The notes below the pieces were generated by a model. The model worked only from the letters and a program-made list of their open reading frames with translations. It was not told where the DNA came from and made no database searches. Below, piece after piece: positions 1 through 64,000 of a stretch of 64,000 nt of DNA; the first letter of the stretch is position 1, and the number at the start of each line of letters is the position of its first letter. Source of the DNA: an uncultured Acidobacteriia bacterium (GTDB taxonomy: Bacteria > Acidobacteriota > Terriglobia > Bryobacterales > Bryobacteraceae). Where the stretch lies: the NCBI GenBank assembly GCA_903875575.1, contig CAIQWJ010000007.1, positions 1 to 64,000 on the forward strand, written 5' to 3'. Made by a program: the position numbers and the translations under genes.

Positions 1-1459
1 GATCGACTCCGCCGGGATCATCCGACTCAAAGTCTTCCGGAGTTTCGTACAGGGCTTTCAGATTCGCGCTGTAGCTCCACATGAGCTGGAACACCCGCGC
101 TGCGGAATCGGGATAGCCGTAGGTGGGAATACCTGCCTGACTGAGAATCTGAACACCTGGAGCGACCCCATCGCCGCCCATCCAGCTCGCGATGATCGGT
201 TTGTCCGACACCTTTGCGAAGCGCTTCAATTCTTCCGCGACCGCGGTGGGATCGGAAAGCCCGGTCGGAGCCAGAATGGCAAGAATGCCATCCGTGGCGG
301 GATCTTTCACCGCCACTTCCATCGCCGCCCCATAGCGCTCGGCAGTGGCGTCTCCCAGAATGTCGACAGGATTCTGATGACTCCAGTGTTTCGGCAGCAT
401 ACCGTTCAGAGTTTCAATGCTGCCAGCGGTAATTTCCGCCAATTGCCCGCCATCGCCCAGCAACGCGTCCGTGGCCAGCACTGCGGGCCCTCCGGCATTC
501 GTCACAATCGTCAGTCCCGGACCCTTCGGCCGTGGCTGTTTGTCAAGCGCTTCAGATAAGTTGAACAGCTCCGCGATCGTATTGACGCGGATCACGCCAC
601 AGCGGCGGAATGCAGCATCCAGAACTTCGTCCTGACCAGTCAGCGCGCCGGTATGTGAAGCTGCGGCCTTCGCTGCTGCCGCCGTTCGCCCCGGCTTGAT
701 GACAATGATGGGCTTTGCCAGCGCCACTTCCCGCGCCGCCGAGAGGAACCCGCGCGCATCGCCCACCGATTCCATATAGATCACAATGCTGTGAGTCCGG
801 GGATCATCTCCGAGGTATTGAATCAGGTCGCCCCAGCCTACATCGAGCATGGAGCCGACCGAAACAAACGCACTGAAGCCCACCAGTTCCCGCTGGCTCC
901 AGTCGAGGATCGCCGTACAAAGCGCCCCGCTCTGGCTTATGAAGCCCAGGTGTCCGGGCCGCGCCATAGAACGGGCGAACGTGGCGTTCAAACCGTGATG
1001 CGGGCTCATCAAACCAAGACAGTTAGGCCCGATAATCCGCATGCCCGCCCGTCTCGCGTCCGCCAGAATCTCCCGTTCCATGGCGGCCCCGTCTTCGCCA
1101 ACTTCGCGAAAACCGGCGGAGATGATGATGGCGTTTTCAATTCCCGCCGCCGCGCATTCCCGCACCACGCCGGGCACGGTTCGTGCGGGTGTTGCAATGA
1201 CCGCCAAATCCACCTTCTCCGGAATTTGGCCCACGCTCGGGTAACAGGGCACCCCGAGCACGTTTGCGCGCGTGGGATTGACGGGAAACAGCCGGCCTCC
1301 GAACGAAGTGGTCCTGAGGTTATCCACAATGGACCGGCCAACCCCCGTTGGGTTCTCCGTTGCGCCGATCACTGCTACATTACGTGGATGGAAGAACGCC
1401 TCAAGCGGCGTTCGCGGGTATACCGCGTCTGATTGATTGCTGGATTCGGATTCTGACAT
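1..1459 (-). CDS. ADP-forming acyl-CoA synthetase (acetate--CoA ligase-like), N-terminal part
   Basis: The frame is open from an ATG at 1459 to the left window edge, giving 486 codons with no stop, so the gene is truncated by the window. Residues about 20-150 form a CoA-binding Rossmann domain ([16 protein letters not shown] near the start, later IGPNCLG). The succinyl-CoA-ligase-like domains follow, including AASHTGAL with the expected phospho-histidine at H269. Known members interconvert acyl-CoA plus ADP and phosphate with acid plus CoA and ATP. The ATP-grasp part, and any fused acetyltransferase domain, would lie outside the window. The next gene, also leftward, encodes a universal stress protein, a common neighbour of this family. 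Substrate cannot be told. Confidence 0.9.
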
Positions 1460-1478
1460 AAGCTGATGCGGACGTTGT

Positions 1479-2333
1479 TTAGATGCTTAATACGGGGCAG
1501 GGCGATTCGCGAATGATCGGATACAACCTTGACCAGAGTCGGCTGAAAGTGCTCTGCTCCAGGCCACGTCCGGTAACAATCAGATCCGCATTCCGGCGGA
1601 TCGCTTCCTGCTGAACGCCTTCTTCAATACTGGCGTCGATCACGGCGTGCGGCGCGTCAATTCCCAGACGCCCTTTCAGTTCCCGAAGGCGAAAATCGGC
1701 GTCATCGCGAATTTCTTTTTCACCGGGGCTGAAATCGAAGTTCACCGACGTTCGGGGCATGTCCAGCACATGGACAATGGAAAGCCTCGCGTTCCATGAT
1801 TTGGCGAAGGCCGCCGCCGCGGTCAGCACGGCCTCGGCTTCGTCGCTCTCATCGAGCGCACAAAGGATCGACTTATAGCTCGTCCGGAAGTCGTTACCAA
1901 CCACTGATCCTGCCGAGGTCCAGACGGCTGCGCTCACATCGTGCAGCACTTTTGCCGTGACCGACCCCAACAGCAACCGGCGCACGGGACCGTACCCGTG
2001 CGTGCCCATCATCACCAGATCCGTGCCTTGATGTTGCACATAACCGTTCAGAACGGAACCCGCCTCGCCAGCCTGCGTCACCAATTCCGGACGCTGGCCG
2101 TGAAACATCTCCATCGCGAACTTATGCAGGCGATCACGCTCGTATGTCTGTATCTGTTCGGGCAATAAGGGATCTACTGCCAGATCGCCGTAACCCAGCA
2201 GCACCGATGGATACGCGTGCAGAAGGGTCAACGTGGCGGAAAAATGCCTGACCATCTGCTGCACATGGGGTACAACGGCCCGGCATGGATCTGAGTAATC
2301 CACCGGAAACAGGATCTTGCGAAAGGGCAGCAT
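1479..2333 (-). CDS. Universal stress protein, tandem UspA domains
   Basis: This 284-residue protein carries two Usp domains, about residues 1-145 and 150-284. The first ends in the ATP-binding signature [16 protein letters not shown], matching the G-2x-G-9x-G-(S/T) pattern. The second has a degenerate version ([18 protein letters not shown]), so only the first half is likely to bind nucleotide. The start [15 protein letters not shown] is typical of the family. It is cytoplasmic with no signal or membrane segment. Its stop lies 19 bp upstream of the acyl-CoA synthetase start, suggesting co-transcription. The role is probably stress or energy-state sensing, but the ligand is not known. Confidence 0.93.
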
Positions 2334-2424
2334 AATTACTCACTGAAGAGCAGTTTCATTACCAAAGGCCCGGTTTCATTTCAATCGCGGGACTTGTGCT
2401 GTGCCGGGTCCCGAAGCCGCGGGT

Positions 2425-2453
2425 GCATTGGTGCGTGATCTGGCGCACAATGC
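2425..2453. other. Imperfect inverted repeat between divergent genes
   Basis: Arms GCATTGGTGCG (2425-2435) and CGCACAATGC (2444-2453) pair with one bulged base around an 8-nt loop. It lies in the 172-bp gap between the divergent stress-protein and L,D-transpeptidase genes. It could be an operator or a leader hairpin for the rightward gene. No other signal is clear in this gap. Confidence 0.3.
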
Positions 2454-2505
2454 GCAATGCATCGAGTCAGTGGCAATTGGATACCAGCATGCTGGCTCAT
2501 GAGCG

Positions 2506-4137
2506 ATGACAACGTTGAACAGACTCGCGAAACTGTGGCTCGCGGCGGGATTTCTGGGCATTTCATTGGGAAACGCCGCAGGTGTCGGCGATCCCTGCGA
2601 ATCCCCTCTCTGTCGGCTGGTAACCGCGGATCGTCACTCCACGCCATCAGTGAGGAAATTCTATGAGTCCGCGGGTTACAAATTGGCCTGGACGCATAAC
2701 GGCGTGCCGACCAAACAAGCGCTCTCCGTCGTGGACGCCCTGAAGGCTACCGAAACAAAAGGCCTGAATCCGGAAGCCTACGAAGCCTCCACCTGGGATG
2801 CTCGCCTCAAGTCGCTCTCCAGCGAGGCGGCCCAAGCCGAATTCGACCTGAACCTGACGCTCTCGCTCATGCGTTACATTTCTGATCTGCATTTCGGCCG
2901 CGCCAACCCTGGCCTGTTCCATACGAGCAGCGGCACAGGCGGCGAGTTAGGGGATCTTGCCACATTCCTTCGGCAGCGCGTCGTTGACTCTGCGGACGTA
3001 AAAGCCGTTCTCGAAGCCGTAGAGCCACCTTATCCCGGCTATCAAAGAACGGAAGAAGCTTTTCAGCGCTATCTTGTGTTGGCTGCGGGACCATTGCTTC
3101 CGCGATTGCCCGTCACCCCAAAACCCGTGGAGCCAGGTGCCACTTATGCAGGCAGCGGCGACCTGGTCACTATTCTCCGCCGCCTCAGTGACCTGTCGGC
3201 GGACGCCGCAATCCCGGATACCTCCCGCTATGAAGGCCCACTCGTCGATGCCGTCCGGCACTTCCAGACGCGACACGGCCTGGATCCGGATGGCCGTCTG
3301 GGCAAGTCAACCTTCGCCCAACTCAATACACCCCTCAGCACGCGCGTCCGCCAGTTGCAGTTAACCCTGGAGCGCTGGCGCTGGGCTCCGCACAGTTTTC
3401 CCCGCCCTCCCATCGTCGTCAACATTCCCGAATTTGAACTGCGAACCGTGAATGCCGCCTACCGCACAGATCTCGAGATGAAAGTCGTGACGGGTAAAGC
3501 GTACGGCCATAAGACGCCCGTATTCTCCGCCGACATGAATTACGTCGTTTTTCGTCCCTATTGGGACGTCCCCTACAGCATCACGCGAAATGAAATGCTG
3601 CCGAAGATGGAACACGACGCCGCATATCTCGCAAAGAATCAGTTGGAGATCGTCGACGCTCAGGGAAGAGTGCTGGCAGAAAATACCCCGGACGCGGACA
3701 CCATCGCCAGACTCCGCTCCGGTGCCCTCCGCATCCGCCAGTTACCGGGGCCCGAGAACTCCCTGGGCCTGGTAAAGTTTCTTTTTCCCAACGAACACAG
3801 TGTCTACCTGCACTCCACCCCGGCGACCAATTTGTTTTCGAAGTCCCGGCGCGATTTCAGCCACGGTTGCATCCGCGTCGAAAAGCCCGAAGAGCTGGCC
3901 CTGTGGATACTGAAAAGTGAAGGCTCGGAATGGACACCGGACCGCATCCACCAGGCCATGGAAGGTGGCACGACGTTTCAGGTCACGCTGAAAAACCCAA
4001 TCCCCGTGCTCATCGTCTATGCCACCGCGATCGTCACCGAAAACGGCGAAGTCCATTTCTTCGACGATATCTATAAGGAAGATATCCGTCTCGCCGCCGC
4101 CCTGGCTTTGACAGAACCGCTTTCAGCCGCCCGGTGA
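2506..4137 (+). CDS. L,D-transpeptidase (YcbB/LdtD type) with peptidoglycan-binding domain
   Basis: The 543-residue exported protein starts with a short signal-like stretch (about 1-25). An N-terminal scaffold domain follows, then a peptidoglycan-binding domain near residues 220-275 (VDAVRHFQTRHGLDPDG...). The YkuD catalytic domain runs from about 295 to 480. The motif HSTP...SHGCIRV is intact, with the nucleophile Cys at residue 455. Known YcbB-type enzymes make 3-3 cross-links in peptidoglycan or attach proteins to it, acting in the periplasm. Size and domain order match the large LdtD subgroup. It stands alone, divergent from the stress protein. Confidence 0.93.
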   Translation: MTTLNRLAKLWLAAGFLGISLGNAAGVGDPCESPLCRLVTADRHSTPSVRKFYESAGYKLAWTHNGVPTKQALSVVDALKATETKGLNPEAYEASTWDARLKSLSSEAAQAEFDLNLTLSLMRYISDLHFGRANPGLFHTSSGTGGELGDLATFLRQRVVDSADVKAVLEAVEPPYPGYQRTEEAFQRYLVLAAGPLLPRLPVTPKPVEPGATYAGSGDLVTILRRLSDLSADAAIPDTSRYEGPLVDAVRHFQTRHGLDPDGRLGKSTFAQLNTPLSTRVRQLQLTLERWRWAPHSFPRPPIVVNIPEFELRTVNAAYRTDLEMKVVTGKAYGHKTPVFSADMNYVVFRPYWDVPYSITRNEMLPKMEHDAAYLAKNQLEIVDAQGRVLAENTPDADTIARLRSGALRIRQLPGPENSLGLVKFLFPNEHSVYLHSTPATNLFSKSRRDFSHGCIRVEKPEELALWILKSEGSEWTPDRIHQAMEGGTTFQVTLKNPIPVLIVYATAIVTENGEVHFFDDIYKEDIRLAAALALTEPLSAAR

Positions 4138-4209
4138 TAGAATCGTCTGGATTGATCGTGGTTTGAGTCGGGTCCAGCCGGTTCCAGCCACTGAGGAGTT
4201 CGGTTCTAC

Positions 4210-5454
4210 ATGAAGAAAAACGTATTCCGCCACATCGCTTTGATGGCACCGCTGGCTGCGGTACTTCTCTGCATTGCCTTCGTCCAGAATGGCCCCGCCC
4301 AGAACGCGCCGGCTGCACAGCGCCCAGCATTGCCGCCGCTTCCGCCGCCACAGTCGGTTCCCAAACCCGGTCCGGCCACTGACGCGCCTTACGCGCCCCT
4401 CGCCCTGCTCCCCGGCGGCGTAGTTGTCCCCCTGTATCAGCCCGGCTCTCACTTCCTCAACAACGACCGCATCAAAGAACCGGAAGTGTACAACATGAGC
4501 GGTGCCGTGCCCGGCCGCGTCAGCAGCGTGGTCAACATCCACAACCCGTCCATCGAATTTCACGGCGTGGATCGCGGCCTGAACACCGGCGCGGTCATGA
4601 TCGTCGCGGCCGGTGGCGGGCATAACACTCTCAACGTCGGTTCCGAAGCCTGCGATTTCGTCCCGTTCTTCTACAACTACGGCGTCAACACGGTCATCCT
4701 GCGCAACCGCCTGCGAACCAGCGGCTACAACCCGCAGGTGGACGCTGTCAATGACGCGCAGCAGGCCGTTCGCCTGGTCCGCGCGCACGCGAAAGACTGG
4801 AACATTGACCCCAACAAGATCGGCATCATGGGTTTCTCGGCGGGGGCCGAACTCTCCGCTCCCGCAGCCGTTTTCTTCGAAGATTTCGACAAAAAGAACA
4901 ACGAACCGGACGATCCTCTGGCCGGCATCAGTTCCCGCCCGGATTTCGTCGGCATCATCTATCCCGGCCCGTCGCCGTTCGCGCGCGGTCGCGTTGCGCC
5001 AACCATCCCCCGCAACACCCCGCCCGCATTCATCGCGGGTGCGGCTTCCGGCGATCAGGGCCACGCCGTTTGGGCCAACGATTACTTCACCGCCATGCTC
5101 GCCATGAGCATCCCGAACATCGAAATCCACCTTTACGCGCAGGGCAAACACCCCGGTGACAAACTGGACGATGGCAGCAGCATGAGCGGTGGCTTGACGG
5201 ATCGCAACAACATCCCGTATGGAACGTGGCAGTACCGGATGATCGACTGGATGCGCGATCTCGGCTTCCTCCAGAAGCCGGGCATTGAGACCAAAGCCGC
5301 CAAAGACATCGCTGCCTATCTGGCCCAACCGCCGCGCGGAGCCTTCGGCGGCTCAGGGCGCGGTGGCGGCCGGGGCGGTTCCGGCGGCGGGCGCGGCGCA
5401 TTTGGTGCCTCCGGCGCTGGTGGCTCGTTCGCACCTGCGGGTCCGGGAAGGTAG
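4210..5454 (+). CDS. Exported alpha/beta hydrolase, esterase-like, with Gly/Arg-rich tail
   Basis: This 414-residue protein begins with a clear signal peptide (MKKN..., hydrophobic core to about residue 30) and a Pro/Ala-rich stretch. A BD-FAE/acetyl-xylan-esterase-like fold follows. GFSAGAEL gives the G-x-S-x-G nucleophile elbow, AGGGHN the oxyanion region, and GKHPGD probably holds the catalytic His. The last roughly 40 residues are almost only Gly, Arg, Ser and Ala, which is unusual for the family and may be disordered or surface-attaching. A Shine-Dalgarno-like TGAGGAG precedes the ATG. Related Acidobacteria proteins are often called xylanase or dienelactone-hydrolase-like, but the substrate is not predictable. 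Confidence 0.85.
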   Translation: MKKNVFRHIALMAPLAAVLLCIAFVQNGPAQNAPAAQRPALPPLPPPQSVPKPGPATDAPYAPLALLPGGVVVPLYQPGSHFLNNDRIKEPEVYNMSGAVPGRVSSVVNIHNPSIEFHGVDRGLNTGAVMIVAAGGGHNTLNVGSEACDFVPFFYNYGVNTVILRNRLRTSGYNPQVDAVNDAQQAVRLVRAHAKDWNIDPNKIGIMGFSAGAELSAPAAVFFEDFDKKNNEPDDPLAGISSRPDFVGIIYPGPSPFARGRVAPTIPRNTPPAFIAGAASGDQGHAVWANDYFTAMLAMSIPNIEIHLYAQGKHPGDKLDDGSSMSGGLTDRNNIPYGTWQYRMIDWMRDLGFLQKPGIETKAAKDIAAYLAQPPRGAFGGSGRGGGRGGSGGGRGAFGASGAGGSFAPAGPGR

Positions 5455-5535
5455 CTCCGCAAACGCCGCATTTTTGGGGGGCATCGCCAGCGGGAAATCC
5501 CCATCGGCGATACTGGAATTTACACCCCAAACATC

Positions 5536-7692
5536 ATGCGGGAAGTCCTTTATCAGACGCCGCGCGGCATTCGCGTGGCGCGCGCCACTACCAAACTACC
5601 TTTCGCCAGAGGACTCGACCGCTTCCGGCGCGATCTTGATCGCCATCGCGGCATCTACCTTTCCTCCGGCTACGAATACCCCGGCCGCTACTCCCGCTGG
5701 GATATCGTCGCTGTCCGTCCGCCCCTCGAACTCGTCAGCTTCCAGCGAGAGGTAACCTTCCGCCCCCTGAATGATCGCGGCGTCGCCATCAACCGCATGC
5801 TGGCTACGGTCCTGCGCGACCATCCGCATTGGGACGACTTTCGCGAGGAAAACGGTACTCTGCGCGGCACCCTCAAGCCGATGCCAGCCATCTTCCCCGA
5901 AGAAGAGCGAAGCAAACAGCCATCCGTATTTTCCATTCTGCGGGCCCTGACGCAGGAATTTCGCAACGCCAACGACGACAAACTCGCCTTCGCCGGCGCT
6001 TTCGGGTATGACCTGCTCTTCCAGTTCGAGCCGATCCCACTGCGCCTGCCGCGCGAGGCGCAAAAAGACTTACAGCTGTTCCTCTTTGACGACATCATCT
6101 ACATGGACCGGAAGCGTGAAGTCATCGAGCGCTTCACCTGGGAGTTCGATCTCGACACCCCGACCGGCCCACTCTCCACCCGCGGCCTTCCGCGAACCGG
6201 CGAATCCGTACCCCGGGTTCCGAATCGTAAACCCGGCCCTATCACCTCAGACCACACGCCCGCCGAGTACATGGCAAACGTGGAAACCGTGCGTGAAGGC
6301 ATGCGCAAGGGCGATTTTTATGAAGTCGTGCTGCGCCAGACGTTTCGGACGCCATATTCCGGCAAAGCGTCAGACCTGTTCGAGCTGATGCAGCGCGCTA
6401 ACCCCAGCCCCTACGAATTTCTCATCCAGTTCGGCGGGGAACAACTCGTCGGTGCGTCCCCGGAAATGTTTGTACGGGTGGAAGGTGATCTGGTGGAAAC
6501 CTGTCCGATTGCCGGCACCGCCCGTCGCACCGGAGACCCACTGCAGGACGAAAAGAATATCCGCGCCCTCCTCAATTCCACCAAAGAGGAATCCGAACTC
6601 ACCATGTGTACCGACGTGGACCGCAACGACAAGAGCCGCGTCTGCCGCCCCGGTACGGTGCAGGTGGTCGGCCGCCGCCTGATCGAATCTTATGCCGGCC
6701 TCTTCCACACCGTGGATCACGTTACCGGTCGCCTGGAACCGGGCTTCGATTCGCTCGACGCCTTCCTCAGCCACATGTGGGCCGTGACCCTGATCGGCGC
6801 GCCCAAAAAGGCCGCCGCCAACGCCATCGAAAGTCTGGAAAAGAGCGAACGCGGCTGGTACGGCGGTGCCGTTGGCATGCTGTCGCTCAATGGCGACATC
6901 AACACCGGCATCCTGATCCGCACCACCTATCTGCGCGATGGTTACGCCACCTATCCGGCCGGTGCCACGCTGCTTTACGATTCTGACCCCGCGTCTGAGG
7001 AAGCGGAAACGCGGCTCAAGGCGACCGGCTTCTTCCGCCTGCTGGGCACCAGGCCTCCGGCCGCGGAAGCGCAGGCTGCAGCAGAACCGCTCCGCCGCAA
7101 GCTCCTCCTCGTCGATAACGACGATTGCTTCATCCACACCCTGGCCAACTACGCTCGTCAGGCCGGTGCCGAGGTCGTTACTTATCGCGCCGGTGTGCCG
7201 TTCGACGTTCTCGACCGCGTCAAGCCCGACCTCATTCTGATCTCACCCGGCCCCGGCCGGCCTGTCGATTTCGGCGTTCCCGCCCTGGTAAAACATGCGG
7301 CCGCAGCAGGCATCCCGGTCTTCGGCGTTTGCCTCGGCCTTCAGGGCATCGTGGAAGCTTTCGGCGGCGAGCTCGGCGTTTTGCCCTACCCGGTGCATGG
7401 CAAGCCGTCGCTGGTCCGGCATCGCGGTGCCGGCGTTTTTGCAGGCCTGCCCGAAGGAATCGAGGTTGGCAGGTACCACTCGCTCTACGCCGTACCCGAA
7501 CATCTGCCCGATTGCCTCGAAGTTACTGCAACTACAGATGATGGCGTGATTATGGGCGTTCGCCACCGCACTCTGCCCATTGAAGCGGTGCAATTCCACC
7601 CGGAGTCGATCCTGACCGCTCACGGCGGTACCGGCCTGAAGCTGATGCGTAACGCGCTCGGGTTGGCAACCGCTACCCGAACCGGCTCATAG
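5536..7692 (+). CDS. trpEG: Anthranilate synthase, fused components I and II
   Basis: The 718-residue protein joins a chorismate-binding TrpE part (about 1-510) to a glutamine amidotransferase TrpG part (about 525-718). The TrpE half has the hallmarks GASPEMFVR, CPIAGT, ELTMCTDVDRND and GAPK. The TrpG half has the catalytic Cys599 in GVCLGLQG and the His-x-Glu pair in QFHPES. Together they convert chorismate and glutamine into anthranilate for tryptophan synthesis. Fused TrpEG is known from alpha-proteobacteria and scattered other groups. No other trp gene lies beside it. A related fused enzyme is PhzE, but no phenazine genes are nearby, so TrpEG is preferred. Confidence 0.92.
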   Translation: MREVLYQTPRGIRVARATTKLPFARGLDRFRRDLDRHRGIYLSSGYEYPGRYSRWDIVAVRPPLELVSFQREVTFRPLNDRGVAINRMLATVLRDHPHWDDFREENGTLRGTLKPMPAIFPEEERSKQPSVFSILRALTQEFRNANDDKLAFAGAFGYDLLFQFEPIPLRLPREAQKDLQLFLFDDIIYMDRKREVIERFTWEFDLDTPTGPLSTRGLPRTGESVPRVPNRKPGPITSDHTPAEYMANVETVREGMRKGDFYEVVLRQTFRTPYSGKASDLFELMQRANPSPYEFLIQFGGEQLVGASPEMFVRVEGDLVETCPIAGTARRTGDPLQDEKNIRALLNSTKEESELTMCTDVDRNDKSRVCRPGTVQVVGRRLIESYAGLFHTVDHVTGRLEPGFDSLDAFLSHMWAVTLIGAPKKAAANAIESLEKSERGWYGGAVGMLSLNGDINTGILIRTTYLRDGYATYPAGATLLYDSDPASEEAETRLKATGFFRLLGTRPPAAEAQAAAEPLRRKLLLVDNDDCFIHTLANYARQAGAEVVTYRAGVPFDVLDRVKPDLILISPGPGRPVDFGVPALVKHAAAAGIPVFGVCLGLQGIVEAFGGELGVLPYPVHGKPSLVRHRGAGVFAGLPEGIEVGRYHSLYAVPEHLPDCLEVTATTDDGVIMGVRHRTLPIEAVQFHPESILTAHGGTGLKLMRNALGLATATRTGS

Positions 7693-7745
7693 TACTGCCT
7701 CCCGGACGCAGCCCGCACAAAACGCTATCATATAGACAGGTCAAC

Positions 7746-9275
7746 GTGGAGACATCCCTCACTAGTCACAGGAAACGGGTCCTGATTTTCATCCCGGCTT
7801 ATCACGCGGAAACCACTATCGCCAGCGTGCTGCGCCGCATTCCCGCCAGCCTGAACGATATCTACGATGTTGACGTCCTCATCATCGACGATTCTTCCCG
7901 CGACCTGACGTTCGCCAAGAGCCACGAGGCGGCCCGCGAGGCCGGCATACCGTTCGACGTGCGCGTTCTCTTCAATCCCGTCAATCAGGGTTACGGCGGC
8001 AATCAGAAGATCGGCTATCGCTATGCCATCGAGCGCGGCTATGACTACGTCGCACTTCTCCATGGCGATGGCCAGTATGCTCCCGAATGCCTCCCGGATC
8101 TTTTGGGTGCCTTCAGTCAGGGCAACCCCGCCGCCGTCTATGGCTCCCGCATGCTGACCCCGACGGGTGCATTGCGCGGTGGCATGCCCCTCTACAAATT
8201 CGTCGGTAACAAGATTCTCACCTGGACGCAGAACTTTCTGCTCCGGTCGAAGCTCAGCGAATTCCACTCCGGTTACCGCCTTTACTCGGTGGATGCGCTG
8301 CGCACTGTCCCCTTTGAGCGCAATTCAAACGATTTTCATTTCGATACCGAAATCATCATCCAGTTGATGTTCTTCGCCCGGCGCGAAATCCGCGAGTTAC
8401 CCATCCCTACTTATTATGGCGATGAGATCTGCCGCGTCAACGGCATGAGTTACGCTCTTAACGTGGTGATATCCACACTGAAGGCGCGCCTCCAGGAACT
8501 GGGCATCTTTTACGACCGCCGTTACGATTGCGCGCCCGTGGTGCTCGAGCACTACACGCCGAAGTTCGAATACCCCAGCACGCACTCCTTTGCTTTTGAC
8601 CTGGTACCCGAACACTCGCGAGTGCTCGATCTTGGCTGTGCCGGCGGTTACATGGCTGCGGCGCTCAAGGCACGCAAAGGCTGCTACGTCACAGGCATAG
8701 ACGCATGGCCCCTCGAAGACGTCCGGCTCGACGAATTCTACCTGCGGGATCTCAACGAAAGCCTCGAAGGCCTCCCGGTTGCGAACCAGGACATGATTCT
8801 CATGCTGGATGTGATCGAACACCTGGCCTCACCGGAGCGGTTCCTCGACCAGCTCCACGAAAGTCTTTCTCATAACCCGAACGTCCGGATCATCATGAGT
8901 ACGGCCAACATCGGCTTCATCATTCCCCGGCTGATGCTCCTGATCGGCCAGTTCAATTACGGCAAACGCGGCATTCTGGACGTCACGCACACGCGTCTGT
9001 TCACGTTCTCGTCTTTCCGCCGGTGCCTGGAACAGTGCGGTTTTGACGTCGTCGAGATGCGAGCCGTCCCCGGCCCGTTCCCGCTCGCACTGGGAGACAC
9101 CTGGCTCAGCCGCCTTCTTCTCGGCATCAACAAGGCTCTCATTCATGTTTCCCGTGGCCTGTTCGGGTACCAGATCTTCGTCCAGATCAAGCCCAGACCC
9201 ACCGTGGCCTATCTGCTCGACGCCGCCCACCAGGAATCCGATCGCAAAGTGCGCGCGCTCGAATCCGTCTCCTAA
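7746..9275 (+). CDS. Glycosyltransferase family 2 fused to SAM-dependent methyltransferase
   Basis: The 509-residue fusion starts at GTG 7746, the first possible start before the conserved KRVLIFIPAYHAETTI. Residues about 10-245 are a GT2 domain of the DPM1/dolichol-phosphate-sugar-synthase type (DVLIIDDSSRD, and LHGDGQY as the D-x-D-like metal site). Residues about 285-450 form a class I methyltransferase (VLDLGCAGGYMA is the SAM-binding glycine loop, DMILMLDVIEHL is motif III). The fusion suggests that a lipid-linked sugar or its acceptor is made and methylated by one polypeptide. It heads a block of polyprenyl-sugar-using transferases, separated by only 3 bp from the next gene. Confidence 0.87.
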   Translation: METSLTSHRKRVLIFIPAYHAETTIASVLRRIPASLNDIYDVDVLIIDDSSRDLTFAKSHEAAREAGIPFDVRVLFNPVNQGYGGNQKIGYRYAIERGYDYVALLHGDGQYAPECLPDLLGAFSQGNPAAVYGSRMLTPTGALRGGMPLYKFVGNKILTWTQNFLLRSKLSEFHSGYRLYSVDALRTVPFERNSNDFHFDTEIIIQLMFFARREIRELPIPTYYGDEICRVNGMSYALNVVISTLKARLQELGIFYDRRYDCAPVVLEHYTPKFEYPSTHSFAFDLVPEHSRVLDLGCAGGYMAAALKARKGCYVTGIDAWPLEDVRLDEFYLRDLNESLEGLPVANQDMILMLDVIEHLASPERFLDQLHESLSHNPNVRIIMSTANIGFIIPRLMLLIGQFNYGKRGILDVTHTRLFTFSSFRRCLEQCGFDVVEMRAVPGPFPLALGDTWLSRLLLGINKALIHVSRGLFGYQIFVQIKPRPTVAYLLDAAHQESDRKVRALESVS

Positions 9276-9278
9276 GTC

Positions 9279-10844
9279 ATGGACTCAGCGCCGCCGGAAT
9301 CCACCCCCGGCCTGCCGCGCCATTGGCAAGTCACAATCGCCGTCGCCGCGCTCTTCGCCCTTGCCAGCAAACTCCTTCTGGCCCTCAACACGTACGGCAC
9401 CAACGATGTCTACGCCTGGGAACGCTTCGCCCGCTGGTCCGGTCTGTTCGGCTCTGGCCTCTACTCCATTGACCCCGCCTTCAACCACCCGCCGTCCATG
9501 ATCCACGTGCTGCGCGGCATGACCTGGCTTGCCAGCATCACAGGTGTCGCGTTCCCATTCTGGTTGCGCCTCCCCGCCATCCTTGCCGATACCGCGAGCC
9601 TCTGGGTTGTCTCCCGTATCCTGGCCGCGCGCCTGCATGAACCCACTGTTCGCTGGGGTCTGCTGTTGCTCGCCATCTCGCCCACGCTGATCCTGATCTC
9701 GGGCTTCCACGGCAATACCGACCCCGTCGTCATCTTCTTCCTGTTACTCGCAGTCTGGTTCACCAACCAACACGACCGCGACTGGGCCGCAGGCGCAGCC
9801 TTCGGTGCCGCTATGTGCATCAAGGTCCTGCCGTTGGCCGTGCTGCCGATATTGTTCTTCTATCGCCCCGGCCTTCGCCGCCGCGCCATTTTCCTCGGCG
9901 CGGCGGGGCTGGTCATGCTCGCCTGCTGGTCCCCATATCTCTTCCGGGACCCGCTCCCGATCTTTCACCAGGTGATTGGATATCAAAGCATTTACGGCCA
10001 CTGGGGCCTTACCTGGCTCGTTTGCCATATCGCCAGCTTTCCCGATTCATGGCACGATGCTTTCCAGCACTACGGTGCCTACGCCGTCCTTGGCATCATA
10101 ACCGCCGCGGCATTCCTCATCAACCGGCGCGATGCCCGCCCCACTCTCTATACGCAAACCGGTGCCGCATTCTTCTTCTTCCTTGCCGCCGCGAACGGCT
10201 TCGGGGTGCAGTACCTCGCCTGGCTTGTGCCCTGGACCGTGGGCCTGGCATTCATCCCCGTGGCGTTCTTCACCGCAGCCAGCGGCGTATTCCTGTACCT
10301 GGTTTACAACTGGTGGTCGGGAGGCTTCCCCTGGTTCCTCGCCGACAGCAACTACGTGGGCGACTACGCCGGCCACCTCGACTACTCCCTGACAATCTGC
10401 TGGGTCTCCGTGGTCGTACTGGCGTTCGCCGCATGGCGACGTTCCGACCCGTCGCTACCCTCGCGCCGCACCCTGCTGGCTTTCACGGTGACGGCCATCC
10501 TGACACTCGGCTATCCAGCATGGCAGCAGGTGCGCCGTACCGATGCGCGTCGCTACGAGCCCGCAGTCGACCACGCCGCCCTGAATTCCATTCGCGCTTC
10601 CGAACGCGCCAGTCTGTCTGACGCGTACTTCAAGCTGGGGCGTTTCGCCGACGCCGTCGTCGCGGCCCGAACCGGCGTCGCGCTCGACCCCTCGCTCCTC
10701 GATCCATGGAATAGTCTCACCCGTGCCTGCCTTCAGCTGGGCCGCCTGGATGAGGCCAGAAACGCCGTTGAAAATGCGCTCCGACTCGCACCTGAAGACG
10801 CTACTGCCAACGGCAATTTCGCGGAACTTCAGAGCCGCCGATAG
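9279..10844 (+). CDS. Polytopic glycosyltransferase-like membrane protein with C-terminal TPRs
   Basis: The 521-residue protein has about ten predicted membrane helices (residues about 15-430). It has the topology of GT-C transferases (GT39/GT87-like) and an acidic motif, NDVYAWERF, in the first periplasmic loop. Two TPR-like repeats follow (SLSDAYFKLGRFADAV and LTRACLQLGRLDEA). GT-C enzymes use polyprenyl-phosphate sugars, which the upstream GT2 fusion could supply. It starts 3 bp after the upstream stop, so the two are probably an operon. It ends 3 bp from the opposite-strand neighbour. The acceptor is unknown. Confidence 0.75.
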   Translation: MDSAPPESTPGLPRHWQVTIAVAALFALASKLLLALNTYGTNDVYAWERFARWSGLFGSGLYSIDPAFNHPPSMIHVLRGMTWLASITGVAFPFWLRLPAILADTASLWVVSRILAARLHEPTVRWGLLLLAISPTLILISGFHGNTDPVVIFFLLLAVWFTNQHDRDWAAGAAFGAAMCIKVLPLAVLPILFFYRPGLRRRAIFLGAAGLVMLACWSPYLFRDPLPIFHQVIGYQSIYGHWGLTWLVCHIASFPDSWHDAFQHYGAYAVLGIITAAAFLINRRDARPTLYTQTGAAFFFFLAAANGFGVQYLAWLVPWTVGLAFIPVAFFTAASGVFLYLVYNWWSGGFPWFLADSNYVGDYAGHLDYSLTICWVSVVVLAFAAWRRSDPSLPSRRTLLAFTVTAILTLGYPAWQQVRRTDARRYEPAVDHAALNSIRASERASLSDAYFKLGRFADAVVAARTGVALDPSLLDPWNSLTRACLQLGRLDEARNAVENALRLAPEDATANGNFAELQSRR

Positions 10845-10847
10845 CGG

Positions 10848-12053
10848 TCACTGCCCCCGCTCGTCCAGCAGCATTTTAATCGAAAGATCCACCATCTGAT
10901 CCCGCACAAAATAGCGCTGGAATCGCAGATAGTCCTGGGTCGCGCCCCCCATCACAATCGCGATCCCCAGAACGGCGAGAACCCGCCCCTCTTCGCCCGC
11001 CAGCGCCATCCCTTTCTCAATGAGCCGGTATGCCCCCAACCCCGCCAGCAGGCATACCGACCCGAACGTGTTCCCCACATACCGCAGATTGATAAAGTGC
11101 GGCATCGCCATCGCAATCCCGATATACGCCACCACGAAGACAGCCAGCCATACCAGCACCAAATGTTCGCGGCTCCGCCAGACCGCCACCAGACCGGCCA
11201 CGGCCAGCAATGAAGTCAGCGGGGCCAGTATCCAGAACCCGGTCAGCATCAGATACGGTGGCCCCGATGCGTATTCCAGCGCATAGGCATTCGCCGCATT
11301 CACCGACGGGATCGCCAGCACGATGGATACGTAATCGGACAGGCTCCCCACTTGCCCCGCCAGCCACCATAGGCTCAGGCCCATTCCCACCGCTGTTGCG
11401 GCCGCCAGCACTCCAACATCTCGCCACTCTCGCCCGCGCCCCAGAATCCATACCATCCACAGCGCGCACAGGCCGTACGGCACCGGCATCGATTCCTTAA
11501 ATAAAATACCGATGCTTCCTGTCACCGCAAAAAGCACATACCAGAACCACGCCCTGGCCCCGCGCGTCACTTCGCACACCACAAAGATGAGCACAAGACC
11601 GAATAACTCCACCAGCGCATCCGTCCAGGTTCGCCGCGCAATCGCCAGATCAGGCGGTAGCACCGCGTAAAGAAGCATCCCCGTCGCTGCCGCCCACGGT
11701 GGGAAAAAACGTATCCCGAGCAGCGCCAGCAACAGCAGCGATCCAATGCTGGCCGCGCAGGAGATTCGCGCTCCCACTTCCTCATCGCGCTTTCCCGTCC
11801 ACATCATCGCCATGCCTACCAGCCGGATCATGCCCACCCGCGTCGGCGGCGGATACAACCGCGTATCCGCGTCGGCTTTGTATTCCGCAATCAGGGACCG
11901 GATCCCGGCCGCTCCTCCGTCCAGCCACGTCTTCGCCTGATACGTGTAAACGCGCTCATCCGGTGTCCGCGTCACCACATTGCCCAGATTCACCAGGCGC
12001 AGCCAGGAGCCCAGGCAAACCAGAGCAACCATGAGGATAGTTTGACGCGACAT
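10848..12053 (-). CDS. GT39-like membrane glycosyltransferase
   Basis: The 401-residue polytopic membrane protein has a first TM helix at residues 5-22, then RTPDERVYTYQAKTW. The acidic pair in that first loop is the usual catalytic position in PMT/ArnT-type GT-C enzymes. Around ten hydrophobic helices follow. It is convergent with the preceding gene and divergent from the GtrA gene. It is shorter than typical PMTs and lacks the C-terminal soluble domain. Function as a polyprenyl-phosphate-sugar transferase is inferred from fold and context only. Confidence 0.75.
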   Translation of the reverse strand: MSRQTILMVALVCLGSWLRLVNLGNVVTRTPDERVYTYQAKTWLDGGAAGIRSLIAEYKADADTRLYPPPTRVGMIRLVGMAMMWTGKRDEEVGARISCAASIGSLLLLALLGIRFFPPWAAATGMLLYAVLPPDLAIARRTWTDALVELFGLVLIFVVCEVTRGARAWFWYVLFAVTGSIGILFKESMPVPYGLCALWMVWILGRGREWRDVGVLAAATAVGMGLSLWWLAGQVGSLSDYVSIVLAIPSVNAANAYALEYASGPPYLMLTGFWILAPLTSLLAVAGLVAVWRSREHLVLVWLAVFVVAYIGIAMAMPHFINLRYVGNTFGSVCLLAGLGAYRLIEKGMALAGEEGRVLAVLGIAIVMGGATQDYLRFQRYFVRDQMVDLSIKMLLDERGQ

Positions 12054-12086
12054 ATTGATATTCCATACCAGCGTACTAGTGCGCAG

Positions 12087-12554
12087 ATGCTGCCGATGGA
12101 CAATAGTGCAGGCGACATGCTCACTCCCGCCCAGACCGAACCAGTCCCCCCAGCCGGCCCCGTGCCGCTATTTCTTCGCTACGGGGCGGCCTCGCTTGTC
12201 ACTGCGGGCATCGACAACCTCGTCTTCTACTTCGTCTTCCACTCCACCGGCACTATCGCAGGCGCACAGGCTGTGGCTCGTATTGTTTCGGTACTGTTCA
12301 ATTACGGCATCGTCCGGCGGATCGTCTTCAGTTCCGGCCAGAACCACCGGCACGCTCTCCCCCGCTATCTACTGTTGGTCGCCCTCAACGCTTTGATTTC
12401 CTATACTGGTATCCGCGTGCTCTCCAGCCTGACGCCTCTCGGCGTGGTCCCTTCCAAGATCCTGTCGGAAAGCCTCCTCTTCGTCGCGAACTTCGCCATC
12501 CAGCGCCGCTTCGTCTTCCAACACCGGCACTCCAGCCAGCCAAACGGACTCTGA
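12087..12554 (+). CDS. GtrA-like membrane protein
   Basis: The protein has four hydrophobic helices with the GtrA pattern (FLRYGAASLVTAGIDNLVFYFVF, then a C-terminal NFAIQRRFVF). GtrA proteins are thought to flip or present undecaprenyl-phosphate-linked sugars to membrane glycosyltransferases. The frame opens upstream with a TTG at 12042, but that would overlap the divergent gene starting at 12053. ATG 12087 (155 aa) is therefore preferred, and ATGs at 12096 and 12117 are also possible. It lies 6 bp before the next transferase gene and fits the surrounding GT2/GT-C block. Confidence 0.85.
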   Translation: MLPMDNSAGDMLTPAQTEPVPPAGPVPLFLRYGAASLVTAGIDNLVFYFVFHSTGTIAGAQAVARIVSVLFNYGIVRRIVFSSGQNHRHALPRYLLLVALNALISYTGIRVLSSLTPLGVVPSKILSESLLFVANFAIQRRFVFQHRHSSQPNGL

Positions 12555-12560
12555 CCCCGC

Positions 12561-14291
12561 ATGACCCTGCCATCCCGTAAGGCCCTGTTCCCGCTCATCG
12601 CCGTCCTGACGCTGGTCACCATCGTTTACAGCAATCACTTTCACAACGGCTTTCACTACGACGACTTCCACACCATCACCACGAACCCCTGGATTCGCAG
12701 CCTCCGGAACATCCCTCACATTTTTGCCGATGGAGATACTTTCAGCACCCTACCCGCCAACCGCGGCTGGCGCCCCCTCGTAACCGCATCGCTCGCCGTG
12801 GATTACGCCATTGCCAAAGGACTTCATCCCGGCTATTTCCAGACCTCCGATTTCTGCTGGTTCCTGGTTCAGCTCTGCCTGATATACGCGCTCTTCCGCC
12901 ACATCCTCGATTTCGCGCGACCCGAAGCGTCGTCGGTTGCCCTGGACAACACCTTCGCCCGCCCAGGCATCCCGAACCAAATCATCGCGCTGTTTGCCAC
13001 GGCACTCTATGGCGTACACCCCGCGATTGCGGAAACCGTCAATTACATCATCCAGCGCGGTGACGTCTACTCAACCCTCGCGGTGATAGCCGGCCTGCTC
13101 CTCTATATCCGCTGGCCGCATCGACGCCATCTGGGCCTCTATCTGATCCCGGTCGTTCTTGGCCTGCTGAGCAAGCCGCCCGCGCTCGTCTTCCCTGCGA
13201 TTCTCTTCGCTTATCTCCTGCTGTTCGAAAACGCGAAACCCCTCCGCGCCTTGTCCCGCACCCTTCCCGCGCTGCTGCTTTCCATCGGTTTCGGCATTCT
13301 CTCCAAAGCCATGACACCGAAAAGCTATGACCCCGGCGCATGGCCCGCTTACGACTACCGCATCACGCAGCCCCTGGTCGCCCTGCGCTACTTCCGCAAT
13401 TTCTTCCTGCCACTGCAACTCTCCGCCGATACTGACCACATCGCCGAAACCAGCATCCTCCACGGCTATGCCTGGGTGGGGGTAATATTCCTGCTCATCC
13501 TGTTGGCTGTGGCCATTTATACCAGTCGCGAAATGAAACTCCGCCCCATCGCCTTTGGCTTCTGGTGGTTTGTGATCGCACTCCTGCCCACGTCTCTGTT
13601 TCCCCTTGCCGAAATCGAGAATGACCACCGCATGTTCTTCCCCTTCGTCGGCTTGGTTCTGAGCGTGATCTATACGCTGGCTCTCCTGGCCGACGCGGCC
13701 TATGCGCGGGCCCGCTTGACATTGACCGTCGCCTGCGCTGCAATCCTTCTGCTCGCCTCACACGGCACGAGACTCCGCAACGTCGTCTGGTACAACGAGG
13801 AATCGCTTTGGTATGACGTGACACTGAAAAGCCCCCAAAACGGTCGCGGCCTCATGAACTACGGCCTCACCCAGATGGAAAAGGGCGACTACGTGCGCGC
13901 CCTCAATTACTTCACGCGCGCCACGCAGTTCAGTCCGGACTATTACGTCCTCGAAATCAACCTCGGCATTTCGAACGGTGCGCTGAACAACGATGCCGAA
14001 GCCGAGCGGCACTTTGCCCGTTCGCTGGAACTTGCTCCGCAGGATGCCCAGGCGCTCTATTTCTACGCCTCATGGCTGCGGGAACGGGGCCGCTACAACG
14101 AGGCCATTCAGTACCTGAACTACAACATCCAGAACAACCCGGATTATCTCGACGCCCGCTATCTTCTGATGTGGATTTACCACGATCTGGGAGACAGCGC
14201 CAGCCTGCAGCGAACCGCCAACGATTTGCTGGCACAGTTCCCCGGCGATTCCGTCGCCGAGTCCTGGCTGGCGGGCAGAATACCGTCCTGA
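12561..14291 (+). CDS. TMTC-like membrane glycosyltransferase with TPR domain
   Basis: This 576-residue protein has a polytopic N-terminal part (about 1-405). It carries the motif HYDDFHTI early in the first external loop, as in O-mannosyltransferase TMTC-type (DUF1736-like) proteins. The soluble C-terminus (about 420-570) contains four TPR-like units (GRGLMNYGLTQMEKGDYVRAL, AQALYFYASWLRERGRYNEAI and others). The start follows the GtrA stop by 6 bp. In animals TMTCs mannosylate cadherins. Bacterial relatives are uncharacterised, so the acceptor is unknown. This is the third GT-C protein in the block, and the TPRs may select substrate. Confidence 0.78.
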   Translation: MTLPSRKALFPLIAVLTLVTIVYSNHFHNGFHYDDFHTITTNPWIRSLRNIPHIFADGDTFSTLPANRGWRPLVTASLAVDYAIAKGLHPGYFQTSDFCWFLVQLCLIYALFRHILDFARPEASSVALDNTFARPGIPNQIIALFATALYGVHPAIAETVNYIIQRGDVYSTLAVIAGLLLYIRWPHRRHLGLYLIPVVLGLLSKPPALVFPAILFAYLLLFENAKPLRALSRTLPALLLSIGFGILSKAMTPKSYDPGAWPAYDYRITQPLVALRYFRNFFLPLQLSADTDHIAETSILHGYAWVGVIFLLILLAVAIYTSREMKLRPIAFGFWWFVIALLPTSLFPLAEIENDHRMFFPFVGLVLSVIYTLALLADAAYARARLTLTVACAAILLLASHGTRLRNVVWYNEESLWYDVTLKSPQNGRGLMNYGLTQMEKGDYVRALNYFTRATQFSPDYYVLEINLGISNGALNNDAEAERHFARSLELAPQDAQALYFYASWLRERGRYNEAIQYLNYNIQNNPDYLDARYLLMWIYHDLGDSASLQRTANDLLAQFPGDSVAESWLAGRIPS

Positions 14292-14299
14292 TGGGTCGG

Positions 14300-14803
14300 C
14301 TAGTTCAGCCGCAGCAAAAACCGGTTCTCGCGAAACGTGCGGCTGAGAGTGCTGCAAACACCTGTCCACGCCGGAAACGAATCGGAGAGACGATCGAACA
14401 GCTGCCGCTTCGCCACGTCGCTCGTATACTGACTGGCGCGTCCATACAACGATTGGCCTACCTGGTCATACCACTTCACGTTGTGCCTGCGCGCCATCTG
14501 ATCACGGAAAAAGCCAGCAAAAAGCAGCACCTGCGATCCGCCAATTTCCAGCATCTCCGAATCGTTCGCCAGCGTCGTTTCCATAATGAAGGCGTCAAAG
14601 ACTTCCGACAGATTCGCCATCAGCGGCATCGTGGTTGTATCGGATCGCGATGTCTGCGCATAGTGGGCCAGAATGCTGGCCACGTAAAACACCTCATCTT
14701 CTCTGAATCTTCTGATGCCTGCTGTCTCGCGCAGATTCTCGGCGAAGAAATTCAGGGCGGTGCCGGAGTCAACAGCGATAAGTTCCTGGAAGAGGCTATC
14801 CAT
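14300..14803 (-). CDS. Conserved hypothetical protein, helical, 167 aa
   Basis: I do not recognise a family with confidence. The protein looks all-helical and soluble, with no signal peptide or membrane segment. Features that look conserved in type are FFAENLRETAG near residue 20, GGSQVLLFAGFFRDQMARR in the middle, and a C-terminal LFDRLSDSFPAW. It reads leftward, convergent with the TMTC-like gene (8 bp between stops) and divergent from the PhzF-like gene. The start MDSLFQEL is the only ATG near the 5' end, preceded by GTGTAAAGGAGCATT, a good ribosome site. Function unknown. Confidence 0.7.
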   Translation of the reverse strand: MDSLFQELIAVDSGTALNFFAENLRETAGIRRFREDEVFYVASILAHYAQTSRSDTTTMPLMANLSEVFDAFIMETTLANDSEMLEIGGSQVLLFAGFFRDQMARRHNVKWYDQVGQSLYGRASQYTSDVAKRQLFDRLSDSFPAWTGVCSTLSRTFRENRFLLRLN

Positions 14804-14853
14804 AATGCTCCTTTACACGAGAGAATACCAAGCTTTCGGCCCACAGGAGAAAT

Positions 14854-14868
14854 CAATCAATTTGATTG
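14854..14868. promoter_or_regulatory. Short palindrome in divergent promoter region
   Basis: CAATCA-ATT-TGATTG forms a perfect 6-bp inverted repeat with a 3-bp spacer. It sits between the hypothetical gene (start 14803) and the PhzF-like gene (start 14923). It is AT-rich against a GC-rich background and could bind a dimeric regulator of either gene. No regulator gene is adjacent. Confidence 0.3.
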
Positions 14869-14922
14869 CCCCTATACGCGGGCGTTTACCCATCGCCATG
14901 GCCAATCGTCCATAATCTATAC

Positions 14923-15759
14923 ATGCCCGGTTCCGGCTTCCCTATCACTCAGGTAGACGCCTTCACTTCAATTCCGTTTCACGGAAACCCCGCAGCCGTA
15001 TGCGTCCTGAAGCACGCCCATGAAGACCCCGCAAAACATGAAGCATGGATGCGCAACGTCGCCCGGGAAATGAACCTTTCTGAGACGGCCTTCCTGCTGC
15101 CGGACCCCGTTGACCATGGGGCCTACCAACTTCGCTGGTTCACCCCCACCGTAGAGATTGATCTCTGCGGCCACGCCACACTGGCCAGCGCCCACGTTCT
15201 CTGGGAAGACGGTCACCTCGCACCTCATGCCACCGCACGCTTCCACACCCGCAGCGGGCTGCTCACCTGCTCGCGCCTGGGCCACTGGATCGAGATGGAC
15301 TTCCCTGCTACCTTCGTCGAAGCCTGTGATCCCCCCACCCAGCTCGCCGAAGCCATCGGTGCGGAATTTACGTTTGTGGGACGCAGCAAATTTGACTACC
15401 TCGTCGAAGTTGCGGACGAACAGACCGTCCGAGCCCTGAATCCAAATCATCACCTGCTGCGCCAGTTACCGGTTCGGGGCATCATCGCCACGGCACTCGC
15501 CAACACGCCCAATCCCGGACACTTCGACTTCATCTCGCGCTTCTTCGCTCCCGGTTCCGGCATTGACGAGGATCCCGTCACAGGTTCCGCCCACTGCGCG
15601 CTCGCGCCCTACTGGGCCTCGCGAACCGGCCACCATGAAATGATCGGCTACCAGGCCTCCCCTCGCGGCGGTACCGTCCGCGTGCGCCATCAGGAAGATC
15701 GCGTCTTCCTGGCCGGCCAGGCCGTCACGGTCCTTCGCGGAGAGTTAGTCGGCGAATGA
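14923..15759 (+). CDS. PhzF family isomerase-like protein
   Basis: The 278-residue protein matches PhzF: VDAFTSIPFHGNPAAV at the N-terminus, ETAFL with the likely catalytic Glu, CGHATLASAHVL, and the C-terminal DPVTGSAHCALAPYW. Family members include PhzF of phenazine synthesis and many enzymes of unknown substrate. No phenazine genes are present, so no specific reaction is assigned. ATG 14923 is chosen because homology begins just after it. The frame runs 19 codons further upstream without matching family residues. Its stop overlaps the start of a 47-residue membrane protein (ATGA), implying translational coupling. Confidence 0.88.
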   Translation: MPGSGFPITQVDAFTSIPFHGNPAAVCVLKHAHEDPAKHEAWMRNVAREMNLSETAFLLPDPVDHGAYQLRWFTPTVEIDLCGHATLASAHVLWEDGHLAPHATARFHTRSGLLTCSRLGHWIEMDFPATFVEACDPPTQLAEAIGAEFTFVGRSKFDYLVEVADEQTVRALNPNHHLLRQLPVRGIIATALANTPNPGHFDFISRFFAPGSGIDEDPVTGSAHCALAPYWASRTGHHEMIGYQASPRGGTVRVRHQEDRVFLAGQAVTVLRGELVGE

Positions 15760-15899
15760 AATTCAAACTGCCCGACGCCGCGTTCGACCCCGAACCGCCG
15801 CCAGTTCTCGGCACCTGGCGCAACGTCTACATCACGGCCATCGGCTGGCTCGCGTTTCTGATCGTGCTCTTCTACGCCTTTACCCGGTACTTTGCATGA
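15756..15899 (+). CDS. Small single-TM membrane protein, 47 aa
   Basis: The start ATG overlaps the PhzF stop by 4 bp. The product has a Pro-rich N-terminus (PDAAFDPEPPPVLGTW) and one hydrophobic helix (about residues 25-43), ending FTRYFA. The conserved-looking order of Pro-rich tail then Tyr/Trp-flanked helix suggests a small accessory membrane subunit. The sodium:solute symporter begins 40 bp downstream with its own ribosome site. I infer an accessory or stabilising role for that transporter, from position only. Confidence 0.65.
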   Translation: MKFKLPDAAFDPEPPPVLGTWRNVYITAIGWLAFLIVLFYAFTRYFA

Positions 15900-15939
15900 G
15901 CGCCAGCCTCCCCATCAACTCCATTGCAGGAGCGAGCCG

Positions 15940-17643
15940 ATGAGCACAGCTGACTGGATTGTCATGGTCCTTGCCATGATCGCCATCCCCGCCTTCGGCC
16001 TCTGGCGCGGACGCCGCAACCGCCGGGACATAAACGACTATCTTCTGGCCAGCAAGTCCATGCCCTGGTACGCCATGGGGCTTTCGATCATGGCCACCCA
16101 GGCGAGTGCCATCACCTTCATCGCCACCACTGGCCAGGCCTATGTCGATGGCATGCGTTTCGTGCAGTTCTACTTTGGTCTGCCGATCGCGATGGTGATT
16201 CTGGCCGCAACAGCTGTTCCGATCTTTCACAAGGCGGGCGTCTACACGGCCTACGAGTACCTCGAACGCCGCTTCGATGCAAAGACACGCGCGCTTACGT
16301 CAGTCGTATTCCTGGTATCACGAGGCATGGCCGCAGGCATCGCCATATATGCCCCCGCGATCGTGATGAGCTCCATCTTCGGCTGGCCGGACCGCGTGAC
16401 CACCCTGATCATCGGTGCCGTCTGTGTTATCTACACAACAACCGGCGGCATTCCCGCCGTCACATGGTCTGACGTCCTGCAAATGAGCGTCATCTTCTCC
16501 GGCCTCATCCTCGCCGTCATCACCGTAATATCGCTGATGCCCCACGGCGTGGGCTTTGGGGACGCCGTCTATCTGGCGGGAGCGATTGGCAAGCTCAACG
16601 TCGTGGATCTCAAACTCGACTGGAATAACCGTTACAACTTATGGAGCGGTGTGTTCGGCGGCACTTTCCTTTTCCTCGGCTATTTCGGCTGCGACCAATC
16701 CCAGGTGCAGCGTTTCCTTACCGGTAAGTCCGTAGCCCAGAGCCGACTCAGCCTGCTCTTCAACGCCATGGCTAAGGTACCCATGCAGTTTTTCATCCTG
16801 TTCGTGGGTGCCATGGTCTTCGTGTTCTACCTCTTCAACCAGCCCCCCCTGCTCTTCCAGAAGGACGCCATGACGGCCCTCGCGAAGCAACCCGGGTACT
16901 CGCAGATCCAGACTCAGTTCGACAACGCTTTCGTCAAGCGCGAACATGCCGCGCAATCGCTCAACGCGGCGCGTAAGGCGGGCGACGCCGCGGCGCTGGG
17001 CGCGGCAGTTGCGGACTACCGTTCAGCCCAGCACGAAGCCGATGCCGCGCGCTCCGCCGGCATCAAACTCTACCAGAAGACGGAAGGCCAGAGCGGTTTC
17101 AGCGACACGAATTACATCTTCCTCTCGTTCGTCACGAAATACTTTCCGGTCGGCTTCATCGGACTGGTGATTGCCGTCATTTTCACGGCGGCCATGTCAT
17201 CCAGTTCCGGCGAACTGAATTCGCTGGCCACCGTCAGCGTGATGGACATCTATCGACGGCATTTCAAACCCCACGCGACCGACCGCCATTACCTCATCGC
17301 CTCCCGCGTCTTTACGGCAATCTGGGGCACCTGGGCCGTGGCCTTCGCACAATATGCCCGCCACCTCGGCTCTCTGGTGGAAGCCGTGAACCAGGTCGGC
17401 TCGTTCTTTTACCCGGTCATGCTGGGCACCTTTACCCTCGGCTTTTTCTTCAAACGCGTGCAGGGCGGGGCCGCCTTCTGGGCGCTTCTGGTCGGCGAAG
17501 CCACCATCGTCGCCTGCGCAATATTCACTAAGATCGCTTTTCTCTGGTACAACGTAATTGGTGCCTTGGTTGTAGTGGTATTCGGCGTACTGATTTCAAA
17601 GCTGATGCCGCCGAGCCCCGAAAACGAGACCAGACTGACATAA
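15940..17643 (+). CDS. Sodium:solute symporter (SSS family)
   Basis: The 567-residue protein has about 13 membrane helices with SSS hallmarks: WRGRRNRRDINDYLLASKSM early, TTGGIPAVTWSDVLQ, and AAMSSSSGELNSLATV in the later sodium-binding helix. ATG 15940 is chosen because AGGAG lies 6 bp upstream. An upstream TTG frame overlaps the small gene and lacks a ribosome site. Residues about 320-385 are an Ala-rich, charged, coiled-coil-like insertion between two helices, absent from classic SSS members. The solute is not predictable. The gene probably shares a transcript with the 47-residue protein and the PhzF-like gene. Confidence 0.9.
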   Translation: MSTADWIVMVLAMIAIPAFGLWRGRRNRRDINDYLLASKSMPWYAMGLSIMATQASAITFIATTGQAYVDGMRFVQFYFGLPIAMVILAATAVPIFHKAGVYTAYEYLERRFDAKTRALTSVVFLVSRGMAAGIAIYAPAIVMSSIFGWPDRVTTLIIGAVCVIYTTTGGIPAVTWSDVLQMSVIFSGLILAVITVISLMPHGVGFGDAVYLAGAIGKLNVVDLKLDWNNRYNLWSGVFGGTFLFLGYFGCDQSQVQRFLTGKSVAQSRLSLLFNAMAKVPMQFFILFVGAMVFVFYLFNQPPLLFQKDAMTALAKQPGYSQIQTQFDNAFVKREHAAQSLNAARKAGDAAALGAAVADYRSAQHEADAARSAGIKLYQKTEGQSGFSDTNYIFLSFVTKYFPVGFIGLVIAVIFTAAMSSSSGELNSLATVSVMDIYRRHFKPHATDRHYLIASRVFTAIWGTWAVAFAQYARHLGSLVEAVNQVGSFFYPVMLGTFTLGFFFKRVQGGAAFWALLVGEATIVACAIFTKIAFLWYNVIGALVVVVFGVLISKLMPPSPENETRLT

Positions 17644-17659
17644 CGGACTGCGAGCTCCT

Positions 17660-19882
17660 ATGACTTCCGGTAAGATCAAGGCAAATTCGGCAGTACCGGC
17701 CGGAATCGCTTCAGCCGGGCTCATCCGTTCGAGACCCGCGTGGCTGCGTTATACCTTCGCCATCGCGCTGACCATCGCAGTCTGCGTCCTTCGATACGAA
17801 GTCGGCAAACTGGTGGGCGAGCGACTGCCACTGCCCCTGTTCGGACTTGGAGCCATCATCGGCTGTATCTGGTACGCGGGTGCCGGACCCTCAGTCGTGG
17901 CTTCACTCTTCATCACGGCCTGGTACGTTGCTGAATCCCGGGGGCTGGTTTTTTCCAACCTTGACGGCACCGACCCCTATCTCTGGTCCCACTGCTGCAT
18001 CTTTCTGCTGGAGACCGCCGTACTTTGCGCCTTCGGAAACCAGATGCACTCCATGGCCGAAAAGGCGGCCCGGGGCGAAGACTGGCAACGGCATCTGGTT
18101 GAAACAGCCGGCGAAGGCATCTGGATCGTCAACACCGAGGGCGTGATCGACTACGCCAACCCCCGCATGGCCGAAATCCTGGGTTATCGTCCTGGACAGC
18201 TAACCGGCCGTCAATTCGAAAGCTTCCTGTTTCCCGTGGACCTTCCAGCCGAACAAATCCGCTTTCAAAACCGCCGCCCGGGCATCCGCGAACAATACGA
18301 CCGCCGGTTGCGCCATGCCAATGGCTCAGAAGTATGGACCCTCGCCTGCACCAGCCTCTACGCCCACGGCGGGAAGGATTCCGGCCTGCTAACCATGATG
18401 ACCGACATTACCGAGCGCAGAAAGGCCGAATACGCCCTGCGCCAATCCGAGCGGAAATTTCGCGGCCTCTTCGAGAATATCCGGGAAGGCGTCTATCAGA
18501 CCACGCCGGATGGTCGAATCCTCGCCGCTAATCCGGAATTACTCCGTATGCTGGGCTTTTCCAAACGTGAGCAACTCGACGTTCCCGGCGTCGTCAGGGA
18601 CACGTTTGTTGACGCCGAAACCCACCGGAGACTTAGAGACCGACTCGAAAGCGACGGCAGCTACACCAACGTGGAATTTCAGTTGCGAACCCGCGACCAC
18701 CGTATCATCACCGTTCGGGAGAATGCCCGGGTCGTATTCAGCGAGGCTGGCGATGTCCTCTATTACGAAGGGACGCTCACGGATATCACAGAACAGATCC
18801 AGCTCGAAAAACAGCTTCGACTGGCCCAGAAGGCGGAAGCCGTGGGCCGCCTCGCCGGAGGCATCGCCCAGGACTTCCGTAATTTGGGGATCGGCATGAT
18901 GCGCGACCTGCAAATCAGCCTCCGCGTACTTTCCCCCGACCACCCTGCTCACCCACACATCGCTAATGTCGCCAGGTCCATGGAGGGAGCCGCCGGTCTC
19001 ACCCGCCAGATCCTTAACTTCAGCCAGCGCCACATCACCGGCAATGAAGTGCTCGGCATCAACACCTTCCTTCGCGCTCTGGAACCTGAACTTCGCGGAC
19101 TCGCGGAGCCAGACTTTTCGCTGACCCTCTCACTTTGCCCCGAACCGGCACCCGCTCTGGCCGACGCCGACCACCTGCGGCAAATCGTTACCGGCTGGCT
19201 GATCCACGTGCGCCGACACGAGTGGAAGGTCGCCGAAATTGAAGTGGCCACCGCCATAGTGGCGGCCTCGCACGATGGGACACCGGGGCCCTTTGTATCT
19301 CTTTCCGTCCGCGGCACGGGCGCGCGGGAAGCCTCGGCCGCCAGCCTGCCCATCGCGGGCACTTCGACCACTCAGGCGATCCTCGCTCAATTTGGTGCCA
19401 CCATGGCAGCCGCTGCGGACCCATCGAGCGGTATCTGCTACACCGTATATCTGCCGCTCTCCGCCCCCGCGCCTCAGGCGCTGGAAACGCCTCCTGCTAT
19501 CGGGCTCGAACGTCGCACCGAAACGGTTTTTCTGGTGGAGGATGAGCCGCTGATTCGGGAATTGAGCCGGGATATGCTCGAACGGCAGGGTTTTCGGGTT
19601 CTGACCGCCGGCACAACCACGGAAGCCCGTCGGATGGCAAAGCTATCCCCCGCCTTTCACGTCCTCGTGACCGGTTGGGCGGCCAAAGACGGTTCCGAAT
19701 TGGTCCAACTGCTCCAGGAGATGCACCCCACCCTCCGCGTCCTTTTCATTGCGGGCTACGCGGACGGCACGCCGGATACAACAGGCCTGCCGGAAGGTAC
19801 CGCCGTTCTGCAAAAGCCGTTTTCGGGAGATTCTCTGGGACGCCGGATTCGCCAGTTGCTGGACCAGCCGCCGGCTCAGTGA
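17660..19882 (+). CDS. Degenerate hybrid sensor kinase: TM-PAS-PAS-pseudokinase-pseudoreceiver
   Basis: The 740-residue protein has membrane helices at about 28-135 and two PAS domains (about 148-260 and 275-390). A histidine-kinase-like region follows, then a C-terminal receiver-like domain (about 622-735). Key residues are missing. The H-box reads GGIAQDFRN, with Gln404 (CAG) where the phospho-His belongs. The N-box and the D-x-G-x-G box are not recognisable ([10 protein letters not shown]). The receiver keeps its acidic pair (VEDEP) and Lys (LQKPF) but has Gly672 (GGT) at the phospho-Asp position. The frame is intact, so it is probably a working non-phosphorylating signalling scaffold. It starts 16 bp after the symporter stop. 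Confidence 0.85.
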
Positions 19883-20146
19883 TCCCCACTCAAGCGCACC
19901 CCCGCAACGTCGGCATATTGACGATCAACCTGAAAACGGCGGTTGGGGCGTATTCAACTGGCCGCTTGCCGACGCGGGCAGCTCCTTAGGGCCGGCAACT
20001 TACCGAACCCCGACTGGAGCGGCACCGAAAATCAACGGCTTCGCTCCTTGCAGGTTGGGTGGCAGCGGCTTCTGCACCAGGCGCTGGTCAAAGCAGAACG
20101 TCACCGAATCGCAGTCCGTCAACTGCCGTTATTAGAATCACAGAAA
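19883..20146. other. 264-bp spacer without a convincing gene
   Basis: It lies between the degenerate kinase gene and the tRNA. On the minus strand a 40-codon frame (TTG 20122 to stop 20000) runs just downstream of the tRNA. It has protein-like composition but no recognisable family. No terminator, repeat or integrase remnant is evident. Confidence 0.4.
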
Positions 20147-20223
20147 TGGTAGGCGCGGCAGGATTCGAACCTGCGACCACCGGCTTAGAAGGCCGGTGCT
20201 CTATCCAACTGAGCTACGCGCCC
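20147..20223 (-). tRNA. tRNA-Arg (anticodon TCT)
   Basis: The reverse strand folds into a full cloverleaf of 77 nt with an encoded CCA end. The acceptor stem is GGGCGCG with CGCGCCT (G1-U72 wobble). The D arm has AGCTCAGTTGGATAGAGC, and the anticodon loop CTTCTAA carries TCT between CCGGC and GCCGG. The T arm contains GGTTCGAATCC. The 5' end lies only 8 nt after the fliJ stop codon on the same strand. It therefore either shares the flagellar transcript or uses a promoter inside the end of fliJ. Confidence 0.96.
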
Positions 20224-20231
20224 ATCTTGTG

Positions 20232-20813
20232 TTACGGGTTGTTTTTCAATTGTACCGTGCCGGGCGATCGTAGCTGGTCGCACCAACTGCTCAGAGACGC
20301 TCTCGCGTCCCTGCCCGGAACATGCAGGGGCCCGGCCCCTTCATGAAAAGCCGGCCTTCTCCCGGCACCCGCCGACTCTGCAAGCCTGGCTTGGCCTGAA
20401 AGCCTCGCAAGGAATGCCTCGCCCGCGAATTCTTCCGTCTCCCGGCCCAGTTGTTTCGCCCAGTCAGACAGGCCCTCTGCCTTCAGATTCTCCAGCACCC
20501 GAAGCTTCTGGTGGGCTTCCACCATCTTCTGCGTTTCCAATGCCAGTGCCTGTCTGCCCCGGCGAAGTTCCGCCTCAAGCGTCTGAATACGGCGACGACA
20601 GCGGTCCAGATACGCATCCCAGGCGAAAAATGCCGCACTACCAGCCAATGCCAACCCAGCCGATTCATTTCGAAGGCTCGAATGCACGCCCATCAGTTCC
20701 CGTTGATCGGCCGCAACTTTCTCTGAAGCTCGCATCACGCTCTCCTGTGTCAGGCGTAGCTGAGTCGCCCGCCAGCGAAGCGCAGCATCCAGCCGAAAGC
20801 GAAACGCCTTCAT
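20232..20813 (-). CDS. fliJ: Flagellar export chaperone FliJ-like
   Basis: The 193-residue protein begins MKAFRFRLDAALRWRATQ, the usual FliJ start, followed by two long coiled-coil helices. A conserved-type VLENLKAEGLSDWAKQ lies near residue 108-125. FliJ is the stalk of the FliH-FliI export ATPase and escorts substrates at the cytoplasmic gate. It directly follows fliI (25 bp), as in most flagellar operons. The protein is about 45 residues longer than usual. The extra tail (Gly/Arg/Pro-rich, to VQLKNNP) has a different composition and its DNA leads straight into the tRNA. Sequence similarity is weak and position carries much of the call. Confidence 0.82.
   Translation of the reverse strand: MKAFRFRLDAALRWRATQLRLTQESVMRASEKVAADQRELMGVHSSLRNESAGLALAGSAAFFAWDAYLDRCRRRIQTLEAELRRGRQALALETQKMVEAHQKLRVLENLKAEGLSDWAKQLGRETEEFAGEAFLARLSGQARLAESAGAGRRPAFHEGAGPLHVPGRDARASLSSWCDQLRSPGTVQLKNNP
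20249..20254 (-). promoter_or_regulatory. Possible -10 box for the tRNA-Arg gene
   Basis: TACAAT on the minus strand lies inside the 3' end of fliJ, 25 bp before the tRNA 5' end. No good -35 hexamer sits at 16-18 bp. It could allow tRNA expression independent of the flagellar operon. Weak evidence. Confidence 0.25.
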
Positions 20814-20838
20814 GTCGCACCTCCCTTTTCACTCGCGG

Positions 20839-22170
20839 TCACGCAACGCCAGCCAGCAAACCAAGTCGTTTCGCTGTATCTTCGGCACTTGAGACGTCGG
20901 TCGGACCCTGCCGCAGAAACTTCATGATCTCGTCCCTCGAACGAATCGCCGTATCAAGACGTGAATTCGAGCCCGAAACATAAGCCCCCAGGTTGATCAG
21001 GTCTTCCGACTGCCGGTATAGCGCCAACGCTTCCCGAATCCGACGGGCCGACTCGGCTTCCTCCGCAGTCGCCAGTTTCGACTGCAGCCGGCTGACCGAA
21101 TCCAGCACCTGAATCGCCGGATAGTGGCCCGCCGACGCGAGTTCCCGCGAAAGCGTAATGTGACCGTCCAGAATTGCGCGCACGGCATCGCAAATCGGCT
21201 CGTTGAAATCGTCGCCTTCCACCAGAACGGTGAAGAATGCCGTGATCGACCCCACGTCGAAGTTTCCCGCCCGCTCACATATCTTCGGCAGCAGGCTGAA
21301 CACCGAGGGCGTGTAGCCCTTCTGGCTGGGGGGTTCGCCCGCGGCCAGACCGATTTCCCGCTGCGCCATCGCCAGGCGTGTGATGGAATCCATCACCAGC
21401 AGTACATCCTCGCCCTGATCGCGAAAATACTCCGCAACCGCCAGCGCAACAAAACAGGCGCGAACCCGCAACGCGGCCGGTCTGTCTGAAGTCGCCACAA
21501 TCACGACCGACCGGCGCATCCCCTCCGGCCCAAGATCGTGTTCGAGGAATTCCCGCACCTCGCGATTTCGCTCGCCGATCAGCGCAATGACGTTGACCCC
21601 CGCCGAACTGGAACGCGTCATGGAACCCAGCAGCGTACTCTTCCCTACGCCGCTTCCGCCGAAGATGCCCACGCGTTGGCCCTTGCCGCAGGGCAGCAAC
21701 CCGTCAATCACCCGTATGCCCGTCACCAGTTTCTCGCTGATATGCTTCCGCGCGAGCGGGTTGGGGGGCTCGGAGTGAAGCGGTCGCGTTTCCCGCATGG
21801 AGATGGGCGGACCTCCGTCCATGGGCATGCCAAATCCATCCAGCACGCGCCCCAGGAGCTCCCGCGAAACATCCACAGTGCTCTCGCCTCCGCGCGCCAG
21901 AATGGCATCGCCAAGGCTGAGGCCGCTCGTCTCTTCGAGCGGCATGGAGAGTACCCGCCCATCGCGGAACCCCACCACCTGCGTCCGGATTGACTTCCCC
22001 GTGCGCGTCCGAATTTCACAGAAGTCGCCGATTGCCGTCGTCGGCCCGCGTGACTCCACCAGCAGGCCCACCAGTTCCACGACTTCGCCCGACATGCAGA
22101 TCGGATCCATGCGCTCCAGCATGGCGGAAAACTCCCGCAGATCGAGCCCGGGTTCTGTCACGCTTGTCAT
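20839..22170 (-). CDS. fliI: Flagellum-specific export ATPase FliI
   Basis: This 443-residue F1-beta-like ATPase has Walker A GIFGGSGVGKST (about residues 165-176), the ASCE strand VLLVMDSITRLAMAQREIGLAAGEPP, and SVFSLLPKICERAG, all typical of FliI/type III ATPases. It powers unfolding and entry of flagellar substrates at the cytoplasmic face of the basal body, with FliH and FliJ. Its start overlaps the fliH stop by 4 bp and fliJ follows. Length is normal. The DNA-encoded order flgBC-fliEFGHIJ is the classic one. Confidence 0.97.
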   Translation of the reverse strand: MTSVTEPGLDLREFSAMLERMDPICMSGEVVELVGLLVESRGPTTAIGDFCEIRTRTGKSIRTQVVGFRDGRVLSMPLEETSGLSLGDAILARGGESTVDVSRELLGRVLDGFGMPMDGGPPISMRETRPLHSEPPNPLARKHISEKLVTGIRVIDGLLPCGKGQRVGIFGGSGVGKSTLLGSMTRSSSAGVNVIALIGERNREVREFLEHDLGPEGMRRSVVIVATSDRPAALRVRACFVALAVAEYFRDQGEDVLLVMDSITRLAMAQREIGLAAGEPPSQKGYTPSVFSLLPKICERAGNFDVGSITAFFTVLVEGDDFNEPICDAVRAILDGHITLSRELASAGHYPAIQVLDSVSRLQSKLATAEEAESARRIREALALYRQSEDLINLGAYVSGSNSRLDTAIRSRDEIMKFLRQGPTDVSSAEDTAKRLGLLAGVA

Positions 22171-22847
22171 CGCTGGGTTAACCTGTCCGTCAGTCCGCGA
22201 CTGATCTCAGCAAGCTGGCTGTCCACGGACGCGTCAATCGCTCCGTCCGCGCAGCGCACCAGAAAAGTGCCCGGCGCACATGCCGGATCGGCCTCAATAT
22301 TCACCTTGCGGTTGCTTCCCGCCGGCAGCGAGCCCCGTATGGCTTCGGCAAACTGCGGATGCACCGTCAGATGCCAGGACTCCGTCCTTGTCAGCCGGTC
22401 GAAAACCACGCGCGCCAAAGCGTTGAGGGCATTGCCATCAATGCTCAGCTCGCGATGCAGAATCCGCTGCGCGATCTGCAGCGACAGTTCCACAGCATCT
22501 TTCTCGGCCCTCCGCCGCAGATCCGGTCTCATGTTGACAACTTCGGCGATGGACGTCTTCAACCGTTCCAGCACCGGAGCGACGGCGGCGCGGGCCTCCT
22601 GCTCACCCTGCTGCCGGCCCGCCTCAAAAGCCTCTCTTTTCGCCGCTGCCAGGGATGCCTCCAGCGTGCGGATCTTCGCCACCAACTCCGCCTGATCCTC
22701 TCCTCTGCCGCCGTGGTCAACGTCACCCGAAGACGGTTGCGCCCCGCTCGGCGGTCGCCGCAGTTCGTTGATTGCCGGGACGGCCTCCCCGAACGTCATC
22801 ACGGCAACCCGGGCGGCGCGATCACCCTTCATCACCTTAGACAACAT
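22167..22847 (-). CDS. fliH: Flagellar assembly protein FliH
   Basis: The 226-residue protein has a charged, Gly-containing coiled-coil middle (about 55-110: LVAKIRTLEASLAAAKREAFEAG). Its C-terminal domain is related to V/F-type ATPase stators (LSLQIAQRILHRELSIDGNALNALARVV). FliH binds FliI, keeps it inactive until docking, and tethers it to the C ring through FliN. Position between fliG and fliI with overlaps of 11 and 4 bp confirms the identity despite low sequence conservation. Confidence 0.92.
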   Translation of the reverse strand: MLSKVMKGDRAARVAVMTFGEAVPAINELRRPPSGAQPSSGDVDHGGRGEDQAELVAKIRTLEASLAAAKREAFEAGRQQGEQEARAAVAPVLERLKTSIAEVVNMRPDLRRRAEKDAVELSLQIAQRILHRELSIDGNALNALARVVFDRLTRTESWHLTVHPQFAEAIRGSLPAGSNRKVNIEADPACAPGTFLVRCADGAIDASVDSQLAEISRGLTDRLTQR

Positions 22848-23868
22848 ACTGTTCCGCCCCGCCGCCCTTCAGTGATATGACGCCTTCGGCATCCAGCTGC
22901 CGGACAATCCCGATGATCTGCTGTTGCGCCCCTTCAACGTCCTTGATCTTCACGGGCCCCATGGAATCGATATCTTCCCGTAACATCTCAACCGCGCGCG
23001 GCGACATCGTGGAAAAGAAGTGTTCCTTCAGTTTGGCGCTGGTGCCTTTGAGCGCGGTAGTCAGGACCTTTCGATCCACGCGGGCCAAAATCTCTTTCAG
23101 CTGAGCAGCATCAATCCCCAGCAAATCTTCGAAGACGAACATGAGTTGCCGAATTGTCTCCACCAGATTGGGGTTCTGCGTCTCGATCACATCCAGAATC
23201 TGTTTACTCGCGCCCGCATCCAGCTGATTGAAGATTTCGGACACCGCCCGCACGCCGCCGTAGGATTCGCGGCTGAACTGGCCAATAACCTGCAGCTTTT
23301 CGCCAATCACTTTCGCGATCTTGTTTACAATCTCCGGCGTTATCTGGTCCAGATTCGCCATGCGGAGAGCGACATCGGGCCGCAGTTCCGGCGGCAGTGA
23401 AAACAGCAGCGACGCTGCCGAGGTTGCGTTGAGATGCGACAGCACCAGCGCAATAGTCTGAGGATGTTCGTTGTGAATGAAACGCGCCAGCTGCTGCGGA
23501 TCGGCTTTCTGAAGAACATCCAGATGAACGTATTCACCGCCCATCATCATGATGAGCCGGTCCACAATCTTCTTGCCCGCTTCCGGACCGAAGGCTGTGG
23601 TCAGCATTTTTTTCGCGTAGTCGATACCACCGCGCACGGCAAAGTCGTGCGCCATGCTCATCTGGTAGAACTCTTCGAGTGCCGCTTCCGCCTGATCCGA
23701 AGTCAGCGAATCGATACGCGTGATTTCGCGCGCCACCAATTGAACTTCCGCTTCGCTCAGCTCGCGGAGAATCGACGCACTCAGGTCGTCACCCAGCAAC
23801 AGCAGGAGCGTTGCCGCCTTACGGATACCGGTCATCTCACCGGGAGATGCTGCCAATGCCGGGGTCAT
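22837..23868 (-). CDS. fliG: Flagellar motor switch protein FliG
   Basis: The 343-residue protein spans the FliG N, middle and C domains. EHPQTIALVLSHL is the EHPQ motif of the middle domain, and ARVDRKVLTTALKGT with SPRAVEMLREDI marks the torque-generating C domain. FliG forms the upper C ring, attaches to FliF and meets the stator. The start is chosen at ATG 23868, overlapping the fliF stop by 4 bp. Full length, no odd features. Confidence 0.97.
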   Translation of the reverse strand: MTPALAASPGEMTGIRKAATLLLLLGDDLSASILRELSEAEVQLVAREITRIDSLTSDQAEAALEEFYQMSMAHDFAVRGGIDYAKKMLTTAFGPEAGKKIVDRLIMMMGGEYVHLDVLQKADPQQLARFIHNEHPQTIALVLSHLNATSAASLLFSLPPELRPDVALRMANLDQITPEIVNKIAKVIGEKLQVIGQFSRESYGGVRAVSEIFNQLDAGASKQILDVIETQNPNLVETIRQLMFVFEDLLGIDAAQLKEILARVDRKVLTTALKGTSAKLKEHFFSTMSPRAVEMLREDIDSMGPVKIKDVEGAQQQIIGIVRQLDAEGVISLKGGGAEQYVV

Positions 23869-25544
23869 GATCTCTTGTTCCCATCCACCAGCCAGGCCCG
23901 CAATACTCCCGCAGCGGCAGCCGGGTCTTTCGAAGAGGTCTCGCGGACATGGCGTATCAGAACTTCAGTCGCCTTCGTCGCCGGTGGCAGCTTAATTCGG
24001 CTCATGATCTCGGATTCCAGACGCGCCTGTTCAGCTTCGCTGTCTTTAATCTTTCGCTCGATATCCTCGGCGGTGGCTAGCCTCGCCGTCGTCTCGCCGT
24101 CCGCCTCCGGACTGGCGGGCAGTGCCCCGGGCGAGGTATCCGTGGCCGCAGCAGCCGGAGCCTTACGCTTCAGCATCATGAACAGCGTTCCCGCCACCAG
24201 CAGAACCACAACCAGGCCACCGCCACCCAGAATCATCATTTGCTGCTTATCGGCCAGCGGCGACTTCGGCTTCGCCACCGGTGCCGGTCCCAGTGGCGGC
24301 TCGGCATCCGTGGTCGATTCGAACGGCAACGCCTCCACTGTGATCTGGTCTCCCCGCTGTTCGTTGAACGCGGCAATTCCCGCCACCACGTCGTGAACAG
24401 CTTTCAGCAGTTCCGCCGACGGTGCCGTTACGATCTTCTTCGCCCTGGTGCCGGCTCCTTCCCAGCGGACCGCATGGTCCACCAGTACGATCGTAGAGAT
24501 TTTTCGTATAGCGCCGCGCGGGCTGACCGTATGCCGAAGAGTGCGCCCGGGCTGGTAGGAGACGTTTTCCGTCCTTCGCGTGATTCCCGCGGTGGCACCA
24601 GCCGGTCGCGGGGCAGGGGAGGGGAGATTCGAAGAGGTACCCGGTGTGCCACCCGTAATTCCCGTGCCTGTCGATTCTTCCGTTACCTGAGAGGTGAGCG
24701 TCGCCGATTTCGTTGGGTCATAAATCTCATCGCTCTGGTCCACACTCGTAAAATCGCAATCGATGCTGACTCCGGTACGGAACTTTCCCGCCCCCAGAAC
24801 AGGCTCCAGCGCGCCACCCAGCTTCGCCTGCAACTCCGCTTCCAGTTGCTGCCGGTAATCGAGGTTGACCTCCGCTGCCTTGGCATCCCCGTCTGTCGCC
24901 CGCGGACGATTCAGCAGCCTGCCCCGGTCGTCAATAATGGAAACCGCCTCCGGTCCCAACCCGTCCACCGCGCTGGCCACAAGATTGGCAATCGCGGTGA
25001 CACTGTTCTGTTGTATACGGGCGGTGCTCTTTAACTTCAGGACGACCGTGGCCTTCGCCGGCTGCCGGGAGTCGAGGAATACAGATTCTTTTCCCGCCGT
25101 AATATGGATCCGCGCCTGTTCCACCTCGGACAGGGTTGCCACCGTGCGTTCGAGCTCACCCTCAAGCGCCCGCTGGTAATTCACCTGTTCGGTGAAATCG
25201 CTCGCGCCCAGATTGGTTCGGTCAAACAGTTCGAAGCCGATCCGTCCGGAGCGCGGCATAGCCGAACCCGCCAGCGCCAGCCGCGCCTCGGCCAGTCGAT
25301 CCGAGGGCACCATGACCGTTGCACCGGTTTCATCCAGCCGGTATTCGATGCCCGCTTCTTTGATCTTCTGCGTAACCGTCGACGCGTCCTCCGGCGTCAG
25401 AGAGGAATACAGCGTCCGGAAGTCCTGGTCGTGCTTCCACCGGATTCCGCCCGCCACCATCGCCGCAAGCAGAATGGGCACCAAAACCAGCGAGATGCGC
25501 TGTGCCGTGCTGAACGAATTCCAGAGTCGCGTAAGCTGATTCAT
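23865..25544 (-). CDS. fliF: Flagellar MS-ring protein FliF
   Basis: The 559-residue protein has TM helices near residues 20-42 and 435-458. Between them lie the YscJ/FliF ring-building domains (DFRTLYSSLTPEDASTVTQK, SAVDGLGPEAVSIIDDRG). The cytoplasmic C-terminal tail (VLIRHVRETSSKDPAAAAGVLRAWL) is the FliG-binding segment. FliF is the first inner-membrane ring and base of the flagellum. A Gly/Pro/Thr-rich loop near residue 300-320 is typical of the variable periplasmic part. Confidence 0.97.
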   Translation of the reverse strand: MNQLTRLWNSFSTAQRISLVLVPILLAAMVAGGIRWKHDQDFRTLYSSLTPEDASTVTQKIKEAGIEYRLDETGATVMVPSDRLAEARLALAGSAMPRSGRIGFELFDRTNLGASDFTEQVNYQRALEGELERTVATLSEVEQARIHITAGKESVFLDSRQPAKATVVLKLKSTARIQQNSVTAIANLVASAVDGLGPEAVSIIDDRGRLLNRPRATDGDAKAAEVNLDYRQQLEAELQAKLGGALEPVLGAGKFRTGVSIDCDFTSVDQSDEIYDPTKSATLTSQVTEESTGTGITGGTPGTSSNLPSPAPRPAGATAGITRRTENVSYQPGRTLRHTVSPRGAIRKISTIVLVDHAVRWEGAGTRAKKIVTAPSAELLKAVHDVVAGIAAFNEQRGDQITVEALPFESTTDAEPPLGPAPVAKPKSPLADKQQMMILGGGGLVVVLLVAGTLFMMLKRKAPAAAATDTSPGALPASPEADGETTARLATAEDIERKIKDSEAEQARLESEIMSRIKLPPATKATEVLIRHVRETSSKDPAAAAGVLRAWLVDGNKRS

Positions 25545-25577
25545 CCTGTTCCCGAAACTTTTCCGTTGCTTATGCGT

Positions 25578-25883
25578 TTACATCGGCATTTTCATGATTT
25601 CCTGGTATGCCGAAACGAACTTGTTTCGAACCTGTTGAAATAATTCCAGCGAAAGTTCCGCGCTCTGCGCTGCCAACGCCACTGTATGGACATCGCCGTT
25701 GCCGTGCAGTAACAGATCCGACGCTGCCGTTTGCGCCTGCGATTGCGCACTCTCCACGCTTCCAATCGCCGCGCCGACAGCGTCGGCAAAACCGCTGGCG
25801 GAGCCGCTTGATGACGCGCTTGAGGGCGATGCGATCGCGGGGACCGAAATCGACGCAATCGTCGCGGGAAATGAGAGATTCAT
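25578..25883 (-). CDS. fliE: Flagellar hook-basal body protein FliE
   Basis: The 101-residue protein has a Ser/Ala-rich N-terminus, then the FliE helices. VGAAIGSVESAQSQAQTAAS and the conserved-type ending SLELFQQVRNKFVSAYQEIMKMPM identify the family. FliE links the MS ring to the proximal rod and is the first export substrate. It sits between flgC and fliF as usual, with gaps of 12 and 33 bp. Confidence 0.95.
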   Translation of the reverse strand: MNLSFPATIASISVPAIASPSSASSSGSASGFADAVGAAIGSVESAQSQAQTAASDLLLHGNGDVHTVALAAQSAELSLELFQQVRNKFVSAYQEIMKMPM

Positions 25884-25895
25884 GATGGCACCTTA

Positions 25896-26333
25896 CTATT
25901 TGAAGAGTTCGAGCGACCGCCCGATCATGTCTTTGACCGTGGCGATGGCAGCCACATTCGCCTCGTATCCGCGCGAAGCGCTCATCAGATCGACCATTTC
26001 TTCCGACGGGTTGATCTTCGGAAACGCGACGTATCCGTCGGTATCCGCATCCGGATGGCCCGGCAGATAGCGGCGTTCCGGGTCACTCTGGTCCACCGAA
26101 ACGCTGGATACGGTCACGCCCTGCGACCCGCCGGCGCTGACCTCCGCCAGCGTCCCCGCAAAGGAACTCTGGACCGGTGCTGTACTGAACACCGCGTCCT
26201 TACGACGATACGGCCCGCCGCCGGGAGTTCGGGTCGTGTCGGCATTTGCCAGGTTCTCGGTAATGAGTTCAGCGCGCGTCCTCTGCGCTTCCATCCCGGA
26301 GGCGCTGACGGAAATTGCCCCAAAGAGACTCAT
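25896..26333 (-). CDS. flgC: Proximal rod protein FlgC
   Basis: The 145-residue protein starts MSLFGAISVSASGMEAQRTRAELITENLANADTT with the rod N-motif. It ends with the conserved helix EEMVDLMSASRGYEANVAAIATVKDMI. It is a proximal rod subunit exported through the MS ring. Its start overlaps the flgB stop by 4 bp. Confidence 0.97.
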   Translation of the reverse strand: MSLFGAISVSASGMEAQRTRAELITENLANADTTRTPGGGPYRRKDAVFSTAPVQSSFAGTLAEVSAGGSQGVTVSSVSVDQSDPERRYLPGHPDADTDGYVAFPKINPSEEMVDLMSASRGYEANVAAIATVKDMIGRSLELFK

Positions 26334-26683
26334 GACGACCGCCCTTCTTCGATGGCGGACCGAATCCCCTTGATTTTTCCCTTCAGCAATTGCGTCGCAA
26401 GATTGAACCGGATGTCGTTCTCGGCCAGCAATCGGGATTCGCGATCGATACTGACGTTGTTGCCGTCATTACGGGTTGTCAGTCCGGCTGCCTGCTCGGC
26501 TACCTCTTCCACCATCGGGGTGAACTGGGCGAATACCGACTGAAAACCTCCTGGCATTTCTACGTCGCGGGTTCTATAGCCGGGAGTATCCGCGTTGGCA
26601 ATATTGGAAGCAACAACTTCCTGGCGACGCGCCAGATAAGTGAGGTAGGAACCGAGATCCAGTCCGCCGGCCGCAAGTGACAT
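26330..26683 (-). CDS. flgB: Proximal rod protein FlgB
   Basis: The 117-residue protein contains RRQEVVASNIANADTPGYR, the flagellar rod signature, near residues 19-37. It ends with the short C-terminal helix. FlgB is the first proximal rod subunit on FliE. It heads the flgBC-fliEFGHIJ operon. A candidate sigma54 site lies only about 12 bp upstream of the ATG, which would make the mRNA almost leaderless. No strong ribosome site is visible. Confidence 0.95.
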   Translation of the reverse strand: MSLAAGGLDLGSYLTYLARRQEVVASNIANADTPGYRTRDVEMPGGFQSVFAQFTPMVEEVAEQAAGLTTRNDGNNVSIDRESRLLAENDIRFNLATQLLKGKIKGIRSAIEEGRSS

Positions 26684-26694
26684 ACTTCATCACA

Positions 26695-26710
26695 AGCAAT
26701 CCGCCCGCCA
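26695..26710 (-). promoter_or_regulatory. Candidate sigma54 promoter for flgBC-fliEFGHIJ
   Basis: The minus strand reads TGGCGGGCGGATTGCT. It matches TGGCACG-N4-TTGCW at TGGC, G and TTGCT with exact GG-N10-GC spacing. The predicted start of transcription falls at about 26684, one base before the flgB ATG. Confidence 0.5.
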
Positions 26711-26754
26711 TCCCGATATCATTCAAATCATTGACTTCAGCCCATCCGCAACTG

Positions 26755-27123
26755 TCAGTTTTCTGTCAAATCGACAGTTTCCTGGCACTCGACCAGCGCG
26801 TTGGTGAAACTCGCGGCTGCGCGAACCCTGGCAAGAGATGCCGCAAGATTCGCCCGGCCGGCACGTGCCGCTATGAGCACATTCTGGAGCCGGTCCCGAT
26901 ACCTGGCAATTTCCTCCGGGGCCATTCCCCCCATACCGGATACGCCGGCAAGCTGGATCTCCCCGGCAAGCACACTGGCCACGCTCCAGTCCCCCTGACG
27001 AATGCATTTTTCGAGCGCCAGTATCGTTTCCCGCTGCTGCGCCCCGCCTTTGTTATCCGGTAGTTGCGGAGGCGCTGGGGTTGTTATTGTTACCGGTAAT
27101 GGAGTAGAACAGTCCGTTGACAT
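26755..27123 (-). CDS. Small helical protein downstream of fliD, FliT/FlgN-like
   Basis: The ATG at 27123 gives 122 residues. It overlaps the fliD 3' end by 71 bp in another frame. The first 25 residues are Pro/Thr-rich. The rest is helical (ETILALEKCIRQGDWSVASVLAGEIQ, RYRDRLQNVLIAARAGRANLAASLARVRAAASF). Size, helicity and position behind fliD resemble FliT or FlgN chaperones, which hold FliD or hook-junction proteins before export. Sequence identity is not clear to me. FliT usually lies beside fliD and fliS, and fliS is elsewhere here. The large overlap leaves the exact start uncertain. Confidence 0.6.
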   Translation of the reverse strand: MSTDCSTPLPVTITTPAPPQLPDNKGGAQQRETILALEKCIRQGDWSVASVLAGEIQLAGVSGMGGMAPEEIARYRDRLQNVLIAARAGRANLAASLARVRAAASFTNALVECQETVDLTEN

Positions 27124-28441
27124 AAGAAACCTGACTTTCAAGCGCCGCGATGGCGGCATCCGCCTTCACGATCTGCGCCGTAATATTCGATTGAAGCTGC
27201 GAAATCCGCGTCTGCTGGTCCGCAATCTTGGTCTTCTGGGCCGTGATTTCGTTCGCCACCGTCGCAAGCTCCGTCTTCACAGTCCCCGTGGTTGAATCTT
27301 CCACGCTGTTCAACAGGTTCGTCGCACTCTGCAGAAAGCCACCAGTTGTCGCGCCGCCCAGCACCGATGAAAACGCCGCGAAGTTCCGGTTCGCTGCGGT
27401 TGTAAGTGCCGCCGTATCCACCGAGAGGTTTCCCGTCTGATCCACCGTGATCCCGTAGGCGGCAAGCGACGTGTCCGGCGTCCCGTTGCTGAAACCCGAA
27501 ATCTGCTGCAGCAGACTCGTCAGCGTGTTGACGATGCTGTCCCCCTGCAGCGCGCCGCCCGCCGTGCCATGATATTGAGCGAGCAGGCTCACCGCCGCGT
27601 TGTAAGACCCCGCAAACGAGCTCAGGGCCGAAGCCACTGCCGACGGATCGTTCGCCACCGTAACCGTCGTCGCCTGACCAGAAGCGCTCTGCCCCCGCAA
27701 ATCCACCGTCAGTCCCGGGGCCAGCGTGACAGTTCGCGAATCGCTGCTGAGCTCGGTGCTGAGGCCCGCCACTTTGTAGGTGGCCGGCGAACCCGCGTTG
27801 GTCTCCTGTATCAGGCTGGTGCCAGAGCTATCCGTCAGATCGATCGATAAGGAACCCAGCTTCGTCGCCGTCAGCGACAACCGGTAATCCGGCGACGCGG
27901 TCGACCCGACGTTGATCACACTCGCCTGCACCTGGCCTGCCGCCTGCAGATTGATCGCACTGGCGAGATCGTTCAGCGATGACGACGCAGGCGTAATGGT
28001 GGTGGGCACCCCGTCCACATTAAGCGTCAAAGATGTCGAGGAACTGATCCCCTGCGCTGTCGGATCCGTCACCGCCACCACACCTGTATTGCTCAACGCC
28101 GTGGAACTCGCACCCAGGCTGTCCACTTCGATCGAATAAGTTCCAGGCACTGCACCACTGCCGAGCGTCGCCCCTGCGATCGACGCGTCGGAGACCGACG
28201 AAGTCAGCGTACCCGACGTTAACGCTGCCTGTATCGTCGAAATCGACGACTGCAGGGTGGAAAAGGCTGCATCCAGTCCCTGAAGCCCGCTTTTCTCGCC
28301 GTTGAAGGTGTTCAGCGTCACATTCAGCGAGCCCAGCGGCAGGGACGCAATGCCCACCGCCCGCGTGATGACCTGCTGCAGGCTGGCGGCGAACTGACTT
28401 TGCCCGCTGAACGTTGACGCGGCGCTGGAGGATGTGGACAT
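27053..28441 (-). CDS. fliD: Flagellar filament cap protein FliD (HAP2)
   Basis: The 462-residue protein has the FliD N-terminal region (about 1-115) with long Ser/Thr-rich beta domains. VASALSSFAGSYNAAVSLL belongs to the core, and the C-terminal coiled coil (EITAQKTKIADQQTRISQLQSNI...ALESQVSYVNGLFYSI) is typical. FliD caps the filament tip and helps flagellin to fold in place. It follows fliC after a strong hairpin. Length is normal. Confidence 0.95.
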   Translation of the reverse strand: MSTSSSAASTFSGQSQFAASLQQVITRAVGIASLPLGSLNVTLNTFNGEKSGLQGLDAAFSTLQSSISTIQAALTSGTLTSSVSDASIAGATLGSGAVPGTYSIEVDSLGASSTALSNTGVVAVTDPTAQGISSSTSLTLNVDGVPTTITPASSSLNDLASAINLQAAGQVQASVINVGSTASPDYRLSLTATKLGSLSIDLTDSSGTSLIQETNAGSPATYKVAGLSTELSSDSRTVTLAPGLTVDLRGQSASGQATTVTVANDPSAVASALSSFAGSYNAAVSLLAQYHGTAGGALQGDSIVNTLTSLLQQISGFSNGTPDTSLAAYGITVDQTGNLSVDTAALTTAANRNFAAFSSVLGGATTGGFLQSATNLLNSVEDSTTGTVKTELATVANEITAQKTKIADQQTRISQLQSNITAQIVKADAAIAALESQVSYVNGLFYSITGNNNNPSASATTG

Positions 28442-28455
28442 GTTGTTTTCGTTTA

Positions 28456-28490
28456 GCCCGGCCGGAACTGGCTCTCAGTTCCGGCCGGGC
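28456..28490 (-). terminator. Strong hairpin between fliC and fliD
   Basis: A perfect 15-bp stem (28456-28470 with 28476-28490, core CCCGGCCGGAACTG) closes on a GCTCT loop, 9 bp after the fliC stop. No U-run follows. It may attenuate read-through into fliD or protect the fliC mRNA 3' end, keeping flagellin far more abundant than the cap. Confidence 0.75.
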
Positions 28491-28498
28491 GTCTTACT

Positions 28499-29974
28499 TT
28501 AGAGGTTCTTCAGCAATGACAGCACCGATTGAGGGGCTGAATTTGCCTGCGAAAGTGCTGCCAGCGACGTCTGCTGCAGCACCTGCGCCTTGGTCAGGTT
28601 GGCTGCGGCCGCCGCCACATCCGCATCGCGAATGGAGGATTCCGCCGCCGAAACGTTGGTGATCTGTGACTGCGCCAGATTGGTTGCATATTGAAGTTTG
28701 TTCTCGCCCGCGCCAACCTGGCCCTGTACCAGTCCCAGATTTCCAATCGCCGTCGTCAAAGCCGTCAGCGCCGCCAGCGCATTCCCCGTGGATGACGCGC
28801 TCGCCGAAGCTGCCGTAACCGTCTGCGCTCCGGTCGCGGCAAACAGGCCATGCGCATTGTTCGTCGTTTCGTTGATACTGAACGCGTTTGTGCTCTGCAG
28901 CGTGATCCCGGTGCCAGCCGTGTCCTTGACCGCGTAAATGCCACTGCCCGTCAGCGCCGTATTCAGCGCGGCCAGCGTGTCTGCCTGATTGTCTCCGGTC
29001 GTGCTCGTCAGATTGACGTTGTACGAACCACCGGCGTTCTGCACCGTGAATGCTTCGGTACCCGCCGTGATTGCGGGTATCTGGGTGTTAATGGAATAGT
29101 TGGAGCTGTTCACCGCCGTGCCGGTTCCCGTTGTCGTTACCCCGCCCGAGGCCCCGGTTGTCGTCGCCGTGAACGCAGTCGAGCCGCCAAACTGCAGGGT
29201 GCCCGCACTGCCGATGGACGCCGTAATACCGTAAGCCTGCAACTGGCTGTTGAGACTGCTGACCACCTGAGTGCCGCTCAGCCCCGCACTGCCTCCCGTC
29301 GCCGTTACCGTCACGTCCTGATTACCCGTGCCTGTGTTGACATGGAACGTAAAGGACTGGCTGGCGCTGGTCAGAAACGTAGCGGCCGAGTTATCCAGCC
29401 GCACTGAGTTGCCACTGATCCCCGTACCTCCGCCCGCAACGCTCGTCGTGCCAATTCCAAGTGCCGTAGCGTCCACCGCAGAGTTAGCCCCTGCCAGGTT
29501 GACAGAGATTTCCGAGTTCGCCTGGTTGCTGCCGCCCCCAGTAAACACGGTCAGGTTCGTGTTGTTCGTTCCGCCCGTATTCAGCCCGATATTTGCGGCC
29601 TGGCGATTGATTTCCGTCAGCAGCCCCTGGTATTCGCTGTTCACCGTCGCGCGATTGCCCTGAAACGTCTGCGATGCCGATTCCGAGGCCAGCGTCTGCA
29701 GGCGCCCCAGAATCTGTGAAATATTGCTGAGACCGCCATCCGCAATCTGCAGCGTGCTCACGCCGTCGGATGCATTTTGTACGCCGGCTGTCAACTGGGT
29801 GATCTCGCCCGCGTACTGATTTGCCACTGCCAGGCCAGCGGGATCGTCCGCCGAGGAATTGATCTTGTAGCCGGAAGATAATTGCTGAATCGCCGTACTC
29901 TGGAATTTCTGGTTCTGGCTGATGTAGTATTGCGCATTCAGCGAAGCAGCGTTGGTTTGAATGGATATCGACAT
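28499..29974 (-). CDS. fliC: Flagellin
   Basis: The 491-residue protein has the conserved N-terminal D0/D1 domain (MSISIQTNAASLNAQYYISQNQ..., LSSGYKINSSADDPAGLAVANQ). The C-terminal D1/D0 domain reads ESSIRDADVAAAAANLTKAQVLQQ...SVLSLLKNL. The central region, about residues 150-410, is Gly/Thr/Ser-rich and variable. It is the filament subunit. It is the only flagellin in the window. It is probably transcribed from a sigma28 site at 30093-30119 and controlled after transcription by CsrA/FliW. Confidence 0.97.
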   Translation of the reverse strand: MSISIQTNAASLNAQYYISQNQKFQSTAIQQLSSGYKINSSADDPAGLAVANQYAGEITQLTAGVQNASDGVSTLQIADGGLSNISQILGRLQTLASESASQTFQGNRATVNSEYQGLLTEINRQAANIGLNTGGTNNTNLTVFTGGGSNQANSEISVNLAGANSAVDATALGIGTTSVAGGGTGISGNSVRLDNSAATFLTSASQSFTFHVNTGTGNQDVTVTATGGSAGLSGTQVVSSLNSQLQAYGITASIGSAGTLQFGGSTAFTATTTGASGGVTTTGTGTAVNSSNYSINTQIPAITAGTEAFTVQNAGGSYNVNLTSTTGDNQADTLAALNTALTGSGIYAVKDTAGTGITLQSTNAFSINETTNNAHGLFAATGAQTVTAASASASSTGNALAALTALTTAIGNLGLVQGQVGAGENKLQYATNLAQSQITNVSAAESSIRDADVAAAAANLTKAQVLQQTSLAALSQANSAPQSVLSLLKNL

Positions 29975-29980
29975 GGTTGC

Positions 29981-30016
29981 GTCCCTGGTTCAATACCTGC
30001 CCGTCGTCCTGCCGGG
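29981..30016 (-). promoter_or_regulatory. Putative CsrA-binding sites in the fliC leader
   Basis: At 30016-30000 the leader can fold CCCG-GCAGGACGA-CGGG, placing GGA in the loop. The ribosome site CCAGGGAC at 29988-29981, six bases before the ATG, contains a second GGA. The two-site layout resembles the CsrA sites of Bacillus hag mRNA. The genes for CsrA and FliW lie directly upstream. Confidence 0.55.
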
Positions 30017-30088
30017 TGCGGGTTCTCGTTTCTCTTTTGCCGCTTCCGCGCCAAAGTCATTAGCGATACCCGCTGTACTGTTCCGAAG

Positions 30089-30442
30089 TTACATATCGTC
30101 CCCTTTTGGTTTTGTTTGACCAGTATCGGAACGCTCACCTCCGCCTCGGTCACCGGACCACGCAGACACCGGAATACCGCCCACCGGTGTTGCGGAACGG
30201 TGCGGATCCGCGTGCAGCAGACCCAGCAACTCTCCCACGACATCCGCGCCTCGTTCCGCGATCAGGTCGGATGCCAGGACGTTTTCACGCGCTACCGCCA
30301 GCGTCTCCTTCCGGGTGACCGCCACATGTCCCGGTGCCCGTACGCCCAGCTTGACGCGGCTCCGTGAAATCTCGATCACCTCGATCTCCACCTCGCCACC
30401 TACCAGGATTGCTTCCCCCAAACGCCGCCGCAGGATCAACAT
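30089..30442 (-). CDS. csrA: Carbon storage regulator CsrA with C-terminal extension
   Basis: The start MLILRRRLGEAILVGGEVEIEVIEI at ATG 30442 is the CsrA N-terminus. GHVAVTRKETLAVARENV keeps the RNA-binding Arg. It has 117 residues, while most CsrA proteins have 60-75. The tail after about residue 65 is Gly/Asp-rich and probably disordered. CsrA binds GGA motifs and blocks translation, typically of flagellin where FliW is present. The start overlaps the fliW stop by 7 bp. The tail DNA doubles as the fliC promoter, which may explain why it is retained. Confidence 0.93.
   Translation of the reverse strand: MLILRRRLGEAILVGGEVEIEVIEISRSRVKLGVRAPGHVAVTRKETLAVARENVLASDLIAERGADVVGELLGLLHADPHRSATPVGGIPVSAWSGDRGGGERSDTGQTKPKGDDM
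30093..30119 (-). promoter_or_regulatory. Sigma28 (FliA) promoter of fliC
   Basis: The minus strand reads TCAAACAA-N11-GACGATAT, close to TAAAGTTT-N11-GCCGATAA with exact spacing. It lies inside the last codons of csrA, so the -10 box spans the end of that gene. The predicted transcript has a leader of about 110 nt. Confidence 0.75.
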
Positions 30443-30915
30443 ACAGCCTCCCAGCCTCCCTGCTGACTGAGCCGCCACGACCCCACCGTAGGCGCAACCA
30501 CCTGAATCCCCCGGCCGTTATGCAGGTTAATCACGACCGGGGCATCGAGATTGGTTTGTACCGTCCTGCCGGATGGCATCAGCAGCGCCAGGCAAAGAAC
30601 ATCGGCCCCAAGAGCCGGATCCACAGGCGTCTCTGTCAGGTACCCTTCGAGCTCCAGCGCCGATACGTCGTCCTCGGAAAGACGAAGCCGGAAATCCGGC
30701 TGTACCGTCAGCACCGGCAGAGCAAGGAAGCAGACTTCGCCATTGTCCGCACTTTGCAGATAGATCAGCGGCCTCTGAGAGGGGATCTCAATCGGCACCA
30801 TGCGATGGTGATGCTCAAAACCGGGCAATCCGGCGGGAAAGTGCAATTCGCAACTGCTCTCCCACTGGAGCGGCCCCAGCCAGGGCGACACTACTCTCAG
30901 GCTTCGTTCAGTCAT
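30436..30915 (-). CDS. fliW: Flagellar assembly factor FliW
   Basis: The 159-residue protein has the FliW core: ELHFPAGLPGFE near residue 25, then FLALPVLTVQPDFRLRLSEDD and LDAPVVINLHNGRGIQVV. In Bacillus FliW binds CsrA and is displaced by flagellin, so that free CsrA stops flagellin synthesis when secretion stalls. ATG 30915 is preferred over an upstream GTG at 30924 because AAAGGTG sits just before it. It overlaps the HEAT-repeat gene and csrA, implying one transcript. Confidence 0.93.
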   Translation of the reverse strand: MTERSLRVVSPWLGPLQWESSCELHFPAGLPGFEHHHRMVPIEIPSQRPLIYLQSADNGEVCFLALPVLTVQPDFRLRLSEDDVSALELEGYLTETPVDPALGADVLCLALLMPSGRTVQTNLDAPVVINLHNGRGIQVVAPTVGSWRLSQQGGWEAVC

Positions 30916-32839
30916 TTCGCGCACCTTTCAACAGACTCGTCTTGCGGGAGAACCGGACTGGCTTCGCAGTGGCGTTCCGGATTGCCACGGCCGTCGCGGT
31001 CTTCTTTGTACGCAACACGTAGCGGGATTCCAGCGCAGCCACGAACTGAGGCCACGCCAGCGCACATTGGTTCTCAGTACGGACAATGCCGCCCAGGCGG
31101 CGGTCTTCCCGATCTGCGCCGCCGAACCCAGCCCGCAACGCTGTCTCTCCCGGCTCTTCCGCAGACGCGATCGCACCCGCGACCGGCTTTTCTTCGTCAA
31201 TCTCCCAGAACCTTCGTGCCGCGCCTCCAGACTTCCCGGCGGGCCGCGCCGGGCCCGTATGTCTGCCTTCCGCCGCAGGCTTCTCATCGGAACCGACCGA
31301 TGGTGCTTCCACTTCCGGGGAGGCACTTTCCTCCTCCGTGAAACGCCAGCAATGAAACCTGACACCCTTCTCGCGGCATAGCTCCCGAATTGCTTCCGGC
31401 TCAGGCGCGGAACGGGCATCGTCCAGGATGAGGATCAGATGCCTTTCTGTGGCATTCTGTTCCAGACCGAGGGTGTTTCTGACCGCTTCGGTAGCGTCGA
31501 AGACGCAAGGCGTCCCGCCTTCAAGCAATTCCTCCAGCTTCGCGTGATCCGATTCGAACTGCGGACGGGCCCCGCGATCGTATCGTTCCATCGCGGTAGC
31601 GGCCGATCGAAAAGAAGAGTCCCCTGTCACGGTTCGCTCATAAGCAGTCATAGCCCACCGCTGCCCGCCTGACCGCACCGACAGGCTCTTCCGGAATGCA
31701 TCAGTCAGGGCTTCGCTGCCTGCGGGATATACAATTCCCAACGCCACCGCCTGGGCGCGTATGACAGGCTCCACCGAGTATTCGAGACTGAACCCAACTC
31801 CCGTCCAGACCAGGAAATCGATGGGCCGGATCCCGCGAAGGAATTCACCACCCGGACCCACCACGCGAACCCAGATCTCCGATTCGGCTTTCTCGCCCTC
31901 CGCTTCAGTCCCCGGTACCGACACAAACACCACGTCGGCGTCGTATCTCTGGCGGTCAAATGCCTCCGTATCCGGCCGGGGAAAGGGGTCGAGCCGCGAC
32001 AAGCTGGCAATCGCCGCTTTCCGAAGCTCGGGAATCTCACTCCTCGACGCACCCAGCAACAACTGTCCGAACCGGGCATCGCGCGTCTGACCCATGATCC
32101 ACGCAGCCGTTATACTCTTCCTCGAATCCGGCGATTCCAGCATCCCCGCTAGTGTCGTCAGCGAACGGATGTCGCCCTCCGTATAAAGCGCCAGCCAGGC
32201 ATTCCCCGCCACGCGATTGCTCGCATCCCGTGCGGCTGCTTCCAGCAGCGACCTGGCCCGTGACTTATCCACACCCCAGAGCATTTCCACGATATTGGCC
32301 CGTACTCTCGGGTCGGCGGCACAGAAGCGCTCGAGTCCCGCGGGATCCTCAAAGCGATAACGCGCAATCAATCCTGCGCATCTGGTCCGCACCTGCGTAT
32401 CCCCAAACTGGTGGATCCGGGCGATAGAGCGCCAGTTCCCCAGATGCTCCACATTCTCCTGCGCAATATCCAGCACGCGGAGAATGTTCGTTGGATTCTG
32501 GGCCAGAGCCGGCCGCAACAGAACCGCTGTCAGCATGGAGTTGATGAAGTTCCCGTCCATCTTCAGCATGTGGCGGGTCAGACAAAGAGCCCGCTCTCTC
32601 GTCGTAAGCGCCGGATTGGCAATTGCCGGGATCAGCACGTCGTTGTGCAGCAGCAGAATCATTGCGTAACGGAAGCCCCGGTCCTTCGTGTCGATTTCTC
32701 CGGCATCCGCCAGCGCTTTGAGAAACGCCGCACTGTCGGCATGGAGCGAGTCGCGCAGTTCGCGGCCGGCGCGAACCGGGTTCCGCCCAAAATCGCGCAG
32801 CGGCTCCAGTGGCGAACCAGACGCGCTATGCTGTCTCAT
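30908..32839 (-). CDS. HEAT-repeat protein of the flagellar operon, function unknown
   Basis: The 643-residue protein is of unknown function. Residues about 15-290 form repeated helical pairs resembling HEAT/armadillo repeats (RVRANIVEMLWGVDKSRARSLLEAAARDASNRVAGNAWLAL and neighbours). Residues about 305-510 resemble a VWA-like alpha/beta domain, but no MIDAS metal motif is seen. The last 130 residues are charged and low in complexity. No signal peptide or TM helix is evident, so it is probably cytoplasmic. ATG 32839 overlaps the fliM stop by 14 bp, and its end overlaps fliW, so it is embedded in fliM-x-fliW-csrA. A C-ring or flagellin-control role is inferred from position only. Confidence 0.7.
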   Translation of the reverse strand: MRQHSASGSPLEPLRDFGRNPVRAGRELRDSLHADSAAFLKALADAGEIDTKDRGFRYAMILLLHNDVLIPAIANPALTTRERALCLTRHMLKMDGNFINSMLTAVLLRPALAQNPTNILRVLDIAQENVEHLGNWRSIARIHQFGDTQVRTRCAGLIARYRFEDPAGLERFCAADPRVRANIVEMLWGVDKSRARSLLEAAARDASNRVAGNAWLALYTEGDIRSLTTLAGMLESPDSRKSITAAWIMGQTRDARFGQLLLGASRSEIPELRKAAIASLSRLDPFPRPDTEAFDRQRYDADVVFVSVPGTEAEGEKAESEIWVRVVGPGGEFLRGIRPIDFLVWTGVGFSLEYSVEPVIRAQAVALGIVYPAGSEALTDAFRKSLSVRSGGQRWAMTAYERTVTGDSSFRSAATAMERYDRGARPQFESDHAKLEELLEGGTPCVFDATEAVRNTLGLEQNATERHLILILDDARSAPEPEAIRELCREKGVRFHCWRFTEEESASPEVEAPSVGSDEKPAAEGRHTGPARPAGKSGGAARRFWEIDEEKPVAGAIASAEEPGETALRAGFGGADREDRRLGGIVRTENQCALAWPQFVAALESRYVLRTKKTATAVAIRNATAKPVRFSRKTSLLKGARND

Positions 32840-33800
32840 ACCATCGCGTCCTCGACTTCTCCAGGACCTGAAAGGCCACCCGGTTACCCCTGTTAACAAT
32901 TTCTCCCCGGTATTTCGGCATACCGCTCAGCAACAGATCGAGCGCCCGCGTCACCGGAAACTCCAACCCCACCACATCGCCTTCCTCGAGGTCGATAAGG
33001 TCCCTCAGCAGAAGCTTCGGCCCGCTCAGAATCGCCTCTGACTTCAGTTCGGCGGTCTGGATCAGTTTCATCACGCGAACCTGTTCTACGTCCGTAGGCG
33101 CAGCCTTGCGCATCAGCCATTGCTGGTCGAACTTCTGCCGCATCATCTTGATAATGATCGACGGCATCGCGATGTTCATCATGCCGATCGCATCGCCCAC
33201 CCGGATTTCGATCGCTACCGCCACTACTGCTTCCGTGGGGGCTAAAATCTGCAGAAACTGCGGCTCAGTCTCGATGCGTTCAATCGCGAAATTGATCGGC
33301 GTCACAAATTTCCATGCTTCGTGCAGATCCCGCAAAACCATCTCGAAGAAACCGCCCAGCAGAACCTGCTCAATTTCCGTCACCTCCCGCTGGGATGTGA
33401 ACTGCAGCTTCCCGTCGCCGCCGAGCAGGATCTCCAGCACTGGAAACACCAGAGAGGAATTCAGCTCAAGGATGGCGTTGCCGTCATAAGGCTTCAGACC
33501 AAGCGACGCGAGGCACGTCGGCGAAGGCAGACATTCGAGAAACTCCGAGTAGGAAAGCTGCTCCACGCTGACCAGATTCACAATTACGTAAGACCTTAAA
33601 TAGGCCGAGAGGCTGGACGCCAGCGCGCGCACGAAATTGTCGTGCAGCTGATGAATCGCACGCAACTGCGACTTTGAAATGCGATCGGGGCGGCGGAAGT
33701 CGAAAGCGGCCGCCCGCTTTCCGGCGGAACGCTCCGGGCGCACGTCCCGCACGTTCTGGAATACATCGTCGATTTCCTGCTGACTGAGTTGGCTGGCCAT
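32826..33800 (-). CDS. fliM: Flagellar motor switch protein FliM
   Basis: The 324-residue protein opens MASQLSQQEIDDVFQ, the CheY-binding type of N-terminal peptide. The FliM middle domain includes LRAIHQLHDNFVRALASSLSAYLR. The SpoA domain lies at about 245-320 (LIDLEEGDVVGLEFPV, LLLSGMPKYRGEI). FliM forms the C-ring wall and receives CheY-P. It follows flgL after 11 bp, an unusual partner for a switch gene. Confidence 0.96.
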   Translation of the reverse strand: MASQLSQQEIDDVFQNVRDVRPERSAGKRAAAFDFRRPDRISKSQLRAIHQLHDNFVRALASSLSAYLRSYVIVNLVSVEQLSYSEFLECLPSPTCLASLGLKPYDGNAILELNSSLVFPVLEILLGGDGKLQFTSQREVTEIEQVLLGGFFEMVLRDLHEAWKFVTPINFAIERIETEPQFLQILAPTEAVVAVAIEIRVGDAIGMMNIAMPSIIIKMMRQKFDQQWLMRKAAPTDVEQVRVMKLIQTAELKSEAILSGPKLLLRDLIDLEEGDVVGLEFPVTRALDLLLSGMPKYRGEIVNRGNRVAFQVLEKSRTRWYETA

Positions 33801-33811
33801 TATGTTTCCGA

Positions 33812-34732
33812 TCAGGCGAGATAATCGAACAGACTCTTCTGCGGTGTCGCCGCCTGAGCGGAGATGGCCGCCTGCTGACTGGTGGTTTCCTGGGTCAGAT
33901 CACTCGCCGCCTGCGCGACATTGGTGTCCCGGATTCCGGAAATACTCGTCTGAATCGTGGTGATCTGACTCGCGACATTCGCCTGTTCGCTCGCCAGTCG
34001 CTGTCCCGAAGTTCCATAATGAACCTGTTGCTGGCTGAGCCACGACGCCACAGCGGCAAGAGCAGTCACGCCGGTTGCGATCCCGGTCTGATCGTTCGCC
34101 TGCAAAGCAGCCTGAAGATTCTGCAGCGCGGCGAAGGCGTTCACCGCCGTCGGTACCCCCGCGCTGGACGCGTCAAAGATCGTCCCGGCGGAGAGCGGCT
34201 GATAAACCGTGGAACCTGCCGGATTCACAAACTGACGAGTGGACGGCGCTGTCGTCAGAGCGTCAACACCCGTCACGCTCGCCGCGTTGTACTGGTAGGG
34301 TGCCGTCTGATCCTGGTCCCCTCCAAATATGTACCGGTTCCCGACCTGCGTGTTGGCGAGCGACACGATCTCTTGCTGGATCGACTGGATCTGAACCCCC
34401 AGATTCTGTCTCTGACTCGCCGTCGCAGTCGAAGTCGCTCCCTGCGTCGCCAGCGAACGGGCGCTTTGTACCAGGCTAATTGCGGAACTGATCGCATTGT
34501 CCGCGGCCGAGGCCTCCGCCTGAACGTTGCCCAGGTTCGTCTGGTAGGCCTGCGCAACCGCCAGCGTGGAGCCAAGATCCACCAGATCCCTGGTAGCCGC
34601 CGGGTTGTCCGCCGCGCTCGACACCCGGTAACCGGACGACAACTGCGTCTGGGTCTGTATCTCCCTGCTTTGCAGATTGGCCAGACCATTGAGGAACCAG
34701 TCGGCACCGATCTTCGCGGAATTCACGGTCAT
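33812..34732 (-). CDS. flgL: Hook-filament junction protein FlgL (HAP3)
   Basis: The 306-residue flagellin-like protein has N-terminal IQTQTQLSSGYRVSSAADNPAATRDLV and IFGGDQDQTAPYQYN, typical of FlgL. The C-terminal helix is ISGIRDTNVAQAASDLTQETTSQQAAI. It joins hook-associated FlgK to the filament. It lies downstream of flgK, with the 27-bp palindromic repeats in the gap. Confidence 0.95.
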   Translation of the reverse strand: MTVNSAKIGADWFLNGLANLQSREIQTQTQLSSGYRVSSAADNPAATRDLVDLGSTLAVAQAYQTNLGNVQAEASAADNAISSAISLVQSARSLATQGATSTATASQRQNLGVQIQSIQQEIVSLANTQVGNRYIFGGDQDQTAPYQYNAASVTGVDALTTAPSTRQFVNPAGSTVYQPLSAGTIFDASSAGVPTAVNAFAALQNLQAALQANDQTGIATGVTALAAVASWLSQQQVHYGTSGQRLASEQANVASQITTIQTSISGIRDTNVAQAASDLTQETTSQQAAISAQAATPQKSLFDYLA

Positions 34733-34773
34733 GGCTATTCCTCCACCCTGGGACTACCCATCGCCTCTTTGAA

Positions 34774-34870
34774 GGATGCGATACGCATCGCTTTCCCAAC
34801 GGATGCGTTACGCATCGCTTTCCCAACGGATGCGTTACGCATCGCTTTCCCAACGGATGCGTTACGCATC
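34774..34870. repeat. Four 27-bp tandem palindromic repeats overlapping the flgK end
   Basis: Units GGATGCGNTACGCATC start at 34774, 34801, 34828 and 34855, separated by the identical 11-mer GCTTTCCCAAC. Each unit is an inverted repeat (GATGCG/CGCATC). The first has ATA and the other three TTA at the centre. The flgK stop codon lies inside the last unit. They fill most of the gap before flgL. Confidence 0.95.
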
Positions 34871-36256
34871 CTGCGCCCCCACCAGATTCACCGCATCCAG
34901 CACAAGATTGTCCAGAACACTCACCAGCTTGGCCGAAGCCTGCCACGCCCGCTGATATGCCGTGATGTCCACGGCCTCCTGATTGAGGGACACGCCCTCT
35001 ATCGCCGTCTGACTGGCCGTCGCCGATGTCAGCGTTGACTGATCCGCTGTTGACTGCGAATTTGCGTCGGAAAGTTTCTGCCCCACGCTTTGTGCGATCA
35101 GGGAGAAGTAGTCCCGCGGTGCCAAACCCTGAATCTGATTCGCCGGACTATTCGAGCCCGCCAGTCCGGCCAGCTGATTGGCAACTCCATTCGACTGCGC
35201 CGAAGCTCCCGTCGTCGCCACCGCAAGCTGATCCGGCGTCACCGTGGCATCCACCGAAAGGGTGCGCGCAACATTCGAGGGGTTCGCACTATCGTATGTA
35301 AAGATTGACACTCCAGCCGCCCCGGTCGCCGTCACACCCGATGTCAACAGGCCGTTGACCGTCGAAGCAAAACCCTGTGCCAGGGTATTGAGGCTGCCTG
35401 TCTGGCCGTTGCCACCGAGAATCGGCGTGATGGTGTTGTTAAAAATATCGACAATACCGCCCAGCGTCCCGGACAGTGACAACGGAGTCACGCCACCGCC
35501 TGAAGAAGTAATCTGGCTCCCCGGGGCCGCCGACAAATCGGCATGAATGTTAAAAGACTGATCCCCAAGCACCAGCGGTAGGGAGCCCCCCGCCAGTACG
35601 TTGAGCGTTCCGTCGGCGTTCTTGTTCACCGTGATACCCACCAGAGACGAAAGTTGCGTCAGGGCAGAGCGCTGCGAAGCATCCACACCTGGATCCAATT
35701 GCGTTTGGCCGCGAACCTGCACGTTGTACTGGGCGATCTGACCCGCCAAACCGTTAATCTGCGAAACAGCGCTTTGCGCGCCGCCTGCCAGACTCGCGCT
35801 CTGGCTGTCCAGACTCTGCGCCACCGAATGGAACGCTGCCGCAACATTCTGCGCGGCGGCAAGAGCCGTCGCCGCTACTGAGGAGTCGCCTGGTGAGACA
35901 CTGAGGTTCGCAAACGCCGTGCTGAACTGCTGAAATGCCGCAAGTATTCCGCCCGACCCTGTAATATCGAACTGCTGATTGATCAGATTGAGCTGCTGTG
36001 CCTGTGTCTGGCTGTCGGAGGCTTGCGAGGTTGCAGCCTGAACCAGCGCGTCGGCCTGTGCGTTTCCGGTTGACGCAATCACAACCGTGTCCGCTCCTCC
36101 AGCCGGACCAAAACCCACCGGCTGTATTGTTGCCCTGACAGCTGCGTACCCAGGCGTGGAAGAGTTCGATACATTGTTTTGATCGGCGCCCAAAGCCCGG
36201 CTGAACGCGTCCAATGCCGTAGACGCACCCTGCAGCGATGAGAATAGGTTGGTCAT
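34862..36256 (-). CDS. flgK: Hook-associated protein FlgK (HAP1)
   Basis: The 464-residue protein has the rod/hook N-motif (ALGADQNNVSNSSTPGYAAVRATI). A QINGLAGQIAQYNVQVR helix follows, and the C-terminal coiled region is GVSLNQEAVDITAYQRAWQASAKLVSVLDNLV. FlgK is the first hook-filament junction protein. The gene follows flgM by 17 bp. Its last codons (QDA-stop) are written by the palindromic repeat array, so repeat growth has reached the reading frame. Confidence 0.95.
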   Translation of the reverse strand: MTNLFSSLQGASTALDAFSRALGADQNNVSNSSTPGYAAVRATIQPVGFGPAGGADTVVIASTGNAQADALVQAATSQASDSQTQAQQLNLINQQFDITGSGGILAAFQQFSTAFANLSVSPGDSSVAATALAAAQNVAAAFHSVAQSLDSQSASLAGGAQSAVSQINGLAGQIAQYNVQVRGQTQLDPGVDASQRSALTQLSSLVGITVNKNADGTLNVLAGGSLPLVLGDQSFNIHADLSAAPGSQITSSGGGVTPLSLSGTLGGIVDIFNNTITPILGGNGQTGSLNTLAQGFASTVNGLLTSGVTATGAAGVSIFTYDSANPSNVARTLSVDATVTPDQLAVATTGASAQSNGVANQLAGLAGSNSPANQIQGLAPRDYFSLIAQSVGQKLSDANSQSTADQSTLTSATASQTAIEGVSLNQEAVDITAYQRAWQASAKLVSVLDNLVLDAVNLVGAQDA

Positions 36257-36273
36257 GGTGTCCGTCAGCTCAA

Positions 36274-36585
36274 CTAGGCCGTGGCGCTCGCCACGATAGA
36301 CTGAGCCAGCGCAACGCTGGGAATCCGGTATGTACCGCTCTGAACCGTCGCCGCCAGTTGTCCAATACGGGCTGCGCGGTCCGTGAAGGATGCTGACCAG
36401 GCTTCGGTAGCACGCGATACGGCCACCTGGTCGGAGCCACCGGCGTTGGACCCACCAGTGCCAGTAACCGCCCCGGCGGAGGCGGCCTCACTGCCCGCCG
36501 CCTTGCCAGGACCTGATGGTCCTGTATTCTGACCGGCCGCCTCTGCGGAGTTCGCCGTATTGTTTGTATCCAGTTGAAGACGCAT
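36274..36585 (-). CDS. flgM: Anti-sigma28 factor FlgM
   Basis: The 103-residue protein has a Gly/Ala-rich disordered N-terminus. Its C-terminal helix pair RAARIGQLAATVQSGTYRIPSVALAQSIV matches FlgM. FlgM holds FliA inactive until hook completion, then leaves through the export channel. It precedes flgK, the usual order. The 272-bp divergent region toward the sigma54 activator has a GCCGATAG -10-like box facing flgM with non-ideal spacing. Confidence 0.88.
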   Translation of the reverse strand: MRLQLDTNNTANSAEAAGQNTGPSGPGKAAGSEAASAGAVTGTGGSNAGGSDQVAVSRATEAWSASFTDRAARIGQLAATVQSGTYRIPSVALAQSIVASATA

Positions 36586-36695
36586 GTTGTACCTGCTTTC
36601 GCCGACCCGGGCTCAGTGAGCACGCCGCAAGGACGACCGAAGACGAGCCCTCACAACCATCCAAATCCACCACACCCAATCTCGTCTCAAACTCT

Positions 36696-36724
36696 CTATC
36701 GGCCCCCACGCTCCGCAGGTTTAG
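36696..36724 (-). promoter_or_regulatory. Weak sigma28-like site facing flgM
   Basis: The minus strand has TAAA (36724-36721) and GCCGATAG (36703-36696) separated by 17 bp instead of 15. The -10 is good and the spacing poor. Confidence 0.35.
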
Positions 36725-36758
36725 CTTCCTACTCACCTTATCTTTCCGAAATCAGGTT

Positions 36759-36785
36759 AAAGAATCGGCAAACATCGCCGATAGA
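36759..36785 (+). promoter_or_regulatory. Sigma28-like promoter of the sigma54 activator gene
   Basis: TAAAGAAT-N11-GCCGATAG matches the FliA consensus TAAAGTTT-N11-GCCGATAA with exact spacing. It predicts a start near 36793, about 65 nt before the activator ATG. Confidence 0.7.
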
Positions 36786-36857
36786 CAGTTAAGGACTTCG
36801 AGTCAGCCAATCGAAAGACAACTCGGCTCCCAAAAATCGTCACCCACTACGGGCCCT

Positions 36858-38243
36858 ATGCAATTCTTCTGGATACCTTCCATTGCTTCCGAACTCCCGG
36901 TTGCCCCGGCACCCTGGCAACAGTCTGGCGTCGCGCACAACATCATCGTGACCAATTCCCTCGATGACATCCCCGACGAAGGCTCCGCCATCATTCTTGA
37001 GGTCGCCTCCGGCAGTGGTGCGGAACGCGCCGCAGACCTCTTCGATCAGATTCCGCGTTCCGTTCCGGTGTGGATCTACGACCCCGCAGCCAGCGTGGGT
37101 TCCTCGGTCGCATGGATGAAGGCCGGCGCGACCCACGTCATCGGCAATCCCGAAGACCTGCGGTCCGCGCTCGAATGGAATATCACAGACCTTCCCCGCA
37201 ACGAAAGAGCCGAAGAGCACTCCATAGCGCCGGTTTCCCATAGCGAATCGGCCACACCCGTCATCGGATCCACCAACATGATCGGCAACAGCCGCAGTAT
37301 GCGGGAGGTCCAAAGCGCCATTCGCATGGTCAGCAACCGTCAGTGCAGCGTACTGATCGAAGGCGAGACGGGAACGGGTAAAGAAGTTGTGGCGCGCGAA
37401 ATCCATGCCACCGGCGCGCGCAACCGCGGGCCGTGGGTTGCCGTCAATTGCAGCGCCATCCCGGAACCGCTGCTCGAAGCAGAGCTGTTCGGTTATCTGA
37501 AGGGAGCCTTCACTGGTGCCCAGCAATCCCGCGCCGGAAAGTTTGAGGCCGCCAACCACGGCAGTATATTTCTCGATGAGATCGGCGATATGCCCATTGG
37601 CATTCAGGCAAAACTGTTGCGGGTCCTCCAGGAACGCGAGATTGAGAGGCTTGGAGGCAACGAACGCGTTCGTCTCGACATCCGCGTCATAGCAGCCACT
37701 AATGTGGATCTCGCCGCGCGTGTCAAAGACGGCCGTTTCCGTCAGGATCTCTTCTACCGGCTCAATGTCTTCCGTATACCGTTGCCAGCGCTTCGCGAGC
37801 GCCCGGATGATATCGCCATGCTCGCCGGGCACTTTGTTCGCAAAGTTTGCACCAACGAACGCATTCCACTAAAGACACTGGACCGCTCAGCCCTGGAAAA
37901 ACTCCGCTCCCAGAACTGGCCCGGCAATGTCCGCGAACTGGAGAACGCTGTCGAATCCGCCGTCATCATGAGCCGCGAGCGCGCCGTAATCTTCGCGGCC
38001 GACCTGAGATCCTCAACAGGCGCGCCACGGATACCCCTGAAGGCCAGATCCTTATCGCTGCCTCCCGAAGGCCTGGACTATCAGCGTGCGATCGAAGATT
38101 TTGAAGTGGCACTTCTGACGCAGGCGTTAACCCGCGTTCGCGGCAACAAGACCGCTGCGGCTGACCTGCTCGGCCTGAAGCGCACGACTCTCGCGGCCAA
38201 GATGAAGTCTCTCGAATCGCGCTTTCCTCTGCTGGCCGCGTGA
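36858..38243 (+). CDS. Sigma54-dependent flagellar activator with pseudoreceiver (FlrC/FleQ-like)
   Basis: ATG 36858 gives 461 residues. The first about 115 look like a degenerate receiver (IILEVAS where a phospho-Asp strand would be, then VPVWIYDPA, KAGATHVIG). The AAA+ domain follows, with Walker A GETGTGKE, the sigma54-contact loop GAFTGA (about 216-221) and Walker B FLDEIGDMP. A Fis-type helix-turn-helix ends the protein (RGNKTAAADLLGLKRTTLAAKM). It should activate the sigma54 promoters of rod and hook operons. ATG 36858 is preferred to the longer frame from 36516 because that would run through the sigma28 promoter and the flgM start. Confidence 0.9.
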   Translation: MQFFWIPSIASELPVAPAPWQQSGVAHNIIVTNSLDDIPDEGSAIILEVASGSGAERAADLFDQIPRSVPVWIYDPAASVGSSVAWMKAGATHVIGNPEDLRSALEWNITDLPRNERAEEHSIAPVSHSESATPVIGSTNMIGNSRSMREVQSAIRMVSNRQCSVLIEGETGTGKEVVAREIHATGARNRGPWVAVNCSAIPEPLLEAELFGYLKGAFTGAQQSRAGKFEAANHGSIFLDEIGDMPIGIQAKLLRVLQEREIERLGGNERVRLDIRVIAATNVDLAARVKDGRFRQDLFYRLNVFRIPLPALRERPDDIAMLAGHFVRKVCTNERIPLKTLDRSALEKLRSQNWPGNVRELENAVESAVIMSRERAVIFAADLRSSTGAPRIPLKARSLSLPPEGLDYQRAIEDFEVALLTQALTRVRGNKTAAADLLGLKRTTLAAKMKSLESRFPLLAA

Positions 38244-38283
38244 TTTTCGGTCGCCCGCACCACAACTCCAGGTACGCAAGGGC

Positions 38284-38688
38284 TCAGCCACGTAACGCCA
38301 GGAGGCTCCCCACTCTCGCAAGCAAACGTACTTCCGCTCCCGGAAGTCCTAACTCCGCCGCTGTCGAATCAGCCGACATCCCCGAGCGCAACAACCCCAG
38401 AGCCCGCGCCCGCGCCGTCGTACCCAGCCGCCCGTCCCGCAGCAACTCCGCATTGGCCTGCATGTTGCGTTCTGACGCTTCCAGTTGTTCGGTGATGCGG
38501 GCTGCTTCCCGCCGGCATTCGTCGATTCTGCGTTCTACATCGGCCCGCAGAGTCGCCTCGTCGTGTCTCCACCGGGATCGCTGACGCCACCACAAGGCCA
38601 CACTCAGTGCGCCCGTCAGAAACCCACCGCCGGCAATCGCGACGATTGTCATCTCAACTTCGTTCAGCGCAACGGTTCCGGTTGTCAT
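38284..38688 (-). CDS. DUF2802-like membrane-anchored coiled-coil protein
   Basis: The 134-residue protein has one TM helix (about 13-32) and a charged coiled coil (about 40-85). Its short C-terminal helix-turn-helix-like segment (RALGLLRSGMSADSTAAELGLPGAEVRLLARV) resembles DUF2802, a domain often found in flagellar or chemotaxis operons. Its start overlaps the fliY stop by 4 bp, and it is the last gene of the long fliK-to-fliY run. It converges on the sigma54 activator (40 bp between). Function unknown. Confidence 0.65.
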   Translation of the reverse strand: MTTGTVALNEVEMTIVAIAGGGFLTGALSVALWWRQRSRWRHDEATLRADVERRIDECRREAARITEQLEASERNMQANAELLRDGRLGTTARARALGLLRSGMSADSTAAELGLPGAEVRLLARVGSLLALRG

Positions 38689-39563
38689 TTAGCGGACATC
38701 CCCAGCCTCGATGAGGCCTCACTCATGCCGGAGCGCAGGCGATCTTCGCGACTTGCCAGATGGATTACCCGCACACCATAATTGCCATCCACCACGACCA
38801 CCTCGCCTCTCGCGATGACACAATTGTTCACAATCACTTCGACTGGTTCGGACACCAGGCGATCCAGTTCCACAACCGACCCGGTATTCAGCTTCAGAAC
38901 GTCCCGGATCTGAAGCGAGGTCTTCCCGAACGACACGCTGACCGGCAGCGCCACGTCAAGCAGGAGATCCAGCGTCCGGGAGGTAATGGATTCCTGTGGA
39001 GCCGCCACTGCCGCGGCCATTTCGACCTGGGCCACCCTGGCTGTGCAGCCCTTGGCAAATTCCGCCGTCCACGATATCCGGACCCGCCAGATCTGGGCGC
39101 TGTTCCTTACCTCCAGCACGGCACTCTGTTCCCGATCGCCCGGTCCCGTCGTATCTCCACCGCCGGATTGCGCCTGAATCTCCCTGCCCAGTTCGGCAGT
39201 CATGGCCTGAGCCATTCCGCCCATGGTCTGGCCGGCTATCTCATTCCAGGTCGAACGGCAGTCCTCTTCGGTAACCGCTTCCACCCCGGCACCACCCAGA
39301 ATCATCTCCCCGGCGGATTCCCACAGATCCTTACCCGCAGTCAACCACAGAATGGCACCCTCCGCCAGCGAGAAGGGCTGCTTCCAGATCAGCGGCAACT
39401 CCATCTTTTCCGATTCGGCACCGTCAAGCATCGTAACCTGGAAGCCCGCCCCCGTCAGCCCGTTCAGCGCATTCACCAGAGCGTCGCAACAGTAACCGGC
39501 AATTCGCGAACGAGCGCCGGCATCGCCGGACCCCGCTGCATTGGCCCCTCCACCATTCGACAT
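38685..39563 (-). CDS. fliY: Flagellar motor switch protein FliN/FliY with long N-terminal domain
   Basis: ATG 39563 gives 292 residues. The C-terminal SpoA domain (about 205-280) has LLLDVALPVSVSFGKTSLQIRDVLKLNTGSVVELDRLVSEPVEVIVNN, the FliN core. The first about 190 residues resemble the CheC/FliY type of fold (LWESAGEMILGG, CRSTWNEIAGQTMGGMAQAM), without clear phosphatase motifs. A second, short FliN is encoded at 46788-47096. Start and stop overlap neighbours (TAATG with fliA). Symbol is by domain plan and may be called fliN elsewhere. Confidence 0.85.
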   Translation of the reverse strand: MSNGGGANAAGSGDAGARSRIAGYCCDALVNALNGLTGAGFQVTMLDGAESEKMELPLIWKQPFSLAEGAILWLTAGKDLWESAGEMILGGAGVEAVTEEDCRSTWNEIAGQTMGGMAQAMTAELGREIQAQSGGGDTTGPGDREQSAVLEVRNSAQIWRVRISWTAEFAKGCTARVAQVEMAAAVAAPQESITSRTLDLLLDVALPVSVSFGKTSLQIRDVLKLNTGSVVELDRLVSEPVEVIVNNCVIARGEVVVVDGNYGVRVIHLASREDRLRSGMSEASSRLGMSAK

Positions 39564-40327
39564 TACAAGCCACCCGCGCGGACGCCGGGCCACCGCTGGG
39601 AGATCGCGTTACGCAGGCGCAGGATTGCCTGCGATTTGATTTGCGATACACGCGAGAAATGAATCCCCATGATTTCCGCGATTTCCCGCAAAGTCAGCTC
39701 TTCATAGAAATACAGACTCAGCACGGTTCTTTCGGCGACGGGGATCCTGTCGATCGCGGCGGCGATCAGTCGCTCCAGCTCCACCTTCTCCAGCTGAAGA
39801 GCCGGCGAATCCTCATCCGGCGTCGAAACATACTTCAGCAGGATCGGAGTCTCCCGCTCGTCGCGAAGAAATTCCAATTCGCCGATGTCCAGCGCCGCGA
39901 CCTCTCCCAGCTTCGTGCGGTACTCCTCTACAGGCATCCCCAGCTCCGCCGCAATCTCCGCTTCTTCCGGCACGCGGCCCCAGCGCTGTTCCGCCTTCGC
40001 GAGACCGGCCTCCAGCGTCCGCGCCAGTTTTCGCTTCATCCGCGGCGCCCAGTCGCTGGCCCGCAGACTATCGAGGATCGCACCCCGAATCCGGTATTCC
40101 GCGTACGTGCGCAGCTTCACGTTCTGCGTGGCATCGAAATTGTCAATGGCATGAATGAGCCCCAGAACGCCCGCCGAAAGCAGATCGTCCAGCGTCACCG
40201 ATTCCGGCAATCGCTCATGGATCTTGCGCGCGATCAGACGTACCTGCGGCAAGTGCTCAATAATGAGTCGCTCCCGCTCTTCACCCGTGACCACTTCCGC
40301 CTGATAGTAATGTGCCGGTACCGCCAC
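39563..40327 (-). CDS. fliA: Flagellar sigma factor FliA (sigma28)
   Basis: The 254-residue protein has sigma region 2 (HLPQVRLIARKIHERLPESVTLDDLLSAGVLGLIHAIDNFD...YAEYRIRGAILDSLRASDW), region 3 and region 4 (LSLYFYEELTLREIAEIMGIHFSRVSQIKSQAI). This is the FliA/WhiG arrangement. It directs RNA polymerase to late flagellar promoters, several of which can be seen in this window, and is inhibited by FlgM. The gene lies at the end of the export/hook operon, between flhF and fliY. Confidence 0.96.
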   Translation of the reverse strand: MAVPAHYYQAEVVTGEERERLIIEHLPQVRLIARKIHERLPESVTLDDLLSAGVLGLIHAIDNFDATQNVKLRTYAEYRIRGAILDSLRASDWAPRMKRKLARTLEAGLAKAEQRWGRVPEEAEIAAELGMPVEEYRTKLGEVAALDIGELEFLRDERETPILLKYVSTPDEDSPALQLEKVELERLIAAAIDRIPVAERTVLSLYFYEELTLREIAEIMGIHFSRVSQIKSQAILRLRNAISQRWPGVRAGGL

Positions 40328-40396
40328 GTTTTTCCTTTCAGCCCGCCAGATTGCGAGCTGACCTCCCGAGAACTGCCGATTTCATCCAAACGGTCC

Positions 40397-41548
40397 CTAA
40401 GCCGCTCTGGCCGCGAGACTATTGCCCGCCCAAAGAGAGCGAATCAGTTTTTTGATATCCACTTCTTCCAGATCCTCAGGAATCCCGGGACCCGTGCCAA
40501 AGAACGACGCCCCGATCCCACTTCGAATCATGGCGTTCGCCGCCATTCCCAGCCCGCGCACTTCATCGAGGCCGGTAAACAAAAGCCGGCTCGGCCGCAG
40601 CGCCGCAAATCTCGACACCATATACTGCATATCGGTTGTTCGCGCCTCCGCCCTTAGGACCAGATGCTTCTCAATTTCCGGCCGTCGTGCAAACAGCCTC
40701 GCCATGGCATCCATTTCGCCCACGTCGTTGACTGCCGAACCCGGCGTGTCAATCAGCACCAGCCCCTTCCATCGCTCCCCCTGCAGCGCGAGATGCAGGC
40801 TCTCAAACGACTCAACAGCCTGGAATGGCACACCCAGGATTGCGGCATAACGTGCCAGTTGCTCAACCGCTCCAACCCCCTGCGCTCCGGCCGCGAAAAT
40901 CCGCGTCGGAATCCGCTTCGCGAGTCCATAACGCACCGCCACCTTCACCAGGCTCGTCGTCTTGCCCCGGCCCGGCGGTCCGATAAACGCCAACGCCCTG
41001 TGTTCATCCGTCTGCATCGGCGTGAACGCCGCTACCGGAATCCTCGCGGCCAGTTCCCGTGGAATCCCCTCTCTCACCAGCCCGCCCTTACCAGCCGCCG
41101 CTACAATCTCCCGGGCAGTATCGTCCCCGAAACCATCCGCGCACAGCGTGCGTACCGCATCCTCATCCACCCCTCCAGTGACTTTTCCGGCGCCACCCGT
41201 TCCCGTGCCCGGCGCAACAATGCCACTCCGGTCCAACGCCTCCCGCAACGCCGAGATCTCCGACCGAATCTCATCCAGCCCCGGACGCAGCGGGTCCGCC
41301 GTTCTATTCACACCTCGCCGCGGCTCCTGCCCGATTCCGAAGTAGCCCGCCTCCGCAGTCCCAGCGCTTCTTTCCCGTGACGCCGGTGCCTTCCCATCCC
41401 AGGCGAAGATCACTTCCAGCCGGCCAAACGCGCGCGCCTCATCCGATGCCGGCCGCGACGTCACCAGCATGGCGTCAGAACCAAGTTCCCTTCGCGCCAC
41501 TTCCATCGCTGCCTGCACACTCGCCGCAAAATACGTTTTGGTTTCCAT
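40397..41548 (-). CDS. flhF: Flagellar biosynthesis GTPase FlhF
   Basis: The 383-residue SRP-type GTPase has P-loop FIGPPGRGKTT (about 187) and IDTPGSAVNDVGEMDAMARL. It also has LLFTGLDEVRGLGMAANAM in place of the usual TKLDE motif. The N-terminus METKTYFAASVQAAMEVARRELGSDAMLV is the FlhF start. FlhF sets flagellar position and number, usually with the ATPase FlhG. No flhG is in the window and sigma factor fliA follows directly, where flhG is often found. Confidence 0.93.
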   Translation of the reverse strand: METKTYFAASVQAAMEVARRELGSDAMLVTSRPASDEARAFGRLEVIFAWDGKAPASRERSAGTAEAGYFGIGQEPRRGVNRTADPLRPGLDEIRSEISALREALDRSGIVAPGTGTGGAGKVTGGVDEDAVRTLCADGFGDDTAREIVAAAGKGGLVREGIPRELAARIPVAAFTPMQTDEHRALAFIGPPGRGKTTSLVKVAVRYGLAKRIPTRIFAAGAQGVGAVEQLARYAAILGVPFQAVESFESLHLALQGERWKGLVLIDTPGSAVNDVGEMDAMARLFARRPEIEKHLVLRAEARTTDMQYMVSRFAALRPSRLLFTGLDEVRGLGMAANAMIRSGIGASFFGTGPGIPEDLEEVDIKKLIRSLWAGNSLAARAA

Positions 41549-41565
41549 TTGTGCGCTCCGCCCTT

Positions 41566-43635
41566 CTACTGAATGACCCCAAGCGAATGAACCTTCACAC
41601 CCGCCGGAATCTCGTTATGCCCAAGGAAGAATAGATTCGGAATCGAAGATTCCACCGCCTGCCGCAGGAAATACCGGCACGAAGAGGCCGTGATCACTAC
41701 TACTGGAGATTCGAGCGGCCCCACCGCCCGCTGGATACGGTCCTGCACATCCCGCATCACATTCGGTGCCAGCGCCAGTGAACTGTTTGACTCGCCATGC
41801 TCCACCCCGCTTTCCACAATTCGCTCGATCGGCTGATCCACAAACCACGCCGCCAGTTCTCCATTCGCGTTCAGATAGGGTTTCACTACCACCCGCCGCA
41901 TCGCCTGGCGGACATAATCGGTCAGTAACACAGGATTGCGGGTTGTCGGTGCCGCCTCGCCCAGCGCTTCCAGAATCGAAACAGCGTCCCGAATCGAAAC
42001 CCGCTCGCGCAGCAGATTCTGGAACACGCGCTGCACCGCCGCAAGAGACAATAACTTCGGCACCAGGTCCTCCACCACCTTCGGGTTATCGGCGGTTACG
42101 CGATCCAGCATTCTCTTCGCTTCCTGCCGCGAAAACAGTTCGTACGATGTTCTTTTGATCAGTTCAGCGAGATGTGTACTAATCACACTAAGCGGATCGA
42201 TCACTGTATATCCCAGCGATCTCGTCTTATCCGACAGCGACGACGGTACCCACCATGCCGGCACCCCGAAGGCCGGATCCTTCGTGGCCTTTCCTTCAGG
42301 GGGTGTTCCTGTCCCCGTCAGCGCAATCGCCAGTTCCGCTCCGGGCGGCAATTCAAACCGCGCCATCTCCACACCCTTCAGGCAAATGGAGTACTCGCGC
42401 GCGCGCAGCGTCAGGTTATCCGCAACTCGTACGGAGGGAATAATGAACCCTAATTCCGTCGCCAGTTGTTTCCGTATCCCTCCGATCCTCTTTAGCAGCG
42501 GTGAGTTCACTCCACCCGCCAGATACGAGATCAAACCCACTCCCACTTCCACCGAGAGCGGCTCTATCCGGAGCAGATCTTCCAGGTTCTCGCGGACTGC
42601 CTTGGGTTGAGCCGCTGCCGCCTCCGCGGAGGGCCTCGCTTCTTTCTTCTTCAGCCGCCACGCCACCGTGCCAATCCCAGCGCCAAGCAGGAGGAATGGA
42701 ATCCGCGGCAGCCCCGGAAAAGCCGCCAGCGCCACCAGCACGCCGCTCGACAGCATCAGTGGCTGCGCCGCCCCAAATACCTGCTTCTGAAATTCCACCC
42801 CAAGCCGGTTGTCCGAACTCGCGCGCGTAATGATCATCGCGCCGGAGATCGAAATCATCAGCGCCGGTATCACCGTGACCAGACCATCGCCGATCGTGAG
42901 TACCGTGTAGGTCTGGAGCGCCTTGTTGATATCCATGCCATGCTGCAGAATCCCGATCAGCAATCCCGCGATGATGTTGATGGCTGTGATGAGAACCCCA
43001 GCCACCGCATCGCGCTGCGTGAAACGACTCGCCCCGTCCATGGCACCGAAGAACTCCGCCTCCGCCGCCAGTTGCTTGCGGCGCCTCCGCGCTTCCGTTT
43101 CGTCGATCAGCCCGGCGTTCAGATCCGAATCGATCGACATCTGCTTGCCCGGCAATGCATCCAGAGTGAAACGCGCCGTCACCTCGGAAATGCGCACAGC
43201 GCCGTGATTGATCACGACATACTGGATCGCAATCAGCACGAGAAAGATCACCGTGCCGACGATGTAATTCCCGCCTACCACAAAATTGCCGAACGCCTGA
43301 ATCACGTCGCCCGCCGCCGTCGTCCCGCCGTGCCCGTTGAGCAGAATCAGGCGCGAGCTCGAAACATTCAGCGCCAGACGGAACAGCGTGAGTAACAACA
43401 GCGTCGTAGGAAAGACATTAAACTCCACGGGCCGCGTGATGTACATAGCGACCATCATCACCACCACCGACATCATCACGTCGGTGACAATCAAAAAATC
43501 CAGCAGAAAGCTCGGAATCGGCGTAATCAGCGCCACAATAATTCCCAGCACCGCCCCCGGCACAATCAGTTCCGCCGCAGCACCCGGCGGCAGCCCGAAC
43601 CGGGGACGTTTGACCGCAGTCGCAGTGGCCGTCAT
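41566..43635 (-). CDS. flhA: Flagellar export gate protein FlhA
   Basis: The 689-residue protein has eight membrane helices in the first about 330 residues. They include the FHIPEP-type region (RFTLDALPGKQMSIDSDLNAGLI). The cytoplasmic domain recruits chaperone-substrate complexes (LRARGYSICLKG-like and GALGEAAPTTRNPVLLTDYVRQ-like segments). It is the largest part of the export gate. Start overlaps the flhB stop by 4 bp. Length normal. Confidence 0.97.
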   Translation of the reverse strand: MTATATAVKRPRFGLPPGAAAELIVPGAVLGIIVALITPIPSFLLDFLIVTDVMMSVVVMMVAMYITRPVEFNVFPTTLLLLTLFRLALNVSSSRLILLNGHGGTTAAGDVIQAFGNFVVGGNYIVGTVIFLVLIAIQYVVINHGAVRISEVTARFTLDALPGKQMSIDSDLNAGLIDETEARRRRKQLAAEAEFFGAMDGASRFTQRDAVAGVLITAINIIAGLLIGILQHGMDINKALQTYTVLTIGDGLVTVIPALMISISGAMIITRASSDNRLGVEFQKQVFGAAQPLMLSSGVLVALAAFPGLPRIPFLLLGAGIGTVAWRLKKKEARPSAEAAAAQPKAVRENLEDLLRIEPLSVEVGVGLISYLAGGVNSPLLKRIGGIRKQLATELGFIIPSVRVADNLTLRAREYSICLKGVEMARFELPPGAELAIALTGTGTPPEGKATKDPAFGVPAWWVPSSLSDKTRSLGYTVIDPLSVISTHLAELIKRTSYELFSRQEAKRMLDRVTADNPKVVEDLVPKLLSLAAVQRVFQNLLRERVSIRDAVSILEALGEAAPTTRNPVLLTDYVRQAMRRVVVKPYLNANGELAAWFVDQPIERIVESGVEHGESNSSLALAPNVMRDVQDRIQRAVGPLESPVVVITASSCRYFLRQAVESSIPNLFFLGHNEIPAGVKVHSLGVIQ

Positions 43636-44702
43636 CCGCGACCCGCCTTACCCATGATGCGGAAGATGTAAGCCAGAATCTCGGCTACCGCACGATAGAG
43701 ATGGGCCGGAATGTCTTGCCCCACATCCACCGACTTATATAACGCCTGCGCCAGCGGTGGATTCTCAATGATTGGCACCTGGTTCTGGATTGCCCTCTGC
43801 CGAATGCGCGCCGCCAGATAGTTCTTCCCCTTCGCCACCACCTTCGGCGCGGTCATGACCCCCTGGTCGTAACGCAAAGCCACCGCATAGTGCGTCGGGT
43901 TGACGATGACCGCGGTCGCCGTGGCCACATCCTTCATCATGGTCCGCCTGCGCAGGTCCCTCTGAATGCGCCGTACCCGCGCTTTCGTCTCCGGATTCCC
44001 GTCGTTCTCCTTCGATTCGTCGCGGATCTCCTGTTTGCTCATGCGCAGCCGCTTGCTGTACCGCCCGCGCTCGCGAACCAGCATCACCGCGCCCAGCGCC
44101 ACCAGCACGAAAGAGGCCCTTCGCAACGCATCGTTGATCAGACCGCCCGCCGCCTGAGCACCACTCGCGACAGGCATCATGGGTAAGCGCAGTAATTCCG
44201 GCAACCTGTCTTTCACGAGCGCCCACGTAAGCCAGCACATCACGGGTATCATCACGACCGCCTGCATGAAATGCCCCATATTGGAGGACGGAAGCTCCCG
44301 CAACCGGTTCGCCGGATTCAGCCGATTCAGATCCGGTGCCAGACGCGCCATGCTGAAGCCCATGCCATTTGAGGCGAGTTGAAAGAACAACGTCAGAGCC
44401 AGCAGCATGCCGCCCAGAATTGCCAACGGCGTCAGCGCCGTGCGGGCCAGCACTGTGAACAGCGCAAGCAGATCCGTGCTCGTGAGCGACCCGTTGGTCG
44501 AAAACGCCCGCCGCAACCCCAGCCGCATGGTCGCTTCAATACCCGCCAGCCAGTCGGGAAAATACGCCGCGCCTAAAAGTACAAAGCCCAGAAACTGAAA
44601 CGCTGCCACAAACTCCCGTGTCGCCGGAAAGTCGCCTTTCTCCCGCGCCTTTTTGAGATGTTGCGGGGTGGCTTTCTCGGTCCGTTGGGAAGCATCCGCC
44701 AT
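43632..44702 (-). CDS. flhB: Flagellar export switch protein FlhB
   Basis: The 356-residue protein has four membrane helices followed by a cytoplasmic domain with the autocleavage motif NPTH (about residue 265, in VIVNPTHYAVALRY). Cleavage after Asn switches export from rod/hook to filament substrates, triggered by FliK. The N-terminal SQRTEKATPQHLKKAREKGDF is the family signature. It lies directly after fliR. Confidence 0.97.
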   Translation of the reverse strand: MADASQRTEKATPQHLKKAREKGDFPATREFVAAFQFLGFVLLGAAYFPDWLAGIEATMRLGLRRAFSTNGSLTSTDLLALFTVLARTALTPLAILGGMLLALTLFFQLASNGMGFSMARLAPDLNRLNPANRLRELPSSNMGHFMQAVVMIPVMCWLTWALVKDRLPELLRLPMMPVASGAQAAGGLINDALRRASFVLVALGAVMLVRERGRYSKRLRMSKQEIRDESKENDGNPETKARVRRIQRDLRRRTMMKDVATATAVIVNPTHYAVALRYDQGVMTAPKVVAKGKNYLAARIRQRAIQNQVPIIENPPLAQALYKSVDVGQDIPAHLYRAVAEILAYIFRIMGKAGRG

Positions 44703-44703
44703 C

Positions 44704-45489
44704 TCAGTGAGCGCCCCGCATCAAACTCTCCAGCAGACGCACTGCCGACGCCATCGCTGTATCGAAGTAGCCTGGCTGAAACGCGAGCGTCACTGACAGC
44801 AGCAGCAGCGTCGCCGCCAGCTTGACCGGCATAGTCAGACTCACCAGATGGAGCTGCGCCTGCATACGCCCCAATACCGCGAGCGAGACGTCGGCCAGCA
44901 ACAATAATGCGACCACCGGCGCAGCCAGCCGCAGTCCCGCACTAAAGATTGTGGAAGAGAACCGGACAATCGCCTCCGCCCAGCCCCTGTTCACCACAAA
45001 CGACTCCGGTGGACAAAGCCGGAAACTGTCGGCAAGAACCCGAACCAGCATCCGGTCGCCGCCCGCCGCAAAGAACAGCAGCCCCGCGGTCAGTTGCGCC
45101 AGCGTGATCAGCACGGTCGAATCGGCACCGCTCGTGGGATCGATGGTGGAGGCATAGCCAAGACCAGCCTGCAGGCTCACTATCTGCGCAGCCATCTGGA
45201 AAAGCTCGAGCACAATTGCGATCGTCAGACCGATCGCCAGCCCCAGCGCCATCTCTCCGGCCAGCCCCGCCACCATCCTGCCCGCTGTCAGACCCGCACC
45301 CTCGCCATTCGGCGACTTCCACTCCGGCCAGAGCATGACCGTGAACGCCAGTGCCAACACGATTTTGGCGGCCTCCGGTGCCGCGCGAAAGGCAGCCAGA
45401 GGCAGAAACGCGAACACCCCGGACACCCGCGCCAGAGTAAACAGGAAGCCCAGCAGCGATGCGTAACTGAAGAGACCCTCAGTGCGCAT
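44704..45489 (-). CDS. fliR: Flagellar export gate protein FliR
   Basis: This 261-residue membrane protein has six to seven helices. FARVSGVFAFLPL opens it, GYASTIDPTSGADSTVL lies in the middle, and RLAAPVVALLLLADVSLAVLGRMQAQLHLV is the conserved late segment. FliR forms the export gate with FliP5 and FliQ4. It overlaps the fliQ 3' end by 11 bp. Confidence 0.96.
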   Translation of the reverse strand: MRTEGLFSYASLLGFLFTLARVSGVFAFLPLAAFRAAPEAAKIVLALAFTVMLWPEWKSPNGEGAGLTAGRMVAGLAGEMALGLAIGLTIAIVLELFQMAAQIVSLQAGLGYASTIDPTSGADSTVLITLAQLTAGLLFFAAGGDRMLVRVLADSFRLCPPESFVVNRGWAEAIVRFSSTIFSAGLRLAAPVVALLLLADVSLAVLGRMQAQLHLVSLTMPVKLAATLLLLSVTLAFQPGYFDTAMASAVRLLESLMRGAH

Positions 45490-45748
45490 AGTGCCCCAGG
45501 TTTCCGAGGATATCCGTCGTATAGGCCATCGTCTTGTGGATCATCCACGGCATCAGTAACAGAGCGCCCCCGAGAAAAGCAATCAGACGCGGGATAGCGC
45601 TGAACCCGGCATCCTGAATTGAAGTGACGATCTGGATCAGACTCACCACAATCCCCGTCGCCAGACCGATCCCAAGCAGCGGGGCGCAAACCCAGAACGC
45701 CGCAAGGAACATCTGGCCCACAATGTGCGAAACCGCGTCCGGCGTCAT
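45479..45748 (-). CDS. fliQ: Flagellar export gate protein FliQ
   Basis: ATG 45748 gives 89 residues with two membrane helices and the FliQ pattern (MTPDAVSHIVGQMF, GIVVSLIQIVTSIQDAGFSAIPRLIAFLGGALLLMPWM). The frame extends upstream to 45790, but that overlaps fliP by more and adds non-family residues. Overlap with the fliP stop is 4 bp. Confidence 0.96.
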   Translation of the reverse strand: MTPDAVSHIVGQMFLAAFWVCAPLLGIGLATGIVVSLIQIVTSIQDAGFSAIPRLIAFLGGALLLMPWMIHKTMAYTTDILGNLGHYAH

Positions 45749-46488
45749 GGCGCGAAGCCTTTCATGAGAGATCCGATGGTGAGGTTCCACCCATCTACCA
45801 GCACGAAGAGCAGGATCTTAAACGGCGCCGACACCATCACCGGCGGCAACTGCACCATGCCGATCGACAGCGTGACGGAAGCCACCACAATGTCGACCAG
45901 CAGGAACGGCAGAAAGAGCACGGCGCCAATTTGAAATCCGGCGCGCATCTCCGAAAGCATGTAAGCCGGCGCGATGATCGTAAGATCCAGATCGGCGGGT
46001 GTTCTTGGCGCCTGCGCATGTGTGATGTCGAGAAACAGGCGGACGTCTTTCTCGCGAACGAAGCGCCCCAGGTAGACCTTCAGCGGCTTGCTGCCCGCAT
46101 CCCAGGCCTGGCCTGCCGTCAGATCGCCCCGCTCCATCGGCTCCCAGGCTTCCTTATAGATTTGCGTGGCCAGCGGGGCCGTCAAAACTGTGGTCAGAAA
46201 CAACGCCAGCGCCAGCAGCACCTGGTTCGATGGCGCCGTCTGCGTGCCCATCGCCTGACGGAGAAAGTGCAGCACGATGGAGATACGAAGGAAGGGTGTG
46301 ATCGACATGATGATCGCCGGCAGCAACGTCAGCAGCGTCATCAGAATGATGATCTGCATCGGCGTTCCCAGGTTCTGCGGCAGTGCCGACAGAATCTCGG
46401 GAGACCGGGTCTGCACTGGCAGAGGCCGCGAAGCGGCCAGCCCGATTCCCGGCAGCAAAACAGCCATCGCAATCGCCATTCGTTTCAT
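45745..46488 (-). CDS. fliP: Flagellar export gate protein FliP
   Basis: ATG 46488 gives 247 residues with a cleavable signal (KRMAIAMAVLLPGIGLAAS). FliP core motifs include LLTLLPAIIMSITPFLRISIVL, RQAMGTQTAPSNQVLLALALFLT, and the final GMVQLPPVMVSAPFKILLFVLVDGW. The start makes an ATGA overlap with fliO. A longer frame to 46542 would run into fliO. FliP with FliQ and FliR builds the export channel. Confidence 0.97.
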   Translation of the reverse strand: MKRMAIAMAVLLPGIGLAASRPLPVQTRSPEILSALPQNLGTPMQIIILMTLLTLLPAIIMSITPFLRISIVLHFLRQAMGTQTAPSNQVLLALALFLTTVLTAPLATQIYKEAWEPMERGDLTAGQAWDAGSKPLKVYLGRFVREKDVRLFLDITHAQAPRTPADLDLTIIAPAYMLSEMRAGFQIGAVLFLPFLLVDIVVASVTLSIGMVQLPPVMVSAPFKILLFVLVDGWNLTIGSLMKGFAP

Positions 46489-46787
46489 CGCACGATTCCC
46501 GAACCGGGTTCTTCCATCACAGCTGTATCCAGCATCTGGCAACCCCCGGGTGCCGTGCCGATCAGAATGGTCCGCCCCCCCACGCGCACCAGATGCAGCG
46601 CGTGCTGGGTGCCCAGAGGTATCCGCTCCAGAACCCGCACCTGCCGGTCCGCGGCGGACTGCCGGCCAAACGGCATTACCCCGCCGCTGAACGACGCCAT
46701 TCCCCTGCGCCGCAGAAAGTACAGCAGACCACCCAACAGGCCGAGGACCAGCAGAATCGCGAACACGGGTTGAAGCATTTCCGTCAT
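46485..46787 (-). CDS. fliO: Flagellar biosynthesis protein FliO
   Basis: The 100-residue protein has one TM helix (about 7-26) followed by a basic cytoplasmic part containing VRVLERIPLGTQHALHLVRVGGRTILIG, the FliO pattern. FliO helps FliP oligomerise. It sits between fliN and fliP as expected, starting directly after the fliN stop. Confidence 0.93.
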   Translation of the reverse strand: MTEMLQPVFAILLVLGLLGGLLYFLRRRGMASFSGGVMPFGRQSAADRQVRVLERIPLGTQHALHLVRVGGRTILIGTAPGGCQMLDTAVMEEPGSGIVR

Positions 46788-47096
46788 CTAGAAGTCCGGG
46801 TTAAAGTCGGTGATCCGCACGCCCATGATGTTTTCGATGATCACGATCTCGCCGAATGCCAGCAGAGTCGATCCCACGTAGATATCAATGTTCTCGCCCG
46901 CCGAGCGCCGCATCTCAAGAATGCTACCCTCGTCGAGATCGAGAATCTCCCGCAGCTTCATCCAGCGCTGATCAAGCTGCACCTCCACTTCGATCGGAAC
47001 GTCCGCAATATGCGCGACCTGTTCCTGTGGTGTCAGCGGTGATCCGCCATACGATACAGCTCCGTTCGGGGGGATAGTGCTCAGCGCGGGCGTCAT
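46788..47096 (-). CDS. fliN: Flagellar motor switch protein FliN (short)
   Basis: The 102-residue protein is essentially one SpoA domain: IADVPIEVEVQLDQRWMKLREILDLDEGSILEMRRSAGENIDIYVGSTLLAFGEIVIIENIMGVRITD. It forms the bottom of the C ring and docks FliH-FliI. Together with the longer FliY-like protein at 38685-39563 this locus encodes two SpoA-domain FliN homologues. Confidence 0.95.
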   Translation of the reverse strand: MTPALSTIPPNGAVSYGGSPLTPQEQVAHIADVPIEVEVQLDQRWMKLREILDLDEGSILEMRRSAGENIDIYVGSTLLAFGEIVIIENIMGVRITDFNPDF

Positions 47097-47139
47097 ATTG
47101 CTTCCTGTGTACAGTAATCGGCCCTAACCTGCCGGAACA

Positions 47140-48393
47140 TTACCCCTGGATCAACGCAACCGTGGCTTGCGTGACGTTATCTTCCGTCGTGATGACTTTG
47201 GAGTTGGCCTGGTAACCGCGCTCGTACGTCAACAGATTCGTGAATTCCTTGGCAATGTCCACCGTGGAGGATTCGAGCGCTCCCCCCGTGATCTGCCCTC
47301 TCGACCCGGTTCCCGACGTTCCAATAATCGGAGTCGCCGTTGCGGCCGTCACGCCAAAGGTATTGTTGCCAAGATTCTGCATCGAGTCCGGATTCAGCAC
47401 CGATGCCAGCGCAATCTGCGCCACGACAACCGAGGCCCCGTTCGAATACGTGGCACTGATCTGGCCGTTGGCCCCAATGCTGGTCCCGGTCAACTGGCCG
47501 GAAGCCGATCCGTTCTGGGTGCTGGCCAGATTGGCCGATGCCTCGCTGAACTGGGTGATGGCCGGTGTTCCCGAAGCGTTGTACAGCTTCCAGTTCAGAT
47601 TCAGATCCGACGCGCCATCCACCAGCCCCGTGATCGCGACGGTCACGGGCGGATCGGTCAGCGCCGGGGTGGTCAGTTTTCCCGTGCCGTCGAACGTCAG
47701 CGTTCCCGTGGCAACTGAAGTCGCCGTTCCGGTCCCGCTGGTGAGTTCAGAAGAGGGAATCGAGATGTCATAAGACCAGTTGTTGGCCGCTGTTTCCGTA
47801 TACTTCACCGTCAGCGTGTGCCCTGTTCCCTGGGCGTCAAAAACCTGGATTGGTGAGCTGAAACTCGCGTTGGCGGATCCTACGGTCGCATTGGCGGACA
47901 GGTTCGCACTGATCGTGAAGTTCGTCGTGGCAATCGGCTGCTGCGAACCGCTGACCGGCAGGGTGATGTTGGATGTTGCGCCCGTGGTATCCATCTTTCC
48001 ATTGGTCACATTCCAGCCCTGGACATTTTCGGCGCTTGCCCCCAACAGATTGCCTGTCGCATCCACGCTGAAGTTACCGGCGCGCGTGTAGGTCGTCTGC
48101 CCGGAAGGGGATTGCAGGACAAAAAAGCCTGTCCCCTGAATGGCGGCATCAAAAGGCTGGCTGGTCGTCTGGATGGATCCCTGGTTAAACTGTGTCGATG
48201 CCTGCGCCACCACCGAACCCGCCACGCTCGTGGCGGACTGACCGTTGACATTGCCGCTCAGAAGATCGTTGAAAGATATCGTGTTGTCCTTGTAGCCGGA
48301 GGTATTCAGATTGGCCAGGTTACCGCTGACCGAATCGATCGCGAGCGAGTTTGCGTTGAGGCCGGAAAGCGCGTTGGAAAAGGCTGTGGACAT
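47140..48393 (-). CDS. flgE: Flagellar hook protein FlgE
   Basis: The 417-residue protein has MSTAFSNALSGLNANSLAIDSVSGNLANLNTSGYK at the N-terminus. A hook D1 segment (GFFVLQSPSGQTTYTRAGNFSVDATGNL) follows, and the C-terminal motif is SSTVDIAKEFTNLLTYERGYQANSKVITTEDN. It polymerises into the hook. Start overlaps the flgD stop by 1 bp. Size matches the family. Confidence 0.96.
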   Translation of the reverse strand: MSTAFSNALSGLNANSLAIDSVSGNLANLNTSGYKDNTISFNDLLSGNVNGQSATSVAGSVVAQASTQFNQGSIQTTSQPFDAAIQGTGFFVLQSPSGQTTYTRAGNFSVDATGNLLGASAENVQGWNVTNGKMDTTGATSNITLPVSGSQQPIATTNFTISANLSANATVGSANASFSSPIQVFDAQGTGHTLTVKYTETAANNWSYDISIPSSELTSGTGTATSVATGTLTFDGTGKLTTPALTDPPVTVAITGLVDGASDLNLNWKLYNASGTPAITQFSEASANLASTQNGSASGQLTGTSIGANGQISATYSNGASVVVAQIALASVLNPDSMQNLGNNTFGVTAATATPIIGTSGTGSRGQITGGALESSTVDIAKEFTNLLTYERGYQANSKVITTEDNVTQATVALIQG

Positions 48394-48788
48394 TAGTTAT
48401 TAGCTCCTGTAGTGGTCTTGTTGGCAAAGCCGGCCGCAGTCGTCGCCGCGGCTGACGTCATTGCTGAAGTGGTGGTCGCTGAAGTGGTGCTTGCTGAAGT
48501 CGTCGGAAGCGTCGTCGTGGTGGTTGGCGTCGTGCCGGCCTGACTGAGCGTCGTCGTGTCCGTATGGATGCCGATCAGCTGTTCCAGCTGGCTGTACTGG
48601 GTCAGCTGCGTGACGAATTGATTGCTGTCCACCGGGCTGAGCGGGTCCTGATTCTGAAGCTGCGAAACCAGCAGCGTCAGAAATGTCGATTCACTCGCCA
48701 GCGGATCCGTCCTCGAAGTTGCACCCGGGATACCCGATTGCGTTTGCCCTGTAGACGCGGATGTCAGGGGATTCACGGCTGTACTCAT
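48393..48788 (-). CDS. flgD: Hook scaffolding protein FlgD, short form
   Basis: The 131-residue protein has the conserved FlgD N-terminal region (FLTLLVSQLQNQDPLSPVDSNQFVTQLTQYSQLEQLIGI). The usual C-terminal Ig/tudor-like half is missing. In its place are about 50 residues of Thr/Ser/Ala low-complexity repeats (TSAST, TSATT, TSAMT). Short FlgD proteins with only the N-terminal part are known. Position between fliK and flgE supports the assignment. Confidence 0.92.
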   Translation of the reverse strand: MSTAVNPLTSASTGQTQSGIPGATSRTDPLASESTFLTLLVSQLQNQDPLSPVDSNQFVTQLTQYSQLEQLIGIHTDTTTLSQAGTTPTTTTTLPTTSASTTSATTTSAMTSAAATTAAGFANKTTTGANN

Positions 48789-50392
48789 AAGCTCTCCTTC
48801 AAATCCGGCGCTCCGCCGGGATACTGCAGAATTCCGTCAAAACTCTCTGTCCCGGCGTTGCCGCTCTGCCGTTGCGGAGCAGCCTCGCGTTGGGACTGTG
48901 GATTCTCGCGTTGGTGCCGGCCCGACGTCCACGCCTCGGCGTTATAGCCCGCATCAGCCAGCAAACCGGCGAGATCGGTCACTCCATCACGCAGCCCTCT
49001 TGTAATCGAGGGATCGGTCGAATGAACGGAAACATGGACTTCCCCTGCCCGCTCCGAGAGGCGGACCCGAACGTCGCGCCCACCGTCCGGCGTGAACTCA
49101 AGCGACACCGAACGTACCGGCTGTGACGGAGCCTTTTCCGCAATAGGAGGTTCCTGCCGCGCCGTCTGACGTCCGGCCTCACTTGCGTGAGTGTCAGTGG
49201 GACGCGGATCCACGCCTGCGGAGTTTTTCGGGGCCTCGGCCTGCATCTGAAAGTTCTGCGCCCCCCCGGCGTGACGCAGGCCCGGATCGACAGGCGGCGC
49301 GTCCGTGCCACCCGTCCGCGAATCCGTAAGCGAATCGCCGCCGCCGCGATGATGCCCGGTTCCCCCGCCGGATGAAGCCGGAGGAGAAGTCCCGGCGGGG
49401 GAAGCCGTGTTGGGGGACGTTCCCGACGCAGTAGCGGAACCTTCGTCAGGTCCCTGTCCGGCAGCCTCATCAGGCGGCGCTCCGACAACCGGAGCAGTTT
49501 GCTGATTCCTGCGCGTCGGCGTTGGTGCAATATCTGCCGCGCCGATGTCGTGTACCGGCCCACTGGCCACCGGAACAGGCACCACCTGCGGCGAGGGAAC
49601 AGCCGCGTTGGCGTCATCGGTATGGATCACCACGGTCAGAGCGGCCTCCGGTGCGGCTGGAGCAACCGCCGCAGCGTTGAGGTGAATTGGCACGGGCCGT
49701 GCCTCTCCGGCTGGAGGGGCGTCGGGCGGCTTCACCGGGAGGGGCGGCAGGGGCACAGGTGCCTCCGTGGGAACAGCAGGAGAATCGGTGTGGCGGTCGT
49801 GCGGAGTTGCCTCCGGCTTGGCCTTGCCGGGGCTGGCCAAAGTGGCCAGGACGGTTGTGGCACTGGCAGGAGCCTTCGGAAGCGGCACAGCGTTCTGCAC
49901 TGTCCCGCCGGAACTCGCCGGCGGCACCAACACGAGGCCAGGGGACTGGATGAATCCTCGCCTGGCGAGCAGCGATCCCAGCTGCGCAGGAATCGGCGCG
50001 GCGTCCGGCAAGGTAGCCAGCTGGCGGATCATGTCGGCGAAGTCGGACCCGGATTCCATCGCTCGCTGTTGTACGGCCACTCCGCCACTGGCAACACTCT
50101 GCGGTGCCGCGGCCATCATGCCAGTGGATACCGGACTGATGGGTGCCAGGCCCTGAGAGGTGTAATCTGCCGGGACTGACGCCGTATCTTCCCGACCGAA
50201 ACGCGCCGTTCCCCGGATTAGAGCCTGTGCAATCCGCAGTGACTTCCCGGACAGGAACTCATCCGTTTGCGACGGACTCGTCGACGCCACGGGCGACGGC
50301 GTCCCGGAAATGTCATTCCCCGTGAGACTGTTCCCTTGCTGCGGTCCTGTCAGCAATGCGGTTTGAACGACTGAGAGCGGATTTCCGCGCAT
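48785..50392 (-). CDS. fliK: Hook-length control protein FliK
   Basis: The protein is long and Pro/Ala/Thr-rich through most of its length. It ends with a FliK-type C-terminal domain (SLEFTPDGGRDVRVRLSERAGEVHVSVHS...LRDGVTDLAGLLADAGYNAEAW). FliK measures the hook and triggers the FlhB switch. ATG 50392 (535 aa) is chosen because the candidate sigma54 site would start transcription at about 50445. A GTG at 50443 in the same frame (552 aa) would then have almost no leader. No clear ribosome site helps either choice. It heads a run of genes down to 38284. Confidence 0.85.
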   Translation of the reverse strand: MRGNPLSVVQTALLTGPQQGNSLTGNDISGTPSPVASTSPSQTDEFLSGKSLRIAQALIRGTARFGREDTASVPADYTSQGLAPISPVSTGMMAAAPQSVASGGVAVQQRAMESGSDFADMIRQLATLPDAAPIPAQLGSLLARRGFIQSPGLVLVPPASSGGTVQNAVPLPKAPASATTVLATLASPGKAKPEATPHDRHTDSPAVPTEAPVPLPPLPVKPPDAPPAGEARPVPIHLNAAAVAPAAPEAALTVVIHTDDANAAVPSPQVVPVPVASGPVHDIGAADIAPTPTRRNQQTAPVVGAPPDEAAGQGPDEGSATASGTSPNTASPAGTSPPASSGGGTGHHRGGGDSLTDSRTGGTDAPPVDPGLRHAGGAQNFQMQAEAPKNSAGVDPRPTDTHASEAGRQTARQEPPIAEKAPSQPVRSVSLEFTPDGGRDVRVRLSERAGEVHVSVHSTDPSITRGLRDGVTDLAGLLADAGYNAEAWTSGRHQRENPQSQREAAPQRQSGNAGTESFDGILQYPGGAPDLKESL

Positions 50393-50455
50393 CGGCGGCT
50401 GAGCGACTACGAGCGGGGCAGCAGCGGCGGCAGAGCAGTTCACGCGGCTCTATAA

Positions 50456-50471
50456 AGCAGCCGAAGGGCCA
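50456..50471 (-). promoter_or_regulatory. Candidate sigma54 promoter of the fliK operon
   Basis: The minus strand reads TGGCCCTTCGGCTGCT: TGGC plus TGCT with GG-N10-GC spacing. It differs from TGGCACG-N4-TTGCW at three positions. The CTGCT end is shared with the flgF site. Confidence 0.5.
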
Positions 50472-50584
50472 ACCGGCCCATGCCGCGAATTCAATCGGTT
50501 ACGTGAATAGAGGGCGACAGAAAACTGGCGGAAGGCGGGGAAACGCCAGGATTCTGGCGACGAAAACACTCCTTCTCATGCACC

Positions 50585-50611
50585 ATATCGGCCATCTTTC
50601 TTTGATTTTGA
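50585..50611 (-). promoter_or_regulatory. Sigma28-like promoter facing fliK
   Basis: The minus strand reads TCAAAATC-N11-GCCGATAT, with the same spacing and TCAA start as the fliC and flaG sites. Predicted start about 50578, giving a leader of about 185 nt to ATG 50392. Confidence 0.65.
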
Positions 50612-50635
50612 ACCATTTAACAATCTCTCCCTCTT

Positions 50636-50651
50636 CGGCCCGAAAACTGCT
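50636..50651 (+). promoter_or_regulatory. Candidate sigma54 promoter of flgFGAHIJ
   Basis: CGGCCCGAAAACTGCT matches TGGCACG-N4-TTGCW at GGC, CG and TGCT with exact GG-N10-GC spacing. It predicts a start at about 50662, 22 nt before the flgF ATG. Confidence 0.55.
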
Positions 50652-50683
50652 CCTGTCTCCCCCGAAAGGCACCGCCCAACCTC

Positions 50684-51427
50684 ATGGACACCATCTCAAT
50701 CTCGGCCGCCAGCGGCATGCGGGCGCGTATGGAATCTCTCGATCTCCTCGCCAACAATCTCGCCAATACCGAGACCGGCGGTTATAAGGCAGACCGCGAG
50801 TTCTACAGCATCTATACGAGCGCCGAGGCCAGTGCCGACGCCATGAATAACGGATCGCAGACTGTCACCACGCTGCCCGTCGTCGAGAAGCAATGGACTG
50901 ATCTTTCGGCTGGCGAACTCCGCTCCACCGGCAATTCTCTGGATCTCGCCGTCAACGGCGACGGCCTCTTCGCCATTCAGACCGCGCGTGGAGTTCGGTA
51001 CACACGCAACGGCAACTTCCGTGTCTCGCCAACAGGCACGCTGACCACCGCGGACGGGAATGCCGTTCGTTCCCAGTCCGGCAACCCGATCACGCTCGAC
51101 CAAAGCCTGCCGGTCGATTTCCTGCCCGATGGAACGGTACAACAGGCGGGCAATCCTTTGGGGAAGATCCAGCTGGCGTCCTTCGATTCCGGTAGCCTCA
51201 TCAAAGAGGGCTCCAATTATTTTGCCGCCGCGCCCGGCAGCATATCCGGAACCGCCACCGGTGCGGTAGTACAGGGAAAACTCGAGCAATCGAACGTCGG
51301 AGCCGCCGAGTCCGCGGTGCGTCTGGTCTCCATCACGCGACAGTTTGAAATGCTGCAAAAAGCGGCGGCGATCGGCAATGACCTCGGCAAGAAGGCCATT
51401 GAAGAAGTTGCCCGCGTCGTGTCCTGA
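50684..51427 (+). CDS. flgF: Distal rod/basal-body protein FlgF
   Basis: The 247-residue protein has the rod motif (ARMESLDLLANNLANTETGGYKADREFYSIY), GDGLFAIQTARGVRYTRNGNFRVSPTGTL, and a C-terminal helix of the rod type (AVRLVSITRQFEMLQKAAAIGNDLGKKAIEEVARV). It heads the rightward rod-ring operon. FlgG follows after 64 bp. FlgF rather than FlgG is called because of length and gene order. Confidence 0.93.
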   Translation: MDTISISAASGMRARMESLDLLANNLANTETGGYKADREFYSIYTSAEASADAMNNGSQTVTTLPVVEKQWTDLSAGELRSTGNSLDLAVNGDGLFAIQTARGVRYTRNGNFRVSPTGTLTTADGNAVRSQSGNPITLDQSLPVDFLPDGTVQQAGNPLGKIQLASFDSGSLIKEGSNYFAAAPGSISGTATGAVVQGKLEQSNVGAAESAVRLVSITRQFEMLQKAAAIGNDLGKKAIEEVARVVS

Positions 51428-51491
51428 TCCCAGGAGCAGATAACAGCAATCAGGTCATCCGACACCCACACAAGGAGAACGGAACACACAT

Positions 51492-52283
51492 ATGATTCGA
51501 GCACTCTACAGCGCCGCCAGCGGGATGACCGCCCAGCAACTCAACATCGACAACATCGCCAACAACCTTGCGAACGCCAACACGACAGGCTATAAATCGC
51601 GGCGCGCCCAGTTTCAGGACCTTTTGTATCAGAATATGGTTGCTCCAGGATCGTCGGCCAGTCAAAATACGGTGGTCCCGGCCGGCCTTCAGCTGGGTCT
51701 CGGAACACGGGCGGTTTCGAATGAAATCACCTTCCAGCAGGGAAGCTTCACCAGCACGAGCAACCCGCTCGATCTCGTGATTCAGGGCAAAGGCTTCTTT
51801 CAGATCAAGCAGCCCAATGGCGATATCGCCTACAGCCGCAACGGCTCCTTCCAGCTCGACAGCACCGGAAGTTTTGTAACCTCTGACGGCAACGCTCTGC
51901 AGCCCCAGATCACAATTCCTCCCGCGGCACAATCCATCAACATCGCCGCCGATGGCACCGTGACCTATGTGCTCCCGGGCCAGACGCAGGCCCAGAATGC
52001 GGGCCAGATCACACTCGCAAACTTTCAGAATCCGGCTGGCCTGAGCTCACTCGGCGGCAGTCTTTTCTCGCCAACCGACGCTTCCGGTGCCGCCATCCTC
52101 GGAACGCCGGGCGGAGCCGAAGGTCAGGGAACCATACTGCAGGGCTATACCGAACAATCCAACGTCAGCGTGGTCGACGAGTTCATCAACATGATCACCA
52201 GCCAGCGCGCCTATGAGGCGAACTCCAAGGTCGTCAAGGCGGCTGACGAAATGTACCAGCAGGCCAACAATATGAAGCAGTAG
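51492..52283 (+). CDS. flgG: Distal rod protein FlgG
   Basis: The 263-residue protein starts MIRALYSAASGMTAQQLNIDNIANNLANANTTGYKSRRAQFQDLLYQ. It contains NPLDLVIQGKGFFQIKQPNGDIAYSRNGSF and ends with VDEFINMITSQRAYEANSKVVKAADEMYQQANNM, all diagnostic of FlgG. It forms the distal rod. An ACAAGGAGAACG ribosome site precedes the ATG. Confidence 0.97.
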   Translation: MIRALYSAASGMTAQQLNIDNIANNLANANTTGYKSRRAQFQDLLYQNMVAPGSSASQNTVVPAGLQLGLGTRAVSNEITFQQGSFTSTSNPLDLVIQGKGFFQIKQPNGDIAYSRNGSFQLDSTGSFVTSDGNALQPQITIPPAAQSINIAADGTVTYVLPGQTQAQNAGQITLANFQNPAGLSSLGGSLFSPTDASGAAILGTPGGAEGQGTILQGYTEQSNVSVVDEFINMITSQRAYEANSKVVKAADEMYQQANNMKQ

Positions 52284-52295
52284 CGGCTGGATACT

Positions 52296-53243
52296 ATGAA
52301 GCCCCTGTTCATCCTCCTGACAGTCTGTAGCGCTACCGCCGCCTGTCTTCCGGTTTCCGGAGACCGCATTCTCGGGCGCGACTTCGCGCTTGCCCTGCCC
52401 CAATTCGCGGGATTGCCTGCATCGCTTTCTCTCGGCTATGCTCCGGTTCCAGGCACCAGTCGCGTCTACGCCGTCGCAGAACTGCAACGAATCGCCCACG
52501 CCAATGGGATCGCTGCCGGGAATGCGGATTCCCTGTCTGAGATCTGTTTTGAAGTTCCTATGCATGAGCCGGACGACGTCGAATTCACCGAAGCACTGCG
52601 CCGGTCTCTGCCTCCGGACGCCACTCTGCGGATTGCCGAACGCAGCCGCGCGGCCATACCAAAGGGCAGGCTGGAGTTCCCGCTGTCCGGCATGGAACCC
52701 GGAGCAAGCAATGCCGACGGTCTCCAGCTTTGGCGCGGTTTTGTGCAGTATACCGAGACCCGCCGCATCGCGGTCTGGGCTCGGGTATCTGTCAGCGTCT
52801 CCTATACCGCCGTGGTGGCACTTAGGGATCTGCCTGCAGCGACACCGATTGACGCGGACTCTCTGCGCACGGAATCCCGTCAGGGGCCGCTGAAGCACGC
52901 GCCCGCGGCGGTTCGCCCTGAAGATGTCACGGGGCGTGTTCTCCGGCAACCCGTAAAGGCAGGCGACGAAGTTCCCGCCTCGCTTGTCGCCGATCCTCCC
53001 GCGATCCGGCGTGGCGACAGCGTTCGGGTCGAAGTACAGTGCGGCCTGACCATACTTCGGTTCGATGCCATCGCGACGGCAAATGCACGGGCTGGTGAAA
53101 TGGCTGATCTGCTGAATCCGGCCACAGGCAAGACGCTGCGCGCCCGGGTTGCTATTTCCTCAGGGCTCAGAATCGCCACCGCAGTCATGATCGTCGGTGG
53201 CCAGACGGTCGCAGGCTCCGCGCTAAAAGGCTCCGCTCTATGA
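52296..53243 (+). CDS. flgA: P-ring assembly chaperone FlgA
   Basis: The 315-residue exported protein has a signal peptide at about 1-20. The SAF-like domain begins near residue 170 (SYTAVVALRDLPAATPIDADSLR...GRVLRQPVKAGDEVPASLVADPPAIRRGDSVRVEV). The C-terminal part is GEMADLLNPATGKTLRARV. FlgA chaperones FlgI in the periplasm. It lies between flgG and flgH. The N-terminal third is longer than in enteric FlgA. Confidence 0.92.
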   Translation: MKPLFILLTVCSATAACLPVSGDRILGRDFALALPQFAGLPASLSLGYAPVPGTSRVYAVAELQRIAHANGIAAGNADSLSEICFEVPMHEPDDVEFTEALRRSLPPDATLRIAERSRAAIPKGRLEFPLSGMEPGASNADGLQLWRGFVQYTETRRIAVWARVSVSVSYTAVVALRDLPAATPIDADSLRTESRQGPLKHAPAAVRPEDVTGRVLRQPVKAGDEVPASLVADPPAIRRGDSVRVEVQCGLTILRFDAIATANARAGEMADLLNPATGKTLRARVAISSGLRIATAVMIVGGQTVAGSALKGSAL

Positions 53244-53974
53244 GACTTCACTACTCCACTCTATTCATCGCCGGCCTTCTGACGATAAACGCTGCCACCG
53301 GAGTTTCCCGCGCAGGGGTCATACCAAATCTGAAAAAGAAGATTGTCAAGGCTCCGGAGCCGTCATTGCTCGACCAGTACCTTCACAGTGCCGCAGCCGG
53401 GGCCGAGCGCGAATCGGTAGAATCCCTTCCCGGTGCCATCTGGTCGCCATCGGCGCGCCTCAACGAACTCGGGCGGGACCTGCGCGCGAGCCAGGTGGAC
53501 GATGTCGTCACGATCATCGTCACCGAATCGGTGAATGCCGTCGCATCCGGCGTTAGCACCTCGGAGCGCGCCTCCTCTGCCAGTCAGTCGATCAGCCAGT
53601 TGGCTGGCATCAAGTCCCCGGCGGGCGCATTGGCTAATATGCTGGGTACCACCGGCGATCAAAAGCTGAGCGGCACCGGAACAACCTCCCGCGCCGCCAC
53701 GTTGACCGCCACTCTCACTGGCCGCGTTGTCAAAGTCTTGCCAGGTGGCCTGCTTCTGATCGAGGGCGATAAGAGCATCCAGGTCAACTCGGAACAGCAG
53801 AAGATCACGGTGCGTGGTGTCGTGCGCACCGCCGATATCTCTACGGCTAACACAGTCGCCTCCACGCAGGTTGCCGACATGGAGGTGCGCGTGAACGGCC
53901 AGGGTGTGGTGGGAGACGCCGTGCGGCGTCCGAATGCGCTTTACCGCCTGATTCTGGGCTTGCTCCCTTTCTAG
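53240..53974 (+). CDS. flgH: Flagellar L-ring protein FlgH
   Basis: The 244-residue protein has the FlgH core (DVVTIIVTESVNAVASGVSTSERASS, LTATLTGRVVKVLPGGLLLIEGDKSIQVNSEQQKITVRGVVR) and the C-terminal YRLILGLLPF. It has a signal peptide (about 1-25) but no lipobox Cys and indeed no Cys there, unlike classic lipoprotein FlgH. It forms the outer-membrane ring, pointing to a diderm cell. Confidence 0.95.
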   Translation: MRLHYSTLFIAGLLTINAATGVSRAGVIPNLKKKIVKAPEPSLLDQYLHSAAAGAERESVESLPGAIWSPSARLNELGRDLRASQVDDVVTIIVTESVNAVASGVSTSERASSASQSISQLAGIKSPAGALANMLGTTGDQKLSGTGTTSRAATLTATLTGRVVKVLPGGLLLIEGDKSIQVNSEQQKITVRGVVRTADISTANTVASTQVADMEVRVNGQGVVGDAVRRPNALYRLILGLLPF

Positions 53975-53981
53975 ACCTCTT

Positions 53982-55082
53982 ATGAACAGACTGCCCGGCG
54001 TTTTCCTCCTCTCCTGCCTGTCCGTCGCCATCGCATCGGCTGCTCCGGCGCGGCTGAAAGACCTGGTCTCCATCGAAGGTGTTCGAGACAACCAGCTTGT
54101 GGGCTATGGCGTGGTCGTGGGCCTTGCCGGCACCGGCGACAAGCAGACAACCATCTTCACCACGCAAAGCCTTGCCAATATTCTGGAGCGGATGGGTGTC
54201 TCGGTCGCGGCGGGCAGCATTCGAATCGCGAATGTGGCATCCGTCGTGGTGACGGCAACCCTGCCACCGTTCGCGCAGCCCGGCACGAAGATCGACGCCA
54301 CCGCGTCCGCCATCGGCGATGCCAAAAACCTGCAGGGCGGCATATTGCTCATGACGTCTCTTCGCGGGGCCAACGGTCAGACCTATGCTGTTGCCCAGGG
54401 ACCCGTCGTGACAGGCGGGTTTGTCGCAGGTCGAGGCAGCACTACCCAAACCGTCAATCACCCGACCGTAGGCCGTCTGCCGGAAGGAGCCACGATCGAA
54501 CGGGCTGCACCTTCCGTAGAACCTTCCTCCACCGTCCGGCTCCAATTGCGGTCCGCCGATTTCGCGACCTCATCACGCATCGCCGAAGCGATCAACAAGC
54601 ATTTCGGCGGCGCGGCACCGCTGGCCCGCGCGGAGAACTCCGCCGTGGTATCCGTCCAGCCTCCCGCCGAATGGAAAGACCGCATCACGGAGTTCATCGC
54701 CGGCGTAGAGGATCTCACTGTCGAGGTCGATCACTCGGCCCGCATCGTGATCAACGAGCGCACAGGCACCATTGTCATGGGCAACGATGTCCGTGTTTCC
54801 CCAGTCGCCATCTTACACGGCAACCTGACCGTTGAAATCCAGACCACCCTGAACGTCTCGCAGCCCAATGCGCTGTCTTCCGGCACCACCCAGGTGGTGC
54901 CGGAAGAGAAGGTGACGGCCAAAGATGAGCCGACGCATAACGTGGTCCTGAAAGAAGGGGCCACGGTGGAGGAACTGGTGCGTGCCCTGACGGCGATCGG
55001 CTCTTCCGCCCGCGACATTGTCGCAATCCTGCAGAACCTGCGTGCGGCCAATGCGCTGAACGCCGATATCGAGGTGATCTGA
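53982..55082 (+). CDS. flgI: Flagellar P-ring protein FlgI
   Basis: The 366-residue protein has a signal peptide (about 1-20), then ARLKDLVSIEGVRDNQLVGYGVVVGLAGTGDKQT, the FlgI signature. The C-terminal part is EGATVEELVRALTAIGSSARDIVAILQNLRAANALNADIEVI. It builds the peptidoglycan ring around the rod. Its last base is shared with the flgJ start. Confidence 0.97.
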   Translation: MNRLPGVFLLSCLSVAIASAAPARLKDLVSIEGVRDNQLVGYGVVVGLAGTGDKQTTIFTTQSLANILERMGVSVAAGSIRIANVASVVVTATLPPFAQPGTKIDATASAIGDAKNLQGGILLMTSLRGANGQTYAVAQGPVVTGGFVAGRGSTTQTVNHPTVGRLPEGATIERAAPSVEPSSTVRLQLRSADFATSSRIAEAINKHFGGAAPLARAENSAVVSVQPPAEWKDRITEFIAGVEDLTVEVDHSARIVINERTGTIVMGNDVRVSPVAILHGNLTVEIQTTLNVSQPNALSSGTTQVVPEEKVTAKDEPTHNVVLKEGATVEELVRALTAIGSSARDIVAILQNLRAANALNADIEVI

Positions 55083-55441
55083 TGGCAGCGCTTTTTTCCG
55101 CGACGGCGCTCGATGCGTTCAGTCGCGCTCAATCCGCAGGCACCGGTTCAACCACTCCTTCCAGCAAGGTCGAAAGGGCCGCGAAGGACTTCGAGGCGCT
55201 CCTGCTCGGCCAGATTCTGCGGTCCGTGCATGAAGGAGGTGGCTGGCTTGGCACCGGCTCCGACGAGTCCGGCGACGCTGCCATCGGCCTTGGCGAAGAG
55301 CAATTGGCTCGCACGATGGCCAACAGCGGTGGCCTCGGCCTTTCCAAACTCATTCAGGCTGGCCTGCGCAACGAGCAGAACGCGGTTGATTCTGCCCGTA
55401 GCCCAACACCAGCCGATCCTCAGGCGAAGACAGCCTCATAG
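55082..55441 (+). CDS. flgJ: Rod-binding protein FlgJ, no muramidase domain
   Basis: The 119-residue protein corresponds to the FlgJ N-terminal rod-scaffold domain (VERAAKDFEALLLGQILRSVHEGG, LGEEQLARTMANSGGLGLSKLIQAGL). The C-terminal hydrolase domain of enteric FlgJ is absent, as in many bacteria, so another enzyme must open the peptidoglycan. Its 3' end overlaps the opposite-strand fliS by 22 bp. Confidence 0.92.
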   Translation: MAALFSATALDAFSRAQSAGTGSTTPSSKVERAAKDFEALLLGQILRSVHEGGGWLGTGSDESGDAAIGLGEEQLARTMANSGGLGLSKLIQAGLRNEQNAVDSARSPTPADPQAKTAS

Positions 55442-55854
55442 CGCGATTCATCGTCATAGTTCGCGGCATCCGATGCTCCGACAGCAACGTCTTCCGTGGC
55501 CAGCTTCTCTGGCACCTGCTGCCAGGCGTCCGCCAGCGTGTTCAGTAATCGGCCGGTTTCTTCGAGCGGTGCGTCCTTCTGCTGGAAGTTGGCCTCCACC
55601 AGGCGCTCCTGCATGTAGCAGTAGAGCTGCCGCAGATTCCGGGCCAGCTCCGGCGCATGGTTGGCGTCGAGCGACACCATGAGCTCTGTCAGGATGGCGT
55701 AGGCCTTATTGATGGCCTGCGCGCGCTCCCGAATCCTCCCTTCGCGCAGATGCTCGCGGGCGTCGGATACGGAGGCGATGGCCCGTTGGTACATCAACAG
55801 GACCAACTCGATGGGACTCGCGGAAAGAATGACTTGTTCAAAGTAGGGGTTCAT
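55420..55854 (-). CDS. fliS: Flagellin chaperone FliS
   Basis: ATG 55854 gives 144 residues with the FliS pattern MNPYFEQVILSASPIELVLLMYQRAI, INKAYAILTELMVSLDANHAPELARNLRQLYCYMQERLVEAN, and a final helix region. FliS holds flagellin in the cytoplasm. The longer frame to 55944 would cover flaG. Its start overlaps flaG by 17 bp, and its end overlaps flgJ on the other strand. Confidence 0.95.
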   Translation of the reverse strand: MNPYFEQVILSASPIELVLLMYQRAIASVSDAREHLREGRIRERAQAINKAYAILTELMVSLDANHAPELARNLRQLYCYMQERLVEANFQQKDAPLEETGRLLNTLADAWQQVPEKLATEDVAVGASDAANYDDESRYEAVFA

Positions 55855-56179
55855 TAGGCAGCTCTTTTTGATGTTCCTGCGCCATTTGCAGCGCATATTC
55901 CGACGGCCACTGCACGACGACATCGCCGCTTTGCTTATCGACAACCTGAATAATCAACTGCTTCGTGGAGGAATCCGTCGAGTAAGTCACTTCTCTGCCA
56001 GGGCCGACGAACCCCGACTGGTTCAGCACATTCACCGCCGTCACAAGGGCCTGGGTTTTCGCGCGCGCAGCGCTGCGCGCCGCTCCGGCAGCTAATCCAG
56101 ACCCGGCCTGCGCCCCGCCTGCAAATTGTGGCTCCGGCAGTATCGCGGCCCGGAGTGCCGTTGCGGATACCTCACCCAT
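55838..56179 (-). CDS. flaG: FlaG-family protein
   Basis: ATG 56179 gives 113 residues. After an Ala/Gly-rich N-terminal half comes VTYSTDSSTKQLIIQVVDKQSGDVVVQWPSEYALQM, matching FlaG. FlaG affects filament length in some bacteria. The mechanism is not known. It is coupled to fliS. A sigma28 site lies 20 bp upstream of the ATG, excluding the longer frame to 56248. Confidence 0.85.
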   Translation of the reverse strand: MGEVSATALRAAILPEPQFAGGAQAGSGLAAGAARSAARAKTQALVTAVNVLNQSGFVGPGREVTYSTDSSTKQLIIQVVDKQSGDVVVQWPSEYALQMAQEHQKELPNEPLL

Positions 56180-56198
56180 TGTCCCGGCCTCAAATGTC

Positions 56199-56225
56199 TT
56201 ATCGGCCCTGGTTGGCGTCTGTTGA
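56199..56225 (-). promoter_or_regulatory. Sigma28 promoter of flaG-fliS
   Basis: The minus strand reads TCAACAGA-N11-GCCGATAA. The -10 is a perfect match to the FliA consensus. The predicted start is about 56192. Confidence 0.78.
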
Positions 56226-56246
56226 GCGAGAGTTCCGCACCAAAAC

Positions 56247-56287
56247 AAAACCGCCCGCCGGGCAATCTCTGCCAGGCGGGCGGTTTT
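56247..56287 (-). terminator. Rho-independent terminator of the respiratory operon
   Basis: A 13-bp stem AAAACCGCCCGCC / GGCGGGCGGTTTT (56247-56259 with 56275-56287) surrounds an inner GGCA/TGCC hairpin. A T-rich tail (TTTTGTTTTGG) follows on the minus strand. It ends the leftward oxidase operon and shields the flaG promoter just beyond. Confidence 0.92.
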
Positions 56288-56325
56288 GGAAACGAATGAT
56301 TCGCTGTCGGGACCAGCTTAGTTCG

Positions 56326-56640
56326 CTAGCGACCGGGGACACCCATCCAGCCGCGTGTCCACAAGTCGCACATCGCGATAAACAGGAGCAGGACCAGCCA
56401 GTACAAACCGGCCAGCACGGTAAACTTCGTCAGCTTTGTCCCATACTTCACGTGCATGAAGAACAGGATGACGAGCGAAGCCTTGAAGATGGCGATTGAA
56501 AGCGCCACAAAAATGTTCAGCCGGCCAAGGTCCACCGTGGAGACCCACGCCGTGACCCAGGTCATCGCGATCAGCGTAATGAAGACCGCAAAGTAGACGC
56601 TTTTCGGAACAATATGGTGTTGTTCGTTGTGGTCGGACAT
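56326..56640 (-). CDS. ctaF: Cytochrome c oxidase subunit IV
   Basis: The 104-residue protein has three membrane helices (about 13-33, 40-62, 72-92), including IFKASLVILFFMHVKYGTKLTKF, typical of bacterial subunit IV (COX4_pro). It is a small structural subunit of the caa3 oxidase and the last gene of the operon, one base after subunit III. Confidence 0.9.
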   Translation of the reverse strand: MSDHNEQHHIVPKSVYFAVFITLIAMTWVTAWVSTVDLGRLNIFVALSIAIFKASLVILFFMHVKYGTKLTKFTVLAGLYWLVLLLFIAMCDLWTRGWMGVPGR

Positions 56641-56641
56641 C

Positions 56642-57310
56642 TTACTTCAACCCCGTATGAGAACGATCAATCAGATAGAGCAGCGGGAACAGGAAAATCC
56701 AGACGATATCGACGAAGTGCCAGTACAGGCCGAACATCTCGATCGGTGTATACCATTTCTCCGTAAATTTCCCTCGCGCCGCCTGCACAATTAATATGAC
56801 CAATATGACGAATCCTATGAGCATGTGGGTCGCGTGCAACCCGGTCATCGCAAAGTAGAGCGAAAAGAACAGGGGAGCATGACCCGCATCTTCGCAGCCT
56901 TCGCATTCAAAATGCTGGCCGGGAATCTCGTGGTGAACCCACTTATCGTGATACTCGTAAGCCTTGACGCCAAGGAACGCCCCGCCCAGCAGAAGCGTCA
57001 TAATCAGGAACAGCACCAACAGCGTCTTCTTACCCATCGATGCCGCGTGGACAGCCAAAGCCATCGTCAGCGAGCTGCAGATCAGCACGGTGGTATTTGC
57101 CGCGCCAAGCCAGAGATTCGTCTTGTTACTGGCGGACGCGAACGCCGCCGGATACGCCTGCCGGTAAGCAAAGTAGGCGAGGAACAGGCCGCCGAAGAAC
57201 ATGATTTCGGTGACCAGGAATACCCACATCCCAATCGTGGCGGCGTCCTTCTGTTGCTCGTCGCTCGCGAAATGATGCCGAAGGGTGGTACTTACTGCGT
57301 GGCTAGCCAA
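56642..57310 (-). CDS. ctaE: Cytochrome c oxidase subunit III
   Basis: The 222-residue protein is a five-helix subunit III with [37 protein letters not shown], and the C-terminal [22 protein letters not shown]. It supports proton uptake and stability of subunit I. It overlaps the subunit I stop by 8 bp. Confidence 0.95.
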
Positions 57311-58931
57311 CGTGCACTACCTCCTGCTGGGTTGAGTAATCGTACGCTTCGGTAGTCACAACGGGCGTAACTTCGAAATTTTCCATGATGGGCGGCGAGG
57401 CGGTCTGCCATTCGAGACCAGTCGCGCCCCACGGATTCTCCGAAGCGATTTCGCCGTGCTTCAAAGACCATGTCAGATAGATCGCCGGAAGAATCAGTCC
57501 CAGTGCCAGAACAGAGGCACCTGCCGAGGACAGCACATTGAATACCTGGAACTCAGGCGGGTACACGTGATATCGACGCGGCATACCCATGTAGCCCAGC
57601 AGGAACTGCGGGAAGAACGTCAGGTTGAAGCCGACGAATACCAGTACGGCCGAAACCTTTGACCAGACCTGTGAGTACATGCGACCGAAAATCTTGGGCC
57701 ACCAGAAGTGAATTCCGCAAAGATACCCGAGCAGCGCGCCGCCGACCATGACGTAATGGAAGTGCGCAACCACGAAGTACGTATCTGTGAGATGGACGTC
57801 CATTCCGAGCGAGGACAGGAAGATACCCGTCAAACCACCGACAGTAAACAGTCCGATGAAGCCCAGAGCGTAAAGCATCGGCGTTTCCAGCCGGACCTTG
57901 CCCTTGTACATCGTGGCTGCCCAGTTAAACACTTTGATAGCCGACGGGATCGCAACCACGTAGCTGAGGATCGAGAACACAAGGCCCGCGTAAATCGACT
58001 GGCCCGCGACGAACAGGTGATGGCCCCAGACGAGGAAGCCGAAGACCGCGATCGCAACGCTCGAGAACGCGATGAACGTGTAACCGAAGGGTTTCTTCGA
58101 AGAGAAGGTCGAAATCACTTCCGAGATCACACCCATCGACGGCAGAATCATGATGTACACGGCCGGATGCGAGTAGAACCAGAAGAGATGCTGGAATAGC
58201 ACCGGATCGCCGCCATACGCGGGATCGAAGAAGCCGATGTGGAAGCCGCGTTCCAAAACCACCAGGAACAGCGTGACCGCAACCACCGGCGTACCGAGAA
58301 TCATGATGGCGCTGGTCGCGTAGTGGGCCCACACAAAGAGGGGCAGACGGAACCATGTGAGGCCCGGCGCGCGCATTCTGTGGATCGTGACAATAAAGTT
58401 CAGCCCGGTCAGAATACTGGAGAAGCCGTTAATGAAGATACCGAGGCCCGCAGCAATGACGTATCCGTTGGAGTAAGAAGTGCTGAACGGGGTGTAGAAT
58501 GTCCAGCCCGTGTCCACGCCGCCGGTGAGCAGCACGTACAGGGTGAAGATACCGCCAACCACGTAGATATACCAGCTCAGCAGGTTAATCTTCGGAAACG
58601 CGAGATCTTTCGCGCCTATCATCATCGGAATCAGGAAGTTACCGAGCGTAGCCGGAATCGATGGAATCAGGAAGAAGAACACCATGAGGATTCCGTGCAT
58701 GGTGAAGACCTTGTTGTACTGGTTCGATTCCAGCAGGTCGCCCGCCGGAGTGGACAGTTCGAGACGGATGAGGGACGCGAACACGCCGCCCAAAGCAAAG
58801 AAGAGAGTGACCGAGATCAGATAAAGGATCGCGATTCGCTTATGGTCGCCCGTCAGCAGCCAGCTCTTGATGCCGCGCTCGTGGTTGAGATAGTTCTTCG
58901 TTTCTTTTACTGGTGGAGAAGCGGTGATCAT
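57303..58931 (-). CDS. ctaD: Cytochrome c oxidase subunit I, A2 type
   Basis: The 542-residue haem-copper oxidase has [38 protein letters not shown] early and the binuclear-centre His motifs ([19 protein letters not shown]). Helix VI reads [18 protein letters not shown]. The YS pair replaces the Glu of A1 oxidases and defines the A2 type of Rhodothermus caa3. It reduces oxygen to water and pumps protons in the inner membrane. Confidence 0.96.
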
Positions 58932-59998
58932 TGTTTTTTCTCCGTAGCCGCGGGCTTAGTCTCGGACATCGGCGCGGCCATGGTACCGGACTTCTGGATG
59001 TCGGGCTGCTCACTCCCCAAGGTTCGCGACGGCGCATTGGCACCATTCGCATTCCCCAGGGACTTGATGTACTCGATGAGCTTGAGCATGCCCTCATCGC
59101 TGATCAGGCCTTTGAACGTCGGCATGATACGGTCATAGCCCGCTACGATCTTCGCCTGCGGATACAGTACGGATTCGCGAATGTAAGATTCGTCGATGCG
59201 AACACTGGAACCATCCGAAAGATCGACCTTGGTGCCGTAAGCGCCATACAGATTCGGCGCGCGTCCGTGGCCGTCCTTCACATGGCAATTGCCGCAACCC
59301 AGCTGATTGAAAAGGCTCTCGCCCTGCTCGGAGAGCGATCCTTCGCCGCTGCCATGAGCAAGCCAGGTTTGGTAATCGGGTTGCGTCATTACATGCACGG
59401 TACCGATCATGCCGGAGTGCTTGGTGCCGCAATATTCGGCGCAGAAGATGTGGTAATCGCCAACTTTGGTCGGGCGGAACCATTCGGTGGTGTAACGGCC
59501 GGGAAGCACGTCGGCCTTGGTGCGGAATGCCGGCACATAGAAATCGTGGATGACGTCTTCGGAGGTCATCGTGAGGCGGATATCCTGGTCCACGGGGACA
59601 TGGAGCTCGTTGATTTCGCGGGCGCCTTCCATGTGCTGGATCTTCCACATCCAGCGCTTGCCAGTGACATAAATATTCAGCGCGTCAGCCGGTGGGCGCG
59701 ATTCGTGGAACATGATGCTGGCACCCCAGGCGAACATAACCAGGGAAAGACCCAGCGGAATTACGCTCCACGTGATTTCGAGGATCATGCCACCAATGCT
59801 GTGATCGTTGATCGGCGGCGGGACACCCTGCCCCGGCTTCGCACGATACTTAATCGCAAAGTAGACGATCAGAAACGCGACCAGCAGCGAGAAGAACGCG
59901 CTGACCACGACCATATAGGTATAGAGTCCGTCGACGCTCGGGGCGAAGTTCGACGCCGACTCCGGAAATAGCTGGAAACTCTTTGGTTCCATTGTCAT
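58928..59998 (-). CDS. ctaC: Cytochrome c oxidase subunit II with fused cytochrome c
   Basis: The 356-residue protein has two membrane helices (about 30-52 and 75-97) and a CuA domain with [12 protein letters not shown] (about 187-198). A cytochrome c domain follows, with haem site CGNCH (about 236-240) and probable axial Met in MPTF. The fused haem defines a caa3 oxidase. The tail is Pro/Ala/Lys-rich. It likely takes electrons from ActE of alternative complex III. Start overlaps the SCO stop. Confidence 0.96.
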
Positions 59999-60882
59999 CA
60001 GGCGGCTCGATTCCCTTTCTGCCGGCTCTCCCGCCGTAACATAATGACCACAAATCCCCCCATTGTCAGCAAGGTGGCTCCACCCGCTACACGTAAAAGT
60101 CCAAGCGCAAACGGCGTGTATTTCGCCGATTCCGGATCGAAGTGATAACAGAACAGCAGGACCTGATCGACCATGGTGCCGATCTTACCCGCCGACGCAT
60201 CCACCAGACCGAGGCGCAAATCCTTGGGCGAATACTCGATGCCCATAAAATACTTCGACAACCGGCCTTCCGGCGTCGCCACGTAAATGGCGCTGGCATG
60301 CGCATACATTGCGGTATGCACGTCCCACTGGTACGAGAAACCTACTGCTTCGGTCACGCTCTTGATGGAAGCGAGGCTGCCTGTCAGGAAGTGCCAGGCT
60401 GGTGCCGTTTCCGGGCGACCGTAAGACTTCAGATAGACTGCCTTCTTGTCGGCAGCCTGCTTCGGCGTTTCGCGCGCATCGAAGCTGATCACCACCACGT
60501 CATAATCCTTGCCCGCTTCGAGGGGCAACACCCGGGCGGCGCGGACCAGGCCGTTGAGGACCTGTGTACACAGCATCGGGCATTCGTAATAAACCAAAGT
60601 CAGAACCACGGGCCGCTTGCCATCGAAGTATTGACCGAGCTGGACGTCATGACCAGCTTCGTCTTTGAACGTCGCTTCCAGCGGCAAACGTGAATTCAGC
60701 TTCTGCTTGATATCCACGTTGGAAAGCGGCGTGGGACGATCGGCTCCGCGCATGTTCAACAGATCCTGAGCCGGCACATCGTGCGGCCCGGAGATCGTCG
60801 GCGGCGCGGAATCCCACGTACCCGCCGACAGCAGGCCGGCAGCCGTGAGAACCAACACCGAAATGGAGCAGAGCGTTTTCAT
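59998..60882 (-). CDS. SCO1/SenC copper chaperone
   Basis: The 294-residue protein has a signal peptide (about 1-20) and a thioredoxin-like domain with copper-site YYECPMLC (CxxxC, about residue 100). A later His lies in WDVHTAMYAHASAIYV. A C-terminal TM helix (LLTMGGFVVIML) is followed by basic residues. SCO proteins deliver copper to the CuA site of subunit II, encoded next. The C-terminal rather than N-terminal anchor is common in this operon type. Confidence 0.93.
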   Translation of the reverse strand: MKTLCSISVLVLTAAGLLSAGTWDSAPPTISGPHDVPAQDLLNMRGADRPTPLSNVDIKQKLNSRLPLEATFKDEAGHDVQLGQYFDGKRPVVLTLVYYECPMLCTQVLNGLVRAARVLPLEAGKDYDVVVISFDARETPKQAADKKAVYLKSYGRPETAPAWHFLTGSLASIKSVTEAVGFSYQWDVHTAMYAHASAIYVATPEGRLSKYFMGIEYSPKDLRLGLVDASAGKIGTMVDQVLLFCYHFDPESAKYTPFALGLLRVAGGATLLTMGGFVVIMLRRESRQKGNRAA

Positions 60883-60891
60883 GGAGCAGTC

Positions 60892-61404
60892 TTACTGAGC
60901 AATCTTTTCAAGCGTCCGGCCACCGCTGGCGTCGGACGGGATGGTGCGGAAGCCATCGTGATCTCCGCCCTGCGGGCTGAGTTTCACAGGCAGGCCCTTC
61001 TGGGCAACCATATTGATGGCCTGGTCAATCGGAATGTGAACGGTGCCTTTGGCTGAATCGACCCAGCCATAGCTGGTCAGCAGCATCTCTTCGCTGGCAT
61101 GCATTTTGTCGAGTTCCATCACCGGATCAGCCTGAAGGCGGGGTTCCGGTGGGAGCATTGGCTTCTGGGACATCATCGCCGGCACGTTTTTAGGCCTGAG
61201 GTTATCTTCCCGAACTTTGAAGTATACGAACAGACCCCACATAGCAGCCACGGAGACCATGAAGGCGACCAGCAAGCCGATGCCGAAGCCGCTGATCTGG
61301 ACGATATCGATATCTTTTCGTTCCCAGGATACCTGCGCGTTCTCGCCGGTACCGACATCGCTGTCGTGGGCGTCGTGCCCGTGCGGGTGATTAGTGTTTG
61401 CCAT
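60892..61404 (-). CDS. His-rich single-TM protein of the ACIII-oxidase operon
   Basis: The 170-residue protein starts HPHGHDAHDSD, with four His in the first 15 residues. A TM helix follows (about 38-62). The C-terminal soluble part contains SYGWVDSAKGTVHIPIDQAINMVAQKGLPV. Similar YGWVD...IPI..A sequences accompany oxidase operons of this kind, but I know no assigned function. Location between actF and SCO, with a 14-bp overlap of actF, suggests an assembly or linker role. Metal binding by the His cluster is speculation. Confidence 0.7.
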   Translation of the reverse strand: MANTNHPHGHDAHDSDVGTGENAQVSWERKDIDIVQISGFGIGLLVAFMVSVAAMWGLFVYFKVREDNLRPKNVPAMMSQKPMLPPEPRLQADPVMELDKMHASEEMLLTSYGWVDSAKGTVHIPIDQAINMVAQKGLPVKLSPQGGDHDGFRTIPSDASGGRTLEKIAQ

Positions 61405-62602
61405 GATTCAGAGCCTTATGGAAATCGGGTGCGCCAAGTGCGAGCAGCGAACCGGACTGCAGATTATGGAAGAACAATGCCAGCCACAGACCGCCGAAAC
61501 CGATCGGCGCGGTGATGTCAAGAATCGAGATGGAGATGTGCGGATCGCTCACCTTTGTGAAATTTGGTTCCACCATCATGTAGACGTCCACCACGTGGAC
61601 GATCAGAATATAGATCGCGACCATGGCGATGGTCTTCGCATTCTTCTTGACCGACTGCTGGAGGAGCATCAGGAAGGGGAGAGCGAAGTGCCCGATCAGG
61701 AGAATCAGCGAGACCCAGCCGTAGCCGCCGTTCCAGCGCTTGATGTACCAAACAATTTCTTCCGGCAGGTTGCCCGACCAGGTGATGAGCAACTGCGAGA
61801 ACTGGAGGTAAGCCCAGAGCATGGTCAGAGCGAACATCAGCTTGCCGAGATCATGCAGGTGCTTAGTTTTCAGACCGTGATCCATCGGAGCTTCTTTGGC
61901 CAGCAGCGTGATGGTCGCAACCATCAGGCACATGGCGGTCAGGCACCAGCTGATCACGGTGAGGAAGCCGTAAACCGTCGAGTACCAGTGGGGCTCGAGG
62001 GTCATCAGGTAATCGACCGCGCAGAACGTCATCAGGATGAAGAAGGCCAGAACGCCGGGGGCGCTGAGCGCTTCCAGCCGGGCGGAGACTTTCGTCGACT
62101 TCGTCTCTTCTTCTTCCTTCGACCACTTGGTCAGAAGGTAGGTCATGATGATAAAGAAAGCGGCGTAGATGGCGGTGCGTCCGAACAGGAAAGGCACGTT
62201 AAGGTAAAGGTTCTTGGCCTGAATGACTTTGTCGGCCATACCTTCTTTGGTAGTCCACCAGTAGATGTGCTCGCGTCCCAGCAGGAGCGGGATGAAGAAG
62301 AACACCATGGCGTAGAGAGTTTTCGCGCCGGCTTCGAGCGGCTTGCGAATGATGAAGCCCCATGCGCCACCCGTGAGATACTGCGTCATCAGGATGAGCA
62401 GGCAGGCGGCGCTGGCACCGAACCAGTACCAGAAGCCCACCAGGTAGGAACGGAAAAACTGGTCGAGCGTGGGCTGTGAGAGGCCGAGCGCGATGGTGAC
62501 GATAATGCCCAGCAGGCCGAACATTGCGGCAATGTTCTGAGCTTTGCGCAGCGTGCCGATCAACGCCGGCGCGGTTTCGTAACTATGTTCCGTCGTCGTC
62601 AT
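61391..62602 (-). CDS. actF: Alternative complex III subunit ActF
   Basis: The 403-residue membrane protein has about ten helices and NrfD/PsrC-like character. QFFRSYLVGFWYWFGASAACLLILM, LGREHIYWWTTKEGMADKVIQAKNLYLNVPFLFGRTAIYAAFF and LLITWSGNLPEEIVWYIKRWNGGYGW are typical of ActF. It is one of two homologous membrane subunits (with ActC) and anchors the complex. The start overlaps the actE stop by 4 bp. Confidence 0.92.
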   Translation of the reverse strand: MTTTEHSYETAPALIGTLRKAQNIAAMFGLLGIIVTIALGLSQPTLDQFFRSYLVGFWYWFGASAACLLILMTQYLTGGAWGFIIRKPLEAGAKTLYAMVFFFIPLLLGREHIYWWTTKEGMADKVIQAKNLYLNVPFLFGRTAIYAAFFIIMTYLLTKWSKEEEETKSTKVSARLEALSAPGVLAFFILMTFCAVDYLMTLEPHWYSTVYGFLTVISWCLTAMCLMVATITLLAKEAPMDHGLKTKHLHDLGKLMFALTMLWAYLQFSQLLITWSGNLPEEIVWYIKRWNGGYGWVSLILLIGHFALPFLMLLQQSVKKNAKTIAMVAIYILIVHVVDVYMMVEPNFTKVSDPHISISILDITAPIGFGGLWLALFFHNLQSGSLLALGAPDFHKALNHGKH

Positions 62603-63390
62603 TTTGTCTCTGGTTGACCCTTGTGGGCTGCGGCGGGTTTCGCCTGTGAGTCGGCCTGACTCCTGCTATGCGCGCCCGCACCCATGGCGCCGGGGACTCC
62701 GGCTGGCGTTGCCGGCTCTGCCGGGAAGTTCTTGAAATCGGAATCGGCCGGTGCCATTGGTTCGTGCTCCATGGCATCCTTCATATCCGCGCCCATTGCC
62801 TGACCGGCGGGAGGCAGCTTCGCCTTCGCTTCCGTGGGGAGGTCATTGACATTGGCATTCTGGCTATACTGCAAAGCCCGGATGTAAGCCACGATGGCCC
62901 AACGGTCGCGAACCTGAATCTGCTGGGAGTAGTTGAGCATGGCACCGTAGCCGTTGGTCACCACGTCATAGAAATGACCGACCGGCGCGTTGCGCAGGCG
63001 ATCAATGTGATAGGACGGCGGCTGCTTGAAGCCACGCTGCACAATCATGCCCATACCGTTGCCGAGACGGCCGTGGCAGGGTGCGCAGTAAATGTCATAA
63101 CGCTGCCGGCCGCGTTCAATTACGGCCTTGTTGACGGCGATCGGGAAAGCGTCGACATCTTTGCCGAGGTTGTCCTTGCCGTTGTAATAGGCGACGTCTT
63201 CGTTCAGTTCGCCGCGGGCGATGGTGCCATCTACTTCCGGGCGGCTATCGCGGCCATCGGCGAAAAATTCGCTGGGGCGCTGCGGTTTGTATTTCGGCTG
63301 GTCATGCATGTCCTGGCGGGAACAACCCACAGTGACGAGGGCGAGGCCGGACAATACGATGGCAGCGAAGGGGCGCGCGGTCAATTGCAT
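62599..63390 (-). CDS. actE: Alternative complex III monohaem cytochrome c subunit ActE
   Basis: The 263-residue protein has a lipoprotein signal (LALVTVGCSRQ, lipobox Cys) and one haem site CAPCHGRLGNGMG (about residue 100). DRWAIVAYIRALQYSQN ends the cytochrome fold. The C-terminus is Pro/Ala/Ser-rich. ActE takes electrons from the pentahaem ActA and passes them on to the oxidase. It overlaps actD by one base. Confidence 0.93.
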   Translation of the reverse strand: MQLTARPFAAIVLSGLALVTVGCSRQDMHDQPKYKPQRPSEFFADGRDSRPEVDGTIARGELNEDVAYYNGKDNLGKDVDAFPIAVNKAVIERGRQRYDIYCAPCHGRLGNGMGMIVQRGFKQPPSYHIDRLRNAPVGHFYDVVTNGYGAMLNYSQQIQVRDRWAIVAYIRALQYSQNANVNDLPTEAKAKLPPAGQAMGADMKDAMEHEPMAPADSDFKNFPAEPATPAGVPGAMGAGAHSRSQADSQAKPAAAHKGQPETK

Positions 63391-63944
63391 TACGGTGCCA
63401 CCTCTGCGATCTCGGATGGATTCAGACCAGCAAGGAAGTTTTCCGTGGCATGGCGATCAAATTTCGGATCGGCTGATTCAATACAGAGGAAGAATTTGCT
63501 GCGTGAAGCCCCGGCAAACGGGTCGACATTGAAGACCGGATGGTAGGGGCTGGGGAGACCGTTCATGACCAACATGCTGATGGCGGCGGTGAGACCGGCC
63601 AGCAGAATGGTGCACTCGAACGTCACCGGGATAAACATGGGTACGCTGATCAGCGGGCGGCCACCGATATTGAGCGGGTAAGCGACGGCCGCGCACCAGG
63701 AGGCCAGACTGAAACCACCGACGCAGCCACAAAGGCCACCAATGAAAGTAAACTTCGCGACACGGTTATCGTGGAGGTCCATTGCCTCATCCAGTTCATG
63801 CATTGGGTACGGGCTGAACGCGTCGAACTTACGGAAACCGGCTTCGCGGGTGCGACGGGCCGCTACCACTAATTCAGTGGGAGTGGCAAATTCCGCCATC
63901 AGGCCGTAAAGCGAGGGTGCCGTCTCTTTTGCGTGAGAACTCAT
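63390..63944 (-). CDS. actD: Alternative complex III subunit ActD (DUF3341)
   Basis: The 184-residue protein has two TM helices (about 60-85 and 97-122) and the DUF3341 pattern. LYGLMAEFATPTELVVAARRTREAGFRKFDAFSPYPMHELDEAM opens it. GRPLISVPMFIPVTFECTILLAGL and GLPSPYHPVFN lie later. It is a small peripheral-membrane subunit of ACIII. Start makes an ATGA overlap with the upstream actC-like frame. Confidence 0.94.
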   Translation of the reverse strand: MSSHAKETAPSLYGLMAEFATPTELVVAARRTREAGFRKFDAFSPYPMHELDEAMDLHDNRVAKFTFIGGLCGCVGGFSLASWCAAVAYPLNIGGRPLISVPMFIPVTFECTILLAGLTAAISMLVMNGLPSPYHPVFNVDPFAGASRSKFFLCIESADPKFDRHATENFLAGLNPSEIAEVAP

Positions 63945-64000
63945 CGGGTGACTACCCCCTTCTTCTCATGAACTTCCGCTGAAGGCAGGATCATACGTAA
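63941..64000 (-). CDS. actC: Alternative complex III subunit ActC, C-terminal end (partial)
   Basis: Reading leftward from the window edge, a frame codes LRMILPSAEVHEKKGVV-T-R and stops at 63941 with an ATGA overlap on actD. Tight coupling and the actC-actD order of known operons make this the end of actC. Only 19 codons are visible. Confidence 0.6.
   Translation of the reverse strand, partial: LRMILPSAEVHEKKGVVTR

Follow-up and report, generated by a model that had tools for sequence, protein, structure and literature searches.

A HEAT-VWA protein encoded between fliM and fliW in an acidobacterial flagellar locus

The flagellar run and its additional gene

We analysed a 64,000-nucleotide stretch of DNA (hereafter, the window) from an uncultured Acidobacteriia bacterium (order Bryobacterales, family Bryobacteraceae; assembly GCA_903875575.1, contig CAIQWJ010000007.1). 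Within a large flagellar region, its minus strand carries the gene order flgK-flgL-fliM-X-fliW-csrA-fliC-fliD, where X encodes a protein combining HEAT repeats with a VWA-like domain. Few gene sets have been charted as thoroughly as flagellar operons, and the triad FliW-CsrA-flagellin has been studied well. The neighbours of X were recognised by their Pfam profiles: flgK (34862..36256; PF22638), a gene named flgL by its position, the product of which Pfam places with the flagellin type (33812..34732; PF00669 and PF00700), fliM (32826..33800; PF02154), fliW (30436..30924; PF02623), csrA (30089..30478; PF02599 and its frame, with the ATG at 30442 as the likely start), the flagellin gene fliC (28499..29974; PF00669 and PF00700) and fliD (27053..28441; PF07195 and PF02465), all of them on the minus strand.

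Several features of these neighbours were recorded along the way. CsrA is usually a short protein; counted from its likely ATG, that of the window has 117 amino acids, with a C-terminus longer than usual, as also found in several relatives. One genome of the same genus (G007, locus L133) possesses two flagellin genes, each ~61% identical to fliC of the window, that flank fliD. Upstream of flgK, several members of the genus, as well as G040 and G041 from a second genus, carry a distant match to a FliA-like sigma factor (24–34% identity to FliA; loci L052, L133, L135, L138, L139, L140, L142, L143 and L144).

The X gene occupies positions 30908..32839 of the minus strand, as judged from the list of open reading frames, its translation, the junctions and the retention of the frame in relatives. 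The frame is open from a TTG (30908–32899), and the ATG at 32839 gives a protein of 643 residues. The TTG would add 20 residues, and the aligned copies from the genus begin at this ATG or close to it. The plus strand over the same region contains stop codons. The start of X overlaps the end of fliM by 14 nt (32826..32839) and its end overlaps the ATG start of fliW, at 30915, by 8 nt (30908..30915; both on the minus strand); with the GTG start listed for fliW, at 30924, the latter overlap becomes 17 nt. By eye, a candidate Shine-Dalgarno sequence (AAAGG) is found just 5' of the fliW ATG.

Domain architecture of X

The first half of X forms a HEAT solenoid (residues 12–285; 31985..32806, minus strand). 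It matches HEAT_2 (PF13646) with an E value of 5.3e-11 and 43.1 bits against a Pfam cut-off of 27.7, and HEAT repeats were found by Pfam in all 34 sequences of the family alignment, X among them. The AlphaFold2 model of X, based on an alignment of 35 sequences and with a mean pLDDT of 80, predicts helices of the solenoid over residues 12–280 (pLDDT 76–98 in 10-residue blocks), a second domain made of residues 302–500 and 589–622, and disorder over residues 505–584. In fold comparisons, HEAT scaffolds were the best matches of the first half, with Z-scores of 11.6–13.4; since for repeat proteins values below ~13 can reflect a common arrangement alone, the HEAT assignment rests on Pfam too. With the Pfam cut-off passed and a helical solenoid modelled, X is a HEAT-repeat protein. 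A separate family in the genus consists of HEAT proteins of ~350–430 amino acids that have no VWA part and whose sequences end much as X does, in LRLDGxxF/Y or a near variant (L250, L253, L255 and L256).

The C-terminal half (residues 302–500 and 589–622; 30974..31936, minus strand) appears as a VWA-like domain with an apparently lost metal site. Its counterpart in the full-length model resembles an integrin I domain with a Z-score of 11.6, and comparisons with integrin I, vWF A3, TFIIH and other VWA domains gave values of 10.4–12.0. Modelled alone (mean pLDDT 70), this half again took up a VWA fold (Z up to 12.0), and a Foldseek search with the domain alone yielded E values down to 7.4e-5. 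By topology, the models have a VWA fold. Direct HMM searches of X with Pfam and NCBIfam matched no VWA model, and TIGR03436 (acidobact_VWFA), which has a curated cut-off of 81.25 bits, gave no match at E ≤ 1. Among the 34 members of the family alignment, two matched TIGR03436 directly (best E 1.7e-7) and one matched Pfam VWA (E 0.01). By profile-profile comparison (hhalign), the C-terminal half aligned over 231 columns with ten TIGR03436 proteins encoded in the same genome, with a probability of 97.3 and an E value, for this single comparison, of 1.6e-11; the HEAT half, used as a control, reached a probability of 0.4. The relative L181, a frame with almost no C-terminal part, was omitted from the VWA-only alignment.

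The DxSxS metal motif is absent from X in the alignment: the column of the template's MIDAS Asp is occupied by Pro372, a residue shared by all eight copies from the genus. The domain has the fold and ancestry of TIGR03436, in a diverged form, but most likely lacks the metal site. X also shows that among the acidobacterial VWFA proteins there is a branch that lacks the metal motif and is fused to HEAT repeats. The genome of the window (G000) contains 46 TIGR03436 matches, with 39 of the rows above the cut-off, some of them pieces of one frame.

These results agree with the initial annotation, which had left the strand unstated and described a 643-residue protein that overlaps fliM and fliW (by the 14 and 8 nt given above) and combines HEAT repeats with a VWA-like domain, a plan borne out by PF13646, the match to TIGR03436 and the AlphaFold2 VWA fold. 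It had also stated that it knew of no standard flagellar protein with such a plan, and X indeed matched no flagellar model of Pfam or NCBIfam at E values up to 1, which led us to reject an identity with any of these proteins. In Pfam, X matched HEAT models and, below threshold, a phage-tail model, and nothing else; in NCBIfam it had no match at all. A phage origin was likewise rejected, the PHROGs search with X and one relative having produced one match, at E 0.25. The PADLOC search for anti-phage defence HEAT proteins returned for X one partial match to HEAT-ARM_XIII (E 6e-4, 125 of 1972 positions) and, for four relatives, likewise partial HEAT matches (best E 1.8e-8). Hydropathy indicated no membrane segment in X, the highest value over 19 residues being 1.43.

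A disordered insert occupies residues 505–584 of the VWA-like domain (31088..31327, minus strand), with pLDDT below 50 in both models. Among the eight copies from the genus, an insert of such length is present only in those of G000, G005 and G013, where it can hardly be aligned except for the motif (R/K)(R/K)FWE(I/A)DE(E/D), represented in the window by FWEIDE (31193..31210, minus strand). Five identical columns out of six (FWE-x-DE) were not equalled in any of 400 shuffles; since the three sequences are related, this result speaks for retention and not for independent origin. A search for the coding pattern of FWE-x-DE in 19 genomes found three matches, each located in X of G000, G005 or G013, and the reversed pattern, as a control, found four. 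The count of three is unremarkable alone; that all three fall inside X does stand out. The N-terminal CheY-binding motif of FliM includes EID, a likeness to FWEIDE too short to be used.

Distribution and evolutionary history

The sample of the genus comprised 19 genomes, including that of the window, with both fliM and fliW in 17 of them and neither in two (G008 and G022). X is found between the two genes in eight of the 17 (G000, G005, G013 and G016–G020), and in the remaining nine fliM and fliW are adjacent without it. Not all of these genomes are complete and free of contamination (10% in G013), and presence and absence were read from single contigs carrying both genes. X is also located close to flagellar genes in members of two other genera. 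In the second genus, it lies ~2.2 kb downstream of fliM in both G040 (93% complete), where MotA is in between and fliW, csrA and flagellin follow, and G041 (71% complete), in which no FliW match was detected. In the third genus (G033, 78% complete), X lies 5' of flagellin; fliW-csrA-fliD are on that contig too, and fliM is on a different one.

Among the flagellar loci of other genera, X was absent from the 30 best-scoring FliW loci and the 30 best-scoring FliM loci (~1.5 kb on each side, or up to the contig end). As a positive check, fliW was recognised in all 30 of the FliW loci and csrA in 28; fliM and fliW never occurred together within ~1.5 kb on each side in either set. We also considered a diverged X hidden 5' of fliW in these genomes and rejected it: the 54 frames found upstream in the 30 loci (~1.0–1.5 kb per locus, 0.1 kb in one) gave no match to profiles of the genus copies or of the wide family. 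X is an accessory gene and no conserved flagellar component, being present in 8 of 17 loci of its genus and in none of the 30 FliW and 30 FliM loci searched in other genera.

At the level of the order, 167 of 257 genomes contain a match to X at E ≤ 0.001, many of the rows covering the HEAT part only. With the profile of the genus (E ≤ 1e-10), 396 genomes sampled evenly across the phylum yielded the gene of the window and two short HEAT matches in other genomes, and a first scan of the genome contigs with X alone as query gave no match. We searched the regions around 40 further relatives, hand-picked for long frames among the relatives listed and several of them ending at contig ends, for the flagellar structural proteins of the window. 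In 38 of the 40 there was no match, one of these 38 matching the sigma-54 activator alone; because of this, the HEAT-VWA family looks mainly non-flagellar. The genes around these relatives vary, those tested encoding aminopeptidase M17, aconitase, peptidase M1, CpsB/CapC and aldehyde dehydrogenase. Two HEAT-VWA relatives stand in tandem in three genomes (L041, L055 and L056). At six loci (L056, L057, L058, L062, L067 and L070), a ~800-aa protein of one family is encoded downstream of a HEAT-VWA relative and on its strand. At L056 the tandem copy and a small frame of opposite orientation lie ahead of this protein; at L058, the only one tested, it contains a peptidase M1 domain. The link with flagella drawn in the initial annotation is therefore sustained in part: X is not absent from related flagellar loci and the fliM-X-fliW synteny is kept in the eight genomes of the genus, but it is missing in nine and was not found in the 30 FliW and 30 FliM loci of other genera, and the family at large looks mainly non-flagellar. 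A link between the motor and FliW/CsrA control, which the annotation also raised, may exist.

In a quick tree of X that excluded frames of 900 aa or more, the eight copies from the genus formed one clade (SH-aLRT 100) with a long stem. When presence of X was mapped on a tree of FliM, FliW, CsrA and FlgL from the 19 genomes, five changes were needed; presence is hardly clustered, since 88 of 500 label shuffles gave values as low. The simplest reading is that X was gained once, within the genus or earlier, and was then cleanly lost several times, although X may instead have been gained repeatedly at the same site. The copies from the second and third genera stood apart from the genus clade in the free tree, with weak deep branches, and a single origin of all X genes at flagellar loci was rejected, as forcing the 11 copies into one clade gave a p-AU of 0.0225. 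A group formed by the two fliM-linked genera and one further copy of G040, leaving out that of the third genus, was not rejected, with a p-AU of 0.687 and a likelihood 8.8 above the free tree; this group was named after inspection of the tree and demonstrates no clade.

X diverges much faster than FliM: identity to the proteins of the window is 28–52% for X and 74–89% for FliM, which keeps at least 74% where X drops to 28–35%. Comparison of G016 and G020 by a counting method gave dN/dS values of 0.18 for X (0.09 for the HEAT part and 0.30 for the VWA part), 0.08 for fliW and 0 for fliM, and X is, in this genome pair, under purifying selection. This value, together with the retention of the frame in place in eight genomes, is beyond what chance would give and confirms X as a genuine gene of the flagellar run. 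The eight copies share 60 invariant residues, 50 in the HEAT part and nine in the VWA part; the solenoid is the most constrained part of the protein, and the VWA half is weakly constrained and changes faster.

Possible roles and comparison with known systems

Our preferred interpretation, which we put forward tentatively, is that X is an optional, non-enzymatic cytosolic scaffold that would have been recruited into the flagellar operon and would probably tune late assembly or flagellin control. It would derive from a HEAT-VWA family spread across the order, with the recruitment having taken place in this lineage. Because X starts within fliM and fliW starts within the end of X, synthesis of the protein would be coupled to that of FliM, FliW and CsrA. 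Its HEAT solenoid might grip a protein partner and its VWA half might hold a second one, with, in the subgroup of the window, a disordered arm bearing the FWEIDE-type motif. The partner would most likely come from the late flagellar set encoded alongside (FliW, CsrA or flagellin) or from the switch, and X would accordingly adjust the assembly of the flagellum or the supply of flagellin, a form of control that many relatives manage without. The position between fliM and fliW in 8 of 17 loci and the proximity to flagellar genes in G040, G041 and G033 argue for such a scaffold, as does the resemblance of both halves to protein-binding modules (PP2A scaffold, Z 11.6; TFIIH VWA, Z 11.4; ArnAB, Z 10.7). 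It is further favoured by the single clade of the genus copies, the dN/dS values, the Pro at the MIDAS Asp, the hydropathy profile free of membrane segments and the likelihood of the tree that joins the first two genera. We count against it the nine loci without X, the 38 of 40 regions without flagellar structural genes, the weak constraint on the VWA half, the scarcely clustered presence, the separate placement of the copies from other genera in the free tree and the rejection of the 11-copy clade.

The main rival explanation, possible though in our view rather doubtful, is that X is a hitch-hiker, a general HEAT-VWA gene that landed between fliM and fliW, is co-expressed with them without any flagellar role and can be lost at no cost. 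Its patchy presence on the locus tree would then be expected, and so would relatives with varying neighbours and mostly no flagellar structural genes around them. A passive passenger is, however, less easily reconciled with a frame that overlaps both neighbours and evolves under purifying selection, with the single clade formed by the genus copies, or with the presence of X close to flagellar genes in two other genera.

A special case of the scaffold interpretation has X acting directly on the FliW-CsrA-flagellin checkpoint, for instance by binding FliW or flagellin and altering the amount of free CsrA. The location of X directly 5' of fliW and overlapping it in the window, the order X-fliW-csrA-flagellin in G040 and the position upstream of flagellin in G033 all fit this idea. 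We nevertheless consider it unlikely, as the FliW loci of other genera combine fliW and, nearly always, csrA with no X within ~1.5 kb, and G041 has X and, at 71% completeness, no FliW match. A more elaborate version, to which we give somewhat less credence still, would make X a new type of lineage-specific flagellar regulator, a metal-free HEAT-VWA protein that would bind a component of the switch or the export apparatus together with a member of the FliW-CsrA-flagellin set and use the FWEIDE arm for docking; flagellin translation would then be tuned to motor assembly only in the species that carry X. Finally, the early suggestion of a C-ring adaptor, a structural part that binds FliM, is very improbable despite the proximity of X to fliM in eight genomes and their overlap in the window, and we rejected a core C-ring part as the main reading because 9 of 17 genus genomes have fliM without X at the locus, none was found in the 30 FliW and 30 FliM loci of other genera, X diverges faster than FliM, and in G040 and G033 X is, respectively, ~2.2 kb away with MotA in between and on another contig.

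The presence of X in eight relatives of one genus and its absence from nine offer a natural comparison: should motor or flagellin control differ between species with and without X, the difference could be traced to one gene. If X is a hitch-hiker, the matter is an ordinary one.

Judged from titles and the first part of abstracts, none of the papers listed describes a HEAT-VWA protein in a flagellar locus. X has known domains, in an unnamed combination and at an unusual place. Its helical-repeat solenoid is common to HEAT-scaffold proteins such as the alphaRep designs, the PP2A scaffold (Z 11.6 against the HEAT half) and YibA of Escherichia coli, which are nevertheless separate proteins with other partners and ~11–28% identity to X in the rows listed. 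The C-terminal half of X aligns with TIGR03436 over almost its full length, with both the strand that precedes the VWA domain and the closing region covered; X differs from that family in the Pro that replaces the MIDAS Asp, in the fused HEAT repeats and in having no strongly hydrophobic stretch. As for an extra gene within a flagellar run, Bacillus subtilis provides a parallel with yviE, a further gene right after flgL, with fliW and csrA behind it. YviE is a short protein of ~190 amino acids and in this differs from X, with its 643; the two were compared by description and by the Pfam matches of X. The flgM-flgN-flgK-flgL-yviE stretch is reported to have been tested as one operon (PMC4054197). 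A parallel in kind to the VWA half is ArnA-ArnB, described in PMC6509490 as a regulatory module of the Sulfolobus archaellum, with ArnB as the VWA protein; here, too, a protein of VWA fold is associated with an organelle of motility. The ArnAB structure chain matches the VWA half of X over 145 residues (Z 10.7, rmsd 3.0), a likeness that we take as an analogy and not as kinship, many VWA domains reaching the same Z; ArnA-ArnB is archaeal, governs an unrelated organelle and, in the abstract of that paper, is not credited with HEAT repeats.
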